The position numbers were made by a program, and so were the translations under genes. Below the pieces are notes generated by a model. That model had not been told where the DNA came from. It saw only the letters and a program-made list of their open reading frames with translations, and searched no databases. A stretch of 64,000 nucleotides of DNA from Bacillus sp. ISL-37 (GTDB lineage: Bacteria; Bacillota; Bacilli; Bacillales; Cytobacillaceae), in contig NZ_JAGGQL010000030.1 of the NCBI RefSeq assembly GCF_018613315.1, positions 1 to 64,000 of the forward strand, in the 5' to 3' direction. How positions within the stretch are numbered: the stretch's first letter is position 1; each line of letters starts with the position of its first letter. Below are positions 1 to 64,000 of this stretch, one piece after another.

Positions 1-165
1 CTGTTCAATAAAGATTTGTGTTGGTATTTTTCCACTTTTGTAATCCATTACTGCTTTTAGCTTAAACTCAGGACTATAGGAGATAGACCTTTCAGAAGCA
101 CTCAAAACATTGGGATTCTTCTCAAGCTCTTTAATTTGGAATTCGTTATAAATATTCTTACTCAT
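1..165 (-). CDS. transposase OrfA-like helix-turn-helix protein, N-terminal part
   Basis: The reading frame is open for 55 codons from ATG at 165 to the window edge, behind a GGAGG ribosome binding site. The protein starts MSKNIYNEFQIKELEKNP and continues with YSPEFKLKAVMDYKSG. That second stretch is the usual opening of the HTH domain of IS3-family OrfA proteins, where the S/T-x-EFK-x-KAV motif starts the first helix. It would bind the IS ends and be made as an OrfAB fusion by frameshifting in intact relatives. The C-terminal part and OrfB are outside the window, so intactness cannot be judged. Confidence 0.7.
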   Translation of the reverse strand, partial: MSKNIYNEFQIKELEKNPNVLSASERSISYSPEFKLKAVMDYKSGKIPTQIFIEQ

Positions 166-263
166 GATAATCCTCCGCCCATATTCATTAAATCTATTGA
201 AACACAAAAAAACCCAGATAGGGGCACTTTTTTATCAGTGTCCGCTATCCGGGGTATAGTTCA
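1..263 (-). mobile_element. end of an IS3-family-like insertion sequence (continues off the left edge)
   Basis: The segment holds the first 55 codons of a transposase OrfA-like gene preceded by a short leader. On the minus strand the leader begins TGAACTATACCCCGGATAG at 263, which fits the 5'-TG end usual for IS3-family elements. Within the leader, GATAGGGGCAC and GTGTCCGCTATC form an imperfect inverted repeat (about 218-250), a common device to block read-in. The other end and the target duplication lie outside or could not be confirmed, so the boundary at 263 is inferred. Confidence 0.55.
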
Positions 264-289
264 TAAATTCCGGGCCGGCGCTTTTATCA

Positions 290-1867
290 TCATTTAAGTA
301 CCAGTCTCGTGACACTCTCAATCTGTGAAGTGTGCGGGAACATGTCCACTGGCTGGATATATTCAACTTTATATTGGGAGCCCAGTGTCATGATATCCTT
401 TGCAAGCGTTGACGGGTTGCAGGATACATACACAAAGGTTTTCGGCTTGATTTTCAAAACGGTCTGCAGGAATGCGTCATCGCAGCCTGTTCGCGGCGGA
501 TCGACGACGATTACATCCGGACGCCATCCATCCTTCAGCCATTTCGGAAGCAGTTCCTCTGCTTTGCCCATATAGAACCTGGCATGATTAACTTCGTGTT
601 TTAAGGCATTTTTCTTTGCATCCTCGATCGATTCCGGAATGACATCCATTCCTCGGACTTCGCCAGCCTTGTCAGCCATCCACAATCCGATTGTCCCAAC
701 ACCGCAATACGCATCAACAAGCTTTTCCTTTCCTGTCAGCATGGCGGCTGATTTCGCTTCATTGTAGAGTTTTACAGTCTGTTCAGGATTCAGCTGGAAG
801 AACGTCCGCGCCGATAATTCGAATTGCAGATCGCCAAGTGTTTCTTGGATAAAATCGCTGCCTTCAAGAGTCGCTGTATCATTTCCGAAGATGACGGATG
901 TCTTTTCCCCGTTAATATTTTGCACAATTGAGTTGACCTCAGGAAGCCGTTTTTTGATTTCCTGAATGATGATATCCTTTTTCGGCAGCTCTTTCTTGGT
1001 CGTAATAAGGACTATTTGCAGCTCGCCAGTCTGGACCCCAGTCCTCGCCACGATCGTCCGAACGAGCCCTTTATGCTTTTTCTCATTGTAAATCGGAATC
1101 TTCAAATCCTGAAGAATGCCTTTTACCACTTCGGTAGCTTTCGTGGTTGCCGGATGCTGGACCGCGCACTGTTCGATATTGATCAAGTTGTGCGAATTCA
1201 AGCCATATAGCCCGGCAAGCACTTTCCCATTCTTCTCTCCAACCTGAAATTGGCTCTTATTCCGGTATCCCCATGGATTCTCCATTCCAATCGTCGGCCT
1301 GATTTCCAACTCGTCGATTTTGAGCTTTGTATGGCGCTCCAAAGCCTGGATGACAATGTCACGCTTTTCATTGAGCTGCTGGTCGTAACGCAAATGCTGG
1401 AGCTGGCAGCCACCGCACTGGTCGTATACCGGACACAATGGCTTGATTCGATGCTCTGATTGTTTACGGATTTTCTTGATTTTCGCTTCAGCAAACTTAG
1501 GGTGGACCTTTGTGGCCTCTGCAACGATTTCCTCACCAGGCAGCGCGCCCGGCACAAACACGACCTGCCGTTTAAAATAACCAACGCCCTCTCCATTGAT
1601 GCCAAGTCGCTTGATTGTCAGCGGGAAGGTCTGCTTCAGCTCCAGTTTCGCTCCTTGCTGGTCTCTGTTCGATTGCTGGCTTTTTTTATAATGGTCTTTG
1701 CTTACTTGCTGTCCTGTTTTCCTATGCTGGCCTTTGTTCACTTTCTGTTCTTTGTTCAATGGCTGACCTTTTTTGAGTTGCTGGACTTTTTCCATTTGCT
1801 TCTCTTTGCCCACTTGCTGTCCTTTTTTGAGTTGCTGTTGTTTCGGCTGTTGCTGCTCTTTTTTCAT
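290..1867 (-). CDS. rlmD: 23S rRNA (uracil-5-)-methyltransferase RlmD/RlmCD family (YfjO/YefA-like)
   Basis: SAM-dependent enzyme making 5-methyluridine in 23S rRNA. A TRAM domain follows at about residues 76-135. The Fe-S cysteines are seen in [11 protein letters not shown] (C145, C151, C154), the SAM-binding motif in [12 protein letters not shown], the VVDPPRTG motif, and the catalytic cysteine in YVSCNPSTL near the C-terminus. The protein is 525 aa, against about 460 for B. subtilis homologues. The excess is an N-terminal tail of about 72 residues made almost only of K, Q, G, N and E in short KKGQQ-like repeats. ATG at 1867 is the only plausible start before the tail. The next gene downstream is an IS element 26 bp away; upstream, 15 bp away, is the AlkA-like gene, as in B. 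subtilis yfjO-yfjP. Confidence 0.9.
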
Positions 1868-1882
1868 AAAACTTCACTCCAA

Positions 1883-2743
1883 TTATTCAATGCTTCTCCA
1901 TAAATAGAGCGAAGCATAGCTTAAATAAGGATTCCATGGTTCTTTATATTTTTCCATCTGCGCTGGAGTCGGTTTTTCCTCCAGGTTAAAGTATTTCTTC
2001 AGCGCATTTTGGATGCCAATATCCCCCATCGGGAACAGATTCGGCCTTCCAAGTGCAAACATCAGAAAGTTTTCAACCGTCCATGGACCAACTCCGCGAA
2101 TCTTGATCAGGTCCTGGGCCACTTCTGCATCAGGTTTCGATTTCATTTTTTCAAAATCAAGCTGTCCGGACGCTGCCAGTTCCGCGATTCCGACCACATA
2201 CTCTGCCTTCCGTCCGCTGAATTGCAATTCACGCAGCTCTTCAACCGTAAGCTGCGCCACTTTTTCAGGTGACGGATAAAACCAGACTCCATCCAGCTCT
2301 TCACCGTATGTTTTTACAAATCGTTCTGTCAGTGTAAATGCAAACTTCAAATTCAGCTGCTGATGGATGATACTCTTGATTAAACTAGAAAAGGGATCAA
2401 ATTCCAAGACAAGCGGAGTGCCATAATGTTCATTGAACAAGTTCTTTAACTCCGTCGTTTGGAAATGCTCATGAATATGGATCAATTCCACATTCCATTG
2501 AAAAATTTCAGTTAAACGCTGTAACGTCATTTCTTTATCGTGATCAGCACGGATAAGGAATTCGGGATTTTCCAGAGAACCTGTTCCGATGACCTCTGCG
2601 ACGATTTTTTCATTATTAAAAGAAAGCGGAACCTTAACAAGCCGCTTTTCGATGTCAACTGAATGTAATGGATCGAGTGCAAGCCTGCTTAAAGCAAGAT
2701 CAAAATCATAGGGCCCAGAAAAAGCCACCTTTTCTTCCCACAT
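1883..2743 (-). CDS. DNA-3-methyladenine glycosylase II (AlkA/YfjP family)
   Basis: Base-excision repair glycosylase that removes alkylated purines. The helix-hairpin-helix is visible as IKIRGVGPWTVENFLMFALG, followed by the catalytic aspartate in FPMGDIGI. Upstream is the typical FSSLIKSIIHQQLNLKFA helix that opens the HhH-GPD fold. The N-terminal ~100 residues resemble the AlkA-N beta domain. I chose ATG at 2743 rather than the TTG two codons upstream because AAGGGCGG lies 7 nt before it. Length 286 aa fits YfjP-type proteins. It is likely co-transcribed with the rlmD-like gene 15 bp downstream. Confidence 0.88.
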   Translation of the reverse strand: MWEEKVAFSGPYDFDLALSRLALDPLHSVDIEKRLVKVPLSFNNEKIVAEVIGTGSLENPEFLIRADHDKEMTLQRLTEIFQWNVELIHIHEHFQTTELKNLFNEHYGTPLVLEFDPFSSLIKSIIHQQLNLKFAFTLTERFVKTYGEELDGVWFYPSPEKVAQLTVEELRELQFSGRKAEYVVGIAELAASGQLDFEKMKSKPDAEVAQDLIKIRGVGPWTVENFLMFALGRPNLFPMGDIGIQNALKKYFNLEEKPTPAQMEKYKEPWNPYLSYASLYLWRSIE

Positions 2744-2883
2744 ACACAAACCGCCCTTAAGTATTTTCCCCGTATTATAGCACTTTCGCTGGTTTTTTTC
2801 GAAAATAGTGAAGGTTTGGTCGTAGTTTTATAAAATCGGCCATAATTCAGGCGAAAAATCACACCTTTTTTCGCAGGTTTTAT

Positions 2884-3004
2884 ATTTATTGGCGATTTCC
2901 AAGTTTTATTGGCGATTATTCAGTTATATTGGCGGTTTTCACAAGTTTATTGGCGATAATCTGAACTTATTGGCGACTTGGAAAAAAACAAGCTTTTTTA
3001 CCAA
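2884..3004. repeat. 20/21-bp period array of TTTATTGGCGAT units (array I)
   Basis: GGCG occurs at 2891, 2911, 2931, 2952 and 2972, giving spacings of 20, 20, 21 and 20 bp. Each is preceded by TTATT or TATATT and followed by an A/T-rich variable segment. The array ends in TTGGAAAAAA ... TTTTTTACCAA, an inverted repeat. It fills most of the 300-bp gap between pdaA and the glycosylase gene; no ORF or consensus promoter was recognised there. Related arrays are at 29638-29778 and 37496-37570. Confidence 0.8.
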
Positions 3005-3045
3005 TTTTAATAGTCCCGGCACATTAAGAATACCGGGACACTCCA

Positions 3046-3855
3046 TCAATACAACATCGGATCCTTCATTCCGCTCTTGCTTAGCATCAAATCATCAAGG
3101 CTTTTAAATTTGTAGCCTTGTTCTTTCAAATCCCTGATTACTTTTCCCAGCGCGTCTGCGTTGTCCTTTGATACGGTGTGCAGCAGCAGGACTGCGCCCG
3201 GGTGGATTTGCGTGGTAATTTTATCATATGAATATTGCGCGCCTTTTTGTTGGTCCGTATTCCAGTCAACAAACGCGAGTGACCAGAATACATGCGTGTA
3301 TCCGGCTTCCTTCGCAACTGCCATCGTTCTTTCACTGAAAATCCCGCGCGGCGGCCGCAAATACGTCATATGCTTTTTCCCAGTGATTCTTTCTGTTTCA
3401 GCTCTGACCATTTCCAGTTCCTTTTTGATTTTCTCATCACTAATTTTCGTCATGTCAGGGTGGTGCCAGGAATGATTGCCGATGATATGGCCTTCATTTG
3501 CCATCCGCGAGACAAGCTCCGGAGCGCTTTCGAGATAATGTCCTGTCACAAAAAAAGCCGCGGGAACTTTTTCTTCTTTTAAAATATCAAGGATTTTCTC
3601 GGTATAACCATTTTCGTAACCATTATCGAACGTTAAATAAATATCCTTCGAATTCTTGTCACCTTTATAAACTGCTCCATGGTCCTCGAGGATGACCTCA
3701 AACATCCTGCCCGCATCTGCCTGCCTACCGTTACGGCCTTTCTTGAATCCCCAATGCAATGGTGAGTTGGAGTTTTCCTCCGCACCAGTTGTCGCTGGCA
3801 AGGTAATCAAGAGCAGCAACGCCGACGTAAGCAATACTTTAACAATCGTCTTCAT
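3046..3855 (-). CDS. pdaA: PdaA-type polysaccharide deacetylase (muramic delta-lactam formation in spore cortex)
   Basis: Secreted N-acetylmuramic acid deacetylase needed for muramic delta-lactam in cortex peptidoglycan and hence germination. A signal peptide (MKTIVKVLLTSALLLLITLPATTGA) is followed by a NodB-homology domain. Visible motifs are TFDNGYENG (PdaA-type variant of TFDDG), the metal-binding HSWHHPDM, RPPRG and LLLHTVS. The 269-aa length is close to B. subtilis PdaA (yfjS), which is in the same neighbourhood in that species. ATG at 3855 has GGAGGAACATC directly upstream. A family role in sporulation is established; expression here is inferred. Confidence 0.93.
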   Translation of the reverse strand: MKTIVKVLLTSALLLLITLPATTGAEENSNSPLHWGFKKGRNGRQADAGRMFEVILEDHGAVYKGDKNSKDIYLTFDNGYENGYTEKILDILKEEKVPAAFFVTGHYLESAPELVSRMANEGHIIGNHSWHHPDMTKISDEKIKKELEMVRAETERITGKKHMTYLRPPRGIFSERTMAVAKEAGYTHVFWSLAFVDWNTDQQKGAQYSYDKITTQIHPGAVLLLHTVSKDNADALGKVIRDLKEQGYKFKSLDDLMLSKSGMKDPMLY

Positions 3856-3922
3856 GATGTTCCTCCATTGATGTTTTTCCTTATTGTTTGTCAGCAGGTG
3901 AAAAAAATTCTTATAAATAGCA

Positions 3923-3954
3923 AAAGGAGACCGCCCTAACAGCGAGTCTCCTTT
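3923..3954 (-). terminator. hairpin after fumA
   Basis: AAAGGAGAC (3923-3931) pairs with GTCTCCTTT (3946-3954). It lies just past the fumA stop, and the following T-rich stretch on the minus strand is short, so it may be a weak terminator. Confidence 0.55.
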
Positions 3955-3963
3955 CGTTTATAT

Positions 3964-5517
3964 TTACTTATATACTCGATCAGCGAATTGAGCCAGTTTT
4001 TCAAGGGATGATTTTTCAACATCTTCGTGCAGGCTGTTTCCATGCGAGTCCATCGTGACAACGGCTGTAAAGCCTTCTACATTCAAGTGCCACATGGCTT
4101 CAGGGATACCGAAATTCATAAGATCAACGCCCTCTACGGATTTGATGCAGTCAGCATAGTACTGAGCTGCGCCGCCAATTGCGTTCAGGTAAACACCGCC
4201 ATGTTCTTTCAAAGCAGCGAGCGTCTTCGCTCCCATTCCGCCTTTTCCGATGACAGCGCGGATGCCGAACTTCTTCATGATATCGCCCTGGTAAGGCTCC
4301 TCGCGAATACTTGTTGTCGGTCCTGCTGCCTTCACATGCCAGTTGCCTTCCTCATCCTTGAGCATAACTGGACCGCAATGGTAGATGACCTGGCCATTGA
4401 GGTCAACTGGCGAATCATGGTCTGACAGATACTTATGGATTGCGTCTCGGCCGGTATACATCATTCCGTCGATTTTCACGACATCCCCCACCTTAAGCTG
4501 GCGGATTTGCTCTTCTGTAATTGGAGCAGTCAATGTAACAACATTTTGTTCTTCCAGTGCTTCAACTGCTGCAGCGATTTCCTGGGCTGCAGGCTGTGCG
4601 AAGTCGATTTTCTCGCCCTCCTGGTACATCCATTCCTGGATTTCTCCACTTTCGGGATTCACCACAACACCTAGACGGCGGTATGCCCAGCAGTTATAGG
4701 CAACAGATACGTAAAAACTAGCCGGAATACGATTCATGACACCAACTTTGCAGCCAAGAAGGGTGGTTTCGCCGCCAAAGCCCATCGTGCCGATTCCCAG
4801 CTTGTTGGCATTTTCCATTACATATTCTTCAAGGTCGCGAAGTTCCGCATGGGGATTGACATCGTCAACCGTACGGAACAACTGCTCTTTCGCAAGGTCG
4901 TAGCCGGAAGAACGATCGCCGCCAATACCAACACCGATGAATCCGGCGCTGCAGCCTTGTCCCTGCGCCTGGTAGACCGAGTGCATGATGCATTTACGGA
5001 TTCCATCCAGGTCACGGCCAGCGCGTCCAAGTCCTTCTAGTTCCGCTGGAAGGCTGTACTGGATATTCTTATTTTCACAGCCGCCGCCCTTTAAAATCAG
5101 GCGTGCGTCGATATAATCTTTTTCCCATTGCTCGAACTTGATGACAGGAGTTCCGCCGCCAAGATTGTCTCCGCTGTTTTCCCCAGTCAATGAGTCAACA
5201 GAGTTCGGACGCAACTTCCCATCCTTCGTTGCCTGCGCAATAGCATTGTAAATCGCCTTTTTCATTTCAATCTGGTTGGCACCAACCGGAGTTTTGATTT
5301 TGAAGGTTGGAAGGCCCGTATCCTGGCAGATTGGTGATACATTGTCATCAGCCATTTTAATATTATTTTTGATCGTATCAAGGCTCATCGCCGAACGGGT
5401 TCCCGCGTTCTCGCGCTCTGCCGCCCCTTTGATCGCCCTTCGTACATCCTTCGGCAGGTTCGTGGATGTTTCAACAATCAGCTGGTACATGCTTTCCTGA
5501 AACTTTTCGATATTCAT
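3964..5517 (-). CDS. fumA: class I fumarate hydratase (Fe-S, FumA/FumB type)
   Basis: Reversible hydration of fumarate to L-malate in the TCA cycle using a [4Fe-4S] cluster. The single 517-aa chain carries both the N-terminal alpha and C-terminal beta domains. Cluster-region cysteines are visible in PICQDTGLPTFKIK and ILKGGGCENKN, and the beta domain shows GPTTSIREEPYQGD and IGKGGMGAKT. The start ATG at 5517 has GGGGAGAGGGG upstream. B. subtilis uses only the class II enzyme (CitG), so an oxygen-sensitive class I enzyme fits the facultatively anaerobic gene content of this window. The gene stands alone, with a repeat block upstream. Confidence 0.93.
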   Translation of the reverse strand: MNIEKFQESMYQLIVETSTNLPKDVRRAIKGAAERENAGTRSAMSLDTIKNNIKMADDNVSPICQDTGLPTFKIKTPVGANQIEMKKAIYNAIAQATKDGKLRPNSVDSLTGENSGDNLGGGTPVIKFEQWEKDYIDARLILKGGGCENKNIQYSLPAELEGLGRAGRDLDGIRKCIMHSVYQAQGQGCSAGFIGVGIGGDRSSGYDLAKEQLFRTVDDVNPHAELRDLEEYVMENANKLGIGTMGFGGETTLLGCKVGVMNRIPASFYVSVAYNCWAYRRLGVVVNPESGEIQEWMYQEGEKIDFAQPAAQEIAAAVEALEEQNVVTLTAPITEEQIRQLKVGDVVKIDGMMYTGRDAIHKYLSDHDSPVDLNGQVIYHCGPVMLKDEEGNWHVKAAGPTTSIREEPYQGDIMKKFGIRAVIGKGGMGAKTLAALKEHGGVYLNAIGGAAQYYADCIKSVEGVDLMNFGIPEAMWHLNVEGFTAVVTMDSHGNSLHEDVEKSSLEKLAQFADRVYK

Positions 5518-5645
5518 CTGACTACCCCTCTCCCCTTGTCTTTCTAGCTCTTTATATGTGAAAATATTATAACAATTTCTCCGATATCATTATACTCCTA
5601 TCATCTTTCGATTTAAAGATAGAAAGTGGAATCGTTTACAAAATA

Positions 5646-6390
5646 GAAAAGCGCAAGCGCCTTGGTCAGCCCCGACAAGCGCTGCCCGACTAGAACGCCA
5701 CGTCCTGTGGCTGTCGGGTTTGCACATCCTGTGCCTCAGAGGGCCTGTCAGTGAAGTCGTTCTTTGACTTCATTGGCAGGACCGAAATCGAAAAGTATAG
5801 CCGACTGCCCAGAAACGCAGAAACTGGAGACTCCGACAAGGAAGCGCTTTTTGCTTCTGCCGGCGGAGTTGAAGTTTCGGAGTTTCTAGGAGGCGAAACT
5901 GGACAAGCGTCTCGAGCTGCTCAAAGCTAACGCTTCTCGCAAGATACTCCAGGAAGCCAATTCCGGGATGAAAACTGGCTAGGCGCTGGAGCTGGACAAA
6001 GAAAAGAGCAAGCGCCTTGGTCAGCCCCGACAAGCGCTGCCCGACTAGAACGCCACGTCCTGTGGCTGTCGGGTTTGCACTTCCTGTGCCTCAGAGGGCC
6101 TGTCAGTGAAGTCGTTCTTTGACTTCATTGGCAGGACCGAAATCGAAAAGTATAGCCGACTGCCCAGAAACGCAGAAACTGGAGACTCCGACAAGGAAGC
6201 GCTTTTTGCTTCTGCCGGCGGAGTTGAAGTTTCGGAGTTTCTAGGAGGCGAAACTGGACAAGCGTCTCGAGCTGCTCAAAGCTAATGCTTCTCGCAAGAT
6301 ACTCCAGGAAGCCAATTCCGGGATGAAAACTGGCTAGGCGCTGGAGCTGGACAAAGAAAAGCGCAAGCGCCTTGATCAGCCCTGACAAGT
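5646..6390. repeat. tandem 355-bp duplication of a dispersed intergenic repeat (two full copies plus a 35-bp stub)
   Basis: Copy 1 is 5646-5998, copy 2 is 6001-6353, and a third partial copy is 6356-6390; the period is exactly 355 bp. Each starts GAAAAGCGCAAGCGCC (copy 2 has GAGC) and ends GGCGCTGGAGCTGGACA. The copies differ by only a few bases, so duplication is recent. Shorter relatives at 17722-17892, 49814-49933 and 58902-59020 share the two ends but lack internal modules. ORFs read through this block are not coding. The rest of the 5518-6434 gap shows no gene. Confidence 0.92.
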
Positions 6391-6434
6391 CTTTTTGAAC
6401 ACACAAAAAAAAGACCTCAACAAAAAGGTCCTTT

Positions 6435-6620
6435 TTACATATCGCGATTCTTGAATTCGCGGCATTTTGCGTCCATTTCTTCCACGATCTGGATCATGCG
6501 GTCAATATCCTCAAGGTCCGCTTCTACCGGATCAATTGCTTCAAGCAACTCAGCAAACATATCCAAACGCTGTTTCAAGAATACAACCTGCGTATTTTTA
6601 TCATTTATCGGACTTCCCAA
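6435..6620 (-). CDS. SE1561 family protein (small, function unknown)
   Basis: A 61-aa protein beginning at TTG 6620, read M-GSPINDKNTQVVFLKQRLD. GGGAG lies 8 nt upstream of this TTG, and relatives of this family start at the same residue. The longer frame back to 6677 has no ribosome binding site. The body is one amphipathic helical stretch (VFLKQRLDMFAELLEAIDP, DLEDIDRMIQIVEEMD) suggesting a small helical or coiled-coil protein. It stands alone between the repeat block and a divergent DUF421 gene. No function is known to me. Confidence 0.75.
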   Translation of the reverse strand: MGSPINDKNTQVVFLKQRLDMFAELLEAIDPVEADLEDIDRMIQIVEEMDAKCREFKNRDM

Positions 6621-6801
6621 AATTCTCGCTCCCTTCACTACCTTTAACATCCTACCTAAAAATGGGGAATCTTGCAATATTACGGCAAATAGTTACCGAA
6701 TAGTTTAAAGATAAGATGTAGCACATCTATTGGATAGTATTCCCCTTTCTCCATATGTTTGCCCATGCTTTTTTAGGAAAAAACATATATGAGGTGATAA
6801 T

Positions 6802-7305
6802 ATGCTCTTTAATTCCTGGGATGCGGTATGGCGAACACTGATTGTCGGTGTACTTGCTTATTCCGCTCTTGTTTTATTGCTGCGAGTTTCCGGTAAAAGA
6901 ACGTTATCCAAAATGAATGCTTTCGACTTGATCGTAACAGTCGCGCTCGGTTCAACTTTAGCAACCATCCTCTTGAATAAAAATGTGGCTCTCGTTGAAG
7001 GAATCTCCGCCTTCTTCATCCTAATTGCCCTTCAGTATCTGGTAGCATGGCTGTCCATCCGTTCATATGGCTTCAAGAAGCTAATCAAATCAGATCCAAA
7101 ATTGATTTTTTATCAAGGGAAATATTTAAAAGAAAATATAGTAAAAGAGCGTGTGCTGGAAGTTGAAATTCTCCAGGCAGCACGTTCAAGCGGCATCAAT
7201 TCGATGGAACAGGTGGAAGCAGTCGTCCTCGAAACAGACGGCCGCATATCTGTCATAAAAAAATCAGATTCGAAAACCAACACCCTGGATAATGTTGACA
7301 AATAA
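6802..7305 (+). CDS. DUF421 domain membrane protein (YetF/YkjA-like)
   Basis: A 167-aa inner-membrane protein with about three N-terminal membrane segments (residues about 12-28, 42-60, 66-88) and a cytosolic C-terminal domain. The family signature LRVSGKRTLSKMNAFDLIVTVALGS follows the first segment. DPKLIFYQGKYLKENI and the VEAVVLETDGRISVIKK strand are also typical. YetF proteins are implicated in spore germination, but the molecular activity is unclear. ATG at 6802 follows GAGGTGATAAT. It ends at a strong bidirectional terminator facing the next gene. Confidence 0.85.
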   Translation: MLFNSWDAVWRTLIVGVLAYSALVLLLRVSGKRTLSKMNAFDLIVTVALGSTLATILLNKNVALVEGISAFFILIALQYLVAWLSIRSYGFKKLIKSDPKLIFYQGKYLKENIVKERVLEVEILQAARSSGINSMEQVEAVVLETDGRISVIKKSDSKTNTLDNVDK

Positions 7306-7306
7306 A

Positions 7307-7339
7307 AGAAGCAGGCTGAATTATTAACAGCCTGCTTCT
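7307..7339. terminator. bidirectional terminator between DUF421 gene and ggt-like gene
   Basis: AGAAGCAGGCTG (7307-7318) and CAGCCTGCTTCT (7328-7339) form a perfect 12-bp stem, with a T-rich tail downstream on the plus strand. Confidence 0.85.
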
Positions 7340-7352
7340 CTTTTGAATCTAG

Positions 7353-9038
7353 CTATTCATCAAGACCAGTAGCCTTCCCTTCCCGGCTCGAATCTGCCGC
7401 TCCATATATGAGGCCTTTTTCACGATCAACCTTGATTGCCTGGACATTGCCAAGCGGGAATGGTCCATCTGCGAACTCGAATCCCATCGATTCCAATTCC
7501 CCCTTCGCCTCCATGCTGATTCCAGATTCCCAGCCAATAAGCGGGCCTGTACTATTAAAAATCCTTGGTTCTTCAATAGCTTCTTTAAGGTCCATCTCAA
7601 AATCAAGAACATTGACGATTGTCTGGAATACCGAGCCAACTATCGTGGGACCACCTGGAGAGCCAAGTGTAAGCACAGGTTCATCGTTCTTGAATACAAT
7701 CGTCGGCGTCTTGCAGCTCACTGGACGCTTGCCTGGCTGAATCTCATTCAAGCCGCCAGGGACAGCATCGAAATCAGTCATTTCGTTGTTCAATACAAAG
7801 CCATGGTCCTTTACCATGATCCCGGAACCGAATGGGTGTTCAACGGTAGACGTGCAGGCGACAATATTTCCCCATTTGTCCATGACGGTGAAATGGGTCG
7901 TTTCACTTCTTTCCTTTTCAGGCTCGAAAGGCTGTCGGACCACGTTGATTTCTTTTCCATCCATATAGACCCATGGGTTTCCGAAATCGACTGAATCATT
8001 TCTGCGTTCAAAATTAATCAGTTTCCGGCGGTCAGCAAGATATTCCTCACTGAGCAATCCTTTTAATGGAATTTCTCCAAACTCAGGATCGCCTGCAAAA
8101 GCGATTTTATCTGTAAAAGCAATCCTCATTGCTTCCGTAAATAAATAATATTTTTCCCATGATTTCGCGTCATACTTGCTGAGGTCAAAGCCCTCGAGCA
8201 GTTTTAAAATTTGCAGCATCGTTGTTCCGCCGGCACTTGGCATATTGGAGGAAGCTATTTTGTAGTCTCGGTACGTCCCCCAGACAGGTTCATCAATTGT
8301 GATCTCATAGTCTCTGAGATCAGACATTTCCATAATCCCGCCAAGCTCTTTTAGTGTAGAGATAATCGCTTCACCAATCTCACCTTCATAGAATGCCTCA
8401 ATTCCATCACGCTGAAGGATACGGAATGTTTTCGCGAGGTGCTCCTTCTGATAGACATCCCCTTCCTTTAGGGACTTTCCTCCAGGCTGGAACAGTTCCT
8501 TCGCGTGCTCGCCGAGACGGTAATCAAAGGTGTTGAGGATTTCTTCCATCACCCAGTTGACCTCCACGCCTTTTTCAGCTGCCTGCGCAGCCGGTTCGAT
8601 CAATTCAGCCAGCGGCTTTGTCCCGTATTCCTTCCTTGCGGCTTCCATTGCTTTAAGGATTCCTGGAACACCTACTCCTGTCGCATTTGTCGATCTCACT
8701 TTAAAAGGAACAACTTCTCCCTTTTCATCTAAAAAAAGTTCCGGATGTGCCGCTTTAGGTGCCCTTGTATGGCCATCAAAAATTTTCGTTGTTTTGCTTT
8801 CGGCATGATAAACCATAAAAAAGCCGCTGCCGCCGATGCCGGTCATCATCGGTTCCCCTACATTCAACCCGAATTGGATAGCGATGGCGGCATCAATCGC
8901 ATTGCCGCCTTCACGGAGAATTTTCTCTCCGGCATTTGTGGCGATCGGGTGTGCCGAAGCCGCCATCGCAATTTTACCTGTTGCTGTTTCTCTATCATAA
9001 TCACACCTGTTAGAGCGTGGTTTCATTTCCTTATCCAT
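7353..9038 (-). CDS. gamma-glutamyltransferase family protein (YwrD-like)
   Basis: N-terminal nucleophile hydrolase acting on gamma-glutamyl bonds, made as a proenzyme that cleaves itself. The nucleophile threonine is seen in SETTHFTVMDKWGN at about residue 380, and LGSPGG in the small subunit forms the oxyanion region. The large subunit starts MAASAHPIATNAGEKILREGGNAIDAA, standard for the family. No signal peptide is present, unlike secreted Ggt, so a cytoplasmic YwrD-type enzyme is more likely. ATG at 9038 was chosen because GGAGG lies 9 nt upstream; a TTG two codons earlier is too close to it. 561 aa. Confidence 0.87.
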   Translation of the reverse strand: MDKEMKPRSNRCDYDRETATGKIAMAASAHPIATNAGEKILREGGNAIDAAIAIQFGLNVGEPMMTGIGGSGFFMVYHAESKTTKIFDGHTRAPKAAHPELFLDEKGEVVPFKVRSTNATGVGVPGILKAMEAARKEYGTKPLAELIEPAAQAAEKGVEVNWVMEEILNTFDYRLGEHAKELFQPGGKSLKEGDVYQKEHLAKTFRILQRDGIEAFYEGEIGEAIISTLKELGGIMEMSDLRDYEITIDEPVWGTYRDYKIASSNMPSAGGTTMLQILKLLEGFDLSKYDAKSWEKYYLFTEAMRIAFTDKIAFAGDPEFGEIPLKGLLSEEYLADRRKLINFERRNDSVDFGNPWVYMDGKEINVVRQPFEPEKERSETTHFTVMDKWGNIVACTSTVEHPFGSGIMVKDHGFVLNNEMTDFDAVPGGLNEIQPGKRPVSCKTPTIVFKNDEPVLTLGSPGGPTIVGSVFQTIVNVLDFEMDLKEAIEEPRIFNSTGPLIGWESGISMEAKGELESMGFEFADGPFPLGNVQAIKVDREKGLIYGAADSSREGKATGLDE

Positions 9039-9135
9039 TGACAATGTCCTCCCTATCTATCTGCCTATATTATTAAATACCCCTTCAAGCAAGATAGAAA
9101 ACAGACAAATATATGGGATTAGTGACAATAAAAAA

Positions 9136-9158
9136 CCAGTCCTGGAAATCAGGACTGG
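9136..9158 (-). terminator. terminator of the YtxH-like gene
   Basis: CCAGTCCTG (9136-9144) pairs with CAGGACTGG (9150-9158), and a TTTTTTATTG run follows on the minus strand. Confidence 0.85.
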
Positions 9159-9171
9159 CTTATCGTTTGAA

Positions 9172-9963
9172 TTATCGGTTGTTGTCATTCTTCTGGTTTT
9201 CCGGCGAAACCGTGAAGGTGTTGGAAGTGTTTCCTAGACCTGTAGTATCAGACGGTTTGCTTTCCATGCCTGTTGCATATGCATCAGCAGCGCCGTTTGA
9301 ACTTGAGTTTGAAGAACCTGATTCAGATGCAGAGTTTACCACTGGGTTGTCCATTGCAGTAGAACCTGCTTCCTTCACTTTTGATCCAACTTCCTTAAGT
9401 TCATCCTTCGCGTCCATCACTGTTTGCATAGCTTCGGAAGAATTGGACTTTGCCTCATTCACCTTGCTGAATACATCATCATTCAGGCGCTGGTAAAGGT
9501 TTTGCGCATCACTGATCGCTTCCTTTAAAATGCTGGATGCTTCCTTAAAGCTCCCCATCATTTGCTCCTTCACGTCAGAAGGATTGTTCCTAACTTCGCT
9601 GAACACATTCATCGACGTGTCTTTTGCATTGACAGCCTTGTTTTTCACCTTTGAGCGAGTGTTAGAATCAAGCAAAGTCAATGCACCACCGATAGCAGCA
9701 CCAATGAGAACGCCCTTCATGAGCTTGCCGTTTGACGAACTTGAGTTATTTGAGCTTACTCCATAACTGTTAGAGTAGCCGCCCATTGAAGTATTGTTTG
9801 AATACGTATCACCTGATGTTGTGCTTCCGTATGTTGTTGTACCAGTTGTTGTATCGTATGAAGCATTCTCCGTTGAAGAAGTGTACATGTTGCTGTTCAT
9901 ATTGTATGAGTTTGAATTGTTACCCATTGAGTTCTGGTTGTTTGAAAGAATATTTTCAGACAT
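9172..9963 (-). CDS. YtxH domain general-stress-like protein with low-complexity ends
   Basis: A 263-aa protein in three parts. Residues 1-78 are almost only N, S, T, G and Y. A YtxH core follows with a glycine-rich membrane segment (GKLMKGVLIGAAIGGALTLLDSNTR) and a helical stretch (to about 205). An S/N-rich tail ends the protein. YtxH proteins are sigma-B stress proteins of unknown activity, and a good sigma-B promoter is seen at 10015-10040. ATG at 9963 lies behind AAAGGAGGAAATATATT. The repetitive ends may be disordered surface or adhesion segments; that is inference. Confidence 0.8.
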   Translation of the reverse strand: MSENILSNNQNSMGNNSNSYNMNSNMYTSSTENASYDTTTGTTTYGSTTSGDTYSNNTSMGGYSNSYGVSSNNSSSSNGKLMKGVLIGAAIGGALTLLDSNTRSKVKNKAVNAKDTSMNVFSEVRNNPSDVKEQMMGSFKEASSILKEAISDAQNLYQRLNDDVFSKVNEAKSNSSEAMQTVMDAKDELKEVGSKVKEAGSTAMDNPVVNSASESGSSNSSSNGAADAYATGMESKPSDTTGLGNTSNTFTVSPENQKNDNNR

Positions 9964-10014
9964 AATATATTTCCTCCTTTAATTTTTGGTGTTTCATTTG
10001 GTTATGTCTATCTA

Positions 10015-10040
10015 ATTCCCGGCATGGACAGGCGTTAAAC
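10015..10040 (-). promoter_or_regulatory. sigma-B promoter of the YtxH-like gene
   Basis: On the minus strand, GTTTAA (10040-10035), a 14-nt spacer, then GGGAAT (10020-10015) matches the sigma-B consensus GTTTAA-N12..14-GGGWAW. It is about 50 bp upstream of the start codon. Confidence 0.75.
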
Positions 10041-10092
10041 AGGATATATATACCTTTTGTCAAGAGGAAAAAATTACCGAAATGAATTAAAA

Positions 10093-10122
10093 AGCCTTAC
10101 TCCTTTTAAAAGGAATAAGGCT
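10093..10122 (-). terminator. terminator of yfkD
   Basis: AGCCTTA ... TAAGGCT with inner TCCTTTTAAAAGGA gives one long imperfect hairpin, followed by TTTTTAATTC on the minus strand. Confidence 0.8.
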
Positions 10123-10134
10123 ATCTTCTTCTAT

Positions 10135-10968
10135 TTATCTTGGTCTTTCGCTGGAAACAAAACCGAAGCTTACATGGTCCTGAATTGGGATCCATGCTCC
10201 AATTCCCTGAGAGACAACATTTTTGACGACGATGATTTTCTTGCTCCCTTTTAGCATCAAGTAGACCTCTCCATATGTCACCTTGCCCTTTTCATTTATA
10301 GCTGGTGCGTAGGCGTAAAGGTAACCGAGGCGTTTGGGCTGGATATTATAGATATGATCTTTTTTCGTACCGGCGCCGACTATTGTTTCAAACGCAAGAG
10401 GCAATCCTGTTTTCTTTGCTGCTTTTAAAAGCATCATCTTTTGCACATCTTCAGCGTTCTTGATTTTTGCCGTCAAGCCGCCCTTAACAGATTTTTGCTG
10501 CTCCTGAACATAATGAATTTGATAAATAGAATTTCCACCGCGATTATCATAGTAGTTCGTATTGATTTTCTGGAATTCCCAGTTTGGGGAAGTTTCACTA
10601 GATACATAATTCAACGGCCATTCGCCAAGGTAAACAATCGCACGATAACCGATTGCAAAAGGTGTGCTGTTAATGGTCGTTTCATTCAGCATACGAATTA
10701 AATCCGGGTTCTCAATCTTCACTTTTGATGTTTTGATCAAGTCCTTCGTAAGCTCGCTTGGCTGAAGGAAAGGCAAATCCTCCGTTGGGTTAGGGTAAGT
10801 GTTGTCCTTCGTGACATTCATGACAGAATTCGGGATGGTATACTTTGCTTTTTCAGCCTGCTTTGGCTGTGGAGCTTTTTTCGTCTTTGTTTCTTCAGCA
10901 AAGCCAGGCGCTAAAATGGACATCATGAAAACCATCGTCATCACAAGAATAGCTGCTGCTTTTTTCAT
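10135..10968 (-). CDS. yfkD: YfkD family secreted protein
   Basis: A 277-aa protein with a signal peptide (residues 1-24, ending MSILAPGFAEE), then a lysine-rich linker and a conserved domain with IPNSVMNVTKDN, AIGYRAIVYLGEWPLNYVS and GIGAWIPIQDHVSFGF. This matches the YfkD-like family of Bacillaceae, whose function is not known. It is probably extracytoplasmic, perhaps sporulation or envelope related. The gene is single, with its own terminator, and sits in the same yfk neighbourhood as in B. subtilis. The start ATG at 10968 has AAAGGAG upstream. Confidence 0.85.
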   Translation of the reverse strand: MKKAAAILVMTMVFMMSILAPGFAEETKTKKAPQPKQAEKAKYTIPNSVMNVTKDNTYPNPTEDLPFLQPSELTKDLIKTSKVKIENPDLIRMLNETTINSTPFAIGYRAIVYLGEWPLNYVSSETSPNWEFQKINTNYYDNRGGNSIYQIHYVQEQQKSVKGGLTAKIKNAEDVQKMMLLKAAKKTGLPLAFETIVGAGTKKDHIYNIQPKRLGYLYAYAPAINEKGKVTYGEVYLMLKGSKKIIVVKNVVSQGIGAWIPIQDHVSFGFVSSERPR

Positions 10969-11092
10969 TGGTGTTGTTTTCTCCTTTCACTACAGGAAAC
11001 TTATAAGTTTGTTTATAGTGTTTTCGGAGTTCATTAACTTTATCCAAAGTTTAAGATGCTTTTCGGAAACTTTATTGTTTTAACATAATGAA

Positions 11093-11116
11093 AGGCTCTG
11101 TTTTTAGACAGAGCCT
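11093..11116 (-). terminator. terminator of the YczE-like gene
   Basis: AGGCTCTGT (11093-11101) pairs with ACAGAGCCT (11108-11116), followed by T-rich sequence on the minus strand. Confidence 0.75.
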
Positions 11117-11121
11117 CCAAA

Positions 11122-11739
11122 TTATCGAGCAGATGTGATCAGCCTATTATAAAGTTTTTCACAGTAAGGATAGAACAATTGAATCAGCGGGCCGATCGCG
11201 AAAGTTACTATTAATGTTCCGATGCCAATTGGTCCTTTAAAAATGAACGCAGCAGACAAGGCAAATACTTCACCAAGTGTTTTGGCTACCATCAGATTGA
11301 GACCGAACCGTTCCCTTAATGCCATCATAAAATTGTCGATAGGTATCAACGGGAATTTCGGCTGGAGGTAGACCGCCAGTCCAAAGCTTAGTGCTACCAT
11401 TCCCAAAACAAAGACTCCAAATTGCTTTGCATATCCGGTAACTACCATGTCTTCGAACACTCGCAAAAGCCAGAAGTCAATTAACACACCTGTGATCAGC
11501 AGCGTTATAATCGCGGCTACATCCGGACGTCTTTTTACTAGAGCCGCATTGACGAAGATCATGACAATTCCAACGATCACAACCCAACTGCCAGGCGTCA
11601 GTCCCACAGTTTGTGATAAGCCGACATTGAGTGCATCCCATGCACCTGTTCCCAATCCAGCCTTAATGGTCATCGATACTCCAAAAGATAGAATAATCAA
11701 CCCAATGATGTAAAATAGAGTGCGATAAACAAAAGCCAT
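11122..11739 (-). CDS. YczE/YitT-like integral membrane protein
   Basis: A 205-aa protein with five to six hydrophobic segments. It shows the family features LSFGVSMTIKAGLGTGAWDALNVGLS, LTPGSWVVIVGIVMIFVN and PIGIGTLIVTFAIGPLIQLF. B. subtilis YczE next to the surfactin genes influences surfactin export, but most members have no assigned substrate. The start ATG at 11739 follows AAGGAGAATATGGAAT. A one-gene unit with a terminator 6 bp after the stop. Confidence 0.8.
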   Translation of the reverse strand: MAFVYRTLFYIIGLIILSFGVSMTIKAGLGTGAWDALNVGLSQTVGLTPGSWVVIVGIVMIFVNAALVKRRPDVAAIITLLITGVLIDFWLLRVFEDMVVTGYAKQFGVFVLGMVALSFGLAVYLQPKFPLIPIDNFMMALRERFGLNLMVAKTLGEVFALSAAFIFKGPIGIGTLIVTFAIGPLIQLFYPYCEKLYNRLITSAR

Positions 11740-11818
11740 ATTCCATATTCTCCTTCTTATATAACCGTATTCATTAATTATTTTAGGGTGAGCCTGAAGG
11801 TTCTGTTAAAACGACTAC

Positions 11819-11867
11819 TTATTAGACATTTCACAGGCAAATCCAGCCCGAAATATCCATAAAGCGT
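11819..11867. repeat. single degenerate TTATTAGACATTTC repeat unit
   Basis: The segment TTATTAGACATTTCACAGGC ... GAAATATCCATAAA matches one unit of the 52-bp array at 56163-56316. It shows that this sequence family is dispersed as well as tandem. Confidence 0.6.
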
Positions 11868-11895
11868 CTGAAATCTTGTTCTAACAGCGAAAAAA

Positions 11896-11922
11896 GAACC
11901 CTGTCCTCCCGGAACAGAGTTC
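11896..11922 (-). terminator. likely terminator downstream of osmC
   Basis: GAACCCTGTCC and GGAACAGAGTTC form an imperfect stem, followed by TTTTTTCGC on the minus strand, 86 bp past the osmC stop. Confidence 0.65.
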
Positions 11923-12007
11923 ATTGATTCTATTATATTAAAACAGGTAAATTCCAATACTCATTATAGCATATTGAGCTAAAGCTGTAACTCGCCTTTT
12001 AGAACAT

Positions 12008-12394
12008 TTATTGAACGATTTCAAACGTTTCTTCAACCTCGATGCTACCTGCGACCGATTGGACCATTGAACAATTTTTCCTCGTCAATACCATTGCCTT
12101 TTCGATTTTCTTTTCATCAAGATTGTTGCCGGCAATGCGGAAATGAACCGTAATCTTGCTTACTCTGTTCGCTTCCTCTTCAACTCGTTCAGCATCAGCC
12201 TGGATATGTATATCCTTGATGTCCATTCTCATTTTTCCCAATACCTTGCGAAGAACTCCGCCGCTGCATACCGCAACTGATGACACGAGCAGCTGGTAGG
12301 GCCTGAAACCATACTGTTCGTCACCAGCAACATCCAGTCTTCCAAAGCCTACTTCTGTATAAAAACCCACATCCGGTTTCATTTTGAATTCCAT
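12008..12394 (-). CDS. OsmC/Ohr family peroxidase-like protein
   Basis: A 128-aa OsmC-fold protein. The two redox cysteines of the family are both present: SSVAVCSGGVLRKVL and LTRKNCSMVQSV. They would reduce organic hydroperoxides using thiols; the exact substrate cannot be told. FRPYQLLVSSVAVCSGG is typical of the YhfA/OsmC branch rather than Ohr. ATG at 12394 has AAGGGAGAG upstream. Single gene, followed by a distant terminator; the MITE-like element lies just upstream of its promoter region. Confidence 0.82.
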   Translation of the reverse strand: MEFKMKPDVGFYTEVGFGRLDVAGDEQYGFRPYQLLVSSVAVCSGGVLRKVLGKMRMDIKDIHIQADAERVEEEANRVSKITVHFRIAGNNLDEKKIEKAMVLTRKNCSMVQSVAGSIEVEETFEIVQ

Positions 12395-12428
12395 AATATT
12401 CTCTCCCTTATATAACCTTTAATATATA

Positions 12429-12669
12429 GGCTCTGTTAAAGCTATATTTTGATTTTTACATCCTGTTGATTGTAGTGGAAGGCGCGAAGACTCCTGCGGG
12501 AATAGCAAGTCACGGGAGACCCCGCAGGCGCTTGAAGCGCCGAGGAGGCTCCCGGACTGCAAGGAAGAATTTGATCTTTGAAAAAGCCGGTAGTAGGTTT
12601 TTTTCATAATTCTTCCCCGCGGAAAGCGAAGCGCCTGGAACGAAAATCAACAGCTTGTTTAACAGAGCC
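12429..12669. mobile_element. MITE-like element with 12-bp terminal inverted repeats
   Basis: The ends GGCTCTGTTAAA (12429-12440) and TTTAACAGAGCC (12658-12669) are perfect inverted repeats. The interior is GC-rich with paired blocks (GACTCCTGCGGGA ... GACCCCGCAGGCGC ... GAAGCGCC). No transposase frame is present. A nested hairpin, GGAAGAATT (12563-12571) ... AATTCTTCC (12608-12616), interrupts the GC-rich part. This is a non-autonomous element that would need a transposase in trans. I see nothing else in the 12395-12805 gap except the promoter of the next gene. Confidence 0.8.
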
Positions 12670-12805
12670 AATAAATTAATTAATTTTGACTATTACCATG
12701 AGATTACACTATTTTTTGCATAAATAAAAATAAAAATCGTTGCACATAAAATTTTATATCGTTAACATCTAAAGGGTATCAAGTACTTAGGGAGATTTTA
12801 ATAAT

Positions 12806-13984
12806 ATGAATATAAGTATGAAGCTTCGTTTTTGGATTTTGGTCAGCATAGTCGCCATTTCAGGATTTTCGCAGGGAATGCTGCTTCCATTGATTGCAAT
12901 TATTTTTGAACAAGATGGTGTGTCGTCATCGATGAATGGCTTCCATGCCACAGGCTTGTATTTAGGAATACTGATTGCCTCTCCATTAATGGAAGCGCCG
13001 CTCCGCAGATTTGGTTACAAGCCCATCATTCTCATTGGCGGCTTTACGGTAGCCATCTCACTTGCGCTATTTCCATTATGGAAGTCCTTTTGGTTCTGGT
13101 TTTTGCTTAGGCTGGCAATTGGCATTGGCGACCACATGCTTCACTTTGCGACACAGACTTGGATAACTTCCTTTTCACCTAAAGACCGACTTGGAAGGAA
13201 TATATCGCTCTATGGATTGTTTTTCGGGCTGGGCTTCGCTGCTGGCCCGTTGATGACAGGTTTTGTAAAAATAAACACGACTCTGCCTTTTATCATTTCC
13301 TCTGCCATCAGTCTTGCCGCCTGGCTGACCGTCTGGCTGCTGAAAAACGAGCGTCCCGAACATGATACGGACAGTACGTCTTTCTTCGGGACCATGAAGA
13401 GATTTGGAAAAGTTTTTAAATATGCATGGGTTGCGTTCCTGCCGCCATTTGGCTATGGATTTTTGGAGGCGAGCCTTAACGGCAACTTCCCTGTTTATGC
13501 CATGAGATCGGGAATCGGCGTCGATGCGGTCGCACTCTTGCTTCCGGCATTCGCAATCGGCGGGATCCTTTCACAGCTTCCATTAGGGATATTGAGTGAT
13601 AAGCTCGGCCGAAGGAATGTATTGATTGTCGTCACGCTAGCCGGCTTCATCAGTTTTACTGCCGCCGGTTTGCTCGAGAATTCGACAATCGGACTGCTTA
13701 TATGCTTCTTTTTAGCGGGAACGGTTGTAGGATCAACTTTCTCACTTGGAATCAGCTATATGGCAGACCTTCTGCCGAAACAGCTGCTGCCAGCAGGCAA
13801 TCTAATGTGCGGCATTTTCTTCAGCTTTGGAAGCATCAGCGGTCCATTTATTGGCGGGCTGGCAATACAATGGCTGAAAGGCATCAGTTTCTTTTACGTG
13901 ATCAGCACGATGCTGCTGTTGATTTTTATTGCCCTTGTCGCTGTTCGGCATGAAGGTTCCTCACAACAGGCAAATACTGTGTAA
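12806..13984 (+). CDS. MFS transporter (YfkF-like)
   Basis: A 392-aa major facilitator protein with about 12 membrane helices. GFSQGMLLPLIAIIFEQDGVS in helix 1 and the loop motif LSDKLGRRNVL after helix 8 are MFS hallmarks, with RFGYKPIILIGG as the equivalent loop in the first half. The substrate is unknown; gene context (yfk region) suggests the YfkF group. Start ATG 12806 with AGGGAG 11 nt before. It converges on the EamA gene and shares a terminator with it. Confidence 0.82.
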   Translation: MNISMKLRFWILVSIVAISGFSQGMLLPLIAIIFEQDGVSSSMNGFHATGLYLGILIASPLMEAPLRRFGYKPIILIGGFTVAISLALFPLWKSFWFWFLLRLAIGIGDHMLHFATQTWITSFSPKDRLGRNISLYGLFFGLGFAAGPLMTGFVKINTTLPFIISSAISLAAWLTVWLLKNERPEHDTDSTSFFGTMKRFGKVFKYAWVAFLPPFGYGFLEASLNGNFPVYAMRSGIGVDAVALLLPAFAIGGILSQLPLGILSDKLGRRNVLIVVTLAGFISFTAAGLLENSTIGLLICFFLAGTVVGSTFSLGISYMADLLPKQLLPAGNLMCGIFFSFGSISGPFIGGLAIQWLKGISFFYVISTMLLLIFIALVAVRHEGSSQQANTV

Positions 13985-13988
13985 CGCA

Positions 13989-14021
13989 AAACAGCCTCCC
14001 TATTCTGCAGGGAGGCTGTTT
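13989..14021. terminator. bidirectional terminator overlapping the end of the EamA gene
   Basis: AAACAGCCTCCCT (from 13988) pairs with AGGGAGGCTGTTT (to 14021). The EamA stop codon (14000-14002) lies inside the stem, so one hairpin ends both convergent genes. Confidence 0.88.
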
Positions 14022-14938
14022 CTTTTTCGTGCAGGCCGGTTGACCAGAACGATTCCTACAACCACAAATATTAATCCGGCTATGACAAAGTAATGTAATG
14101 GTTCGTCTAGTAGGAGTGCTGATAAAATCACACCGAATACAGGGACCAGGAACAGGTACAATGACACCTTGCCGACCTGGTTGTATTTCATGACATTGTT
14201 CCATAAGATAAAGCCTGCGGCTGAAAGGAATGCCAAATAGAGGAGCATCAAGCCTGACTTAAGGTCGAAATCAAAAGGAGCAAGGCCGACTGAAAAAGCT
14301 CCAATTGCAATCAAACCAAGAGATCCCAGAATCATCTGGTAAGCCGTTAAATAAATGACCTCCATTTTGCCGCTGCCCTGCTTGGCGAGTATATTTCCAT
14401 AAGCGCCAGCCATCATTGCTCCCATCAGCAGGATTTCACCAATGCCAAAACTGATTTCGTAATCCCCATTTGGCCAATTCGCGAAAATGACTCCGGTGAA
14501 TCCAACCATCAATCCTGCAACCTTCAAACGGCTCATCCTGTCATCTGGATAAAGGAAATGCGCAAGCAGGATCTGGAAGAACGAAGTGGTCCCGGCTATG
14601 ATTGAACCCTGGATTCCCGTTGAATAGCTAAGTCCGATATAAAACAGTACATATTGGAGAAACGTCTGGAACAGGCCAATTTTCAGAAGAGACTTTGTCG
14701 TCTCCGGCCTGAACTTCATATTCCTTTTTAAAAGAAGGAACAAAATTAGGATCAGCAGCCCGGCAAGCAGGAAACGGTATCCTGCAAACAGCATTTGCTC
14801 ACCCATCTCTTCTGGCTTGATATCAAGGCTAATATAGCTCAATTTTATAAATGGGAACGCACTCCCCCATAGGAGGGTCGCCGCGGCAGCCGAAACAGCA
14901 ATGCCAAGCGGGTGGGAAAAAAAGTCTTTAGTTGTCAT
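14000..14938 (-). CDS. EamA/DMT family transporter
   Basis: A 312-aa protein with ten predicted membrane helices in two EamA repeats. The first repeat is ALLWGSAFPFIKLSYISL-like at residues 18-40; the second starts near residue 165 (IGEILLMGAMMAGAYGNILAKQ). The family exports metabolites such as amino acids or purines; the substrate is not evident. ATG at 14938 is preferred over the adjacent TTG because AAGGAG is 8 nt upstream. The last codons lie in the terminator stem. Confidence 0.83.
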   Translation of the reverse strand: MTTKDFFSHPLGIAVSAAAATLLWGSAFPFIKLSYISLDIKPEEMGEQMLFAGYRFLLAGLLILILFLLLKRNMKFRPETTKSLLKIGLFQTFLQYVLFYIGLSYSTGIQGSIIAGTTSFFQILLAHFLYPDDRMSRLKVAGLMVGFTGVIFANWPNGDYEISFGIGEILLMGAMMAGAYGNILAKQGSGKMEVIYLTAYQMILGSLGLIAIGAFSVGLAPFDFDLKSGLMLLYLAFLSAAGFILWNNVMKYNQVGKVSLYLFLVPVFGVILSALLLDEPLHYFVIAGLIFVVVGIVLVNRPARKRNSLPAE

Positions 14939-15040
14939 CAAACTATCTCCTTAGACAAAAGCAATTATTCTTTTAAAAAGCATATATTGTATGGTAACAT
15001 AATAGTGAACACAATATGTATCTTTTGACTTGGATTCTCG

Positions 15041-15075
15041 CTGTCACCAATCTGGTGGCAGCTTTCGTGTTTTTT
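15041..15075 (+). terminator. hairpin with T-run in the leader of the metal ATPase gene
   Basis: CTGTCACCA (15041-15049) pairs with TGGTGGCAG (15053-15061) and is followed by CTTTCGTGTTTTTT. No gene ends here, so this may be an attenuator, the end of a short leader RNA, or a barrier between divergent promoters. Confidence 0.5.
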
Positions 15076-15086
15076 AAGGGTAATGA

Positions 15087-15101
15087 TTGTGATTATTAGT
15101 A
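15087..15101 (+). promoter_or_regulatory. PerR/Zur/Fur-like 7-1-7 site before the metal ATPase gene
   Basis: TTGTGATTATTAGTA matches the PerR box TTATAATNATTATAA at 10 of 14 defined positions. It is flanked by ATGAT and ATCAT, which extend the dyad. B. subtilis zosA is PerR-controlled. A Zur site is the main alternative. Confidence 0.45.
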
Positions 15102-15132
15102 TCATTTAGAGATTTTAAAGGAGGAGAAAAGG

Positions 15133-17052
15133 ATGGCACAGGGAGCAAGCGCGTTAGCAAAGCAGAACTCGGTCCCAGAAGTAAGCTTTATAGAAAAAAT
15201 CAAGCCTCACGCAGAACTGATCGCCGCGAGCATTAGCGGGATCCTGATCGCTGCTGGCTGGATTTTGAGCAAGGGAGATTCAGAAACAGCATCTGTCATC
15301 ACTTTTATCCTTGCGTATGTCATTGGCGGTTTTGCAAAAGCGAAGGAAGGCATAGAAGCCACAATCGAAGACAAAGAATTGAACGTTGAAATGCTGATGA
15401 TTTTTGCTGCGATTGGCTCGGCCATTATTGGATACTGGACAGAAGGCGCAATTTTGATATTCATTTTTGCGATGAGCGGAGCGCTTGAAACGTATACGAT
15501 GAACAAAAGCCATAAGGAAATTTCCTCCTTGATGGAGCTTCAGCCGGAAGAAGCATTGAGGATTTCAGGTGGCTTGGAAGAAAGAGTGCATGTATCGGAA
15601 CTGGAAATCGGCGATTTAATTTTGGTGAAACCAGGGGAAAGGATTCCGTCGGATGGAAAAGTTGCCAGGGGGCAGACGACGATTGACCAGGCTGCCATCA
15701 CCGGGGAATCGATTCCGGTTTCAAAGGATTCCGGCGACGATGTTTTTGCTGGTACGGTCAATCTGACCGGATCGCTTACCGTGGAAATCACAAAACGAAA
15801 TGATGAAACGCTTTTTCAAAAAATAATCCAGCTAGTCCAGAACGCCCAAAGTGAAAAATCCCCTTCCCAGCTGTTCATCGAACGGTTTGAGGGCTCGTAC
15901 GTGAAGGTCGTTCTGGCTGTCGTTGTACTGATGATGTTCGTTCCACATTACCTGCTGGGCTGGAGCTGGACGGAGACGTTTTACCGCGCGATGATCCTGC
16001 TTGTTGTCGCTTCCCCATGCGCACTCGTTGCCTCGATTATGCCTGCTACTTTGTCGGCAATTTCGAATGGAGCGAAGCACGGAATCTTGTTTAAAGGCGG
16101 TGTCCACCTGGAAAACCTGAGCCACCTCAAAGCCATTGCGTTTGATAAAACAGGAACGTTGACAAAAGGTAAGCCTGAAGTAACGGATTTGATCGTGGCT
16201 GATGGACTGGATCGTGATGAAGTACTGCTTAAAGCAGCTTCTATAGAAAGCCACTCCAACCACCCACTGGCTAACGCAATCGTCAAACACTCCAGGGATA
16301 CGCTTGGTAAAGAGCTTGTTCATCCAGAGAGCATCGAGGATGTATCAGGCTGGGGTGTGAAGGCTCATTTTGAAAATGAGGATTGGAAAATCGGGAAAGC
16401 TGACTTTGTCGGAAGGTCTGCCGCTGAAGCATTTTCAGACGGCGCAGCGGTAAAACTGGCTGCTGAAGGAAAAACGATTGTGTTTATCGAACGGAATGGA
16501 CAGCTGGCAGGGTTGATTGCTCTGAAAGACGTTGTCCGAGAAGAAACGAAACAGGCAATCGACCTGTTGAAATCAGAAGGCATCTACACCGTCATGCTCA
16601 CAGGCGACAGCCAAAACACCGGAAAAGCAATCGCTGCCGAAAGCCATGTGGAAGGATATATTGCTGAATGTCTGCCTGAAACAAAGGTTCAGGAATTGAA
16701 GAAATTGAAAGAACAATACGGCCAGGTTGCCATGGTCGGAGACGGCATCAATGACGCACCAGCGCTTGCAACCGCGAACGTAGGCATCGCTATGGGCGAA
16801 GGTTCAGATGTTGCCCTGGAAACAGCAGACGTCGTGCTGATGAAAAACGACCTGCCTAAGATCGCCGAAGCCATCAACCTGTCCCGCCGCATGAACCGGA
16901 TCGTCAAGCAAAACGTCGTCTTCTCCATCCTGGTAATCATGGTGCTGATCGCCTCCAACTTCCTGCAACTGCTTGACCTGCCATACGGCGTCATAGGCCA
17001 CGAAGGAAGCACGATACTGGTTATCTTGAATAGCTTGAGGCTGTTGAAATAA
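15133..17052 (+). CDS. heavy-metal P1B-type ATPase (ZosA/CadA-like)
   Basis: Metal cation pump of the cytoplasmic membrane, 639 aa, the length of B. subtilis ZosA (zinc uptake under peroxide stress). It has no N-terminal metal-binding domain. The transport-site SPC is at residues 294-296, the phosphorylation site DKTGT at 338, the P1B SHSNHPLANAIVKHS dipeptide region follows, TGES is in the actuator, and GDGINDAP is near 537. Membrane helices lie at about 30-50, 53-70, 88-120, 255-300 and 585-635. AAAGGAGGAG precedes ATG 15133. Sequence motifs fit Zn/Cd/Co rather than Cu; direction of transport is inferred from the ZosA resemblance. Confidence 0.85.
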   Translation: MAQGASALAKQNSVPEVSFIEKIKPHAELIAASISGILIAAGWILSKGDSETASVITFILAYVIGGFAKAKEGIEATIEDKELNVEMLMIFAAIGSAIIGYWTEGAILIFIFAMSGALETYTMNKSHKEISSLMELQPEEALRISGGLEERVHVSELEIGDLILVKPGERIPSDGKVARGQTTIDQAAITGESIPVSKDSGDDVFAGTVNLTGSLTVEITKRNDETLFQKIIQLVQNAQSEKSPSQLFIERFEGSYVKVVLAVVVLMMFVPHYLLGWSWTETFYRAMILLVVASPCALVASIMPATLSAISNGAKHGILFKGGVHLENLSHLKAIAFDKTGTLTKGKPEVTDLIVADGLDRDEVLLKAASIESHSNHPLANAIVKHSRDTLGKELVHPESIEDVSGWGVKAHFENEDWKIGKADFVGRSAAEAFSDGAAVKLAAEGKTIVFIERNGQLAGLIALKDVVREETKQAIDLLKSEGIYTVMLTGDSQNTGKAIAAESHVEGYIAECLPETKVQELKKLKEQYGQVAMVGDGINDAPALATANVGIAMGEGSDVALETADVVLMKNDLPKIAEAINLSRRMNRIVKQNVVFSILVIMVLIASNFLQLLDLPYGVIGHEGSTILVILNSLRLLK

Positions 17053-17059
17053 AACGAAG

Positions 17060-17089
17060 CTCCTGCTGGTTAATCCAGCGGGAGTTTTT
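17060..17089 (+). terminator. terminator of the metal ATPase gene
   Basis: CTCCTGCTGG (17060-17069) pairs with CCAGCGGGAG (17075-17084), followed by TTTTTG. Confidence 0.88.
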
Positions 17090-17128
17090 GTGTTACTTGA
17101 AGATTACTGAAATGAAGTATGGCTGTTA

Positions 17129-17520
17129 ACATCTCACATGGCATTTATGACGGACAGTTTTTCTTAGGTTTCGTGATTTCTGTCCATCATAGCTTTGATG
17201 ACAGACATTTTCCCTCTGTTTCCTCCGATTTCTGTCCGTCATAGCCTTGATGACGGACACTTTTTCATCAGTTCCAGTGAATTCTGTCCGTCATGACCTT
17301 GATGACGGACACTTTTTCTCTGTTTCCTCCGATTTCTGTCCGTCATAGCCTTGATGACGGACACTTTTTCATTAGTTCCCGTGATTTCTGTCCGTCATGA
17401 CCTTGATGATGGACACTTTTTCATCAGTTCCCGTGATTTCTGTCCGTCATGGCCCTGATGACGGACACTTTTTCATCAGTTCCGGTGATTTCTGTCCGTT
17501 ATAACTTCTATTTAGATATT
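17129..17520. repeat. 52-bp tandem repeat array with a hairpin in every unit
   Basis: TGTCC starts at 17181, 17233, 17285, 17337, 17389, 17441 and 17493, an exact 52-bp period; one more degenerate unit precedes them. Each unit holds GTCCGTCAT-N7-ATGACGGAC and then ACACTTTTTC. Two tail types alternate: CTCTGTTTCCTCCGA (units at 17181 and 17285) and CATCAGTTCC-NGTGA (others), so a 104-bp higher-order unit was probably duplicated. There are no unique spacers, so this is not CRISPR. No ORF is supported in the 17090-17566 gap. Confidence 0.9.
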
Positions 17521-17566
17521 CCATACTTTCTCCGAGGTCACTGTATTGTCTGCAAAAAATGATAAA

Positions 17567-17586
17567 GCGCCCTCCGAATGGGGGCG
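17567..17586 (-). terminator. terminator after the 34-codon ORF
   Basis: GCGCCCTCC and GGGGGCGC form a GC-rich stem; on the minus strand it is followed by TTTATCATTTTTTGC. Confidence 0.75.
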
Positions 17587-17593
17587 CCTGATG

Positions 17594-17698
17594 TTAGTGA
17601 TATCCGTTTGATCCGTTTGCTGAACCAGATGTTTTTTGGCTGTGGTTGCTTTTGCCTTTTTGCTTGGTGCTACCATCTTTCTTTGTCTTCTTTGTCAT
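17594..17698 (-). CDS. small basic protein, 34 aa, unknown
   Basis: The protein starts MTKKTKKDGSTKQKGKSNHS and ends in NGSNGYH. It is rich in K, S, G, N and Q, lacks hydrophobic stretches, and resembles small spore or stress proteins in composition only. AAGGGGG lies 8 nt before the ATG at 17698, and a GC-rich terminator follows the stop, so it is a complete transcription unit. I do not recognise the family. It is too short for usual ORF callers. Confidence 0.6.
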   Translation of the reverse strand: MTKKTKKDGSTKQKGKSNHSQKTSGSANGSNGYH

Positions 17699-17721
17699 CC
17701 TGAATTCCCCCTTAATAGAAT

Positions 17722-17892
17722 AGCGCAAGCGCCTTGTCCAGCCCCGACAAGCGTTGCCCGCCAATAACGCCACGTCCTGTGGCTGGCGGGTCTAGCACAT
17801 CGTGTGCCTCGGAGGGCCGACCGGTGAAGTCGATTTTTGACTTCATTGGGCGGACCGAAACGTCTCGAGGGGATAGGCGCTGGAGCTGGACA
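17722..17892. repeat. 171-bp member of the dispersed GCGCAAGCGCC repeat family
   Basis: The left end AGCGCAAGCGCCTTGTCC and right end GGCGCTGGAGCTGGACA match those at 5646-5998. The internal CCACGTCCTGTGGCTGGCGGG module is kept, but the ~180-bp CGAAAAGTATAGCC module is missing. Confidence 0.85.
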
Positions 17893-18005
17893 CTAATCTA
17901 AGTGTAAAAATTTAACTACTTTATAAAATGAGGAGCAAGCCTCTTTTGTATCTTCTGCTAAAACAGCAGACGTTATCTGAGGTAATTTCAGGATAAAGAA
18001 TGTCA

Positions 18006-18821
18006 TCAACACCCTGCTTTCTTTTCGCTATAATAGGCATTGATTTCTCCGCCAATGATAATGATATACGCGGATAAGTAGAGCCAGATCATCAAAACGA
18101 TGATTGCGCCGATGCTGCCATATGTGGCGGTGTAGGAAGCGAAGTTGCTGACATAGTAGGAGAATCCGAGTGATACGAGCACCCATCCTCCGGTTGCGAA
18201 AATTGATCCCGGTATGCCGCTGACACAGGTCAGTTTCTTGTTGGGAGCAATCCAGTACAAACCAAGAAAAACAATGAATAAAATCAAAATACTGATCACC
18301 CAGCGAAGCATATTCCAGACGTAAAGGAATTCTTCTTTCAGTCCGAAATTTGCGAACAGCCAGCTACCAATTTCTTTTCCAAACACGGGAAGGATCAAAG
18401 CGACCAGGAATACAAAGATCATCGCAAATGTCAAAAAGATCGCCATAAACCTGCTTACGATGAACGACCTTGTTTCTTCTACCCGATATGCACGGTTAAA
18501 TGCCCTTACAATCGCATTGATCCCGTTCGAGGCTGACCAAATTGTCGCCAATAATCCAAAGCTCAGCAATTTGCCGTCTTTTTTCATGATATCCTCAAGG
18601 CTGTTTTTGATTAAATCCATCGAATTACCAGGTGCATAGTCATCAAAAAAGCCGAGGATATCCACTTCTGAAATTGGCAGATATGGAACAAGCGTTACCA
18701 GGAAAATCAAAAGCGGAAACAAGGAAAGCAAAAAGAAATATGCAAGCTGCGCGGCAAGTGCCGGAACATCGTCTTCTTGAATCCTTTGCCACATATGCCT
18801 GAAAAATGATATATCAACCAT
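18006..18821 (-). CDS. YihY/BrkB family membrane protein (YfkH-like)
   Basis: A 271-aa inner-membrane protein with six helices. The family signature QEDDVPALAAQLAYFFLLSLFPLLIFL near the N-terminus and SNGINAIVRAFNRAYRVEETRSF are clear. The last helix GAIIVLMIWLYLSAYIIIIGGEINA is also typical. Earlier annotation as ribonuclease BN is wrong for this family; function is unknown. In B. subtilis yfkH belongs to a sigma-B operon. It follows a YtxH-like gene by 52 bp and is likely co-transcribed with it. The start ATG at 18821 has TGAGGTGAATGG upstream. Confidence 0.87.
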   Translation of the reverse strand: MVDISFFRHMWQRIQEDDVPALAAQLAYFFLLSLFPLLIFLVTLVPYLPISEVDILGFFDDYAPGNSMDLIKNSLEDIMKKDGKLLSFGLLATIWSASNGINAIVRAFNRAYRVEETRSFIVSRFMAIFLTFAMIFVFLVALILPVFGKEIGSWLFANFGLKEEFLYVWNMLRWVISILILFIVFLGLYWIAPNKKLTCVSGIPGSIFATGGWVLVSLGFSYYVSNFASYTATYGSIGAIIVLMIWLYLSAYIIIIGGEINAYYSEKKAGC

Positions 18822-18873
18822 CCATTCACCTCATTTATGCTTTCCTTGCTCCTGCCCAGGGCTTGTCAGTTCA

Positions 18874-19236
18874 TTATTCTGTTTCATCTATATGCTGTTG
18901 TGTTTGTCCGGATGCCGCAATCTTTCTCAGCGTTTCTTTTGTATCTTTAACCAAATCCGTAACCTGAGGCGGTACATCCTTAATTTCTTCAACCTTTTCA
19001 GTGATAAAAGCAACGTCCTCTGTTACTTGTTCCACTGTTGCTCTTACTTTATTCGCTGTTTCTCTCAGGTCTTCAATAAACTCATTTGGGTTTTTTACAA
19101 CATACGAAACACCGCTGGAAACCTTGCTGAAATCCTCTTTTACAGCCTGGCGTGTCGATTTTTCCAAAAGGGTAACCGCTCCCCCAGCCAACGCGCCCAA
19201 CACCATGCCCATCCAAAACTTTTTCGAATTTCCCAT
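18874..19236 (-). CDS. YtxH domain-containing protein
   Basis: A 120-aa protein beginning MGNSKKFWMGMVLGALAGGA, with one glycine-rich membrane segment and then a charged helical tail (EFIEDLRETANKVRATVEQV). ATG at 19236 is chosen because TAGGAGGAGAAAAC is directly upstream; the frame extends ten codons further without a ribosome binding site. It is the second YtxH protein in the window, and probably forms an operon with the YihY gene downstream. The 19237-19480 gap upstream shows no other gene. Confidence 0.8.
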   Translation of the reverse strand: MGNSKKFWMGMVLGALAGGAVTLLEKSTRQAVKEDFSKVSSGVSYVVKNPNEFIEDLRETANKVRATVEQVTEDVAFITEKVEEIKDVPPQVTDLVKDTKETLRKIAASGQTQQHIDETE

Positions 19237-19480
19237 GTTTTCTCCTCCTAGAGTCTTCCTTCTCATTTTGCAGGCCCCTCATTGCCTGCCTCCTAACTAA
19301 CATTTTCCACGATTGCCATCACTTCATGCAAGTATTGTGAAAAATATTGCGAATTTTTAAGAGTACCGCTCCCGTGAATTTCAAAAATGGATAATATTTT
19401 GGGAACCGCAAAAAACCTTTACGACAACTACTCAAGGATGATTTCATCGGCCCTCCTAAGTTTTACCTAATGGATATCGC

Positions 19481-19510
19481 TTGACTTACTACTAATTATC
19501 AGAATATTCT
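19481..19510 (+). promoter_or_regulatory. sigma-A-like promoter of the AgcS symporter gene
   Basis: TTGACT (19481-19486), 18-nt spacer, TATTCT (19505-19510), 45 bp upstream of the start codon. Confidence 0.5.
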
Positions 19511-19555
19511 TGTTGAAGAACATTTTCCGAATATAACTTTTTAAGGGGGAGCATC

Positions 19556-20911
19556 ATGACATTTGAAGATTGGATTGGAAAAATCAGCGGCTGGGTTTGG
19601 GGCCCTCCTTTATTGATCCTGCTTGTTGGGACGGGAATCTACCTTACATTCCGCATTGGCTTCTTGCAAATGAGGCTTCTGCCATACTCACTCAAGCTGG
19701 CTTTTACTAAAAAACAGGACAAAAGATCCGCAGGGGATATTTCACATTTCCAGGCTTTGATGACAGCACTTGCTGCAACTGTCGGTACCGGAAATATCGC
19801 AGGTGTCGCAACAGCCATTTTTACAGGCGGACCTGGTGCCGTGTTCTGGATGTGGATAACCGCATTTTTCGGAATGGCCACAAAATACGCGGAAGCTGTT
19901 TTAGCCGTGAAATACCGGGTGGAAGATAAGGATGGAGAGATGTCTGGCGGTCCGATGTACTACCTCGAACGCGGTCTTGGCCAAAAATGGCTTGGTGTTT
20001 TATTTGCATTGTTTGGCGCGATTGCGGCTTTCGGGATTGGCAACCTTGTTCAATCAAATTCAGTTGCAAGCGTCGTACAATCAACATTTTCTGTTCCTGC
20101 CTGGGTAACGGGTCTTGTGTTGACTATTTTTACCGCACTGGCCCTGATTGGCGGAATCAAGAGCATCGGTAAAGTCACTGCTTTATTTGTGCCGGTGATG
20201 GCAGCATTTTATCTTCTTGCTGGTCTTGTGGTCATGATTATGAATTTTGATCTCGTGCCAGCAGCAGTTGCACTTATTTTTACAGATGCATTTACTGGAG
20301 AGGCTGTGGCCGGCGGAGCGCTCGGAACTGTGATTCGGATGGGTGTTGCCCGTGGCGTGTTCTCCAATGAAGCAGGACTCGGGTCTGCACCGATTGCTGC
20401 TGCAGCAGCCAAGACGGACCTTCCTGGACGTCAGGCACTTGTGTCGATGACTCAGGTATTCATTGATACAATTGTCATCTGTTCCATCACAGGAATCACT
20501 ATCGTCATGGGCGGCTTGTACACAGGAGATACTACAGCAGCCGACCTTACCTCAGCGACCTTCGGCAAATTCCTTGGCCAGACCGGATCCGTGATCGTCG
20601 CGGTTGGGTTGCTGTTCTTCGCTTCATCGACAATCATCGGCTGGTCTTATTACGGGGAGAAGTGCTTCTCCTATCTGTTCAGCAAGAATGTCGTGTTTTA
20701 CTACCGAATCGCGTTTGTCGTTGCTGTATTCATCGGAGCAATCTCCCAGCTTGAAGTTGTATGGGGTATAGCCGATGTCATGAACGGATTGATGGCCTTC
20801 CCGAACCTGATCGGATTACTCGGCTTGTCTGGCGTGGTCGTAGTTGAAACAAGGAAGATTTTGAATGCTATTAAGGAAGAAAAGAACGAATCTAATACGT
20901 ATAGTGCCTAA
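19556..20911 (+). CDS. alanine/glycine:cation symporter family protein (AgcS, YflA/AlsT-like)
   Basis: Sodium- or proton-coupled uptake of small neutral amino acids, 451 aa with about 10-11 membrane helices. Family signatures are ALMTALAATVGTGNIAGVATAI, GGPGAVFWMWITAFFGMATKYAEA and GGPMYYLERGLG, then RGVFSNEAGLGSAPIAAAAAK. AAGGGGGAGC precedes ATG 19556. B. subtilis has several paralogues (alsT, yflA, yrbD) and the substrate may be alanine, glycine or glutamine. It stands alone with its own promoter and terminator. Confidence 0.9.
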   Translation: MTFEDWIGKISGWVWGPPLLILLVGTGIYLTFRIGFLQMRLLPYSLKLAFTKKQDKRSAGDISHFQALMTALAATVGTGNIAGVATAIFTGGPGAVFWMWITAFFGMATKYAEAVLAVKYRVEDKDGEMSGGPMYYLERGLGQKWLGVLFALFGAIAAFGIGNLVQSNSVASVVQSTFSVPAWVTGLVLTIFTALALIGGIKSIGKVTALFVPVMAAFYLLAGLVVMIMNFDLVPAAVALIFTDAFTGEAVAGGALGTVIRMGVARGVFSNEAGLGSAPIAAAAAKTDLPGRQALVSMTQVFIDTIVICSITGITIVMGGLYTGDTTAADLTSATFGKFLGQTGSVIVAVGLLFFASSTIIGWSYYGEKCFSYLFSKNVVFYYRIAFVVAVFIGAISQLEVVWGIADVMNGLMAFPNLIGLLGLSGVVVVETRKILNAIKEEKNESNTYSA

Positions 20912-20915
20912 GTAT

Positions 20916-20942
20916 AATCCGGCGTCCCAATGGCGCCGGATT
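20916..20942 (+). terminator. terminator of the AgcS gene
   Basis: AATCCGGCG (20916-20924) pairs with CGCCGGATT (20934-20942), followed by TTGTAATTG. Confidence 0.7.
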
Positions 20943-20987
20943 TGTAATTGACTTTTTTAACCGGACGTGGAAAGATGGTTGTACAAA

Positions 20988-21165
20988 GTTCTTTTCTCAA
21001 ACTTTGTTTCTTTTGACTACAAAATAGGATTGAATGCCCTATTTTTCTTCGCAAATTGACTCTTTTTATGAGAAAAGAGCATGCAAACTTAATACCGACC
21101 TGCAAAACGGCTTTATATTACGTTAAAATCGGCTTTAGGATTTTAACAACAAACTTTACGAAAAC
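20988..21165 (+). repeat. dispersed ~180-bp intergenic element, copy 1
   Basis: It contains TTCTTTTCTCAAACTTTG, then GAGAAAAGAGCATGCAAAC, TTAATACCGACCTGCAAAA and the perfect hairpin GTTAAAATC-N8-GATTTTAAC (21122-21147). Other copies: 40188-40334 (inverted), 53791-53966 and 55948-56126. A frame reading MQVGIKFACSF in some copies is interrupted in others, so it is not a gene. Confidence 0.88.
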
Positions 21166-21198
21166 TAGCCTAGTACAACCATTGAAAGGATGAACGGT

Positions 21199-21423
21199 GT
21201 GGACCTAACAAAAAATTCCCCTGAAAACGTTGAATTCATGATCGAAAAAATCAAGGAAAAATTGAAGTTCATGAACCTTGGCGCGATTAAATCAACACAT
21301 TTTGACGGCGATATGTATGAAGAGTTAAAAGAAATCTATGATATGATCATGAGAAAAAATAACTTCAGCCCCAATGAAATGCAGGCGATCGCTGAAGAGC
21401 TAGGAAATTTAAGAAAGCAGTAA
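21199..21423 (+). CDS. yfkK: DUF1128 family protein (YfkK)
   Basis: A 74-aa soluble helical protein, M-DLTKNSPENVEFMIEKIKE, with NNFSPNEMQAIAEELGNLRKQ at the end, closely matching the DUF1128 (YfkK) family of Bacillaceae. Function unknown. GTG at 21199 is favoured because AAAGG lies 9 nt upstream; the ATG at 21190 would overlap its own ribosome binding site. In B. subtilis yfkK is likewise in the yfkH-yfkM interval. Confidence 0.85.
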   Translation: MDLTKNSPENVEFMIEKIKEKLKFMNLGAIKSTHFDGDMYEELKEIYDMIMRKNNFSPNEMQAIAEELGNLRKQ

Positions 21424-21429
21424 TTGCAG

Positions 21430-21451
21430 CAGGCACTTATTTGGGTGCCTG
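21430..21451 (+). terminator. terminator of yfkK
   Basis: CAGGCAC pairs with GTGCCTG (21445-21451), followed by TTTTTTT. Confidence 0.85.
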
Positions 21452-21546
21452 TTTTTTTATGAGAGAAATGTCAAAACTTTTTTGTTTCCACTATGCATAT
21501 ATTGTTATACGATAGTGTTACTACTTTTTAAGGGGAGTGAGGAACT

Positions 21547-21861
21547 GTGAAAAAGCTGACTGTGTCAGTACTAAGCCTGTTTATCCTGCTACTGCTAGGT
21601 CACGGAACCCTTCCCGCCGAAAAAATTTCAACATGGGCTAGCAAATCGAAAGGGATTCTTCCTATAGAACAAGTTCACGAAGAACTCCCTGGTCCCGATT
21701 TTAATGAAAAGAAAATCCCGTTCATTTTAAGTACGGTTGTCCTTCTGCATTTGACCCTACTTTTCGCACTAATAGATGTCCGGGTTAATAGGGTTGTTAG
21801 CCTTTTTTCCTTCTTGACGGCAGTCTTTTTCCAATCAAATTATGTGATCAAGTCTCCTTGA
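21547..21861 (+). CDS. small membrane protein, 104 aa, unknown
   Basis: The protein opens with a hydrophobic segment (residues 5-20) ending at a possible signal cleavage (GTLPAEK). A short extracytoplasmic part follows, then two hydrophobic segments (IPFILSTVVLLHLTLLFALI and VVSLFSFLTAVFF). It starts at GTG 21547 behind AAGGGGAGTG. I do not recognise the family. The next small gene follows 34 bp later and may be in the same transcript. Confidence 0.6.
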   Translation: MKKLTVSVLSLFILLLLGHGTLPAEKISTWASKSKGILPIEQVHEELPGPDFNEKKIPFILSTVVLLHLTLLFALIDVRVNRVVSLFSFLTAVFFQSNYVIKSP

Positions 21862-21895
21862 TATCCCAAATTAAAAATATCTAGGAGGAATGGAC

Positions 21896-22012
21896 ATGTG
21901 GTTTCGATTCTTAATGATTGGCTTCTTTTCCCTGACGGCGTTTGGCTTTATGTTTTATCAGGGAGTAGAGTTTTACCAAGCGTTCATTGATTTGTTCAAG
22001 CAAAATAAGTAA
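21896..22012 (+). CDS. small single-span membrane protein, 38 aa
   Basis: MWFRFLMIGFFSLTAFGFMF forms one membrane helix, followed by a short tail ending DLFKQNK. CTAGGAGGAATGG lies before ATG 21896, a strong ribosome binding site. It ends just before a strong bidirectional terminator. No family recognised. Confidence 0.65.
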   Translation: MWFRFLMIGFFSLTAFGFMFYQGVEFYQAFIDLFKQNK

Positions 22013-22040
22013 GAAAAGATAATCTGGTCGAGATAAGCGA

Positions 22041-22070
22041 AAAGGTCCTCAAATCTGAGGACCTTTTTTT
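22041..22070. terminator. terminator between the 38-aa gene and the reductase operon
   Basis: AAAGGTCCTCA pairs with TGAGGACCTTT, T-run on the plus strand; it probably also ends the convergent operon at 22077. Confidence 0.88.
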
Positions 22071-22076
22071 CATGAT

Positions 22077-22661
22077 TTACGCTGCCTCCACCCAGTCTTC
22101 ACTCATCATTTCCGCATAAAAGTGAAGGAACTCTTTAAAGAATGGATGGTTGATTTTTGCTTCGGCGTTTTCGAGCAATGGTTTCAGGACTGGCTTGATG
22201 AATCTTGCCAGCATTTCTGCTTCTATTTCTTCCAGCTGCTGTAGGTTTTCACCATCGACCTCTTGTTCCGCTTTGATCTCTCCCTGTAAAATTGAGCTTA
22301 TGAATGCGGTCATGCTGCCGAAATGGTCTGGCAATCTGTCTTGTTCAAGTGGGAAGTAGAAGGCTGTTTTTTCATAGTGACCAATCAGGCAAAGCAAGTC
22401 GTGCCTGCGAGCTTCTTCATCTTCATTATTTTTCGTGTATGATGAAAAGTAAGGGGAGACAAAGTGGTCTCCTGGTATGAAAAAGTGATTGTCATACCAG
22501 AGCTGCACTTCATCCCGTTTGTAAAATGAATGAAATGTAAGCTCCTCCCGCATTTCTTCAGGGACGTCGTTCATGAATGCTTCATAGGTATCCCATTCCC
22601 CAAGCCAGATGCTTGTCATGATATTCGCGATTGCGAGCTTTCCATATCGTTCTTCCATCAT
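22077..22661 (-). CDS. TorD/DmsD-like chaperone for the molybdoenzyme
   Basis: A 194-aa all-helical protein of the TorD family, which binds the Tat signal of molybdopterin enzymes and guards cofactor insertion before export. The hallmark LPDHFGSMTAFISSIL is preceded by acidic residues, and a HDLLCLIGHYEKTAF helix and the PFFKEFLHFYAEMM end fit the family. It is last in the operon, 61 bp after the catalytic subunit gene. The start is uncertain: AAGGTGGAG favours ATG 22661 or the next ATG over 22676. Confidence 0.82.
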   Translation of the reverse strand: MMEERYGKLAIANIMTSIWLGEWDTYEAFMNDVPEEMREELTFHSFYKRDEVQLWYDNHFFIPGDHFVSPYFSSYTKNNEDEEARRHDLLCLIGHYEKTAFYFPLEQDRLPDHFGSMTAFISSILQGEIKAEQEVDGENLQQLEEIEAEMLARFIKPVLKPLLENAEAKINHPFFKEFLHFYAEMMSEDWVEAA

Positions 22662-22721
22662 TGTCTCCACCTTCATTTTTCAAGAAATTTCGAGGGTCCC
22701 ATCAAGGCACCCCCGATGATG

Positions 22722-25700
22722 TTATGCTTTATCCACGTCTACGAATACGTCCTGCTGTGCTGGACCGCCAATCAGTAAGTCTGCAAGGTAGCCTTCGAAA
22801 TAGCTGCCATCCCGGTCAGACAAGGCATTGACTGAGAAGCCCAGTCCACGCGGTTTTGCGTAACCTGACTCTTCGTGCAGCGGCTTGTTGAATTCGTAGC
22901 CAGTGTGGCCATATTTTCCGGCAGGCTCGATTGTTTTCCCGTCGACTTTGACTGCTTTTGAACCATAAGCATCATGGCCGAAGCTGAAGTTTGCTCCGAC
23001 GACGCCTGGCTTGATTCCCGGTGTTACGAGCGCACGGCCCTTTACTTTTGAATTGTTTGATGAGATAAAAATCTCGTCATCAGTCTTGATGCCTTTTTTC
23101 TTCGCGTCGATTGGATTGATCCAAAGATAGTTTTCCGGCTTGATTTCACGCAGCCATGCATTGCCTTCGGTCCGATGGGTTGCCATATTCCGTGATTTCC
23201 AGTTGATGAACTGCAGTGGCTTGTTTGGCTTGTAGACTTCTCCGTCGTATGTCTTGATTTCCTCCGCTACCGGTACGCCTTCAAAGAACTTGCCTGTGTA
23301 GGCACTCTTGAAGCCTGCAGCTTTTTCATCGTAAAAATAAACCTGTTTTGCCCACTGATACTTGAGCTTGTTGCCGATATATTCATCGCCTGCTGCCTCA
23401 AAGCGTCCGCCCCGATTCAATACATAGACGACTTTCTTCCATTCATCCGGTTTAACGGCATCTTTCAGCTTCTGGATGTCAAAATATTTACCGAGCGCTT
23501 TCTGTCTTGCTTTTTCAAAAATCGCCAGCTCTTCGGCATTTGCGTCCTTTACTGGTTTCTGGCCATCAAAGGCAATGTTTGCAATCCGTTTTAAGTAGTA
23601 GTCTTCAGGCGTGTGTATCGCCGATCCGTTAGCCAACGCATTGTCGCCAACACCTGGCAGGCCCATTCCTTTTAGCAAATCGATGTACACCTGTTCAGTT
23701 GGACGCGCGTCAGGAACTACTCTTGTCACCGGCTGGATGACACCTGCGAATTTATGCTTCAGGATCGGGAAGATATCCTCCGCGTTCCAGCTTTCAAGGT
23801 AAGCAAGGTCCGGTAAAATAAAGTCTGCATACTTTGAAGTCTCGCCGATGATCACATCAGATGCCACAACAAGTTCAACAACTTTTGGGTCCCTGATGAA
23901 CTTGGCTTGCATTTCTGATCTCGGTCCGGCCATGACCGGTGATGTCCTGTTGATCAGCAAAGCCCTGATTTTATATGGGTAGCCTTCAGCCGAGCTTGGA
24001 AGGACATCATGGATCAATTTATTGCCAAACGGATACCAAGGACGCTTAGCAGGATAGCCATCTTTAGCGAATAATGATGTTTTTTCATAAGGAACCTTAT
24101 GCCGTGTGACCGGGATTCCCCAGCCTTTGTTAGCATTCGGAACTGTCACAAGATCGTAGCGTCCTTCAGTTGCTTTATACTTGGCGCCAAGTACTGTGTC
24201 GCCCCCTTTCCAGTCATGGTTGCCGACAAGGTGGTTGAGCATATTGATCGCCCTCACGCTGTAGTAGCCATTTGTGTGCATCGCCGGTCCACGGTATGAA
24301 TGGATGCCGACCTTCTTGCCGTGGGATGTGAATTCACGCGCAATCTGGACAATCTGGTCAACTGGAATATCAGCCTGCTTTGCGTATTCTTCGATTGATT
24401 TTTCCATAACCCTGTCTTTAAAAATTCTGAAGACGGATTTCACTTGAATGCCATTGATTGTTGTATCAATATCAAGCTCGCCGTTTCTTGCTTTTGCATG
24501 TGAAACTGGCTTGCCGTTTTCGATAACCACAAACTCCTCGCCGCCGATTCCAAGGTCCTGGGCACGGACAAACGGGCGCTTTTTATCCCCTACATTCACA
24601 AGGAAGGAAGCATCGCTCCATGTTGTTTCTCCATCTTCATTTGCAGCTTCCTGGTTAGGGTTGCGAAGATAAATATCATCATGGCGATTGTTCTCGATGA
24701 TCCAGCGGCACATTGCCATCGCAAGCGCGCCGTCACCGCCCGGTTTTACCGGTACCCAGACATGCGCTTTCTCTGCTGTTTTGCTGAAGCGTGGATCGAT
24801 GACGACCATTTTCATGCCGCGATCGATCGCGTTTGTGATTTGTGGAGCAAATGTAGTCGGCCCACGGTTTGCCACCATCGGGTTTGTTCCCCAGACGATG
24901 ACCATTTCTGCGTTATCATAATCCGGGATCATACGTTTTTTCGGCTTTTCTGCATCATGTGAGCGGACATTTCCCATAACGCTTGTGATACCGCAATAGC
25001 CCCCGTGATCGTAATAGTTGGCTGTGCCGAGGCTGTTCGCTGCCAGGCGTTCGATGAATTCACGCCTGTGCCCGGCCATAACAGCAATCTGGTTCGCTTT
25101 CGGCCCAAGGTCAGGATGGTTCGTATCAATCAGGACATCCTTATATTTTTTATCGAATTCAGCCTTTGTCATCTCTCCTGCTTTCAGCTTATCCCAATCA
25201 GTCATGACCGCTGCTTCCGGAACGTATTTCCACATTTCTTTTAACCCAGGTGTGCCAAGATCTTTACTGCCCTCAAGGATTTCCTTGTAAGCCTCTTCCC
25301 AGCTGACTGTTTTCCAGACGCCACTTCCCCTCTCGCCGACACGCTTCAACGGTTTCTGGATCCTGAATGTGTCGTAGTTCGTCTGGATACCGGCCTGCCC
25401 TTTCAAGCAAGTACGTCCGCCGCGGAGGCCGCGTCCCGTTTTCGCGATATCGCCAGTTCCTTTTACAGCCTGGGAAACTGGTGTGTCGTAATTGATGTGA
25501 CCAATTTCGACCATGTTGATCGGGCTGTACTGGTTGCCGGCAATCTTGCGGACGATGGAAGAATAAGCTCCACCTGCCGCACCGGCCGTGATATAAGTCT
25601 TGATCGTACATGTCGCATTACACTGCTGGCATGACGTGAAAATGACATTTTCTGCTGTATAATCCTGATAATCGGTGCCGGTTCCGTGTGGCTCATCGAT

Positions 25701-25820
25701 CCAGACATCGCCCATTACCTGCTTGATTGGCCCAACGAATGCCGGACCGACAAACGCGACCGCCCCGAGCGTTCCGAGCGCTTTTAAAAAACCACGCCGT
25801 TTCATTGGTTTATTTTCCAT
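22722..25820 (-). CDS. Tat-exported molybdopterin oxidoreductase catalytic subunit (selenate/tetrathionate/polysulfide reductase type, SrdA-like)
   Basis: A 1032-aa catalytic subunit of a terminal reductase outside the membrane. The Tat signal is RRGFLKALGTLGAVAFVGP (residues 8-26). A [4Fe-4S] site is formed by C64, C67, C71 and C138. The likely molybdenum ligand is C276 in DHGGYCGITS, so it belongs to the cysteine-ligated PsrA/TtrA/ArrA/SrrA branch, not the serine or aspartate types. EMVIVWGTNPMVANRGPT and GHTGYEFNKPLHEESG line the cofactor tunnel. ATG 25820 overlaps the anchor gene by 11 bp. The gene order B-C-A matches Mesobacillus selenatarsenatis srdBCA, so selenate is the leading substrate guess. 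Tetrathionate, arsenate, selenite and polysulfide remain open. Confidence 0.85.
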   Translation of the reverse strand: MENKPMKRRGFLKALGTLGAVAFVGPAFVGPIKQVMGDVWIDEPHGTGTDYQDYTAENVIFTSCQQCNATCTIKTYITAGAAGGAYSSIVRKIAGNQYSPINMVEIGHINYDTPVSQAVKGTGDIAKTGRGLRGGRTCLKGQAGIQTNYDTFRIQKPLKRVGERGSGVWKTVSWEEAYKEILEGSKDLGTPGLKEMWKYVPEAAVMTDWDKLKAGEMTKAEFDKKYKDVLIDTNHPDLGPKANQIAVMAGHRREFIERLAANSLGTANYYDHGGYCGITSVMGNVRSHDAEKPKKRMIPDYDNAEMVIVWGTNPMVANRGPTTFAPQITNAIDRGMKMVVIDPRFSKTAEKAHVWVPVKPGGDGALAMAMCRWIIENNRHDDIYLRNPNQEAANEDGETTWSDASFLVNVGDKKRPFVRAQDLGIGGEEFVVIENGKPVSHAKARNGELDIDTTINGIQVKSVFRIFKDRVMEKSIEEYAKQADIPVDQIVQIAREFTSHGKKVGIHSYRGPAMHTNGYYSVRAINMLNHLVGNHDWKGGDTVLGAKYKATEGRYDLVTVPNANKGWGIPVTRHKVPYEKTSLFAKDGYPAKRPWYPFGNKLIHDVLPSSAEGYPYKIRALLINRTSPVMAGPRSEMQAKFIRDPKVVELVVASDVIIGETSKYADFILPDLAYLESWNAEDIFPILKHKFAGVIQPVTRVVPDARPTEQVYIDLLKGMGLPGVGDNALANGSAIHTPEDYYLKRIANIAFDGQKPVKDANAEELAIFEKARQKALGKYFDIQKLKDAVKPDEWKKVVYVLNRGGRFEAAGDEYIGNKLKYQWAKQVYFYDEKAAGFKSAYTGKFFEGVPVAEEIKTYDGEVYKPNKPLQFINWKSRNMATHRTEGNAWLREIKPENYLWINPIDAKKKGIKTDDEIFISSNNSKVKGRALVTPGIKPGVVGANFSFGHDAYGSKAVKVDGKTIEPAGKYGHTGYEFNKPLHEESGYAKPRGLGFSVNALSDRDGSYFEGYLADLLIGGPAQQDVFVDVDKA

Positions 25821-27102
25821 TATGGCTCACCTCGTCAGAAGTTTCTTCGATTGGGAGCAACAGCTCGCCGAATGAATAGATTAATAGTCCCATAGCTACA
25901 ACGCCGACACTTACCATCCATTCCTTGATTGTCGGTGCGTAATTGCCCCAAGGCAGTTCGTGGAATACAGGCACGACCAGCGGAGGCAGGACGATATTGA
26001 AACGCACGCCGATGATTCCGATCACGATCAGGACAGCGGCTGCGAGCAGCGCGTTTACGTTCTGGCTTGTTTTTTTCCAGAATACAATCGTGATCGGTAT
26101 GACTGCTCCAAGGAACATTTGCACGATCCAGAACGACCAGGCTTTTTCACTGGCCATCATCGTTGCCAGTGTATCGAGGTGCTCTGTCTCAAGACCGTAC
26201 CAGCCGATCAGATATTCATAGAATTGAAGGCCAAGGTCGATGATCAGGAAGCCGACCATCAGTTTTGCCAGCGATACAACCATTCCCTGGTCAATTGGCT
26301 GCTTCTGCACCTTTTTCTTGATGATGTACATCGCTAAAAGAAGGGCAGTACCCGAAACCATCGCGGATACGACGAAGATGATTGGAAATAAAGCTGTATG
26401 CCATGCCGGGCGTGCTTTTACAACCGCAAAAATTGTACCAGTACCGCCGTGGACCCCGAGGATCGCAAGCGGAATCCCGATTGTACCGAGTATTTTCATC
26501 CACATATGGTCACGCTTTTTGGTAGCTTCATTGATGGTTGCATTCTTGAAGGTGATTAGTTTTGCTACAAAACCCTTCATTGTGTTTGTTTTTGCAGCGC
26601 GGACAAGGTCTTCCCTCATCGCGATATATAGCTCTACTGCTAATAGCCCGATGTAGACCAGATAAAAGTGGACTTCCCATGCAAGCGGCGAAGTGACATT
26701 CCAGTAGATGATTGCGTTAAGCATACGCTCAGGACGGCCAAGGTCCATAAGGACGAATGTCAGCGCGACAATCATACAGACAATCGCTGTAAAAAGTGCA
26801 GCTTTACCGACTCTCTCGTACTCTTCCATCCCAAAAACATAGATCAATGTAGACAACAGGAACGAACCCGCACTCAAGCCGACAAAGAAAATATAGAATG
26901 CGATCCATGCTCCCCAAGGGGTGATGCTTGAAAGATTCGTTGCTGCCAAGCCTGTGATGAAACGTTCAACGATAAAATACCCGCCTATTAAGAATGTAAT
27001 TGTCAGAGCAGATATCCATATTTTAAAAGCTTTTGATACTTGCATATTTATTTTCGTTTTTGATGTACTTTTCTCTTTTAAATCAACCGCAAGATTGGCC
27101 AT
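25810..27102 (-). CDS. NrfD/PsrC-type membrane anchor subunit (SrdC-like)
   Basis: A 430-aa integral membrane protein with about ten helices that takes electrons from menaquinol and passes them to the Fe-S subunit. ITPWGAWIAFYIFFVGLSAGSFLLS is the NrfD-family opening, and IIYWNVTSPLAWEVHFYLVYIG and LLAMYIIKKK follow. ATG 27102 is preferred since AGGAGG is 8 nt upstream; the first ATG at 27108 is only one base from it. The C-terminus overlaps the start of the catalytic subunit gene, indicating translational coupling. Confidence 0.88.
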   Translation of the reverse strand: MANLAVDLKEKSTSKTKINMQVSKAFKIWISALTITFLIGGYFIVERFITGLAATNLSSITPWGAWIAFYIFFVGLSAGSFLLSTLIYVFGMEEYERVGKAALFTAIVCMIVALTFVLMDLGRPERMLNAIIYWNVTSPLAWEVHFYLVYIGLLAVELYIAMREDLVRAAKTNTMKGFVAKLITFKNATINEATKKRDHMWMKILGTIGIPLAILGVHGGTGTIFAVVKARPAWHTALFPIIFVVSAMVSGTALLLAMYIIKKKVQKQPIDQGMVVSLAKLMVGFLIIDLGLQFYEYLIGWYGLETEHLDTLATMMASEKAWSFWIVQMFLGAVIPITIVFWKKTSQNVNALLAAAVLIVIGIIGVRFNIVLPPLVVPVFHELPWGNYAPTIKEWMVSVGVVAMGLLIYSFGELLLPIEETSDEVSHNGK

Positions 27103-27114
27103 CGCCATTCCCTC

Positions 27115-28002
27115 CTATCTTAAATAAATTACGTTCGGATGCGTTCCAAGCTCTTCCTTCAAGCGGAATGCTCTAGGACTTGCAGCAAGCTTTGATACAA
27201 CACTGTTCGGGTCGCTGATGTCGCCGAAGAAGCGAGCATCGCCAATGCAGGTTTCCACGCATGCCGGCTCTTCGCCTCTTTGCAGACGGTGGAAGCAGAA
27301 GCTGCATTTACGGACCGTGCCGATTGGTGTCTTGCCTTTTTCACGGTTGCCGCGTTCGACGCCATATTCAGGACTTGTCACGTCATTCGCACCCTGCATT
27401 TCCTGTTCATAGCTATCGCCAAAATCAAAGGAACGCGCTCCATACGGACAGGCAACGATGCAGTAGCGGCAGCCGATGCAGCGGTCATTGTCGATCGCGA
27501 CAATCCCGTTTTCCATTTTATAAGTAGCTCTCGTCGGACAAACCTGCGCACATGCCGGTTTGTCACACTGCATGCATGGCCTTGGAAGATTGACAGCCTT
27601 GATATTTGGGAACTCCCCTTCTAGTGATTCCATGACGACATTGTAGGAGATACCCGGCGGCGTCCTGTTCTCAGCCTTACAGCTGACCGTACAAGTATCG
27701 CAGCCAACGCATTTCTTCAAGTCGATGACCATCGCCCATTTCGGGCCGTCACCCTTCCTGATGTCTGGTCCATCTGCAGATGCGTAATAGTTACCGAATT
27801 CCTTTGTCAGTGATGAAGAATAAACTTTATGGAAGTCTTCAATTTTCAATTTGCCGCTGATAACCTTCCTTGCATCGCGCGCCATGTTCAAGCCAAGCTC
27901 TGTGTCATACTGTGATTCATCCATTTCCTTCTTTGCATCAGGAACCATCTTGTCGACGATTTTGTCGTAATCTACTTTTTTCTCATTTGAAAATAGACCC
28001 AT
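27115..28002 (-). CDS. four-cluster [4Fe-4S] ferredoxin-type electron transfer subunit (SrdB-like)
   Basis: A 295-aa DmsB/PsrB/TtrB-type subunit. The four cysteine groups are CVGCDTCTVSC, CMQCDKPACAQVC, CIGCRYCIVACPYG and CSFC...CVETC, enough for four [4Fe-4S] clusters. An N-terminal extension of about 85 residues lacks a Tat signal, so it probably leaves the cell as a complex with the catalytic subunit. ATG 28002 is chosen over GTG 28008 because GAGGTGAGTGAAA gives correct spacing. It lies 12 bp before the anchor gene and 24 bp after tatA. Confidence 0.9.
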   Translation of the reverse strand: MGLFSNEKKVDYDKIVDKMVPDAKKEMDESQYDTELGLNMARDARKVISGKLKIEDFHKVYSSSLTKEFGNYYASADGPDIRKGDGPKWAMVIDLKKCVGCDTCTVSCKAENRTPPGISYNVVMESLEGEFPNIKAVNLPRPCMQCDKPACAQVCPTRATYKMENGIVAIDNDRCIGCRYCIVACPYGARSFDFGDSYEQEMQGANDVTSPEYGVERGNREKGKTPIGTVRKCSFCFHRLQRGEEPACVETCIGDARFFGDISDPNSVVSKLAASPRAFRLKEELGTHPNVIYLR

Positions 28003-28026
28003 TTTCACTCACCTCTTTTTATGCAT

Positions 28027-28236
28027 TTAAATTTCTTTTTTGATTTCCTTGATTTCTTTGATGTCGTCTGCGATATCGTCGGTAATATCGCTTGTCAGTT
28101 CACGAGTCGATTTCTTGAATTCCTTCAGCGTCTGGCCAAACGCCCTGCCGATTTCAGGAAGCTTCTTCGGACCGAAGATGATTAACGCCAGAGTAAGGAT
28201 TAAAATCAAACCAGGAATACCAATATTAGATAGCAT
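28027..28236 (-). CDS. tatA: TatA/TatE family twin-arginine translocase subunit
   Basis: A 69-aa protein: one membrane helix (residues 5-21), the [21 protein letters not shown] hinge and amphipathic helix, then a charged tail. ATG 28236 has AAAGGATG upstream. The same frame stays open to 28584, but that extension is repetitive promoter DNA and is not coding. As the first gene of the reductase operon it looks like a dedicated export pore component; no tatC is in the window. Confidence 0.92.
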
Positions 28237-28276
28237 AATGCCACATCCTTTTTTATTTTTTCTTACTTTTATATAA

Positions 28277-28292
28277 TGCAAGCTGCGTGCCA
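28277..28292 (-). promoter_or_regulatory. sigma-54 promoter of the tatA-reductase operon
   Basis: On the minus strand, TGGCAC-GCAGC-TTGCA has the invariant GG and GC separated by exactly 10 nt. It is 41 bp upstream of tatA. The NtrC-type activator encoded at 29801-31141 is the obvious partner. Confidence 0.9.
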
Positions 28293-28391
28293 ACTTTTTT
28301 GGCATGTGTTGTTTGGGGGTCTTGGTGTGCTGGTATTCCTTGTGGGAGTAAGGCTGTGGGATTCGTGACACTTTTGTGAACAGAAAAAAGC

Positions 28392-28424
28392 GGCTGAAAC
28401 CGGATTTTGAGTTCGGTTTCAGCC
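28392..28424 (-). terminator. terminator of the NERD-domain gene
   Basis: GGCTGAAACCG (28392-28402) and CGGTTTCAGCC (28414-28424) form a perfect 11-bp stem, followed on the minus strand by GCTTTTTTCTG. Confidence 0.88.
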
Positions 28425-28434
28425 ACTGGTTGTG

Positions 28435-28529
28435 TGCCATTTTGGCATGGTATTGCAATTTTGGCATGTGACATTTTGGCATGGTGTGCAGGAATGGCAT
28501 GATATTGTAGCTGGTGTGTCGGAATGGCA
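28435..28529 (-). promoter_or_regulatory. enhancer (UAS) cluster of TGCCA-N3-TGGCA-like dyads for the sigma-54 activator
   Basis: Five 13-bp sites: TGCCATTTTGGCA (28435, perfect), TGCAATTTTGGCA (28454), TGACATTTTGGCA (28469), TGCAGGAATGGCA (28487) and TGTCGGAATGGCA (28517). A further TGCCA-N7-TGGCA overlaps the -24 element. They lie about 170-265 bp upstream of the expected transcription start, the usual range for NtrC-type enhancers. Assignment to the neighbouring regulator is inference. Confidence 0.7.
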
Positions 28530-28574
28530 TGTGACCTTTCTCTGGTGGGCAGAGATGGCCGGGAAGGAAAGGGA

Positions 28575-29552
28575 TCAATCCCATAACGGAAAGCTTTTAC
28601 CTGGGGTATAGACTCTTCCTTTCTTTTCACCTGATATGTTCAAGTCCAGCTGTGACAGCATTCTCCTGGCCTGGTGAATCGAGAAGATACCAAGAAAATC
28701 CCTGAATTGTCCGTTAGTAATCGACTGTCCATTAATAAGAAAGTAATCTTTTAAAGCAGCAACATGGGCGTCCTTTGAAGTATGGCCGCATTTCTTGCAT
28801 CCCCATAAACTATGAAACTTTTCCATGCCAATTGTATTGCAGCTTGGGCACTCTACTCCTTTCTGGATTTCACCATATGTGAGATTCAGTGCTTTTAAGT
28901 CAGGGAGATAAGGTGTATGTTTCCTCAATAAAAGCCTGACTATTTTCTTTATATCTTGATCTGTAAGTATATCTTTTTGATATTTTTCTAGATATGGGCT
29001 GATTTTATACAAGATGCCTGGGGACTTGAACACTCTTTGGCTGACTTCTGTATTTTGGGTTGGGTTTTTGATCAGGGCTTGTGAATTGGTGATGGCCACG
29101 AACGGTTCAAACGGAGGCGGAGAAAATTGATGAATTTTTAGAAAAGCTTCGAGTTGTCTTGCTTGTATTTTCGTTTGGAGGATAGGATCAGGGTATACCT
29201 TTTCATTTCCATTTAAATATTGAATCATTTGATTGAATTCAGGGTAAAATTCAAGCGTCCCCGCATAGTATTTTGAATCAATTGGTATGATTAATGAGTT
29301 TGAGATTAATAAGGAGTCAATTTGAAAGTGGGTATCCTTGAAGGGGATCCTGATATCGTGCAAGATGGTAAACTTAGAGTGGTCGATTTGAGAGATATGG
29401 TAATCTAATTCTTTTTCACCTTTGTAACCTGCCCGTTTCCGGGATAGTTTGTTCTCGAATTCTGCTTTTCGTGGATGATTTACCGGTAATCGCCTTAAAA
29501 TTGCCTCATAAATCTCTATTTCTTTGGGAATGGATCGATTTTTCGCTATCAA
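28575..29552 (-). CDS. NERD (nuclease-related) domain protein with C-terminal zinc ribbon
   Basis: The NERD fold spans about residues 40-150: [14 protein letters not shown], then [23 protein letters not shown], which carries the D-x(n)-D-x-K nuclease-like residues. A zinc ribbon follows: CPSCNTIG ... CKKCGH. NERD proteins are thought to act on DNA or RNA; no specific role is known. Start TTG 29552 ([16 protein letters not shown]) is preferred since AAGGAG is 8 nt upstream; GTG and ATG just upstream are too close. It sits between the regulator genes and the operon they probably control, with its own terminator. Confidence 0.78.
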
Positions 29553-29637
29553 AAGCATCACTCCTTCTTTGTAATGCTATTATTATTCGATATTTAAGCT
29601 TAAATTACCTTCTAATTTATTTGTGAACATTTATATT

Positions 29638-29778
29638 GGCGGAGTTCACAATTTTATTGGCGATAATTTCATTTTATTGGCGAAAATAAATTTTTATTGG
29701 CGATTTCACCCTATTTATTGGCGATTATCACAATTTATTGGCGAACTGGAAATTGTTCGCGTTTTTTTCCAGTTCGCC
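29638..29778. repeat. 20/21-bp period TTTATTGGCGAT array (array II) ending in a 13-bp-arm hairpin
   Basis: GGCG occurs at 29638, 29659, 29679, 29699, 29720 and 29740 (spacings 21, 20, 20, 21, 20). The last unit runs into GGCGAACTGGAAA (29740-29752), mirrored perfectly by TTTCCAGTTCGCC (29766-29778). No T-run follows on the minus strand, so it is not a normal terminator for the response regulator gene ending at 29801. Confidence 0.85.
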
Positions 29779-29800
29779 GCTTGAATTTCAACTACTTTTC

Positions 29801-31141
29801 CTACTCTTTCAACCCATATTGGTCGATTTTCCGGTAAAGATTCCGGACACTTATGCCCAGCACGTCTGCTGCTTTCGTTTTGTTCCAGTTCATCTGCTTC
29901 AAAGCGTTTTCGATGTGCACTCTTTCGACTTCTTCCAAGGAGCATAGTGGAGAAAGCCGAACTTCTGCCTCAGCCTTGGTTTTACCAGTGTGAGGCAAAA
30001 GTAAATCCTCGGCTCCGATTATGCTTCCTTTAGATAACAGTACGCCGCGTTCAATCAGGTGGCTTAGTTCGCGAACATTTCCCGGAAAATCGTAATCTTC
30101 AAGGGCAGCGAAGGCTTCACTCGACAGTCGCTTCGATGGATCCTTGGTTTTCCCGATGAAGTACTCAATCAGCGCGGGCAGGTCTCCCTTCCGTTCACGC
30201 AGCGGTGGAATCGTCAGCTTGACGACATTCAACCGGTAATACAAGTCTTCGCGGAAACGTCCTTCAGCTACTTCTTTTTCCATGTCGCGGTTCGTGGCGG
30301 CGACGACGCGGACACTAACATGCCGCTCCCGGACATCACCGACCCGGCGGAATTCGCCTGTCTCGAGGAAACGCAATAGTTTTACCTGAAGCGCCAATGG
30401 CATTTCGCCAAGCTCATCCAAAAACATCGTACCTTCTTTTGCTGCTTCGACAAGGCCTTTTTTATCCTGGCTTGCTCCAGTAAAAGCACCGCGGGCATGG
30501 CCGAACAGTTCGCTTTCCAGCAGATGTTCAGGCAGTGCACCGGAGTTCACCGGTACGAATGGTTCATCTGCACGGCAGCTCCAGTAATGGAGTGCTTTCG
30601 CAAACAGCTCCTTCCCTGTACCGCTTTCACCCTCAATCAGGACCGGCACCTCGCTGTCGGCAATCCTTCTCGTCATCTCAAGCACTTCTTTAAAATTTAC
30701 ACTATCACCAATGATATTGAAGCCATTATGCTGGGCAATGATTTTTTTCATTGAGTCATTCTTTTCTTTCAGCGCTTTATTTTCCGCAGCCTTTCCAATC
30801 GTCAGTTCCAATTCTGATAGATTATAAGGCTTGGTAATATAGTCGAAAGCGCCCACCTTCATTGCTTCAATCGCGGTATCAATCGTCCCGTGCCCGGTCA
30901 AAATCAGTACCTCGATATCCGGCTGGACTTTCTTGGTTTCTTTTAAAAGCTCGATGCCGTCCATACCGGGCAGCCTGATATCATAGACACCAATGTCGTA
31001 TTCATTCTTTTTCACAAGTTCAAGGGCATCTTCGGCCGTGCCACCGCTGTCCACATCAAATCCCTTACGCTTCAGCCTTCTTACCAAAAGCTCAAGCAAA
31101 TCCTGTTCATCGTCAACGACTAACAATCTTGTTGCTGACAT
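29801..31141 (-). CDS. NtrC-family sigma-54-dependent response regulator
   Basis: A 446-aa activator. The receiver domain has phosphoacceptor D54 in VYDIRLPGMDG. The AAA+ domain has Walker A GESGTGKE (171-178), the sigma-54 contact loop GAFTGA (218-223) and Walker B GTMFLDELGEM. A Fis-type HTH ends the protein (NWNKTKAADVLGISVRNLYRKI). ATG 31141 follows GGAGGTGGGC and overlaps the kinase gene by 29 bp. With a consensus sigma-54 promoter before tatA, it most likely drives the reductase operon. Confidence 0.93.
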   Translation of the reverse strand: MSATRLLVVDDEQDLLELLVRRLKRKGFDVDSGGTAEDALELVKKNEYDIGVYDIRLPGMDGIELLKETKKVQPDIEVLILTGHGTIDTAIEAMKVGAFDYITKPYNLSELELTIGKAAENKALKEKNDSMKKIIAQHNGFNIIGDSVNFKEVLEMTRRIADSEVPVLIEGESGTGKELFAKALHYWSCRADEPFVPVNSGALPEHLLESELFGHARGAFTGASQDKKGLVEAAKEGTMFLDELGEMPLALQVKLLRFLETGEFRRVGDVRERHVSVRVVAATNRDMEKEVAEGRFREDLYYRLNVVKLTIPPLRERKGDLPALIEYFIGKTKDPSKRLSSEAFAALEDYDFPGNVRELSHLIERGVLLSKGSIIGAEDLLLPHTGKTKAEAEVRLSPLCSLEEVERVHIENALKQMNWNKTKAADVLGISVRNLYRKIDQYGLKE

Positions 31142-33383
31142 CGTAGCCCACCTCCATTGTTTCTTGTGCCAACGGCTCGTAGTTATTTTCTCGGTCCACT
31201 AATTCTGCTGGAATGTGAAATCCATCTTCGCTTTCCACCTTTGAATCATCCGTTGGCAGCTGACTGCCGATACTGCGGTCCATCTCTATTGGCTTCTCTG
31301 CTACATCTGCACTCAATGTACGCTCTGCTGGCAGTTGGATTTCTACAGTCGTTCCTTCTGTTGGTTTGCTATCAATGGTGATATTCCCGCCGAACTGCTG
31401 GATGATGCCGTAACATACTGACAAGCCAAGTCCGGTTCCTTTGCCGATTGGCTTTGTCGTAAAGAATGGGTCGAACAGTTTATCCATCGCTTCAGCAGGA
31501 ATTCCGTGGCCACTGTCTGTTACTTTTATCGAAACCGCTTCTCCATTGCTTTCAGAAGCGGAAACGATCAGTTTTCCTTCGTTTTCCATCGCGTCGACTG
31601 CGTTATTGATCAGGTTGACGATGACTTGCATCAGCTTAAGGCCATCCCCATTCACAGCCGGCAGCCCTTCATCAACATGAAGTTCAAGCTGGATCCGCTG
31701 CTTTTTCAGCTGATGCTCGACAAGACTGACACTATTTTCAATGATTTCCTTCACTCGAATTTGGTCCTCTGTCCAATCATTTTTCCGGGAAAAATTAAGC
31801 AGGTTTCCGGTTATCCGTTTGCAGCGCTCGGTATTTACCTTGATTTTACGAAGATAGTGTTCCATCTTCTCTTCATCAAGGTCCTCGTCGCCTGCCTGGA
31901 TTCTGTCGATCAAATCCTCAGCGTATACATTGATCGTTGCCAGCGGATTGTTGACTTCGTGGGCGAAGCTCGACGCCATGATGCCAAGCGCGCTCAGTTT
32001 ATCCGTCTGGATCATCGTTTCTTCCATTTGTTTTTGCTCGGTAATATCCTCGAGCACGACGAGGAATTCGCCTTCTTCCTCGATCGCGTGGTTGAGAGGA
32101 AACACCCTGTGCCTGAAAATCCGCTCGCCATTCGCTCCGTCCTTGAACTTCATGACTTCATCGGCGATTTTATCAAGGTCCGGACAGGTAATCGGACAAT
32201 TCAAGCAAGGGGCATTTTCGCCGCCAATAACTGCGTAACAAGGCAACGTCAACCGGTCTTCCTTCAGCCACCCTTTTAAAATCGGGTTCATCCAGGTGAT
32301 CCGGTACTCTTTTGTAACCAGTGCCAGCCCGGCACCAATACCGTTGACTACAACATCCAGCCTTTCTTTCTCCTGTTCGAGGAGTCTTGATTTTTCCAGC
32401 AGTTCCTTACTCATATCATTGAAGGAATCTGCTAGTTTACCAAGCTCATCGGTCCGTTTCATTTTTACAGGGCTGATTTTCCGGCCTTGCTTCAAATTGT
32501 TCATTTCCCTGTCGATTGAAACAATTGGCCTGGTAAAATAAAGCCCTGCCCAGACGCTGATCAAGCTGACTGTCAAAATCAGCAAGGCGACTGCTCCTAT
32601 GCCGCTTTGCAGCATCCTGTTGATTGGCGCAAAAGCCGTTGTTTTCGGCTGCTCCATCACCAGCACCCAGTTTAAGTCTTCAATCTCAGCTGTTACACCA
32701 AGCTCATCCTGGCTGCCAGACGTCTGTTTTTGCCAGAGCTTGCTGTAATCCTGATGGGCGATGACCCGGTCTTTATCATCAACTAAATAAATATATGAGG
32801 AGTGATCCTGGCGCATTGACGAGATTTTCCCGATGATCTTCTGAAGCTGGACAACGACCCCGATTGCTTTTTTCGATTCATCTTCGTAAAAAGGGATCGC
32901 CAGTTTCATAACAGGCTGGCCGTACTGGTTGAACTCTACCTGGCCATACACCCTGTCAAGTGTTTGCAGTTGGAACCACATTTCATCCGTGAACCACCGT
33001 TCGTTATCCCCGGCAATATTGAGTTCGTATCGCGACACCCTTTTTTCCACAAAACCTTTATCATCGGCAATTATGACCTCCTCGACTGATTCGCTTTGCT
33101 GTAGGAGCTCATATAATGCGCTTTGTTTTTCATTTAATAGATTAAGTGATGCGAGGACATGGATTCGCTGGAATGTCTCGCTGAATTCATACTCGATTTC
33201 ACGAGATAAATTTTCAAGCACCAGATGCTGTTTTTCCAGAATCCTCGTTTCTAAATCTGATTTTACAAAAGAATAGTAAAATAGACTGATCAGCAGCAAA
33301 GGAATCGTCGACATCACGACACCGAATACAAGGACCTTGTTGCGGATTGTCTGCGAATGCAGGAAATCAATCAGTGCTCTCAT
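31113..33383 (-). CDS. membrane sensor histidine kinase (Cache-like sensor, HAMP, Cys-rich PAS)
   Basis: A 756-aa kinase. Membrane helices at about 17-40 and 262-284 flank an extracytoplasmic sensor domain. HAMP follows (284-340). A PAS domain holds four cysteines (C382, C393, C396, C400; CYAV ... CLNCPITC), which could bind metal, an Fe-S cluster or sense redox state. Phosphoacceptor H475 lies in SSFAHEVNNPLATI. The ATPase domain has NLINNAVDAM and TGLGLSVCYGI. About 75 acidic, low-complexity residues follow the ATPase domain, which is unusual. ATG 33383 overlaps the binding-protein gene by 4 bp. Confidence 0.9.
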   Translation of the reverse strand: MRALIDFLHSQTIRNKVLVFGVVMSTIPLLLISLFYYSFVKSDLETRILEKQHLVLENLSREIEYEFSETFQRIHVLASLNLLNEKQSALYELLQQSESVEEVIIADDKGFVEKRVSRYELNIAGDNERWFTDEMWFQLQTLDRVYGQVEFNQYGQPVMKLAIPFYEDESKKAIGVVVQLQKIIGKISSMRQDHSSYIYLVDDKDRVIAHQDYSKLWQKQTSGSQDELGVTAEIEDLNWVLVMEQPKTTAFAPINRMLQSGIGAVALLILTVSLISVWAGLYFTRPIVSIDREMNNLKQGRKISPVKMKRTDELGKLADSFNDMSKELLEKSRLLEQEKERLDVVVNGIGAGLALVTKEYRITWMNPILKGWLKEDRLTLPCYAVIGGENAPCLNCPITCPDLDKIADEVMKFKDGANGERIFRHRVFPLNHAIEEEGEFLVVLEDITEQKQMEETMIQTDKLSALGIMASSFAHEVNNPLATINVYAEDLIDRIQAGDEDLDEEKMEHYLRKIKVNTERCKRITGNLLNFSRKNDWTEDQIRVKEIIENSVSLVEHQLKKQRIQLELHVDEGLPAVNGDGLKLMQVIVNLINNAVDAMENEGKLIVSASESNGEAVSIKVTDSGHGIPAEAMDKLFDPFFTTKPIGKGTGLGLSVCYGIIQQFGGNITIDSKPTEGTTVEIQLPAERTLSADVAEKPIEMDRSIGSQLPTDDSKVESEDGFHIPAELVDRENNYEPLAQETMEVGYDVSNKIVSR

Positions 33384-34387
33384 TGCTTCCGGCCTCCTTG
33401 CACTTCAGGGTGGATCAGTTCGGCGATATGCAGCAAATCCTGATCATAAGCAACTCCTAGTGCATCCTTCGTCTGCTGGTTGACGACAAAACGAATGCCA
33501 TCGGGCAATTCGACAGGCAATTCTCCCGGCTTGTTTCCCTGAAGAATCAGGCTGACAAACCTGGATGCCTGGTAGCCCTGCGAATAAAAGCTGGATCCGT
33601 AACTCGCAAGCAATCCCTTTTTCGCTTCAAAATCATACAAACCCATAGCCGGGATTTTTTTCTCATCAGTCAGCTTCACAATCTCATCTGTCAGCGATTC
33701 AATCCTGAAACTGGGCAGGACAAGGATTGCCTCTCCATCATCAACCGTTTTCCATAGAGTATCCAGGCATTCCTTCGAGCTCACATCGCATGGGGAAATC
33801 GCCACCCCCAAGTCCTTCGCCGCTTTCCTTGTTTCTTCAAGGCTCAATTTGCTGACATCAATTTTGCTGTCATAAATAACATGCACCCTGTCTATAGCGG
33901 GCACAAGTGAAGTAAGCATCTCCAGGCGCTTGCCAGAGATACTGGCGTGATAGTTATTGATACCGGTAAAAAGACCTCCTGGTGACTTGTAATCCTTTAT
34001 CAACCCAAGTTCCTTTGGTGCAGCAAGACCTGCAAAAACTACCGGGATTTCAACGTTTTTCTCATCCATCTTTGCTTTTAGCCGCTGAGTTTCAATCCCG
34101 CCAAGCGTAACAATTAGATTGGGTTTATCCTCTAGCAGCTGATCGATTTGCTCGTCAATCAACACTTCATCATCATGTGCATTCTTTACTGTAAAATGGA
34201 CTTCATTAGCGCTATACCCGAGATCCTTCAATCCCGCTTCAAGTCCAGTAAACTTCTCATAGCGGTTTTCACCAATCATCAGGACGCCAATTTCTACCGG
34301 CTCATCTCCCCTGACTCCAAGAAAAGCATATATAATAGCCGAAATGGCAATCGTTGTCAGAAAAAAGAAATACCACTTTGTTTTCAC
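33380..34387 (-). CDS. ABC-type substrate-binding protein, probable signal receptor of the three-component system
   Basis: A 335-aa protein of the ABC_sub_bind family: EIGVLMIGENRYEKFTGLEAGLKDLGY, LIVTLGGIETQRLK, IPVVFAGLAAPKELGLI and TGINNY. It has an N-terminal hydrophobic segment (FFFLTTIAISAIIYAFLG) without a lipobox, so it is probably membrane-tethered. Two cysteines (SPCDVSSKEC) sit in the second lobe. No permease or ATPase is adjacent; a 4-bp overlap with the kinase gene implies signal delivery instead of transport, as with TtrS-fused or ArrX-type partners. GTG 34387 has GGGGG 8 nt upstream. Confidence 0.82.
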   Translation of the reverse strand: MKTKWYFFFLTTIAISAIIYAFLGVRGDEPVEIGVLMIGENRYEKFTGLEAGLKDLGYSANEVHFTVKNAHDDEVLIDEQIDQLLEDKPNLIVTLGGIETQRLKAKMDEKNVEIPVVFAGLAAPKELGLIKDYKSPGGLFTGINNYHASISGKRLEMLTSLVPAIDRVHVIYDSKIDVSKLSLEETRKAAKDLGVAISPCDVSSKECLDTLWKTVDDGEAILVLPSFRIESLTDEIVKLTDEKKIPAMGLYDFEAKKGLLASYGSSFYSQGYQASRFVSLILQGNKPGELPVELPDGIRFVVNQQTKDALGVAYDQDLLHIAELIHPEVQGGRKQ

Positions 34388-34514
34388 AGCCTGCGCCCCC
34401 AATTCCAGTATTCACTTCCACTATAACGGAAAAAGTAACGTAGCCATCTTGCAAAAAAGGATAATTTTATGAACGTATAAGGGTATAGGTTTATTTCTGT
34501 CCAAAATAAAAAAA

Positions 34515-34539
34515 GGTTCCCCTCATATAGAGGAGAACC
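34515..34539 (-). terminator. terminator of gnd
   Basis: GGTTCCCCTC and GAGGAGAACC pair with one mismatch; a T7 run follows on the minus strand. Confidence 0.85.
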
Positions 34540-34545
34540 AGAACC

Positions 34546-35448
34546 TTAATCTTCTTTTCGCTCAACTGCGTGGCCGCCAAATTCGTTTCTTAATGCAGCA
34601 ACTACTTTTCCTGTGAACGTATCGTCTTCAAGTGAGCGGTAACGCATCATCAATGACAGGGCGATGACTGGTGCAGCTGTTTGCAGGTCCAGCGCTGTTT
34701 CAACTGTCCATTTGCCTTCACCTGATGAGTGCATGACGCCTTTGATGCTTTCAAGCTTTGGTTCCTTATCAAATGCGTTTTCCATTAATTCCATCAGCCA
34801 GCTGCGGATGACGGAGCCGTGGTTCCAGACGCGAGAAACTTCTTTATAGTCATAATCAAACGGGCTCTTTTCAAGAATTTCAAATCCTTCTGCGATCGCC
34901 TGCATCATACCGTACTCAATACCGTTATGGACCATTTTCAAGAAATGGCCGCTTCCGACCTTACCTGTGTAGAGGTAGCCTTTTTCAATCGAAATGTCCT
35001 TGAAAATTGGTTCAACATGAGCGAAAACTTCGGAATCGCCCCCGATCATTGTGCAAGCACCGTTACGAGCACCTTCCATTCCGCCGCTTGTTCCGACATC
35101 CATGAATTGGATGCCTGCTGCTGAAAGCTTTTCAGCACGTCGTAGTGTGTCCTTGTAATTTGAATTTCCGCCATCAATCAGGATGTCTCCCTCTTCAAGG
35201 AAAGGCGTGAATTTTCCGATAACCTGGTCGATTAAATCGCCAGCAGGAATCATCAACCAGATCACACGTGGCTTTGGCAGCATGTCCACCATAGCCTTAT
35301 AATCTGCAGCAATCTCAGCACCTTCTGCTTTAATTTTCTGCATTGCTTCCTCATTAATATCGTTCGCCACAACCTCATGGCCATTTTCCATCAAATTCAA
35401 TACCAAGTTATAGCCCATTTTGCCAAGGCCGACCATTCCTAGTTTCAC
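34546..35448 (-). CDS. gnd: 6-phosphogluconate dehydrogenase, decarboxylating, short form (YqeC/GndA-like)
   Basis: Oxidative decarboxylation of 6-phosphogluconate to ribulose 5-phosphate. The 300-aa length marks the short, often NAD-dependent class, unlike the 470-aa GndA. The Rossmann motif GLGKMGYNL is at residue 7, IDGGNSNYKDT and the DVGTSGGMEGARNGACTMIGG substrate loop follow, with the catalytic lysine in GSGHFLKMVHNGIEYGMM. GTG 35448 has AAGGAG upstream. The RpiR regulator is 140 bp upstream in the same direction. Confidence 0.9.
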   Translation of the reverse strand: MKLGMVGLGKMGYNLVLNLMENGHEVVANDINEEAMQKIKAEGAEIAADYKAMVDMLPKPRVIWLMIPAGDLIDQVIGKFTPFLEEGDILIDGGNSNYKDTLRRAEKLSAAGIQFMDVGTSGGMEGARNGACTMIGGDSEVFAHVEPIFKDISIEKGYLYTGKVGSGHFLKMVHNGIEYGMMQAIAEGFEILEKSPFDYDYKEVSRVWNHGSVIRSWLMELMENAFDKEPKLESIKGVMHSSGEGKWTVETALDLQTAAPVIALSLMMRYRSLEDDTFTGKVVAALRNEFGGHAVERKED

Positions 35449-35570
35449 GTAGATGCACTCCTTTTTCGTTTAAAATGCTATTTTCGCATTTATTGTTGGT
35501 TTTTCGAACAGCTTAAGAACTTTATACAAAGATATTATCAAATAATTTTTCATATGTATATCTATAATAA

Positions 35571-35583
35571 GAAAATAATTTTC
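35571..35583 (-). promoter_or_regulatory. candidate RpiR operator upstream of gnd
   Basis: GAAAAT-A-ATTTTC is a perfect 6-1-6 palindrome, just past the rpiR-like stop and about 120 bp before gnd. A near match is found upstream of the regulator gene (36513-36525). Confidence 0.4.
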
Positions 35584-35587
35584 ACGC

Positions 35588-36448
35588 CTAATATCTTTTT
35601 ATCGATATGGCTTCCCTGATTTTTTGCAAGTTATCAAGAGTTTGTTCTTGCCTGCGAACTGAAACCGCTACATGAAGCACATCGATCAAACTTAATTGAA
35701 CCAGCCTTGATGCTAATGCCTCTGATCGGAATAACGTTTCGCGTGAAGTGGTGTACAAAACGTGATCTGCTTCCTTGGATAAAGGAGACTTAAAGTGACT
35801 TGTGATAGCAATTGTTGCTGCTCCATTAGCTTTTGCAATCCTGAGTGCTTCTATGACATCTTTATTGCTGCCGCTGTGTGAAATACCAACGGCCGCCTGT
35901 CCAGGACCGAGCAGCGCAGCGGAAATGATTTGCTGGTGTCCGTCACTGTGGGCATTGCAATTGATCCCTGTCCGCAGAAATTTATGATAAGCATCGAGTG
36001 CGATTGCCGAGGAACCGCCTGATCCGTAAAAATCAATCCGCGCTGCTGTTACAAGCACATCAATAATGCTCTCAAGAACCTTTTCATCCAGAAGATTAAG
36101 CGTTCCTTTCATTGCCTCGATATGCCCGGCAAAAACCTTTTCTGCAAGAGTAACTACTTGATCTTCTTCCTTTATTTCTTCGTGGATATTTTTGATTGGT
36201 TCCACTACTTCACTCGCAAGCGCAATTTTAAAAGCTTGATAACCCCGGAATCCTAGCCTTTTGCAAAAACGGAAAATGGTTGCCTCCGCGACAGATGCAT
36301 TCTCCGAAAACTCGGTGATTGATAAATGGATTATTTCCTTCGGGTTGCTCAAAATATAATCCGCTACCGCCTTCTCCTTCGAGGAAAGCGACGAGTAGAT
36401 GGCTTTAATTTTAACTACAACATTTTGCCCATTCAACTCACTGGCCAT
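35588..36448 (-). CDS. MurR/RpiR family transcriptional regulator
   Basis: A 286-aa sugar-phosphate-responsive regulator. An N-terminal RpiR HTH spans about residues 1-75 (LSITEFSENASVAEATIFRFCKRLGFRGYQAFK), and a C-terminal SIS domain has IDFYGSGGSSAIALDAYHKF and AVGISHSGSNKDVIEAL. ATG 36448 is used because AAAAGGAGGCAATAAA is immediately upstream; the frame extends 15 codons further without support. The position next to gnd suggests control of pentose phosphate or gluconate metabolism. Confidence 0.88.
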   Translation of the reverse strand: MASELNGQNVVVKIKAIYSSLSSKEKAVADYILSNPKEIIHLSITEFSENASVAEATIFRFCKRLGFRGYQAFKIALASEVVEPIKNIHEEIKEEDQVVTLAEKVFAGHIEAMKGTLNLLDEKVLESIIDVLVTAARIDFYGSGGSSAIALDAYHKFLRTGINCNAHSDGHQQIISAALLGPGQAAVGISHSGSNKDVIEALRIAKANGAATIAITSHFKSPLSKEADHVLYTTSRETLFRSEALASRLVQLSLIDVLHVAVSVRRQEQTLDNLQKIREAISIKRY

Positions 36449-36512
36449 TTTATTGCCTCCTTTTTGATGCGAATAAACCACAATGATTTTCATTTTTATT
36501 AGTTGGTGATGA

Positions 36513-36525
36513 AAATTTTTTTCAT
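36513..36525 (-). promoter_or_regulatory. candidate RpiR operator upstream of the regulator gene
   Basis: GAAAATTTTTTTC is a one-mismatch version of the palindrome at 35571-35583, 65 bp before the regulator start; consistent with autoregulation. Confidence 0.35.
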
Positions 36526-36572
36526 TACTTTTATAATAAAAGGGCCAAACTTATGTTCAGCCCGCTTCATTG

Positions 36573-37322
36573 TTAATCCTGTTCCGTCAAAATGACTGGA
36601 CCATCTTTGGTGATCGCAATGGTATGCTCATACTGCGCGGACAGCTTTCCGTCCACTGTTCTGGCTGTCCAGCCGTTAGAATCCATCTTCGTTTTCCATT
36701 CGCCGACATTGACCATTGGTTCGATGGTGAATACCATACCCTCCTTAAGTCTTGGCCCTTTGCCTGGCAGTCCATAGTGCGGAATATCAGGCTTTTCATG
36801 AATCACGGACCCAATACCGTGGCCAATAAATTCACGGACAACAGAAAATCCTTCTCCTTCCACATATGACTGGATCGCATGACCGATGTCGCCAACCCGG
36901 TTTCCAGGTACAGAGGCGGCAATGCCGCGATATAATGCCTCTTTTGTCACTTCGAGCAGCTTTTGTGACTGTTCGCTCACATGCCCAATAGCATAGCTCC
37001 AAGCCGAATCAGCCAGTGCGCCATTCAGGTTTACGACCATATCTATCGTGACAATATCGCCATCGTTCAGCGCCTCTTTCCGAGGAAAGCCATGGCACAC
37101 CTCATCATTGATGCTGGCGCATGTTGCATATTGATAATTACGGTAGCCTTTTTGCTGTGGAGTGGCTCCGTGCTTTTTTAAATAACCCTCGACAAACTGG
37201 TCAATTTCCCAGGTGGTTACCCCCGGCTTGATCAGTTTGCGCAACTCTTTATGCACGGAAGCGAGCAGCTTACCCGCTGCCTTCATATTTTCAATCTCAC
37301 GTGCCGATTTTAAAACAATCAT
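36573..37322 (-). CDS. map: type I methionyl aminopeptidase (YflG-like second Map)
   Basis: Removes N-terminal methionine from nascent proteins; cytosolic di-metal enzyme. The 249-aa length equals that of B. subtilis YflG. Metal ligands are seen in VTIDMVVNLNGALADSAW, EFIGHGIGSVIHE, FTIEPMV and AQYEHTIAI. ATG 37322 (MIVLKSAREIENMKAAGKL) has GGGGAGATG upstream and begins where the family begins. It is not in the ribosomal protein operon, so a second housekeeping Map presumably exists elsewhere. Confidence 0.93.
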   Translation of the reverse strand: MIVLKSAREIENMKAAGKLLASVHKELRKLIKPGVTTWEIDQFVEGYLKKHGATPQQKGYRNYQYATCASINDEVCHGFPRKEALNDGDIVTIDMVVNLNGALADSAWSYAIGHVSEQSQKLLEVTKEALYRGIAASVPGNRVGDIGHAIQSYVEGEGFSVVREFIGHGIGSVIHEKPDIPHYGLPGKGPRLKEGMVFTIEPMVNVGEWKTKMDSNGWTARTVDGKLSAQYEHTIAITKDGPVILTEQD

Positions 37323-37495
37323 TCCGTCATCTCCCCGAATCAATTCAATTCTATATTATCTTATATGAATAAATTCGCAAAATGAACCGGTTCATCACAA
37401 GGTAAAAGGAAAATAGCTTTAGTTTATTGGATTGCAACATTGGAAATCCACTTTTCTTGGCATTACATCCCAAAACAAATCTCTGCAATATTTTT

Positions 37496-37570
37496 TATAG
37501 CTAGTATTTTACTTTTATAGCGACTTTCTCGTTTTTATAGCGAATTGGAAATTACACACGATTTTTTCCA
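37496..37570. repeat. 20-bp period TTTTTATAGCGA array (array III)
   Basis: TATAGC occurs at 37496, 37516 and 37536. The array ends GCGAATTGGAAATT ... TTTTTTCCAGT, the same terminal layout as arrays I and II with a different unit (TATAGCGA for TATTGGCGA). It lies in the 300-bp gap between map and the yfkM-like gene; nothing else was recognised there except the terminator at 37589. Confidence 0.7.
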
Positions 37571-37588
37571 GTCTCCATACACAGAAAA

Positions 37589-37614
37589 AACCCTCCTGCC
37601 TAGGCAAAAGGGTT
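37589..37614 (-). terminator. terminator of the yfkM-like gene
   Basis: AACCCT pairs with AGGGTT, with inner TGCC/GGCA; TTTTCTG follows on the minus strand. Confidence 0.8.
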
Positions 37615-37625
37615 CCTCACCAATA

Positions 37626-38141
37626 TTATTGCAACACTTTTAATGCTTCGCGATTGAATGCCGGGATATCTTTCGGTTCCCTGCTGGTCACGAGCTGATT
37701 GCAGCAAACGACGACTTCTTTATCCATGTATTTTGCTCCGGCATATTCCATATCGACGCGGATGGACTTATAGCCTGTGGCTCCTCTGCCTTCAAGCGTT
37801 TTTGCGGTAAGCAGCAGCTGCGGTCCATGGCAGATGGCGAAGACTGGTTTCTTCTCGTCCATGAATGCCTTGGCAAATTGCACGAACCGCTCGTCTTCAC
37901 GCAGCTGATCCGGAGAGAATCCTCCTGGGATGAAGAGTGCATCGAAATCTTCCGGCTTGACGTTATCGATACTTTCATCAATTTTAACCTCAGCTTTTTC
38001 CTGCTTTCCAGTAACGGTCTTGCCTTGTTCCTTTTCAATCGTAACCACTTCATGTCTAGCTTCAGTAAAAGCACGTGACGGCTCAAGATATTCGACATCT
38101 TCAAATAAATCGGTTATTAAACAGGCAATTTTTTTACCCAT
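37626..38141 (-). CDS. yfkM: DJ-1/PfpI family protein, general stress protein 18-like (YfkM)
   Basis: A 171-aa class I glutamine-amidotransferase-like protein. The nucleophile elbow is AICHGPQLL (Cys-His), with EDVEYLEPSRAF and DALFIPGGFSPDQLR in the usual places. Family members act as deglycases or glyoxalases against methylglyoxal; older annotation is intracellular protease. ATG 38141 follows AAAGGAGATG; the longer frame is unsupported. A consensus sigma-B promoter at 38184-38208 agrees with yfkM being a sigma-B gene in B. subtilis. Confidence 0.88.
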   Translation of the reverse strand: MGKKIACLITDLFEDVEYLEPSRAFTEARHEVVTIEKEQGKTVTGKQEKAEVKIDESIDNVKPEDFDALFIPGGFSPDQLREDERFVQFAKAFMDEKKPVFAICHGPQLLLTAKTLEGRGATGYKSIRVDMEYAGAKYMDKEVVVCCNQLVTSREPKDIPAFNREALKVLQ

Positions 38142-38183
38142 ATATTCAACATCTCCTTTTTTAAAAGAATCTCCACTATTAAA

Positions 38184-38208
38184 ATTCCCTGTCTTCCGCT
38201 TGTAAAAC
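38184..38208 (-). promoter_or_regulatory. sigma-B promoter of yfkM
   Basis: Minus strand GTTTTA (38208-38203), 13-nt spacer, GGGAAT (38189-38184), 43 bp upstream of the ATG. Confidence 0.75.
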
Positions 38209-38345
38209 ATATAAATAGAAGTTCCATTATCTTGTATAAAAACATGCCAAAAGACCTAACTTATTGCAAATATAAAAAAAACATTTTATATTTTCGCCAT
38301 TCAACTATAATTTAATTTAAGACATCAATAGGGAGAGAAGGCACC

Positions 38346-38621
38346 ATGAAATTTAGTTATGTCAATGTAATGGAAGAGGTCGTTTCCACTCTTGTCAATG
38401 TGTTGATGATGAGCCCTGATTACCAGACCTTCTGTAATTGCCAGAAGTGCCGGAATGATATCATTGCCATCAGCCTGAACACTCTTCCAAGTCACTACGT
38501 CACGACAGAAGATGGCCGGAAGATGGTTTACGAACAACTTAATACCCAGGAAAACAGAACCTGGATCAATAAAAGAATCATCAGTGCCATCCATCTTGTT
38601 GGCAAATACCCGAAGCATTAA
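38346..38621 (+). CDS. comFB: ComFB family protein (late competence / cyclic-dinucleotide receptor family)
   Basis: A 91-aa protein beginning MKFSYVNVMEEVVSTLVNVL, with the three-cysteine CNCQKC motif typical of zinc-binding ComFB, then DIIAISLNTLPSHYVTTEDG. ComFB is in the comF locus of B. subtilis with no clear role there; relatives in cyanobacteria bind cyclic di-nucleotides. AGGGAGAGAAGG precedes ATG 38346. Here it is separate from comFA and comFC, and lies 2 kb from a c-di-GMP riboswitch, which makes a signalling role plausible. Confidence 0.85.
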   Translation: MKFSYVNVMEEVVSTLVNVLMMSPDYQTFCNCQKCRNDIIAISLNTLPSHYVTTEDGRKMVYEQLNTQENRTWINKRIISAIHLVGKYPKH

Positions 38622-38674
38622 ATCAGAAATAAGTAATCAGATTGTCCAAATAGCTTATTATTATCTACAAATTA

Positions 38675-38723
38675 AAGCTGCCAATTGACAGCCGGGTAAC
38701 CGGGCATCCGTCAATGGCAGCTT
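38675..38723. terminator. bidirectional terminator between comFB and treR
   Basis: AAGCTGCCAATTGAC and GTCAATGGCAGCTT form a long stem around an inner CCGGG repeat; T-runs on the plus strand. Confidence 0.88.
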
Positions 38724-38732
38724 CTTTTTTTC

Positions 38733-39461
38733 TTATAAAGACTGTTGGGTATCCATCCGTCTGGCAAAATCAACGAAACGGAACTTGTCAGGGCGGTGTC
38801 TTGACTCGGTATATTGGAAAAGGGTAGCGTCATCAAAATAAATATAGTTTTTCACGATGACGATTGCATTAAACCCATCCATATCAAGGAGTTTTCTGTC
38901 CTCGGCACTTGGTTCCTCTACTGTGAATTCCTTTTTTGCAAAGCTAATTTTTTTCTCCAGTTTTCCTTCGATATACTCAAATATCGAGTTTTCACAAGCT
39001 ACACGTGATAGTCCTGGCACATGCTTTTCTACGAGAAAATCCTTGTCGAGGATCACTCTTTCTTCATCAATATGCCGTACTCTTTTTACCTTCCAAACCT
39101 TTTCATCATCCTCAACATTCAATTCCCTGGCAATTTCCCGGCCTGCCAATTCGAGAGTGAATTCTTCCACAGTCGTTTTCGCCTTTCCACCCATATTCTC
39201 CGCCAGTTCTTTAAAACTGATCAATCCGGAAATCGGAAACTGATGTCTTTTTAAATCCAGCACAAGTGAACCCTTGCCGCGAATTTTTTGGATGAATCCA
39301 TTTTGCGCAAGAAGATTCAGCGCTTTACGGATGGTTTCCCTGGACGTTTGGTACATGTCCGCAAATTCATTTTCCGATGGCAAAATCGTTTTAGGAGGAT
39401 AATGCCCTTCCTGGATCTGTTTCGAAATTTCTTCGTAGATCAATAAATATTTTTTTTGCAT
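38733..39461 (-). CDS. treR: trehalose operon repressor TreR (GntR family)
   Basis: A 242-aa regulator: GntR winged helix at residues 5-70 (TILPSENEFADMYQTSRETIRKALNLLAQNGFIQKIRGKGS) and a UTRA effector domain (FPISGLISFKELAENMGGKAKT, ENSIFEYIEGKL, TESRHRPDKFRFVDFARR). The whole length aligns with B. subtilis TreR, which binds trehalose 6-phosphate. No treP or treA is in the window. In B. subtilis treR adjoins the yfkM region, so this copy keeps its ancestral place after treP-treA were lost or moved. Confidence 0.9.
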   Translation of the reverse strand: MQKKYLLIYEEISKQIQEGHYPPKTILPSENEFADMYQTSRETIRKALNLLAQNGFIQKIRGKGSLVLDLKRHQFPISGLISFKELAENMGGKAKTTVEEFTLELAGREIARELNVEDDEKVWKVKRVRHIDEERVILDKDFLVEKHVPGLSRVACENSIFEYIEGKLEKKISFAKKEFTVEEPSAEDRKLLDMDGFNAIVIVKNYIYFDDATLFQYTESRHRPDKFRFVDFARRMDTQQSL

Positions 39462-39674
39462 AACATATCACCCGTACCTTGTCTGATTGCTACCATTTTA
39501 CCTTTTTTATGTTCGTTTGAATACAATAGACAATTGTGTTTGTTTTTTTCATACAAACTTCATAAAATAATGTGCAACTATAAACTACAATAGCCGATAT
39601 AAAAGCAGCGAGTTTTTTCCCAACAGTTTTTTTGATAAAAATAGACCCCAAAAACTTTAAGGTTGGTTATAATT

Positions 39675-39702
39675 GTTCTATAAGTCGTTCTCAATATGGA
39701 AC
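39675..39702 (+). promoter_or_regulatory. candidate SinR-type sites upstream of sinR
   Basis: GTTCTAT (39675-39681) and GTTCTCAATATGGAAC (39687-39702) resemble the SinR half-site GTTCTYT; the second is a GTTC/GAAC dyad. They lie 55-85 bp before sinR. Confidence 0.4.
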
Positions 39703-39758
39703 TATTTTATCAGATTTGTTATGATATAACTATAAATTGATAAGGTGTGTGGATAACA

Positions 39759-40079
39759 GTGATCGGTGAACGCGTCAAGAAACTTCGACAAGAAAAAAGG
39801 ATGTCCTTATCTGAACTGGCAGAGCAAGCTGGCGTGGCAAAATCATATTTGAGCTCTTTGGAGCGAAACCTTCAAACTAATCCTTCAATACAATTTCTAG
39901 AAAAGATAGCAGGAGTATTGAATGTTCCAGTAGACCATCTAATCCATGAACAACCTGACAAAGAAAACATGGATCTTGATTGGGTCAATCTTGTAAAAGA
40001 AGCAATGGATTCTGGTATCACAAAAGACCAGTTCCGTGAGTTTCTGGAATTCAATAAATGGAGACTCCACAACAAATAA
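39759..40079 (+). CDS. sinR: SinR master regulator of biofilm formation
   Basis: A 106-aa repressor of matrix genes. The Xre HTH (residues 1-65) includes SLSELAEQAGVAKSYLSSLERNLQTNPSIQFLEKIAGVLNV, nearly identical to B. subtilis SinR. The C-terminal SinI-type dimerisation helices are DWVNLVKEAMDSGITKDQFREFLEFNKWR. GTG 39759 (M-IGERVKKLRQEK) fits the family start and has AAGGTG upstream; an in-frame GTG at 39747 is less likely. Unlike B. subtilis, sinI is not directly upstream. Confidence 0.92.
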   Translation: MIGERVKKLRQEKRMSLSELAEQAGVAKSYLSSLERNLQTNPSIQFLEKIAGVLNVPVDHLIHEQPDKENMDLDWVNLVKEAMDSGITKDQFREFLEFNKWRLHNK

Positions 40080-40084
40080 ACCTC

Positions 40085-40108
40085 AATGGACAGCCTGCGC
40101 TGTCCATT
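40085..40108 (+). terminator. terminator of sinR
   Basis: AATGGACAGC pairs with GCTGTCCATT, followed by TTTTATT. Confidence 0.88.
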
Positions 40109-40162
40109 TTTTATTACGGCTGTTTTCGCATTGATTGTGGCTATTCATCCTTCGCCGCATAT

Positions 40163-40334
40163 ACGAAAAGAGACTTTATTAAATGCTCTTTTCGTAAAGA
40201 TTAACGTAATATATACCCATTTTGCAGGTCGGTATTAAGTTTGCATGCTCTTTTCTCACAAAAGGGTCAACATTACGAAGGAATATAGGTAATTCAATCC
40301 TATTTTGTAGTCAAATAGCAACAAAGTTTGAGAG
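40163..40334 (-). repeat. dispersed ~180-bp element, copy 2 (inverted, with internal deletion)
   Basis: The element at 40188-40334 matches the minus strand of the copies at 20988, 53791 and 55948, but lacks the GTTAAAATC/GATTTTAAC hairpin: the sequence jumps from ACGTTAA to TCTTTACG. It adjoins its own perfect inverted repeat, ACGAAAAGAG (40163-40172) ... CTCTTTTCGT (40186-40195). Confidence 0.8.
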
Positions 40335-40419
40335 TAGAGCCTTTATTATAAAAATAAAAAGCACCTCTAAAAAGAGCTGCTCGATGGCAATTCCGTTTTC
40401 TATGTAAAGATCCACTTGC

Positions 40420-40545
40420 CTATTTGTTGGTCTTCGTTAAAAACTCCCTGATTTCTTCTTTGTTTATCCCCAACTCTAATGCTTCCATTATAAGCTGCAT
40501 CCATTCTGTATCCAGTTCTTCGAAAACTACCTGTTCTTTAATCAA
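40420..40545 (-). CDS. sinI: SinI anti-repressor
   Basis: A 41-aa protein, TTG start at 40545, GGGGGG 6 nt upstream. It contains ELDTEWMQLIMEALELGI then NKEEIREFL, matching the SinI dimerisation helices (LDxEWxxLxxEAxxxxIxxEEIRxFL) that bind SinR. There is no DNA-binding part. It is too short and has a rare start, so routine callers would miss it. It is transcribed toward sinR from the opposite strand, downstream of a c-di-GMP riboswitch; in B. subtilis sinI-sinR is one operon activated by Spo0A-P. Confidence 0.88.
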   Translation of the reverse strand: MIKEQVVFEELDTEWMQLIMEALELGINKEEIREFLTKTNK

Positions 40546-40574
40546 GTTCTTCCCCCCAAAATACAGTTAGTATT

Positions 40575-40655
40575 CCAGGCAGTCCGGCCATCATAGTACA
40601 TCGCACCTTAGATCCGTGACTTTGCGTCCTAGTTTTTCAACAAGTTTGCCTTTTT
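40575..40655 (-). promoter_or_regulatory. c-di-GMP-I (GEMM) riboswitch in the sinI leader
   Basis: On the minus strand the order is AAAGGCAAAC, a hairpin with a GAAA tetraloop (TTGTTGAAAAACTA), GGACGCAAAGTCACGG, ATCTAAGG, then TATGATGGCCGGACTGCC. These are the conserved GEMM-I blocks, including the tetraloop, GACGCAAAG and the closing GGCA/TGCC P1 stem. The aptamer ends 32 nt before the sinI TTG, with no terminator between, so control of translation or an overlapping anti-ribosome-binding-site structure is more likely than transcription termination. Confidence 0.87.
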
Positions 40656-40901
40656 CTGTATCTTTCTACTCACTTTTTTAATCCCAATGTCATTGTACAT
40701 TGTTCTATATATTTAACATGTAAATATTTGTCGGCAACAATATAAGTATTTTTTCTCTTTTCTTCCAAACAATTACAAAAACATAGCATAAAAGTTTTAT
40801 TATCTGAAAATTTAAACCATTTACTTAAAGATCTTTGTCAGATTATAGCTCTAATTGTTGAACTCTTTTTTAAAAATAACCCCCATAAACTTGAGATGAT
40901 C

Positions 40902-41096
40902 CTATGGATGGCCAGTTTTCTTATACATTTGCTTTTTTAAGTGCGGTAAAATTGCCACTTTCTCAAGACTGATGGCATTAAAAAACGGGTATCTCGTTAA
41001 ATCATTTCCGCAAATCGGGCAGAGCCACTCTCCAACCTCACTGCTGCTAAACGAAGGACGGTTACAACGATCACAATTTTTTCTGTACACGGCCAT
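40902..41096 (-). CDS. small zinc-ribbon protein, 64 aa
   Basis: MAVYRKNCDRCNRPSFSSSE then WLCPICGNDLTRYPFF: two CxxC pairs 18 residues apart form a rubredoxin/zinc-ribbon-like fold. A basic C-terminal helix follows. ATG 41096 has AAAAGGGGGC upstream; the longer frame to 41159 is unlikely. It is divergent from the second SinR-like gene and shares its promoter region, including the 16-bp-arm palindrome. No function known. Confidence 0.65.
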   Translation of the reverse strand: MAVYRKNCDRCNRPSFSSSEVGEWLCPICGNDLTRYPFFNAISLEKVAILPHLKKQMYKKTGHP

Positions 41097-41187
41097 CAAG
41101 CCCCCTTTTAAAAGAAATTTGTTACTATATTCCATTCGAGTATAGTCCATTTGTATCAATTCTGAAAAAGTCTAAAATATCGCTAAT

Positions 41188-41226
41188 TTTCTTAAAAAAG
41201 AACAAAAATCGTTCTTTTTTAAGAAA
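41188..41226. promoter_or_regulatory. large operator-like palindrome between the zinc-ribbon gene and the SinR paralogue
   Basis: TTTCTTAAAAAAGAAC (41188-41203) and GTTCTTTTTTAAGAAA (41211-41226) are perfect 16-bp arms around AAAAATC. The inner GTTCTTT is the SinR consensus half-site. It sits between divergent start codons, so an operator is more likely than a terminator. Confidence 0.65.
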
Positions 41227-41272
41227 TACCTCCGTTTATCTCAGTTTCTTGTATTTTTAAAAGAACCGAATT

Positions 41273-41294
41273 GTTCGTTATAATGAATTAATAG
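41273..41294 (+). promoter_or_regulatory. GAAC-N6-GTTC site adjoining a TATAAT -10 box
   Basis: GAACCGAATTGTTC (41273-41286) ends 2 nt before TATAAT (41289-41294), 24 bp before the start codon. A repressor bound here would block the promoter; likely bound by one of the SinR proteins. Confidence 0.45.
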
Positions 41295-41317
41295 ATGAAT
41301 AAAAAGGAGATTCTCTT

Positions 41318-41656
41318 ATGACGGTTGGAGAGAAAATAAAAAGTTTAAGGCTTGAAAAAAAGTATTCCATTAGTGAACTCTCTGAAAAAGCGAAAGTTTC
41401 CAAATCCTATCTCAGTTATATCGAAAGAGGAATCCAGGAAAATCCATCGCTTCAGGTATTGTCCCGCCTGGCAGTCAACCTGGATACAACTGTTGAATAT
41501 TTGATGGGACAGCAAAACATGAAAGCTGCCAGGATGCCTGTTGATGAGGAATGGGTTGGACTCGTTGATGAAGCTATAAAAAACGGAATCAGCAAAGAAG
41601 ATTTTGCATATTATCTGGATTTCATGAAGTTTAAGAGCAGGAGAAAACAGGATTAG
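41318..41656 (+). CDS. SinR/SlrR-like HTH regulator (second SinR paralogue)
   Basis: A 112-aa Xre-family protein: HTH MTVGEKIKSLRLEKKYSISE ... SKSYLSYIERGIQENPSLQVLSRLAVNLDTTVEYLMGQQ, then SinI-like dimerisation helices (DEEWVGLVDEAIKNGISKEDFAYYLDFMKFK). It is about as long as SinR and shorter than SlrR. AAAAAGGAG precedes ATG 41318. Its C-terminal helices suggest it could pair with SinI or SinR. The GTTC/GAAC dyads upstream suggest auto- or cross-regulation. Confidence 0.85.
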   Translation: MTVGEKIKSLRLEKKYSISELSEKAKVSKSYLSYIERGIQENPSLQVLSRLAVNLDTTVEYLMGQQNMKAARMPVDEEWVGLVDEAIKNGISKEDFAYYLDFMKFKSRRKQD

Positions 41657-41745
41657 CAGTTAAGTATTTATATAAATTACAATGCACAACGGCGCTTTAG
41701 AACAAGTATTTTCTATTAGAGGCTGATTATTGCACGCCCAAAAAA

Positions 41746-41770
41746 AGAACCAGCCTCATAGGCTGATTCT
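41746..41770 (-). terminator. terminator of psuG overlapping its stop codon
   Basis: AGAACCAGCCT and AGGCTGATTCT form the stem, with TTTTTT following on the minus strand; the TGA stop at 41756-41758 lies inside. Confidence 0.85.
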
Positions 41771-42682
41771 CTGTTTGGCCAGGCTGGCTGCAATCTTTGC
41801 CCCCACCCTCGCATTATTTTTTACAAGTGCGATATTCGCAACAAGGCTTTTCCCATCAGTTAATTCTTTCACCTTCCCAAGAAGGAATGGAGTTACCTGT
41901 TTGCCGGCGATTTGTTTTTCCCTGGCTTCACCCAGTGCTTTTTCGATTACATTGGCGATAAAGCTCTCCTCCAAGGCGTCTTCTTCTGGAATTGGATTAG
42001 CCACGACGACTCCTCCATCAAGCCCCAATTCCCATTTTGTTTTGATCATCTCTGCTACAGCTTCATGTGTATCAAGCCGGAAGTTGACATTGTATGGGCT
42101 TGTACGCGTGTAAAAAGCTGGCAGTGAGTCTGTCCCAAAACCTAAAACAGGAACCCCCTGAGTCTCTAGGTATTCAAGCGTGAGTCCCAGGTCAAGAATA
42201 GACTTGGCACCGGCACATACAACCGCGACATTCGTTTTGGCAAGCTCCTGAAGGTCTGCGGAAATATCCATCGTACTCTCTGCTTCGCGATGTACGCCGC
42301 CTATTCCGCCAGTCACAAATACTTCAATCTTTGCGAGCTCAGCGCAAATCATCGTTGCCGCCACCGTTGTCGCTCCATTTTTCTTTGTGGATAACAAATA
42401 CGGCAAGTCCCGCCGGCTCGCCTTCTCAACATCTCTGCTCTGCGCCAGGTACTCAAGCTCTTCATCTGACAAGCCAATTTTTATTTTCCCATCGAGGATG
42501 GCAATGGTTGCAGGTACCGCTCCATTTTCACGGATGATTTGTTCTACTTCTCTCGCTGTGTGGACATTCTGTGGATAAGGCATCCCATGTGAAATAATTG
42601 TTGATTCCAGGGCGACGACCGGTTTGCCTGCTTTTTTCGCTTCTGTTACTTCCTGTGAATATTCTAGCCACTTTTCCAGCAT
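41756..42682 (-). CDS. psuG: pseudouridine-5'-phosphate glycosidase PsuG
   Basis: Cleaves pseudouridine 5'-phosphate reversibly to uracil and ribose 5-phosphate. The 308-aa protein shows [47 protein letters not shown] (catalytic lysine region), [20 protein letters not shown] and [15 protein letters not shown] 42682 has GCGAGGTAC upstream and is 12 bp after the kinase gene, so the two form an operon for pseudouridine catabolism. Confidence 0.93.
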
Positions 42683-42694
42683 CGTGTACCTCGC

Positions 42695-43792
42695 TTATTT
42701 AAAATTTTGTTTATATGTGTCTAGCAATTGTTTATTATTTAATATCGGGTTTACTGTCTCAATCGATTGCAGCGTCAAAATGGAACAGGCCATGCCAATT
42801 TTGCAAGCATCCTCTGTCTGGATGCCATTTATATGGGCATATATGATTCCTGCAACGAGCGAATCTCCTGCTCCTGTTACATCGATAACAGAAATTGCCG
42901 GGGGAATCAGCACACCAGCTTCACCTTTTGAGGTAAAATAAATCAGGCCTTTGTCTCCGCGGCTGATGACAACCTTCTCTACACCTTTATGTATAATCAA
43001 CTCTGCTGCCTTAAAGTAGTCGCCTTCATTGTTGATCCTGATGCCCGAAATGGCTTCTGCCTCATCTTTATTGGCTATCAGCCAGGTCACGCCTAGTAGG
43101 TTCTGCGGCAGTTTCTTTGCCTTCGGGGACGATACGGGGGTGATACAAAGCTGGATGTTCTCATTCCGACAGCGATCAATGATTCTTACAAGGACATCTG
43201 CCGGGAAATTTGTATCCAGCATAATGAAATCGGATGAAGCGAAATAACCCCATTTGCGATCGATGAAGTCAGGAGTGATAGCATCATAGATTGACATTTC
43301 CGCTAACGCTACCGTCATTTCTCCCTCATTATCTAGTATTGCCGTATACGCTCCAGTCGACTGCCCCTTGAGTGTTTCTGATGGGTTTACATCCGCAAAT
43401 GCCTTTGTATATTCCATAAGCCAGTGGCCTTCGTGGTCATCACCGACTGCTGTCAGTATACTTACATCACTTCCAAGCCTGCCCAAATTCTCTCCGATAT
43501 TCCTGGCAACCCCTCCGCATGATTTAGAACTTTCAGCCGGGTTCGAAGTGCGCAGCTCCAGAACACCCTTCGACCATATTTTGCGGTCGACATTTGCCCC
43601 TCCCACACACAGTACCTGACGCCTTTCCGGTAAAATATATGCCCGTCCAATAAGCTTTCCTTGCTTTATTAAAGAAGAAATATAGCCGGCAACTTCGGAA
43701 CGCGATAAATCTGTCTTCGCAGCAAGATCAATCTGTGAAATGAACGGATCCTCTTTAATCAGTTTTAAAATAAGAGCCTCTTTTTCGTCCAT
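42695..43792 (-). CDS. psuK: pseudouridine kinase PsuK (PfkB family with N-terminal HTH)
   Basis: A 365-aa protein: a winged-helix segment at residues 1-60 (MDEKEALILKLIKEDPFISQ, DLSRSEVAGYISSLIKQGKLIGRAYIL) and a PfkB kinase domain (VLCVGGANVDRKIWSKG; CGGVARNIGENLGRLG; C-terminal VTGAGDSLVAGI with catalytic aspartate). It phosphorylates pseudouridine for PsuG. The HTH may allow self-regulation, as in other fused PsuK proteins. ATG 43792 chosen over GTG 43801 by spacing to GAGGTG. Confidence 0.92.
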   Translation of the reverse strand: MDEKEALILKLIKEDPFISQIDLAAKTDLSRSEVAGYISSLIKQGKLIGRAYILPERRQVLCVGGANVDRKIWSKGVLELRTSNPAESSKSCGGVARNIGENLGRLGSDVSILTAVGDDHEGHWLMEYTKAFADVNPSETLKGQSTGAYTAILDNEGEMTVALAEMSIYDAITPDFIDRKWGYFASSDFIMLDTNFPADVLVRIIDRCRNENIQLCITPVSSPKAKKLPQNLLGVTWLIANKDEAEAISGIRINNEGDYFKAAELIIHKGVEKVVISRGDKGLIYFTSKGEAGVLIPPAISVIDVTGAGDSLVAGIIYAHINGIQTEDACKIGMACSILTLQSIETVNPILNNKQLLDTYKQNFK

Positions 43793-44040
43793 GTTGCGCA
43801 CCTCGCTATTTCCAAAATATAGCTTACACTTAAATCTTAAACCTTTATCTGAATATGCACAACTTTATCAATATTTGATTATTTTTTCAAAAAAAGGCAT
43901 GTATACAAAACATTAAAGCTTGAAAATTGTCACAAAATCGTCAAAAAAATAATATACTTCTCACTCTTTTTCCTTTGATTTTTCGCATTTTACTCACAAC
44001 TCCCTGATAGGATTATATTCGATCAAAGGAGGAGATTTTT

Positions 44041-44667
44041 ATGAAGAAATTATTTGCTATCATGGTGGCATTATTTTTAATGATAATCGTTTCTGCCTGC
44101 GGAGATGAAGCGGCTGAAAATGAACAAAAAGATGGTCAGGAAACTGCGACAACTGAAGTGAAACACGATGATGATGACCATGCAGATGGCCCTCATGAAC
44201 CAGGTGCGGACGATGTTTGTGCATTCTGCAACATGAAGGTATATCCGGAAGCTGATCCAATGGGAGTTTTCACCGCACAGGCCAAAACGAAAGACGGAGA
44301 GTATGTATTCTTTGATGACTCAGGCTGTCTATTGAATATCACTAGACGTGATGATGTAGAATTTGAAGAGGAATGGGTCCGTGATTATATAACATCAGAA
44401 TGGGTCGAGGTTGATTCTGCGATTCCTGTAAAAGCAGATCTTAAAACACCTATGAAATACGGCTACGCATTCTTCAAAGACAACGAAAGCGCAGAGAAAT
44501 TCATTTCAGAAAACAGCGACAAGAATCCTGCCATGGCAACATGGGAGCAAATCGACCAAATCGCAAACGAACGCTATATGAAAAAAATGAAGATGAATAG
44601 CGACAGCATGGATAAGAATCAGGAAAGCGAAATGGATGGAGAAAGCGAAGAGAAAAGCGGCCATTAA
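44041..44667 (+). CDS. nosL: NosL-like copper lipoprotein (paralogue 1)
   Basis: A 208-aa lipoprotein with lipobox VSAC (about residue 20), then a His/Asp-rich linker (KHDDDDHADGPHEP) and a NosL domain with CAFCNMKV, VFFDDSGCLLNI and AFFKDNESAEKFI. NosL is a copper(I) chaperone for N2O reductase. The charged, Met/Ser-rich C-terminal tail (MKKMKMNSDSMDKNQESEM) is extra and may bind metal. It is convergent with the nosDLYF-like operon. GGAGGAG lies before ATG 44041. Confidence 0.82.
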   Translation: MKKLFAIMVALFLMIIVSACGDEAAENEQKDGQETATTEVKHDDDDHADGPHEPGADDVCAFCNMKVYPEADPMGVFTAQAKTKDGEYVFFDDSGCLLNITRRDDVEFEEEWVRDYITSEWVEVDSAIPVKADLKTPMKYGYAFFKDNESAEKFISENSDKNPAMATWEQIDQIANERYMKKMKMNSDSMDKNQESEMDGESEEKSGH

Positions 44668-44700
44668 TGGTGCACTTTACGTAATAACCAATAAAATGAA

Positions 44701-44728
44701 ATCCCGGTGTGTAATTCAGCACCGGGAT
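44701..44728. terminator. bidirectional terminator between nosL paralogue 1 and the nos ABC genes
   Basis: ATCCCGGTG pairs with CACCGGGAT, followed by TTTTCGC. Confidence 0.87.
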
Positions 44729-44745
44729 TTTTCGCTGTAAAAAAT

Positions 44746-45456
44746 CTAACTAAAGAATACCTTTTCAAGTGGTGTATAGACACCGTTCTTTTGTACTAGT
44801 GATTCAACTGAATCACAATACTGCAAATTCCCTTCCTGCATGAACGCGGCTCTGTCAGCCAATTCCTCCACCAGGCTAAGGATATGGGTAGTAAAGAAAA
44901 TCGTTCTGCCCTGGCGTTTTTCTTCCTGGATAATCTCCTTGAAGCGGTACACCCAGAGTGGATCAAGTCCATTGGTTGGTTCATCGAGAATTCGCAGCGG
45001 GACTTCCGGTAACAGCGCCTGCGCAAGCGAAAGCCGCTGCTGCATTCCTTTAGAATATTGTTTAATCTGCATATCCCGTACATCAAATAAGCCAACCTGG
45101 TGAAGAGCTTCAGTCACTTTTTCATCGCTTATTCCTCTTAACCTCGCAAAAAAAGTCAAAACTTCCAACCCCGTCAGCTGGCGTGGAAAGAGCATTTCAT
45201 CCGGCATATAGGAAAATAGTTTTTTGAATTCTTTACTTTGCGGTTCAACTTTCTTACCGTCCATAAATACCATGCCCGCAGTCGGCTTCATAATCCCTGT
45301 AAGCATTTTGATCAATGTACTCTTGCCTGCACCGTTTCCACCACAGAGTGCAAAGATTTCAGGCTTGTCGATTGAGAAGCTGATATCCGTAATCTTCTTT
45401 TTCGGACTATAGTGTTTTGCCAATCCTTCTATCCTGATCCATTCCTTGCTATTCAT
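44746..45456 (-). CDS. nosF: ABC transporter ATP-binding protein, NosF-like
   Basis: A 236-aa ATPase: Walker A GGNGAGKST, signature YSKGMQQRLSLAQAL, Walker B LRILDEPTNGLDPLW, H-loop TTHIL. It resembles NosF, which works with NosY and NosD in maturing nitrous-oxide reductase. ATG 45456 has GGGGGGTTGAGG upstream and overlaps the permease gene by 8 bp. The symbol rests mainly on operon context (nosD, nosL, nosY). Confidence 0.8.
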   Translation of the reverse strand: MNSKEWIRIEGLAKHYSPKKKITDISFSIDKPEIFALCGGNGAGKSTLIKMLTGIMKPTAGMVFMDGKKVEPQSKEFKKLFSYMPDEMLFPRQLTGLEVLTFFARLRGISDEKVTEALHQVGLFDVRDMQIKQYSKGMQQRLSLAQALLPEVPLRILDEPTNGLDPLWVYRFKEIIQEEKRQGRTIFFTTHILSLVEELADRAAFMQEGNLQYCDSVESLVQKNGVYTPLEKVFFS

Positions 45457-46267
45457 CCTCAACCCCCCGTTTAGTTCTGTACACAGAGTATAGGACAGGC
45501 AGTATCGTCCAAAGCAAAACAGCAAGAATAAATAGCGTTTTGCCTATCAATCCATCTGCCCAGATGGTTAAATCATATAATCGCGGCCCGAATACTGATG
45601 CTCCATCAAGCGACAAAATCGACTGGACGCGAATCAACTCTACTGGATTGAGAAAAATGGACACAGTCAGCATTGGCAGCAGCCATTGCTTCATCATGAA
45701 CATGCTCAACCCCATAATGATAAATTCATAGAAAAGTACAAGGAAGGCCCAGACAATCAAGCTGATCCCCAGCGCCTGGAATCGCGTTTGGGCCATTATG
45801 CCAATCATCATCGCCAGCGACAGGAAAATGGCCGCCAGCAAGATTGAATACACATAAAACAACACCAGCAAAGAAACAGAGACTCCCCCGCCAACGAAGA
45901 AAATGACGAGCAATGCTGCACCGTATCCAAACGTCAGGACAGACCAGACTGCAACAAACAAACCTGAATACTTCCCAAGAATAACTGCCCATGGTGAAAT
46001 GGGATATGTCAGCAGCAGCGTTAACCCGCGGTCTTCCTTTTCACCTGACAAAAACAAGCTGCCGATGAGCAAAGACAGCAAAGGAATCAACAGTAAGTTG
46101 ATATTCAGCAAGCTGGCCGTCATCCTGTTAAACCCGTCAAACCCTGTTCCTCCTGTGTTGCCCAGAAAAGCGACCATCACGGCCAGGGATGAGAACAATA
46201 AACCAAAGCCGGCAAGCCAATGGCTTCTCATCATCAAGGTCAACTGCTGCCTCGCGATGTGCCTCAT
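45449..46267 (-). CDS. nosY: ABC-2 type permease, NosY-like
   Basis: A 272-aa membrane protein with six hydrophobic segments, starting MRHIARQQLTLMMRSHWLAG. LTLLLTYPISPWAVILGKYSGLF is the typical NosY/ABC-2 stretch. ATG 46267 overlaps the TGA of the nosL gene (ATGA), indicating coupling. It pairs with the ATPase encoded next. Confidence 0.8.
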   Translation of the reverse strand: MRHIARQQLTLMMRSHWLAGFGLLFSSLAVMVAFLGNTGGTGFDGFNRMTASLLNINLLLIPLLSLLIGSLFLSGEKEDRGLTLLLTYPISPWAVILGKYSGLFVAVWSVLTFGYGAALLVIFFVGGGVSVSLLVLFYVYSILLAAIFLSLAMMIGIMAQTRFQALGISLIVWAFLVLFYEFIIMGLSMFMMKQWLLPMLTVSIFLNPVELIRVQSILSLDGASVFGPRLYDLTIWADGLIGKTLFILAVLLWTILPVLYSVYRTKRGVEDE

Positions 46268-46728
46268 TGCCCCCAGCTCCACTCATGTTTCTTTAATGAT
46301 TCATAATCCAGCACTTCGCCCATTCCCTGTTCCTTCACGTAATTTTCAGCGCTCTCCCTGTCCTTGAAACTGACCACACCATTTGCCATTGGTGTCCAGA
46401 AATCCGGATGGTACGCATGATAAGCTTTGTCCAGTTCAATCCATTCGCCCGTATCCACGTCCCGCACATATTTTTTCGCTGCACTTTCTTCCTTAAGCAA
46501 TGGCTCCATTTCCAAGAATTCATCCATACAGCCAATATCATCAAACTTATATATTTCTCCATCGGCGGTGACAACCTCTGTTGCATAATGCTCATGGGCA
46601 AGGCCCATATTGCAAACCTCGCACACATCAATTTCAGGGTTGATTTCCTCCGGTTCCATCGCACTGTTATTGCAGCCCGCTACTACCCCAACAGACATCA
46701 TCAATAGAATTCCAAACTTTTTGATCAT
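46264..46728 (-). CDS. nosL: NosL copper lipoprotein (paralogue 2, in operon)
   Basis: A 154-aa lipoprotein: lipobox VVAGC at residue 19, CEVCNMGLAHEHYATEV metal site, KFDDIGCMDEFLE and a C-terminal domain with SFKDRESAENYV. It is shorter than the paralogue at 44041 and lacks the His/Asp linker. It overlaps nosD by 4 bp and nosY by 4 bp, inside a tightly coupled four-gene operon. Confidence 0.85.
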   Translation of the reverse strand: MIKKFGILLMMSVGVVAGCNNSAMEPEEINPEIDVCEVCNMGLAHEHYATEVVTADGEIYKFDDIGCMDEFLEMEPLLKEESAAKKYVRDVDTGEWIELDKAYHAYHPDFWTPMANGVVSFKDRESAENYVKEQGMGEVLDYESLKKHEWSWGQ

Positions 46729-48071
46729 CGCAGTTTCCTTCCTTTCACAATGACGAATATCGAGAACAAAATAAACAGTATGCCTAATACTCCTGGGATC
46801 ATTCGGTCCTTGCTCCGCTGTTCAACTTCCTGAAGCATGATTACCGGTTCTACCAGCGGGCGGGCATCATAAACATCTGCTGCCCCAAAAGAAGGAAATA
46901 AAGCCTCCGCCTTGGTCCACAGCTTGATCGAGGGACTTTCAAAAAAGAATTGCCAGTACGGCTGTTTCCTCAATAGGCGATCATACAGTGAACCAGCCTT
47001 GTACGCTTCTTCTCCCACGCCATCACCTGAAAGGTCAAAACTGCTGTAATCATCCCAGTAGTTTCCCTTCACACCATCATCCAGCCTCATATCTTCCCCT
47101 GAAATCTTTGACTGAACGACATTCCCGATGAAATTGTTTTCGGAGAACGTGTTATTTTCATTCCTTCCCATGAATTCAAGACCTACCTGATTAGCGGCAA
47201 TCTGATTCCTGTTTATCAGAGTATCTACCCCGTATTCAAGGGAAAGTCCTGTGCTGTTCCGGAGTATTTCATTGCCCTCAACCAGTACATTCTTCGTCTC
47301 ATAAATCAAGATTCCATAGCCGCGGAAATGAAAATGATCCGTCACCTTGTTTTGTATGAAGTCAATGTGAGTTGAATCCATCACCATGAACCCCGTCACA
47401 TTTTTTTCAACATGATTTCTCTCAGCTAAAATTCCCTCACTGAACATAAAATGCATTCCATAGCGTGATTCACTGACACGATTCTCCGAGACCTGAATTC
47501 CATTCGTAAAATCAAAGTAAATCCCATCCTGTACATTGGCGATTTCATTTCCTTTCAGAAAATGACCGCCTCCCTTGAACAGATGAATGCCGTTCCCACG
47601 CTTTGAGAAGTGAGTTCCATTGCTTGAAATGTTATTTTCAATTAGCTGGTTTTCATTGCTGTTGGCTATATATATCCCATTCTGGACATTATTTAATTTA
47701 TTGTTTTTGATGACATTTCGGTGTGCTTTTTTGATATAAATTCCGCTGTCGTCCTGGTCCGACCCGCTATTCTGGATTGTGAGACCATCAAGAACCACAT
47801 TTGAAGCAGTGATCGTGATAACATTCCCTTCTCCACCGCCATCAATAATTGCTCCCTCTTCTCCTTTTATAGTGACTTCCTTATTGATCAAGACACTTTC
47901 TTTGTATAATCCAGGGGAGATTAGAATGGTATTCCCATTTCTGGCATTGTCGACAGCTCTCTGAATCGATTGGCCGACCTCCACTTTGAACTCGTCGGCA
48001 TAGGTATGCATAGGGATGAGCATTAGAAGCAAAAAGAAATTAAATGCAAGCGGCCTTGTCAGCCTCCACAT
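46725..48071 (-). CDS. nosD: NosD-like periplasmic copper-binding/beta-helix protein
   Basis: A 448-aa secreted protein with a signal peptide (FNFFLLLMLIPMHTYA), a right-handed beta-helix of repeated N-x-I/V-x-x-N units (residues about 35-330: NVIKNNKLNNVQNGIYIANSN and similar) and one C-terminal anchor helix (VLGILFILFSIFVIVKG). NosD with NosF and NosY builds the copper-sulfide centre of N2O reductase. No nosZ is within the window, which is unusual for a nos operon. A CASH/carbohydrate-binding role is the alternative. Confidence 0.82.
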   Translation of the reverse strand: MWRLTRPLAFNFFLLLMLIPMHTYADEFKVEVGQSIQRAVDNARNGNTILISPGLYKESVLINKEVTIKGEEGAIIDGGGEGNVITITASNVVLDGLTIQNSGSDQDDSGIYIKKAHRNVIKNNKLNNVQNGIYIANSNENQLIENNISSNGTHFSKRGNGIHLFKGGGHFLKGNEIANVQDGIYFDFTNGIQVSENRVSESRYGMHFMFSEGILAERNHVEKNVTGFMVMDSTHIDFIQNKVTDHFHFRGYGILIYETKNVLVEGNEILRNSTGLSLEYGVDTLINRNQIAANQVGLEFMGRNENNTFSENNFIGNVVQSKISGEDMRLDDGVKGNYWDDYSSFDLSGDGVGEEAYKAGSLYDRLLRKQPYWQFFFESPSIKLWTKAEALFPSFGAADVYDARPLVEPVIMLQEVEQRSKDRMIPGVLGILFILFSIFVIVKGRKLR

Positions 48072-48313
48072 ACAGCTGCCTCCTCCCTGTATTATTCTCT
48101 TTTTAAAACTAGCAAAAAAATGTGATGAAACCTTGAAATATTTGTTGGGAATCGTTGAAGTTAATGAAGAGATTTATAGTGAAAATAGGGGTAAACTAGT
48201 TGAACCCGTAAAGTTTTCAGAATAATCAAAAGTAAATGTGTCTATTTTGTGACAAATACAATATAATGTAAATAATATGTAAACCTAACTAAGGGTTAAG
48301 GGAGGACCTGGAC

Positions 48314-48427
48314 ATGACAATTGTTCATATTTTAAACTTCTCCATTCCGATCGCAATGATGCTTGTAATTGGCTTTGCTGTCGATAAAATGTGCCAGCCT
48401 GATACGCCAGAACAGGAAGCCGAGTAA
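48314..48427 (+). CDS. small single-span membrane protein, 37 aa
   Basis: MTIVHILNFSIPIAMMLVIG begins one membrane helix, followed by a short tail DKMCQPDTPEQEAE. AGGGAGGACC precedes ATG 48314, a strong ribosome binding site. It is divergent from nosD and not similar to a family known to me; size and topology resemble small oxidase subunits or regulators. Confidence 0.65.
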   Translation: MTIVHILNFSIPIAMMLVIGFAVDKMCQPDTPEQEAE

Positions 48428-48485
48428 ACATTGCCGGTTTCTTTTTTTTGTGAATGCTAATCTGCTATGCTTCCTGACTTACACA

Positions 48486-48521
48486 AAAAGAGCAAGATTC
48501 TCCCCGGAATCTCGCTCTTTT
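48486..48521. terminator. bidirectional terminator
   Basis: AAAAGAGCAAGATTC pairs with GAATCTCGCTCTTTT; ends the 37-aa gene and the MFS gene. Confidence 0.85.
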
Positions 48522-48523
48522 TA

Positions 48524-49741
48524 TTAGTTTTTTACCACTTCGGGTGTTGTTTTTATAAATATCTTGTTTCCCTGAATGAAAAACAGGATGCTTCCGAGCA
48601 CCACCAAGGCTATGAACGAGAATAATACAGTCCCTCCTGCTTCATTCAATAAATAGCCTCCCGCAATCGGACCTAGAAAATGGCCAATTCTCCGGAATTG
48701 CGCGGCTCCGTAATAGGTTCCCCGCAGTTCATCCGAAGCGAGCTGATCGACGAGACAACTGCTTGAGGGAAAGATCAGGATTTCTCCTATTGTGATAAAG
48801 ACAATGGCCAGTATGCCAGTATACCATCCCGTTACAAACCCGAATGTCAGCATGCCCACCGACAGGAAGACTGCTCCGGCCATCATGACCTGCATCGTCT
48901 TGAACCTTTCTGCGTAGTGGCTGATCGGCATCTGCAGCAGGACGACCATGACCGCATTGATGGACAACATCACTGAATAAACGAATACGCCGTTCGCGAT
49001 TGTTGATTCCAGATACTGCGGGACATTCGATTCCATTTGGGAATAACCAAAGTTAATGATGATTGTTCCTAAAATCAAATACCTTAACGCTTTATCTTTG
49101 CCAATGATCTTCAAGGAGCTGGCAATCGTTACTTTAAAGGCATTTTCGTTTGCTGGATTCCCTAGATTGTATTTTTTCATCATTAACGCCAAAATCAGTA
49201 AATATATGAAATACATAATTCCTGTTACCATGAAAGCTGATTTAGCTGACACCACTGCAAGATAGGCACCGAGCAACGGTCCCACCGATGCTCCGATATT
49301 TATCGCCGTATACCTTAGAGAGAATGCTCTCATCCGCTTGCTCTTTTCCGTCAGGTCGGCAATCAGCGCCTGGCCAGTCGGTTCGAAAAACGACCCGCTC
49401 AAGCCATTTAACGCATTTAGTACGATGAACCATCCTGGAGTTTCCGCAATCATAAAACCGAAATAGACGAGCGACATCGAAAACAATGAACCGATCATAA
49501 TCGGTTTGCGGCCGAATCGATCAGACAAATGGCCGCCCAGGAAGCCGCCGATCACTCCCGCTAATGGACTGATTCCAATTGTAATACCGATAAGGACAGG
49601 GTGTAAATCAAGATTCCTAGAAAGGTAGATGGCCAGGAATGGCAGCGTCGCGAACGCTGAACCCCTTGCGAGAACTGTTCCGCTCAGCAGTACCCATACA
49701 ATCGGATGGAATTGCCGATAATAACTTTTAAGTTTATTCAT
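48524..49741 (-). CDS. MFS transporter (multidrug efflux-like)
   Basis: A 405-aa protein with about 12 helices. GFLGGHLSDRFGRKPIMIGS after helix 2 is the MFS motif A, and AVISLIADLTEK-type sequence (ALIADLTEKSKRMRAFSLRY) marks the drug:H+ antiporter branch. The substrate is unknown. The start ATG at 49741 has ACGAGG upstream. A solitary gene flanked by a terminator and a dispersed repeat. Confidence 0.83.
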   Translation of the reverse strand: MNKLKSYYRQFHPIVWVLLSGTVLARGSAFATLPFLAIYLSRNLDLHPVLIGITIGISPLAGVIGGFLGGHLSDRFGRKPIMIGSLFSMSLVYFGFMIAETPGWFIVLNALNGLSGSFFEPTGQALIADLTEKSKRMRAFSLRYTAINIGASVGPLLGAYLAVVSAKSAFMVTGIMYFIYLLILALMMKKYNLGNPANENAFKVTIASSLKIIGKDKALRYLILGTIIINFGYSQMESNVPQYLESTIANGVFVYSVMLSINAVMVVLLQMPISHYAERFKTMQVMMAGAVFLSVGMLTFGFVTGWYTGILAIVFITIGEILIFPSSSCLVDQLASDELRGTYYGAAQFRRIGHFLGPIAGGYLLNEAGGTVLFSFIALVVLGSILFFIQGNKIFIKTTPEVVKN

Positions 49742-49813
49742 TTTTTTACCTCGTAAATCTAGATTCCTAAATCATAGCAAATATCCAAAATTATGAAAAT
49801 ACCCTCTGTATAA

Positions 49814-49933
49814 GAAAAGCGCAAGCGCCTTGGTCAGCCCCGACAAGCGCTGGAGGGCCTGACCGTGAAGTCGTTCTTTGACTTCATTGGCAGGACCGAA
49901 GCGACTCAAGGGGCTAGGCGCTGGAGCTGGACA
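49814..49933. repeat. 120-bp minimal member of the GCGCAAGCGCC repeat family
   Basis: GAAAAGCGCAAGCGCCTTGG at the left, GGCGCTGGAGCTGGACA at the right; only the central GTGAAGTCGTTCTTTGACTTC hairpin module is kept (palindromic GAAGTC...GACTTC). Confidence 0.87.
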
Positions 49934-49975
49934 ATTCTCGAAGTGAAAATTTTATACTTTCTCCAGAAATAAAAA

Positions 49976-50002
49976 ACCGCCGCCATATCGTATGGCAGCG
50001 GT
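49976..50002 (-). terminator. terminator of motB
   Basis: ACCGCCGCCATA pairs with TATGGCAGCGGT; TTTTTTATTTC follows on the minus strand. Confidence 0.85.
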
Positions 50003-50010
50003 ACTGAAAA

Positions 50011-50784
50011 TTATTGTCCTGGATTATTGCTTGTCCGCGGAAGGATTAAAATCTCTACGCGACGGTTCCTTGCTTTGCCCACTGCGGTATCGTTCGTAGC
50101 TACTGGCTGGAATTCACCAAAGCCCTTGGCGCTGAACCAGCGCGGGTCAAGCTGTTCATTTTTTAAAATGATTTTCATGAATTCGACGGCACGCATTACG
50201 CTGAGTTCCCAGTTCGATTCATATCTCGCGGTCCTGATTGGTACATTATCCGTGTGACCGCTGATAATGATATTCCGCGGCGGCTCCATGACCAGCAAGT
50301 CCGCAATCTCATTAGCGATATTCACATCGGTTGAGCGCACCTCCGCCCTGCCTGATTCAAACAGGACATTGTCACGAATCGTCAGCAGCAGTCCCTCATC
50401 CGTCAGTTTCGTCTCCAGTTTATCTGTCAGCTTTTTTTCTTCTATATAAGAATTGACCTTCTGCTGAATCGCCAAAAGTTCCATTTGATCCTTGGCAACA
50501 TCGGCCTTCTCCTCGTCATTCTTTTCGACATCTTCTTTGCGCTCATCCGGTGATTCCATCTGTCCTTCGGGCATCGGGCTCTGGAACTCGAACACCCCGG
50601 TCCCTCCGGCAAATACATCATTGAATGCCTTTGAGAGTTGCTGGAATTTGACGGCATCAACGGAACTCATCGCAAACAGTACGATGAATAGTGCCAGCAG
50701 GAGGGTAAGAAGATCCGCATACGGTATCAGCCAGGACTCATCCATATGCTCTTCGTGATGCTTTTTCTTCCTTTTCCTACTCAT
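50011..50784 (-). CDS. motB: flagellar stator protein MotB
   Basis: A 257-aa stator subunit. The basic N-terminus (MSRKRKKKHHEEHMDESW) precedes the single membrane helix LIPYADLLTLLLALFIVLFAM, which carries the proton-channel aspartate in YAD. After a charged linker comes the OmpA peptidoglycan-binding domain (SGHTDNVPIRTARYESNWELSVMRA, GFGEFQPVATN, NRRVEILI). ATG 50784 overlaps the motA stop by 8 bp. The proton-type residues fit MotB more than sodium-type PomB/MotS, but this is not decisive. Confidence 0.92.
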   Translation of the reverse strand: MSRKRKKKHHEEHMDESWLIPYADLLTLLLALFIVLFAMSSVDAVKFQQLSKAFNDVFAGGTGVFEFQSPMPEGQMESPDERKEDVEKNDEEKADVAKDQMELLAIQQKVNSYIEEKKLTDKLETKLTDEGLLLTIRDNVLFESGRAEVRSTDVNIANEIADLLVMEPPRNIIISGHTDNVPIRTARYESNWELSVMRAVEFMKIILKNEQLDPRWFSAKGFGEFQPVATNDTAVGKARNRRVEILILPRTSNNPGQ

Positions 50785-51571
50785 CCTTCGCCACGCTGCT
50801 TTCCTCAAGGATCAATTTTCTTTCTCCTGCAGGCAAATAGGAAGCAAGTTTCTGTTCAATCACTCTTGGTGCTTCCCCTTCAAGGATTGAGAGAATTCCT
50901 TCTATCATCATGTATTTCACTTGTGCTTCTTGCTTTGATTTCCTCTTCAATTTATTGGCGAATGGATGCCATAAAACATAACCAGTGAAAATCCCAAGCA
51001 ATGTCGCAACGAATGCCGCACTGATTGCTTTACCTAACTCGTCGGTATTGTCCATATGACTTAGCGCGGCAATCAAACCAACTACCGCTCCAAGAACTCC
51101 TAGTGTCGGAGCATAAGTGCCAGCCTGGGTAAAAATGGCCGCTCCGGAAAGATGGCGTTCTTCCATCGCTTCAACTTCTTCTGTTAAAACGTCCCTGATG
51201 TAGTCGGCACTCTGGCCATCCACGGCAAGCGATAAACCATTCTTTAAAAATTCATCATCGATTTCACTTGTCTTCGCTTCAAGAGCAAGCAAACCTTCTT
51301 TACGGGCTAGCTGGGCCCATTCAGAAAATAAACGAATCAATGAAGGTAAGTCGGCACTTTCCTGTTCCTTGAATAAAATCTTGAAAAGCTTCGGCACTTT
51401 CTTCAGTTCTTTTGCAGGAAAGGCAATTGTTACCGCTGCAACAGTACCTACGATTATGATTAAGATCGCTGCTGGATTGGCAAGGGCGGTCACACTTACG
51501 CCTTTGAACACCATCCCGACTCCTACCGCAATGATCGCTAATATGACACCAATGATCGACGACTTATCCAT
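50777..51571 (-). CDS. motA: flagellar stator protein MotA
   Basis: A 264-aa protein with four membrane helices. TYAPTLGVLGAVVGLIAALSHM (helix 3) and ISAAFVATLLGIFTGYVLWHPFANKLK (helix 4) are the MotA signature. The cytoplasmic loop (residues 60-150) holds charged residues that contact FliG. AGGGGAGTC precedes ATG 51571. It forms an operon with motB. Confidence 0.93.
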   Translation of the reverse strand: MDKSSIIGVILAIIAVGVGMVFKGVSVTALANPAAILIIIVGTVAAVTIAFPAKELKKVPKLFKILFKEQESADLPSLIRLFSEWAQLARKEGLLALEAKTSEIDDEFLKNGLSLAVDGQSADYIRDVLTEEVEAMEERHLSGAAIFTQAGTYAPTLGVLGAVVGLIAALSHMDNTDELGKAISAAFVATLLGIFTGYVLWHPFANKLKRKSKQEAQVKYMMIEGILSILEGEAPRVIEQKLASYLPAGERKLILEESSVAKDE

Positions 51572-51701
51572 GTACGACTCCCCTGTCTGCTTTACTTCTA
51601 TTTGTGTCTCTAGATTTTAACTGTCATAATATCTCTTTTTATTTCGACATATTTTTAAAAATCTTAAGTGATGGCGACTAAAAATAATTTTACGCAAACA
51701 A

Positions 51702-51729
51702 TAAAGATTCAGTTTTTTTATGCCGATAT
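51702..51729 (+). promoter_or_regulatory. sigma-D promoter of the chemoreceptor gene
   Basis: TAAA (51702-51705), 16-nt spacer, GCCGATAT (51722-51729): the full sigma-D -10 and a consensus -35, 42 bp before the start. Confidence 0.85.
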
Positions 51730-51770
51730 AATAAATGTGAATACAAAGAACGTCTTAAGGAGGCTTTTAC

Positions 51771-53252
51771 GTGGAGGCTATTCAAAATCTCCGCAGGCAG
51801 GATACGAAAAAGAAAAACATCTTGATGCTCAGCACCTATTCGGTATCCTTGATTGCGACAGCTGCATATACTCTCATCGAAAAAGAACCAATTATTAAAA
51901 CGATGGTTTATGTAAGTGAATTATCATTTTTTATACTGTTTTTCCTGATACTCCAGCTTTGGCTTAAGAAGGAGTCAATGTTCCCTTATGCCGCTTTTGC
52001 TGCTATCTTCATTCATCACTTCCTTTATATCGGAATGTTCGGAGGCAATGGGGCATTTTTGCTCGTCCTGCTGTTCCTGGCTGTCTTTTCAGCCATCCAT
52101 TTTGATATAAAAATCTTTGTTACCGGATTCAGCCTCGGCCTTGTTGCCGTTGTCATGAACACCATGCTGGCGACAGAAAACCAGGACTTTTTAAACAGCA
52201 CCTTCACAGCGATTTTACTTTGTTATATTTTGATCGGCGCCGTTCTGTTCGTCTTGATCCGTTTGAACAAGGCTGCCTTTAAATCGCTGGAGACCTTCCT
52301 GGCTGATTCTGAAAACGAAAAGGCCCGTAAAGAACAGCACAGCGCTTTGCTCCATGGTGAGCTCCTTGTCGTAACGGAGAGTCTTGGCAAAATCAACGAG
52401 CAAATCCAGACACACCTCTCCTCTCAGACAGAAATGAAAATCGCTGTTAATGAAATTTCTGCTGGCAGCCAGGTACAGACGGAACAAATCAATCAAATCT
52501 CGGAGAATGCAGAGCTGACGAAGCAAAGAATGGATGAAATGTCGGATATGTCTGTCCTGCTCTCTGACAATACTTTGCAGGCAGCTAAGGCTTCCGAAAG
52601 CGGCTCAGTTAAAATCAACGAGCTTCAGGGCGACATGAAAGAGCTTGCTTCTTCGATTTCCGAGCTGAGCCAGACATTCTCCATGCTCACAAAGAAAATT
52701 GAGGAAACGAACGGCTTCATTGTCAACATCCGCAACATCACAGAGCAAACGAATCTGCTTGCCTTAAATGCTTCAATCGAAGCAGCACGTGCTGGCGAAG
52801 CTGGGAAAGGATTCTCAGTCGTTGCCAACGAAATCCGAAAGCTGGCGGAAATGACAAAAGAAACTGCAATCCAGATTACCGAAAACCTTACTGCTGTGAA
52901 CGAAACAAACTCTTCAGCTCTGGAAAAAATGAACGACAGCAGCGAAAAGCTTACAGAAAGCCGTTCCGCAGTCGAAGAGGTTTCTGGTTTCTTCGCAGAA
53001 GTCAGTGGTACACTTCGTGAGCTGACAAACCAGTTTGGCCAATTTGAATTAACTGTCAGTGATGTTAAAAACCAGACAGGCGATGTCGAAGCATCAACAC
53101 GTGAGTTAGCTGCCATTATCGAGCAGGCAACCGCAGGCCTGGAGGAAATGAATGCAACGATTGAAACATTGAACGACGATAACGAGACAATCGCAGCATA
53201 CGTAAGCCAAACAGCAGCTGCTGCAGAAAAAATTAAAATGCTCGGAGCGTAA
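51771..53252 (+). CDS. methyl-accepting chemotaxis protein with polytopic membrane domain
   Basis: A 493-aa chemoreceptor. Residues 18-165 form about six membrane helices with almost no extracytoplasmic domain, and no HAMP is evident. The cytoplasmic signalling domain follows, with the hairpin tip [41 protein letters not shown]. It might sense membrane state or a small hydrophobic signal. GTG 51771 has AAGGAGGC upstream and a perfect sigma-D box. Divergent from motA. Confidence 0.88.
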
Positions 53253-53289
53253 ACGACTCAGAGATTGATTGATACATTTCAAATAACAG

Positions 53290-53322
53290 AAGGGCCAGGC
53301 TGGATTTCTCCGCCTGGCCCTT
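53290..53322. terminator. bidirectional terminator between the chemoreceptor and DnaJ-domain genes
   Basis: AAGGGCCAGGC pairs with GCCTGGCCCTT. Confidence 0.87.
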
Positions 53323-53326
53323 TACT

Positions 53327-53701
53327 TTATAAGAGCTTCTTTTCAATTTTCCGTTCGTAATTTTTAAACAGGGATGAATTTGTTTTAGCTCCCCGACTCG
53401 ACATGATTTTATTATACCTAAGAAGCTTCTGACTTAGTTCCTGGTTCAGCCTGTCTTTTTCATCTGGATTTTCACAGTTGCGTATCAGGTCTTCGATAGA
53501 CATCACTTCCTGCCTTAACCGCTGTTCTTCCGGAGAGAAGCCGGCATTTTTCAGCATTTTATAGGCCATTCTCAAATCCTCTGGAACGGCTGACATATCT
53601 TCCAGGTTCAACGGTTTCCCGTAGCCAGGCAAATTTTCAAACTCTCCGTCTCTGTAAGCACGCTTGATTCGATCCTCCGATACCACCATTGAAAAATCCA
53701 T
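53327..53701 (-). CDS. DnaJ family (DUF1992) domain protein
   Basis: A 124-aa protein with the DUF1992 hallmark RIKRAYRDGEFENLPGYGKPLNLED near the N-terminus, followed by helical segments. It lacks the HPD tripeptide of true J domains, so a chaperone role is doubtful. ATG 53701 (MDFSMVVSEDRIKRA) is preferred over GTG 53710 by GGAG spacing. Single gene with shared terminator. Confidence 0.83.
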   Translation of the reverse strand: MDFSMVVSEDRIKRAYRDGEFENLPGYGKPLNLEDMSAVPEDLRMAYKMLKNAGFSPEEQRLRQEVMSIEDLIRNCENPDEKDRLNQELSQKLLRYNKIMSSRGAKTNSSLFKNYERKIEKKLL

Positions 53702-53790
53702 CTGAACCACTCCAGTCCATTAATTTCAGTATATCTACTATTATTATATTACTTTCATCCAGTATTTTCTAATTTAAATATTTGGTAAAA

Positions 53791-53966
53791 GCTCTTTTCT
53801 CAAACTTTGTTGCTAATGAAACAAAATTAGATTTAATTACCATATCTCTTCGTAAAGTTGACGCTTCTTAGAAGAAAAGAGCATGCAAACTTAATACCGA
53901 CCTGCAAAATGGTTATATAGTACGTTAAAATCGGCTTTAGGATTTTAACAACAATCTTTTCGTAAA
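53791..53966 (+). repeat. dispersed ~180-bp element, copy 3
   Basis: GCTCTTTTCTCAAACTTTG ... GAAAAGAGCATGCAAACTTA ... hairpin GTTAAAATC/GATTTTAAC ... TCTTTTCGTAAAC. Same orientation as copies at 20988 and 55948. It occupies most of the 53702-54068 gap, which holds no gene. Confidence 0.88.
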
Positions 53967-54068
53967 CAGCCTTGGTAAAAAAAGATTTTATCACACTAAA
54001 GGTTTAAAGAGTTAGCAAGCAGGCTATTTAGTAGGTAAAATAATTACACAACAAGGGGTGTCACAGAA

Positions 54069-55886
54069 ATGTTTTTTGGGGGTATAGGGTTCACTCTGAT
54101 TTCAGCCGCTTTTTTCATGGGGCTGGTCGCATGGTATTCGTATGTAAAGACAAAAGGAGAAGTCAGCGATTCAGCTGGATACTTTCTTGCAGGCCGCGGG
54201 TTGACTGGCGGTTTTATTGCAGGGTCACTCCTCCTCACCAATCTTTCCGCTGAACAACTGGTGGGATTGAATGGACAAGCCTATAGAACGAATCTATCAA
54301 ACATGGCATGGGAGGTTACAGCAGCCTTCGCCATCATCATCATGGCCATCTATTTGCTGCCCAAGTATCTTGGGGGGAATTTCACAACGCTTCCTGAATT
54401 TTTAAGCAAGCGGTTTGATGAAGGCGTCAGACAATATACCGTGCTATTATTCATGCTTGGTTACATACTCGTCACAGCACCCTCCATGCTATATTCGGGA
54501 GCTCTTGCCGTCTTGCAGCTTTTCAACTTTCCAGAACTGTTCGGCATTTCATATGAAGCATCCGTTTGGATTGTCATTTGGATCATCGGTATCATCGGTG
54601 CGATCTATGCCATTTTTGGCGGCCTGAAAGCTGTGGCGATTTCCGATACTTTGAATGGTGTCGGCTTGATCATCATCGGACTGCTCGTGCCGATCCTTGG
54701 TTTAATAGCCCTCGGTGATGGTAGCATCGGCGATGGAATGAAACAAATTGCAACTACTAATACCCAAAAGATGAACTCTATCGGTACAAAGAATGATTCC
54801 GTACCATTTGGCACTATTTTTACCGGAATGATTTTCGCCAATCTCTTCTATTGGGCTTCAAATCAATATGTGATTCAGCGTACACTCGGTGCGAAAAGCC
54901 TTGCTGAAGGCCAGAAAGGGGTACTGATTTCAGGCTTTTACAAGCTGCTTGTACCGCTGACGATGATGATTCCTGGAGTGATCGCCTTTCATATGTACGG
55001 AGATGGCTTAAAGTCTGTTGACCTGGCCTATCCGGCTTTGATATCCGATGTACTGCCGTCCTGGATGTCCGGCTTCTTCCTGGCTGTCCTGCTTGGTGCG
55101 GTACTAAGCTCGTTCAATTCGTTACTGAACAGCGCAGCAACGATGTTCGCCCTTGATATTTACAAGGCTCGCTTCAACCCTGAAGCTGATGACCGGAAAT
55201 TAATTTCGGTTAGCAAAGTCGCCGGGACACTGCTGGCAATCGTATCATTATGTATTGCACCGCTGTTGATGAATGCACCCGAAGGATTATGGGATTTGAT
55301 CAGAAGATTCACAGGCTTTTTCAATATCCCGATTATCGTGATTTTGCTGGTTGGGATTTTTACAAAACGAGTCCCGTCCCTTGCAGCGAAAGTAGTGATC
55401 ATCTTCCATGTCATCACCTACTATATGCTCGTCTGGGGTACACAGCATCTGTTCGATTTTGTTGTCCCGATCCATTTCATCCACATTTACGCAATCCTGT
55501 TCGTGGTTGAAGTCATCATCATGCTGGCCATCGGATTCTGGAAACCAAGAGTCACGCCATATACCTTCCGCTCCGAAGCAGCCGTCGACATGGTGCCTTG
55601 GAAATACTCATTGCCCGTATCTGTCGTCCTGCTAGCGCTTGTTGCCATCCTTTATGTTGTATTCTCCCCGATTGGATTGGCATATGACGGCGGCTATGTA
55701 TCCTCCGCATTTTGGCCAGTGACGTTGGGAATCCTTGCTGCTACAGTTTCGCTGTCTTATATGGCGTTAATAAAATGGAATAAATCCTATTCGGGCTATC
55801 TGCAGAGGGAAAATAATAATGCAACCCCAACTGCATCTAAAATAGGTACAACAGCAGAGTTCCAACCTACCTTGAACAAGTATTAA
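54069..55886 (+). CDS. sodium:solute symporter family protein (SSS, YidK-like)
   Basis: A 605-aa transporter with about 14 membrane helices. DSAGYFLAGRGLTGGFIAGSLLLTNLSAEQLVGLNGQAYR is the typical SSS opening, and GGLKAVAISDTLNGVGLIIIG and GAVLSSFNSLLNSAATMFALDIY contain the sodium-site region. Sugars or related organic solutes are likely by resemblance to SGLT/YidK; the exact substrate is unknown. ATG 54069 follows AAGGGGTG. Confidence 0.87.
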   Translation: MFFGGIGFTLISAAFFMGLVAWYSYVKTKGEVSDSAGYFLAGRGLTGGFIAGSLLLTNLSAEQLVGLNGQAYRTNLSNMAWEVTAAFAIIIMAIYLLPKYLGGNFTTLPEFLSKRFDEGVRQYTVLLFMLGYILVTAPSMLYSGALAVLQLFNFPELFGISYEASVWIVIWIIGIIGAIYAIFGGLKAVAISDTLNGVGLIIIGLLVPILGLIALGDGSIGDGMKQIATTNTQKMNSIGTKNDSVPFGTIFTGMIFANLFYWASNQYVIQRTLGAKSLAEGQKGVLISGFYKLLVPLTMMIPGVIAFHMYGDGLKSVDLAYPALISDVLPSWMSGFFLAVLLGAVLSSFNSLLNSAATMFALDIYKARFNPEADDRKLISVSKVAGTLLAIVSLCIAPLLMNAPEGLWDLIRRFTGFFNIPIIVILLVGIFTKRVPSLAAKVVIIFHVITYYMLVWGTQHLFDFVVPIHFIHIYAILFVVEVIIMLAIGFWKPRVTPYTFRSEAAVDMVPWKYSLPVSVVLLALVAILYVVFSPIGLAYDGGYVSSAFWPVTLGILAATVSLSYMALIKWNKSYSGYLQRENNNATPTASKIGTTAEFQPTLNKY

Positions 55887-55905
55887 TAATTGGCTTTACT
55901 TAAAC

Positions 55906-55940
55906 AAAGACCTATTAGATTCCCAATCTAATAGGTCTTT
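55906..55940 (+). terminator. terminator of the SSS gene
   Basis: AAAGACCTATTAGATT pairs perfectly with AATCTAATAGGTCTTT (16 bp), followed by TATTT. Confidence 0.87.
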
Positions 55941-55947
55941 TATTTGG

Positions 55948-56126
55948 GCTCTTTTCTCAAACCTTGTTGCTATTGAATACAAGATTGGAGTGAATTACCA
56001 ATATTTCTTCATAAAGTCGACGCTTCTTATGAGAAAAGAGCATGCAAACTTAATACCGACCTGCTAAATGGGTATATATTACGTTAAAATCGGCTTTAGG
56101 ATTTTAACAACAATCTTTACGAAAAC
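55948..56126 (+). repeat. dispersed ~180-bp element, copy 4
   Basis: GCTCTTTTCTCAAACCTTG ... GAGAAAAGAGCATGCAAAC ... GTTAAAATC/GATTTTAAC hairpin ... TCTTTACGAAAAC. In this copy the MQVGIKF frame starts with a stop codon (TAG). Confidence 0.88.
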
Positions 56127-56162
56127 AACCTTTATTTTACAGTTTTAACCGGTAAGGAACTC

Positions 56163-56316
56163 TTATTAGACATTTAACTCCTGCTCTTTGTCTGAAATGT
56201 CCATTAAACCTCTTTTATTAGACATTTCGCTCCTGCTCCTTGCCTGAAATGTCTATTAAACCCCTTTTATTAGACATTTCGTTCCTGCTCCTAGTTTGAA
56301 ATGTCCAAAAAGCTCT
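56163..56316. repeat. second 52-bp period array (TTATTAGACATTTC units)
   Basis: GACATTT starts at 56169, 56221 and 56273, an exact 52-bp period, the third unit truncated. Each unit has GACATTTC ... GAAATGTC in inverted arrangement. The sequence is unrelated to the array at 17129, but period and dyad layout match. No gene is seen in 55941-56382. Confidence 0.85.
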
Positions 56317-56356
56317 TTACAACTTTCTTCTGCTACTGCTCATCAACAGAAATAAA

Positions 56357-56376
56357 GCGTCTGACTAACCAGACGC
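56357..56376 (-). terminator. terminator of cydB
   Basis: GCGTCTG pairs with CAGACGC, TTTATTTC follows on the minus strand. Confidence 0.75.
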
Positions 56377-56382
56377 CTTTGT

Positions 56383-57411
56383 TTATTGATATCCTTTTGC
56401 GCTTTCCTTCAATATTTTATCCTTGAAAAGCGTGTAGCTCCATGACTGGTAGGCAATGATGATTGGCACGAAGATGACTGCAACGACGAACATGATGGTC
56501 AGATTCAGCTTACTTCCGGCGGCATCGAAAAGTGTGACGCTATAGGCAGTGTCGATTTTGGATGGCAGCATGTTCGGGAACATCCCGACGAAACCGAAAG
56601 CCATCTTTGTAAAAATCGTTACGCAGACAGCGGTAAAGGCATAACCGATTTTCTTTTTAAAAATAAAGTAAGCTGCCGCGAGCATTGCAGTCAGTGCGAT
56701 AACCGGCACAATCCAAAGGACTGGCTGGTCTGAGTAGTTGTCGAGCAATGGAGTCCTGTTCACAGTTGCCAGGAAAAACAGTGACAAAACGGCTGGAGCC
56801 ACTCCAGCTAAAATCCTTGAAAATCTGTATGCTCGTACTGCTGTTTGCCCTGCTGTTTTCAGCTGAACCCAAAGAGATCCTGACAGAAGGAACAATGAAA
56901 CAAACAATAATCCTCCCAGAATTCCGTAACCGTTCAACAGGCTGAACAAATTGCCTTCATACCCATTGGCGCCGATCAACAACCCGCGGTACAGGTTGGC
57001 GAATGTCACCCCGAATAAGAAGGCGATCAAGAAGCTGCCGGTGAAAAAACCCCATTTGCACGCTGCCTGCCAGAGCGGGTTGTCATCTTTATGCATGAAT
57101 TCGAGTCCTATAGCCCTAATAAACAAAGCAATCAGCACCAGGAATAACGGCGTGTACAAAAAGCTGAACATATCGGCATAGACAGCTGGAAAAGCCGCGA
57201 ATGTCGCTCCCCCAGCGGTAATCAACCAGACTTCATTCCCGCCCCAGAACGGGCCAACTGCCTCCTGCAGCTGGTTACGCTCCTGTCGGTTTTTCGCAAT
57301 GAACGGGAACAGCATTCCTGTCCCAAGTGTGTAACCATCGAGGATAAAATAAACCGTCCAAATCAATCCCCACAAACCGAACCAAATGATTGCAAGTGTA
57401 TCATGAGACAT
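56383..57411 (-). CDS. cydB: cytochrome bd ubiquinol/menaquinol oxidase subunit II
   Basis: A 342-aa membrane subunit with eight to nine helices. IIWFGLWGLIWTVYFILDGYTLGTGML and VGPFWGGNEVWLITAGGATFAAFP are the CydB signatures. With CydA it forms a high-affinity terminal oxidase that does not pump protons. ATG 57411 overlaps cydA by 11 bp. No cydCD is in the window. Confidence 0.94.
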   Translation of the reverse strand: MSHDTLAIIWFGLWGLIWTVYFILDGYTLGTGMLFPFIAKNRQERNQLQEAVGPFWGGNEVWLITAGGATFAAFPAVYADMFSFLYTPLFLVLIALFIRAIGLEFMHKDDNPLWQAACKWGFFTGSFLIAFLFGVTFANLYRGLLIGANGYEGNLFSLLNGYGILGGLLFVSLFLLSGSLWVQLKTAGQTAVRAYRFSRILAGVAPAVLSLFFLATVNRTPLLDNYSDQPVLWIVPVIALTAMLAAAYFIFKKKIGYAFTAVCVTIFTKMAFGFVGMFPNMLPSKIDTAYSVTLFDAAGSKLNLTIMFVVAVIFVPIIIAYQSWSYTLFKDKILKESAKGYQ

Positions 57412-58753
57412 GCTTTACGCCTCCTTCAAGGCCATATTTAACCTCTGATTCAGGACCTTTTTTCGCGTATTTGATGATCAAATAAACATCTGCTATCAGA
57501 AGAACCGTATAGAAAATGACGAGAGCCGCCAAAGAGAATACGACCTGAGACATCGCGATTGGCGACACCCCCTCCGATGTTTTCATCAATCCGTACACAA
57601 CCCACGGCTGCCTTCCTGCTTCGGCTACCATCCAGCCGGCATTGATCGCCAGGTATGGAAGTAGCACCGAATAAATGACTAGCTTCAAGTACCGAGGTGA
57701 GTTCTCCAGCTTATTTTTCCGGTAAAGATACAAGCCGTACCAGGAAACAGCCAGAAAAAAGACTCCGAGTGCCACCATGACCCTGAAGGCGTAAAAGACC
57801 AGTTCCACATTCGGACGTTCATCCTTAGGAATATCCTTCAATCCAGTGACTTCCCCATCAAAAGAGTTTGTATAGAAAAAGCTGCCCAGTTTCGGTATGC
57901 TGATGGCCTCAAAAGCATTACGCTCGTTTTCCTGGTCGGGAATCTGAATCAGATGGAATGGCATGTCCTTTTGTGTTTCCCAGACCGCCTCCATCGCTGC
58001 GCCTTTTGCTGGCTGCATTTTCGCTGCGAACACACCTGACTGGTGGCCGATGAATGGCGTCAACGTTGCCGAAAACAACGCCATCGCCAGACCGTACTTA
58101 AATGACTTTTTATAAAATGCTGTTTCATTTTTCCTAAGCAGATGATAAGCACTGATCGCCATCACGAAGAATGCTCCCACAATATAAGCACTCACAACTG
58201 TATGTACGAACATATACCAGGCATACGGATTGGTGACAAGCTCTGAAAAGCTTTCCAACTCGACACGGCCATTGTTTAGGACATAACCGACTGGATTTTG
58301 CATGAAACCATTCGCTGTGATAATCCAAAGCGCCGAAATATTCGTGCCAAGGGCCACCATCCAAATCGAAATCGCCCGCAGCTTCGGTGAAAACTTATCC
58401 TTGCCGAACAACCAGATGCCCATAAAGGTTGATTCAAGGAAAAAAGCGACCAGTGCTTCTATCGCAAGCGGCGATCCGAAAATATCACCCATATACTTTG
58501 AGTATTCGGACCAGTTCGTGCCAAATTGGAATTCCATCGTAATGCCGGTTATTACGCCAAGCACAAAGTTGATGGCGAACAGTTTTCCCCAATAATCCGC
58601 CATCCTTTTATACGTCTGGTCCAGGGTGCGCGCATACTTTGTCTCCATGATGGCGACGAGAATGACTAAACCAATCGTTAATGGAACAAATAAGAAATGA
58701 TAAAACACCGTAACAGCAAACTGGATCCGACTTAATATCAGGACCTCTTCCAT
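57401..58753 (-). CDS. cydA: cytochrome bd oxidase subunit I
   Basis: A 450-aa subunit carrying all three hemes. RIQFAVTVFYHFLFVPLTIGLVILVAIME contains the heme b595 histidine region, FFLESTFMGIWLFG and EAGRQPWVVYGLMKTSEGVSP (GRQPW) are invariant. The Q-loop is short, as usual in Firmicutes. TAGGAGGAACC precedes ATG 58753. An Fnr-type site lies upstream, so low oxygen probably induces it. Confidence 0.94.
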   Translation of the reverse strand: MEEVLILSRIQFAVTVFYHFLFVPLTIGLVILVAIMETKYARTLDQTYKRMADYWGKLFAINFVLGVITGITMEFQFGTNWSEYSKYMGDIFGSPLAIEALVAFFLESTFMGIWLFGKDKFSPKLRAISIWMVALGTNISALWIITANGFMQNPVGYVLNNGRVELESFSELVTNPYAWYMFVHTVVSAYIVGAFFVMAISAYHLLRKNETAFYKKSFKYGLAMALFSATLTPFIGHQSGVFAAKMQPAKGAAMEAVWETQKDMPFHLIQIPDQENERNAFEAISIPKLGSFFYTNSFDGEVTGLKDIPKDERPNVELVFYAFRVMVALGVFFLAVSWYGLYLYRKNKLENSPRYLKLVIYSVLLPYLAINAGWMVAEAGRQPWVVYGLMKTSEGVSPIAMSQVVFSLAALVIFYTVLLIADVYLIIKYAKKGPESEVKYGLEGGVKHVS

Positions 58754-58776
58754 CTTTGGTTCCTCCTAATTTTTGT

Positions 58777-58792
58777 TTGTGAAATCTTTAAC
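58777..58792 (-). promoter_or_regulatory. Rex-like site close to cydA
   Basis: TGTGA-AATCTT-TAACA (with TTGTGA at the left), imperfect TTGTGA-N6-TCACAA, 24 bp before cydA. Rex represses cyd genes in B. subtilis; the match is partial. Confidence 0.4.
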
Positions 58793-58876
58793 ATAATCTT
58801 AATTCTATTTTAAAAAAACTTTGTGAGTGATATCGAAGATTTTTATAGAGAATTTGTGACAATTTTATCCTATGAG

Positions 58877-58892
58877 TGTGATGCTGGTCACA
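58877..58892 (-). promoter_or_regulatory. Fnr/Crp-type box upstream of cydA
   Basis: TGTGA-TGCTGG-TCACA is an exact TGTGA-N6-TCACA palindrome 124 bp upstream of the start codon. A TATAAA at 58847-58842 (minus) could be the -10; the spacing from it is a little more than the class II optimum. Confidence 0.65.
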
Positions 58893-58901
58893 GACAAACA
58901 A

Positions 58902-59020
58902 GAAAAGCGTAAGTGCCATGGTCAACCCCTACAAGCGCTGGAGGGCCGCCCAATGAAGTCGTTCTTTGACTTCAATGGGCGGATCGAAGCGACTCGAGGG
59001 GCTAGGCGCTGGAGCTGGAT
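58902..59020. repeat. 119-bp diverged member of the GCGCAAGCGCC family
   Basis: GAAAAGCGTAAGTGCCATGG on the left and GGCGCTGGAGCTGGAT on the right with the GAAGTCGTTCTTTGACTTC core. It ends 10 bp from the Fnr box of cydA. Confidence 0.85.
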
Positions 59021-59083
59021 TAAGAAAACCACATGAAGTTATCCACACCTAAATAATTTTATAATTTTCTTAACAATAAAAAA

Positions 59084-59106
59084 CAGGCCCTGTTTAACAG
59101 GACCTG
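59084..59106 (-). terminator. terminator of the peroxiredoxin gene
   Basis: CAGGCCCTG and CAGGACCTG form the stem on the minus strand, followed by TTTTTTATTG. Confidence 0.75.
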
Positions 59107-59112
59107 CACGCA

Positions 59113-59724
59113 TTAAATATTCCCTATATTAGATGGGTCTGTACTGACTCCTTGCTGCCCGGGCACCCAGTTCGCCGGCACGCCTTTGCCCGTTTGCTTG
59201 GCATATTCGAAAGCCTGGAGGATTCTTACGTGCTCAGGAAGGTTGCGGCCGACATTCCCTGGATAGGTAAGCTTTGCCCTGATAATGCCCTCTGGATCGA
59301 TGAAAACCGATGTCCTGAAGCAGGCTCCGGTCGTTTCATCTAGAACACGGTAAGCACGGCTGATGACTTGTGTCCTGTCACTTACCATTGGATACGTAAC
59401 ATTCTTCAATGACGGAGAAGTTTCCTTAAACACCTTGTGCGAAAATACGCTGTCTGTGCTGATGGCCAGCAATTCAGCACCCAGCGACTGGATATAAGGG
59501 TAAACAGCGGCGACCGCCGCCAGTTCTGTTGGTCAGACAAAGGTGAAATCACTTGGGTAGAAAAATAAAATGACCCACTTCCCCCGATAATCCTCGAGGT
59601 TAATCTTCTTTATGTCACCATTAATTAACGCATCTGCTGTAAAAAGCGGAGCCTGGTCATCGCGGTTCGCGCAAAAAACAGTCGGGCACTCAACCAAATC
59701 TTGAGCGTACAATTTTTCGTCCAT
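59113..59724 (-). CDS. prxU: selenocysteine-containing peroxiredoxin (UGA at the peroxidatic site)
   Basis: Read through one in-frame TGA (59535-59533), the frame is continuous for 203 residues and is a full AhpC/TSA peroxiredoxin. The TGA takes residue 64 in [13 protein letters not shown], exactly the place of the peroxidatic cysteine in the universal FYPxDFTFVCPTE motif. Flanking regions ([48 protein letters not shown]) are intact, so it is not a decayed gene. The resolving cysteine is absent: GKGVPANW replaces the usual V-C-PANW. A SECIS-like hairpin follows the UGA. ATG 59724 has AAAGGGCGG upstream. Standard pipelines would split it into two ORFs (59533-59724 and 59113-59472) or call it a pseudogene. 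Confidence 0.85.
59503..59535 (-). promoter_or_regulatory. bacterial SECIS-like hairpin after the UGA
   Basis: On the minus strand UGA is followed by CCAACAGAACUG, then GCGGC-GGUC-GCCGC and UGUU. The upper stem has 5 GC pairs with apical loop GGUC, the same loop as E. coli fdhF. AACA/UGUU pairs below, and an unpaired GAACUG supplies a U near the stem. The loop begins 17 nt after the UGA, against 18 in fdhF. Confidence 0.72.
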
Positions 59725-59840
59725 TTAAGCCGCCCTTTCTCTCATAAAAATTTGTATCTATACAATCATATGCAACAGATTTTTTATATTTCAGGTCCCA
59801 ACAGGAAAAACTACAACGGACAAGAAAGGAGGGTTCATGA

Positions 59841-60005
59841 ATGAGCAGAGGCAAAGAATTCAACCATAAGAAAAAGGGCCATCCCGGTGACCTGCCATCA
59901 GGCGCACTGAAAGCAAAGCGACCTGAGACCGAAGCACAAGAAGATGAGGAATTTCTCGTCGTCCAAGAGGCATTCAAAAATCGTGTAGAGGAAGACGAAG
60001 TTTAA
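59841..60005 (+). CDS. small charged protein, 54 aa, unknown
   Basis: MSRGKEFNHKKKGHPGDLPS, then an acidic tail (EAQEDEEFLVVQEAFKNRVEEDEV). Basic N-terminus and acidic C-terminus, soluble. GAAAGGAGGG precedes ATG 59841 and a strong terminator follows. I do not recognise the family. It is divergent from the peroxiredoxin gene. Confidence 0.65.
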   Translation: MSRGKEFNHKKKGHPGDLPSGALKAKRPETEAQEDEEFLVVQEAFKNRVEEDEV

Positions 60006-60016
60006 AATATTGCAGG

Positions 60017-60038
60017 ACCTGGCGCATAATCGCCGGGT
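60017..60038 (+). terminator. terminator of the 54-aa gene
   Basis: ACCTGGCG pairs with CGCCGGGT, then TCTTTTTTTG. Confidence 0.85.
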
Positions 60039-60135
60039 TCTTTTTTTGATTGAAACTTTTTTCTAAGGGAATCGTATATGTAGTTATTCACAGCTTTTAA
60101 ACAGCCGGACATAAAAATCGAGGAGGAATATAAAT

Positions 60136-60453
60136 ATGATCGTAACTACAACTTCGACTTTGCAAGGAAAGGAAGTTGAGAAATATCTAGGAGTAGTCTC
60201 CGGGGAAGCCATCATGGGCGCTAATGTGGTACGCGACTTTCTGGCAAGTGTTACTGATGTAATCGGAGGCAGGAGTTCGGCTTACGAAAACAAACTGGCA
60301 GAAGGCCGGGAAATCGCAATTCGCGAAATGGAAGACAAGGCTCGGCGAATGGGCGCTAATGCCGTGATCGGTGTCGACCTTGATTTTGAAACATTAAGGG
60401 AAGGCATGATGATGTGCATTGCTACGGGAACCGCTGTTTATGTAAAAGAATAA
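60136..60453 (+). CDS. YbjQ family (DUF74) protein
   Basis: A 105-aa protein forming pentameric rings in solved relatives; function unknown, sometimes called heavy-metal-binding. VTTTSTLQGKEVEKYLGVVSGEAIMGANVVRDFLAS and DKARRMGANAVIGVDLDFETL are the family signatures. GAGGAGG precedes ATG 60136. Single gene. Confidence 0.88.
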   Translation: MIVTTTSTLQGKEVEKYLGVVSGEAIMGANVVRDFLASVTDVIGGRSSAYENKLAEGREIAIREMEDKARRMGANAVIGVDLDFETLREGMMMCIATGTAVYVKE

Positions 60454-60460
60454 TACGGTA

Positions 60461-60485
60461 AGGGCCTGGCTAAGCGCCAGGCCTT
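60461..60485. terminator. terminator after the YbjQ gene
   Basis: AGGGCCTGGC pairs with GCCAGGCCTT, then TTC. Confidence 0.82.
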
Positions 60486-60546
60486 TTCATGCTATAGCTG
60501 AATAGACATTGTTTCGTTTTTCCGAACCCAAAATCTTAATACAACT

Positions 60547-61452
60547 TTAAACCTGTCGTTTTATAAAATTTGCAAGTGCAAGTCCATTACCGACTACGGA
60601 GTCTTCCTGTCGTTCGAAGCCGAGTTTTTCATAAAGCTTCACAGCCGGAGTGTTCGCTGCCCCGGTTGAGACAATTATCTCAGAGTATCCAATCTGTTCT
60701 AATTGAGCAATTAGCTTTTGGGCAATTCCTCTGCGGAAAAATTCAGGGTGAACCATCATACGATAAATATCGATTACTTCCCCTTCTTTTTTAAAAGAGA
60801 CCGCCCCAGCGAGCCTCCCTTCTATATAACACCCAATAAAGGTCTCGCCGCAATCCTGGAGCTGCTCGAATGTTTCTTTTAACGGCGGAATTTCATCTGT
60901 GCCAATCAGCCCTGCTTCGATTTTGTAAGATTTTCTCTGCAGGTCTAGCACCTCAGCACACTCCATGATGACTTCGAGATTAATTTCCCTGATTTCAGGC
61001 AGCAATCCGCTGTCATTAATCTTGTTAATAATCAGCTCTTGCCTTTCCGTTAGCGGAGGCAGCTTATCCATTGGGAAAAAGCGAAGATCCCTGCTTTCAC
61101 CATCAAGCATTTGCAGCTCTCCTTCCCATTCCTCGCAGGCATACAAGGCGATCGCATTATGAATCTCATCGCCATTTGGATATCGGAATTTGTACTCTTT
61201 TCCAGCAGCCACATCTAAAAACTTCAACCTTTTTAAAAGAAGGCCTGTTTCCTCTAACAATTCCCTGCGAGCCGTATCCTCGAAGCTTTCGCCAGGTTCC
61301 ATCGCGCCTCCCGGAATCCCCCACCTGCCAGTATCAGTCCTTAGCTGCAGCAGCACTTCATACTTCCTATTAAAAACAAGCACAGCAGAGCCAACCAGAA
61401 TGAATGGCCTACTGCCGATAAGTGCGCGGATTTCTTTTATATAATCGCTCAT
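60547..61452 (-). CDS. Nudix hydrolase - GNAT acetyltransferase fusion protein
   Basis: A 301-aa two-domain protein. Residues 1-150: Nudix hydrolase with the box GAMEPGESFEDTARRELLEETGLL (GX5EX7REUXEEXGU). Residues about 155-301: GNAT domain (FIGCYIEGRLAGAVSF, IYRMMVHPEFFRRGIAQKLIAQLE, STGAANTPAVKLYEKLGFERQE), with the acetyl-CoA loop in RRGIAQK. Substrates unknown. ATG 61452 (MSDYIKEIRALIGSRP) starts where Nudix relatives start; ATG 61464 is the alternative. Confidence 0.85.
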   Translation of the reverse strand: MSDYIKEIRALIGSRPFILVGSAVLVFNRKYEVLLQLRTDTGRWGIPGGAMEPGESFEDTARRELLEETGLLLKRLKFLDVAAGKEYKFRYPNGDEIHNAIALYACEEWEGELQMLDGESRDLRFFPMDKLPPLTERQELIINKINDSGLLPEIREINLEVIMECAEVLDLQRKSYKIEAGLIGTDEIPPLKETFEQLQDCGETFIGCYIEGRLAGAVSFKKEGEVIDIYRMMVHPEFFRRGIAQKLIAQLEQIGYSEIIVSTGAANTPAVKLYEKLGFERQEDSVVGNGLALANFIKRQV

Positions 61453-61537
61453 GCTCTCCCCCATTACAAAAAAACGGTTTTTTCCTTTATACTAAGTAAA
61501 GCATACGTAAATTTGTTGTGTTTTGAAAGGAGCAATC

Positions 61538-63634
61538 ATGAAATCATTAGTACTTGCAGAAAAACCAAGTGTTGCCCGCGAGCTTGCGCGTGTTCTTGGC
61601 TGCAATAAAACTCATAAAAGCTATTTTGAAGGAAATCAATATATCGTCACCTGGGCGCTCGGCCACTTGATTGAATTGAAAATGCCCGAGAATTATGACC
61701 CAAAATATAAGGTATGGAAGCTTGAAGAGCTACCAATCATACCCGATAAAATGGGGCTGAAGGTGATCAAGCAGACGAGCCATCAATTCAAGGCAATTGA
61801 GCATCTGGCTGAACGCAAGGATGTCGGTGAATTCATCATCGCGACTGACGCTGGGCGTGAGGGTGAGCTTGTCGCCAGATGGATTCTCCAGCGCATTAAC
61901 TGGAAGAAACCAATCAAGCGACTGTGGATTTCATCGCAAACAGACCGCGCCATCAAGGACGGTTTTAAAAATCTTAAACCTGGCAAGCAGTTTGAAGACC
62001 TGTACGAGTCCGCTGTCTGCCGTGCCGAGGCTGACTGGCTGATCGGCTTGAATGTTTCCCGAGCCTTGACAACGAAATTCAAGGACCCTCTTTCAGCCGG
62101 GCGTGTCCAAACACCAACACTTGCAATGGTCCTAGAACGCGAGGATGAAATCAATAAGTTCGTGCCAAAGGATTACTGGACCATCCAGGCAAAGGTCGGC
62201 TCGCTGAATGCAGAGTGGGAGACTAAAGGCGAAAAGCGGATTTTTTCAAAGGAAAAAGCAGAACAAATTCAAAAGAAACTGTCCAATAAGAAAGCTGAGC
62301 TGAAATCGCTGGATCGCAAGCAAAAGTCGGAACCTCAGCCGCTTCCTTATGACCTGACAGAACTGCAGCGCGATGCCAATAAACGTTTTGGCTTTTCGGC
62401 AAAAAAAACATCGAATGTCCTGCAGGGATTGTATGAGCAACATAAGCTCGTCACCTATCCGCGTACGGACTCGCGCTATTTGACGAACGATATGGAAGCG
62501 ACAATGGCAGACCGCCTGCAAGGCATCATGTCTGGATACCGTGATGAAGCAAAGCCGGCGCTTGCACAGAAAGGCAAAGTTCAGACACGCAAGGTATTCA
62601 ATAATGAGAAAGTCACTGACCACCATGCAATCATCCCGACAGAGGAGCGGCTTCACCTAGCAGATTTGTCACCAGATGAACGGAAGCTGTACGATTTGAT
62701 CGTCCGCCGATTCCTGGCTTTATTTTACCCGGCCTATCAGTATGAAGTGATTCATGCCAACTTCAATGTCGAAGGAGAATCATTGTCAGCTCGAGAGACG
62801 AATATAATCGAACTCGGTTTTAAAAAGGTGCTTGGGAAAGACGATGATGAGGCCGGAACACAATCTTTGGGCCACCTTGAAAAAGGCAAGAGCTACTCTG
62901 TGGGCCAGGTTACATTGAATAAAAAAATGACCGAGCCGCCGCTTCGCCTATCTGAATCGGATATCCTTGCAAAAATGGAGAAATTCGGACTCGGTACTCC
63001 GGCAACGCGGGCTGAAATCATTGAGCGTATCATTTCGTCTGAGGTAGTGGAACGCCAGAACGGCCGCCTGTATCCAACGAAAAAAGGCAAGCAGCTTATC
63101 GACCTGGTAAACGATGAACTGACTTCCCCTGAACTGACGGCAAAATGGGAAAAGGAACTTGAAGAGATCGCCCGTGGCAAAGGGGATCCAAAGGCTTTCA
63201 AGAAACGGATCCGTGAGCAGACGGCCCGCCTTGTATCAGAAATCAAGACGAGTGACAAAACATATCGCGCCCATAACCTGACTGGCTCAAAATGCCCCGA
63301 ATGCGGTGAGTTCATGAAGGAACGAAAGACAAAGGACGGACGCATACTCGTCTGCTCAAGCCCTGAGTGCAGCTTCCGCAAGCATAAGGACCCTAAGCTT
63401 TCGCAAAGACGCTGTCCTCAGTGCCACAAACGGATGGAAATCCACAACGGCAAAGCTGGCGCCTACTTCCAGTGCCGACGCTGCAATGTCGTCGAGAAGG
63501 CCGAGGATAAGAAGAAAAAAGGCGTATCCAAACGTGAGGAGCGCAAGTTGAAGGAAAAATACTCACCATCCCAGGAAAACTTCGGCACCAGTCTCGGAGA
63601 CTTGCTGAAAGCTGCGATGGAAGATAAGGATTAG
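61538..63634 (+). CDS. topB: DNA topoisomerase III
   Basis: A 698-aa type IA topoisomerase. TOPRIM residues are in LVLAEKPSVARELARVLG and ATDAGREGELVARWI. The catalytic tyrosine is Y307 in TYPRTDSRYLT. LSAGRVQTPTLAMVLERE is also diagnostic. Two C-terminal zinc ribbons follow (CPECGEFMKER ... CSSPEC; CPQCHKRME ... CRRC), typical of Gram-positive TopB. ATG 61538 has GAAAGGAGC upstream; the upstream in-frame ATG is unsupported. It decatenates replication and recombination intermediates. Confidence 0.95.
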   Translation: MKSLVLAEKPSVARELARVLGCNKTHKSYFEGNQYIVTWALGHLIELKMPENYDPKYKVWKLEELPIIPDKMGLKVIKQTSHQFKAIEHLAERKDVGEFIIATDAGREGELVARWILQRINWKKPIKRLWISSQTDRAIKDGFKNLKPGKQFEDLYESAVCRAEADWLIGLNVSRALTTKFKDPLSAGRVQTPTLAMVLEREDEINKFVPKDYWTIQAKVGSLNAEWETKGEKRIFSKEKAEQIQKKLSNKKAELKSLDRKQKSEPQPLPYDLTELQRDANKRFGFSAKKTSNVLQGLYEQHKLVTYPRTDSRYLTNDMEATMADRLQGIMSGYRDEAKPALAQKGKVQTRKVFNNEKVTDHHAIIPTEERLHLADLSPDERKLYDLIVRRFLALFYPAYQYEVIHANFNVEGESLSARETNIIELGFKKVLGKDDDEAGTQSLGHLEKGKSYSVGQVTLNKKMTEPPLRLSESDILAKMEKFGLGTPATRAEIIERIISSEVVERQNGRLYPTKKGKQLIDLVNDELTSPELTAKWEKELEEIARGKGDPKAFKKRIREQTARLVSEIKTSDKTYRAHNLTGSKCPECGEFMKERKTKDGRILVCSSPECSFRKHKDPKLSQRRCPQCHKRMEIHNGKAGAYFQCRRCNVVEKAEDKKKKGVSKREERKLKEKYSPSQENFGTSLGDLLKAAMEDKD

Positions 63635-63647
63635 AAACATGTTACTC

Positions 63648-63672
63648 AAAAGCGGCCATTGTGCCGCTTTTT
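63648..63672 (+). terminator. terminator of topB
   Basis: AAAAGCGGC pairs with GCCGCTTTT, then TTTAT. Confidence 0.87.
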
Positions 63673-63780
63673 TATTTTCAATGAGGGTGGAAATATGGAG
63701 AATGAATTAACTTGTGAAAAATTCCTTTGAAGTAGTATGATATTCGTTGGTTGTATTTTAGATATAAAAGGAGAAACATC

Positions 63781-64000
63781 ATGAGGATAAGGGATTGGGA
63801 TCGCAACTTGAAGATTCGCTTGTTTGGCGAGGCTTTAATGAATATAACATTTTGGATGTTTTTCCCGTTTTTGACGATATATTTTGCTGAAAGTTTCGGG
63901 AAGGGCAACGCGGGATTCCTGCTCGTCTTATCCCAGGTCTTTTCGGTATTCGCCAATTTGATGGGCGGATATACCGCCGACCGGTTCGGGCGCAAACGGA
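63781..64000 (+). CDS. MFS transporter, N-terminal part (runs off the window)
   Basis: 73 codons, beginning MRIRDWDRNLKIRLFGEALM, two to three membrane helices, and NLMGGYTADRFGRKR, which is MFS motif A after helix 2. AAAGGAGAAAC precedes ATG 63781. The drug-efflux branch is likely but the C-terminal part is missing. Confidence 0.8.
   Translation, partial: MRIRDWDRNLKIRLFGEALMNITFWMFFPFLTIYFAESFGKGNAGFLLVLSQVFSVFANLMGGYTADRFGRKR

Follow-up and report, generated by a model that had tools for sequence, protein, structure and literature searches.

Does c-di-GMP reach the SinI-SinR biofilm switch directly, through an RNA sensor in the leader of sinI? c-di-GMP is commonly regarded as marginal to biofilm control in B. 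subtilis. SinI is a small protein that inactivates SinR, a repressor of biofilm formation. If SinI requires high c-di-GMP in many other Bacillaceae, the best-studied Gram-positive biofilm switch gains a direct second-messenger input that is missing in the model organism. The question was raised by a preliminary description of the 64,000-nt stretch of Bacillus sp. ISL-37 DNA analyzed here (hereafter, the window), in which blocks of a c-di-GMP-I (GEMM-I) riboswitch were noted in front of a SinI gene, an Rfam search was proposed as a check, and c-di-GMP was suggested to set the SinI level directly by a route not previously described.

Aptamer and genes at the sinI locus

Positions 38000-43000 of the window were searched with cmscan (Rfam 15). 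The sole match above its gathering score was that of the c-di-GMP-I model (RF01051) to minus-strand positions 40660-40575, with 81 bits against a gathering score of 35 (E 1.8e-15) and a full-length alignment covering model positions 1-87; rli52 and SNORD11B were both under their gathering scores. The proposed Rfam check was thus positive, every GEMM-I block named in the preliminary description is present in the sequence, and its distance from aptamer blocks to gene was correct: the last aptamer block, GCCGGACTGCC, ends at 40578, and the TTG start codon lies 32 nt further at 40545. Measured from the end of the aptamer match (40575), the SinI ORF starts after 29 nt. In the alignment of the window to RF01051, G, A and C are present at the positions aligned to the Vc2 ligand contacts G20, A47 and C92; this placement, including 40579 as the C92 equivalent, is partly assumed. 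All three bases are named as ligand contacts of Vc2 in the available text of two studies (PMC4744006, PMC11218506). By sequence, the element is a canonical c-di-GMP-I aptamer and is predicted to bind c-di-GMP.

The downstream ORF (40545-40420, minus strand, TTG start, 41 aa) was compared with Pfam and with the B. subtilis SinI-SinR complex. It matched Pfam SinI (PF08671) with 48.8 bits (E 5.7e-13; cut-off 31.4) and B. subtilis SinI (1b0n_B) with E 6.8e-5, which confirmed the SinI gene of the preliminary description. The profile match and the small size of the product, which has no HTH, are those of a SinI antirepressor; the product is a predicted SinI and, by homology, a putative SinR binding partner. 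Convergent with sinI lies sinR (39747-40079, plus strand), whose 110-aa product carries HTH_3 and SinI domains and matched B. subtilis SinR (1b0n_A) with E 2e-36. Between the two genes, at 40351-40382 on the minus strand, is an intrinsic terminator-like hairpin with a T run; the terminator scan gave -11.7 kcal/mol for the hairpin 3' of sinI.

A second SinR-like regulator of 112 aa (41318-41656, plus strand; HTH_3 and SinI domain, 35.8 bits) is encoded divergently upstream of sinI. A similar above-cut-off match was seen near sinI in 15 of the 21 genomes of the genus, the window's genome included. An 85-aa frame (40902-41159, minus strand), cysteine-rich by eye, lies on the same strand as sinI directly upstream of its putative promoter and gave a weak match to Pfam Auto_anti-p27, under the cut-off. 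The rli52 match (41738-41828, minus strand; 29.5 bits against a gathering score of 70) is perhaps a terminator hairpin behind the ORF at 41756-42682.

Distribution of the aptamer-sinI pair

A c-di-GMP-I match adjoined a short SinI frame in all 21 genomes of the window's genus, and in every one of them 106-108 nt separated the GACGCAAAG block from the D-x-E-W codons of SinI. A chance aptamer was ruled out by the 81-bit score and by conservation, and is excluded further because aptamer and SinI adjoin at the same spacing throughout the genus; a single-strain special case was ruled out by the same 21 genomes together with the spread across the order. Additional SinI-like frames in three of the genomes (G006, G007 and G012) had no adjoining aptamer among the matches listed.

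Outside the genus, loci were collected with a strict DNA pattern that joined the aptamer core to D-x-E-W codons at 95-125 nt. Since GGCAAA, RACGCAAAG and the spacing are all constant in this pattern, variation in them cannot be measured with it, and all counts so obtained are lower bounds. When the order was sampled evenly, 122 of 397 genomes, belonging to 45 of 135 genera, carried the pattern, and its reversed version matched none; a SinI frame was seen by eye in each of the 30 order-sample loci fetched. Named GTDB genomes gave at least 120 strict-pattern loci. A SinI frame, recognized by eye from translations, stood behind the aptamer in 108 of 120 loci among the matches listed; the remaining 12, which came from outside the Bacilli or had unrelated frames, were left out. 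The 108 listed loci carry 33 genus names, nearly all Bacillales, one of which is surely a mislabel.

A SinI-domain search was evaluated for its 16 best non-genus loci (L186-L201, mostly SinR-centered), which are top-scoring matches and not a random draw. Twelve of these 16 carried a c-di-GMP-I-type aptamer, and nine of the 12 aptamers directly preceded a SinI frame as determined by script. No RF01051 match was obtained in 14 control genomes, B. subtilis included. A SinR homologue lay at most 800 nt behind sinI in 68 of the 108 loci among the matches listed, 45 convergent and 23 in the same direction, and both kinds carry the riboswitch, which thus stays with sinI in either gene order. In the same listed set, 30 loci had no SinR behind sinI despite room, and 10 ended too early.

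Several genomes held more than one aptamer-sinI unit. Two units about 2.4 kb apart were found on one contig in Pseudalkalibacillus caeni (NZ_SWLG01000016.1; L072 and L109), and likewise on G349:C8. Multiple units were also present in Salipaludibacillus (L106/L153 and L140/L144) and in G312, with three matches.

A hairpin over the sinI Shine-Dalgarno sequence

The linker between aptamer and start codon was folded in the window and in the relatives. In the window, the MFE fold contained a candidate expression-platform hairpin, CCUGGAAUAC-UAACU-GUAUUUUGGG (40555-40579, minus strand). Its first two Cs are also aptamer bases, 40579 being the C92 equivalent, and at its 3' end it overlaps the beginning of the Shine-Dalgarno (SD) sequence GGGGGGAAG (40549-40557, minus strand). 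Alignment of the relatives' linkers gave the consensus CCTGAAATAC-loop-GTATTTTAGGAGG, a 10-bp hairpin whose 5' arm opens with the last two aptamer Cs and whose 3' arm ends in the first Gs of the SD. Because the hairpin takes both the aptamer Cs and the SD, ligand binding and SD masking should be mutually exclusive. Without the two C-G pairs, the energy changed from -10.0 to -4.1 kcal/mol for the consensus hairpin and from -8.8 to -4.0 kcal/mol for that of the window.

Aptamer ends in the 108 listed loci were placed by alignment. Among these matches, the C92 equivalent was C in 105 of 108 and the following base was C in 104 of 108. The distance from the C92 equivalent to the start codon had a median of 34 nt and a range of 20-44 among 106 listed loci; L067 and L178, for which the SD was assigned by hand, were excluded from the spacing and start-codon counts. 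Linkers of the 108 listed loci had a mean MFE of -8.5 kcal/mol, against -4.7 kcal/mol when shuffled, and for 67 of them at most 5% of 100 shuffles were equally stable. The probability that CC pairs with the SD was at least 0.5 in 82 of the 108 listed linkers and below 0.5 in 26, and is weak as a lone measure, because shuffles that retained CC and SD already reached a summed mean probability of 59.4.

The 10-bp stem was assessed in a MAFFT alignment of 73 linkers, picked by eye as long from 102 distinct ones (one short linker, L066, was included) with 29 omitted. In this selection, 95.4% of stem cells were paired, against 27-55% when the stem was slid by 1-3 columns and 93.9% in column shuffles. 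MAFFT misaligned the two Niallia linkers (L074 and L168), an error that works against the stem. Covariation was weak: both sides changed in 3 of 10 pairs, compared with 1.8 for shuffles, of which 106 in 500 reached 3, and changes within the stem of the 73 aligned linkers were mostly one-sided.

By eye, two groups of linkers seemingly keep the same exclusion with other sequence: Niallia L074 and L168 have CCUUAUA/UAUAAGG, and L133 and L151 have UCCUCC/GGAGGA. The latter two showed a near-zero CC-SD probability; the folded segment begins at CC, so that the upstream half of the UCCUCC/GGAGGA pairing was omitted.

The cost of opening the SD was then computed for each leader. Among the 108 listed loci, it averaged 4.7 kcal/mol in the free leader against 2.0 kcal/mol when the aptamer was kept separate; 75 showed a difference above 1 kcal/mol and 6 one below -0.5 kcal/mol. 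When only the 3' part was considered, the difference averaged 3.7 kcal/mol, compared with 1.2 kcal/mol for shuffled linkers, and 57 of the 108 listed leaders beat 95% of their own shuffled linkers. Within the genus, the difference was above 1 kcal/mol in 10 of 21 members and negative in one. A structure that masks the SD and excludes the ligand-bound aptamer, as a translational ON switch would have, was found at the sinI locus of the window, with a modeled energetic contrast of only 0.8 kcal/mol.

We judge it probable that the element is a canonical c-di-GMP-I riboswitch controlling the translation of sinI, in which case it would most likely be an ON switch. Without c-di-GMP, the hairpin would form, pull the ligand-contacting C from the pocket and mask the SD, and little SinI would be made. 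With c-di-GMP, the aptamer would retain its two Cs, and the hairpin, lacking two C-G pairs, would open at the SD. The freed SD would then allow translation of SinI, which would bind SinR. As the SD of sinI alone would be controlled, the SinI:SinR ratio would shift with sinR left alone. The suggestion that c-di-GMP sets SinI directly thus fits an aptamer that precedes sinI, is widely conserved and shares two bases with an SD hairpin; the accompanying claim of novelty is taken up below.

Putative promoter and possible Spo0A input

A putative sigma-A-like promoter lies upstream of the aptamer at 40692-40724 (minus strand) and consists of TTTACA (40724-40719), a 21-nt spacer and TACAAT (40697-40692). 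We take the long spacing to be reminiscent of Spo0A-activated promoters of the spoIIG type. Just upstream of the -35-like element is a Spo0A-box-like site, CGACAAAT (40726-40733, minus strand; the reverse of TTTGTCGaa). This site or a close form of it is kept at most of the 21 genus loci, and the genus largely keeps CGACAAATAnTTACA, the spacer and TACAAT upstream of the aptamer.

Upstream regions of relatives were searched with TTTGTCGAA, which we take to be the Spo0A box, in 105 of the 108 listed loci (three had too little upstream sequence), and compared with dinucleotide shuffles, with a plain shuffle as fallback. Among these listed relatives, TTTGTCGAA with at most one mismatch occurred in 35 of 105 regions against 7.0 in shuffles, and exact TGTCGAA in 21 of 105 against 1.6. 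The window site has two mismatches to TTTGTCGAA, and sites of this class were at chance level in the same listed relatives (found in 54 of 105 regions, with 51.8 expected), so that the case for the window's site rests on position and conservation. Control of sinI by Spo0A is probably retained in many relatives, judging from these upstream sequences, and is a weaker proposition for the window itself.

In B. subtilis, sinI is under Spo0A control, and the preliminary description had set this against the c-di-GMP route. In many relatives the two probably coexist, given that Spo0A-box-like sites are enriched there upstream. The enrichment suggests a switch with two inputs, and with Spo0A control retained the riboswitch would add a second condition. 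The transcript would probably be supplied by the upstream promoter with its Spo0A-box-like site, and SinI would therefore need Spo0A~P and c-di-GMP together. On balance, we lean toward a model in which, across much of the Bacillaceae and neighboring groups (B. subtilis excepted), the SinR-controlled state is entered through a two-key lock: Spo0A~P would make the sinI mRNA, and the c-di-GMP riboswitch would free its SD for translation, acting directly on SinI:SinR. The sensor-less circuit of B. subtilis would then be a reduced form.

Alternative explanations

An aptamer that binds c-di-GMP but turns sinI OFF, or that acts through transcription or mRNA decay and not through SD unmasking, would be consistent with the small ON contrast computed for the window (0.8 kcal/mol), with the lack of the hairpin in some relatives (CC-SD probability below 0.5 in 26 of 108 loci among the matches listed) and with the opposite sign of the SD-opening difference in 6 of the 108. 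We consider such a mechanism unlikely, the conserved hairpin covering the SD and drawing bases from the aptamer. A transcriptional version would match the other c-di-GMP-I copies of the genus, which look transcriptional by sequence: 27 of 32 (35 loci minus L007 and the two sinI loci, L003 and L024) had a terminator-like hairpin within 260 nt behind the aptamer. By contrast, only 3 of 108 sinI leaders among the matches listed had one, the scanned leaders being shorter than the 260-nt comparison regions, and a terminator platform for the sinI leader was rejected on this comparison.

It is quite improbable that, in place of c-di-GMP, the aptamer senses a similar molecule, for example 3',3'-cGAMP or the one recognized by the c-di-GMP-I-GGC variant. 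RF03167 (c-di-GMP-I-GGC) was the best model for 3 of 16 family loci (L190, L197 and L198; sinI-linked), but L190, the one of these inspected in the alignment, has A (GCAAAG) where the GGC model has G; with this canonical A kept, its assignment to the GGC family seems to stem from other regions of the model. The window matches RF01051 and retains G, A and C at the G20, A47 and C92 contacts, and in its genome 17 matches to GGDEF and 13 to EAL domains were found. The canonical contacts of the window and the A of L190 led us to reject an altered ligand site of the GGC type. The hairpin might also be a ligand-independent brake on translation, with the aptamer a relic or serving another RNA; the model does retain a shorter stem when the two Cs are removed. 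Relics would decay, however, and full-length canonical aptamers at a constant distance are present in every one of the 21 genus genomes and recur in numerous genera across the order, which makes this account highly improbable. The translational ON switch remains the preferred reading.

Relation to known systems

The sinI-sinR switch of B. subtilis (1b0n) resembles the present locus in its SinI and SinR homologues, and Spo0A-box-like sites occur upstream of sinI here. It differs in that B. subtilis gave no RF01051 match, whereas sinI here has its own riboswitch leader, and in that sinI here faces sinR, unlike in the B. subtilis operon. A known riboswitch class has an unusual and important target here, with the strict pattern present in roughly one in three genomes sampled from the order.

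The link between a c-di-GMP riboswitch and sinI, which the preliminary description had held not to be described, was already listed in 2015 as an annotation in Bacillus methanolicus MGA3, where Table 4 gives '(c-di-GMP)-sinI, control of biofilm formation' as a putative entry based on prediction only (PMC4342826). That entry shares with the present analysis a c-di-GMP riboswitch predicted before sinI and differs in being, in the available text, a single annotation line for one species without platform, direction, conservation or test. No further mention of a c-di-GMP riboswitch before sinI was found in the literature searched, and earlier ones in the founding papers are possible. As far as the available text of these sources goes, the aptamer-sinI pair is known as an annotation, and how widely it occurs, the hairpin at the SD and the probable ON behavior combined with Spo0A are apparently undescribed.

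In the Bacillus cereus group, c-di-GMP-I riboswitches have been described as Bc1 and Bc2 and before cbpA and mcpA (PMC11218506, PMC7793685, PMC7423583), the riboswitch before cbpA being termed 'on' and that before mcpA 'off' (PMC7793685). These are likewise c-di-GMP-I aptamers within a Bacillus; as described in the available text, the platform of Bc1 differs in containing two terminators and extending over as much as 220 bp, and the named targets are an adhesion gene and a chemotaxis gene, not sinI. In B. thuringiensis, sinI and spo0A transcripts were up at high c-di-GMP, and the available part of that report invoked no riboswitch for sinI (PMC7793685); this rise stands alongside the link proposed here.

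The Vc1 riboswitch of Vibrio cholerae gbpA is also a c-di-GMP-I aptamer whose reporter drops when c-di-GMP is lowered (PMC4744006). Changing its C104, the equivalent of C92, left reporter activity unchanged (PMC4744006), so loss of the C92 equivalent need not abolish sensing. According to the available text, Vc1 differs in the dispensable C92 equivalent and in the greater length of its leader, in which the authors of that study recognized neither a terminator nor an anti-SD; the sinI leader is short and carries an SD hairpin.

Other c-di-GMP-I copies and matrix genes in the genome

The genome of the window contains seven RF01051 copies, i.e. six besides the sinI copy (L001, L002, L004, L005, L006 and L007). 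No match to PF12389, the family of which we take TasA to be a member, was found in this genome; the B. subtilis control gave a match. The matrix output of B. subtilis can therefore not be assumed, and the genes downstream of SinI/SinR may be other than in B. subtilis. Among the other riboswitch copies, a terminator-like hairpin was present downstream of L001, L002, L004 and L006 and none downstream of L005. By eye, a 74-aa frame follows the aptamer of L001, and a phosphatase-like frame follows that of L002.
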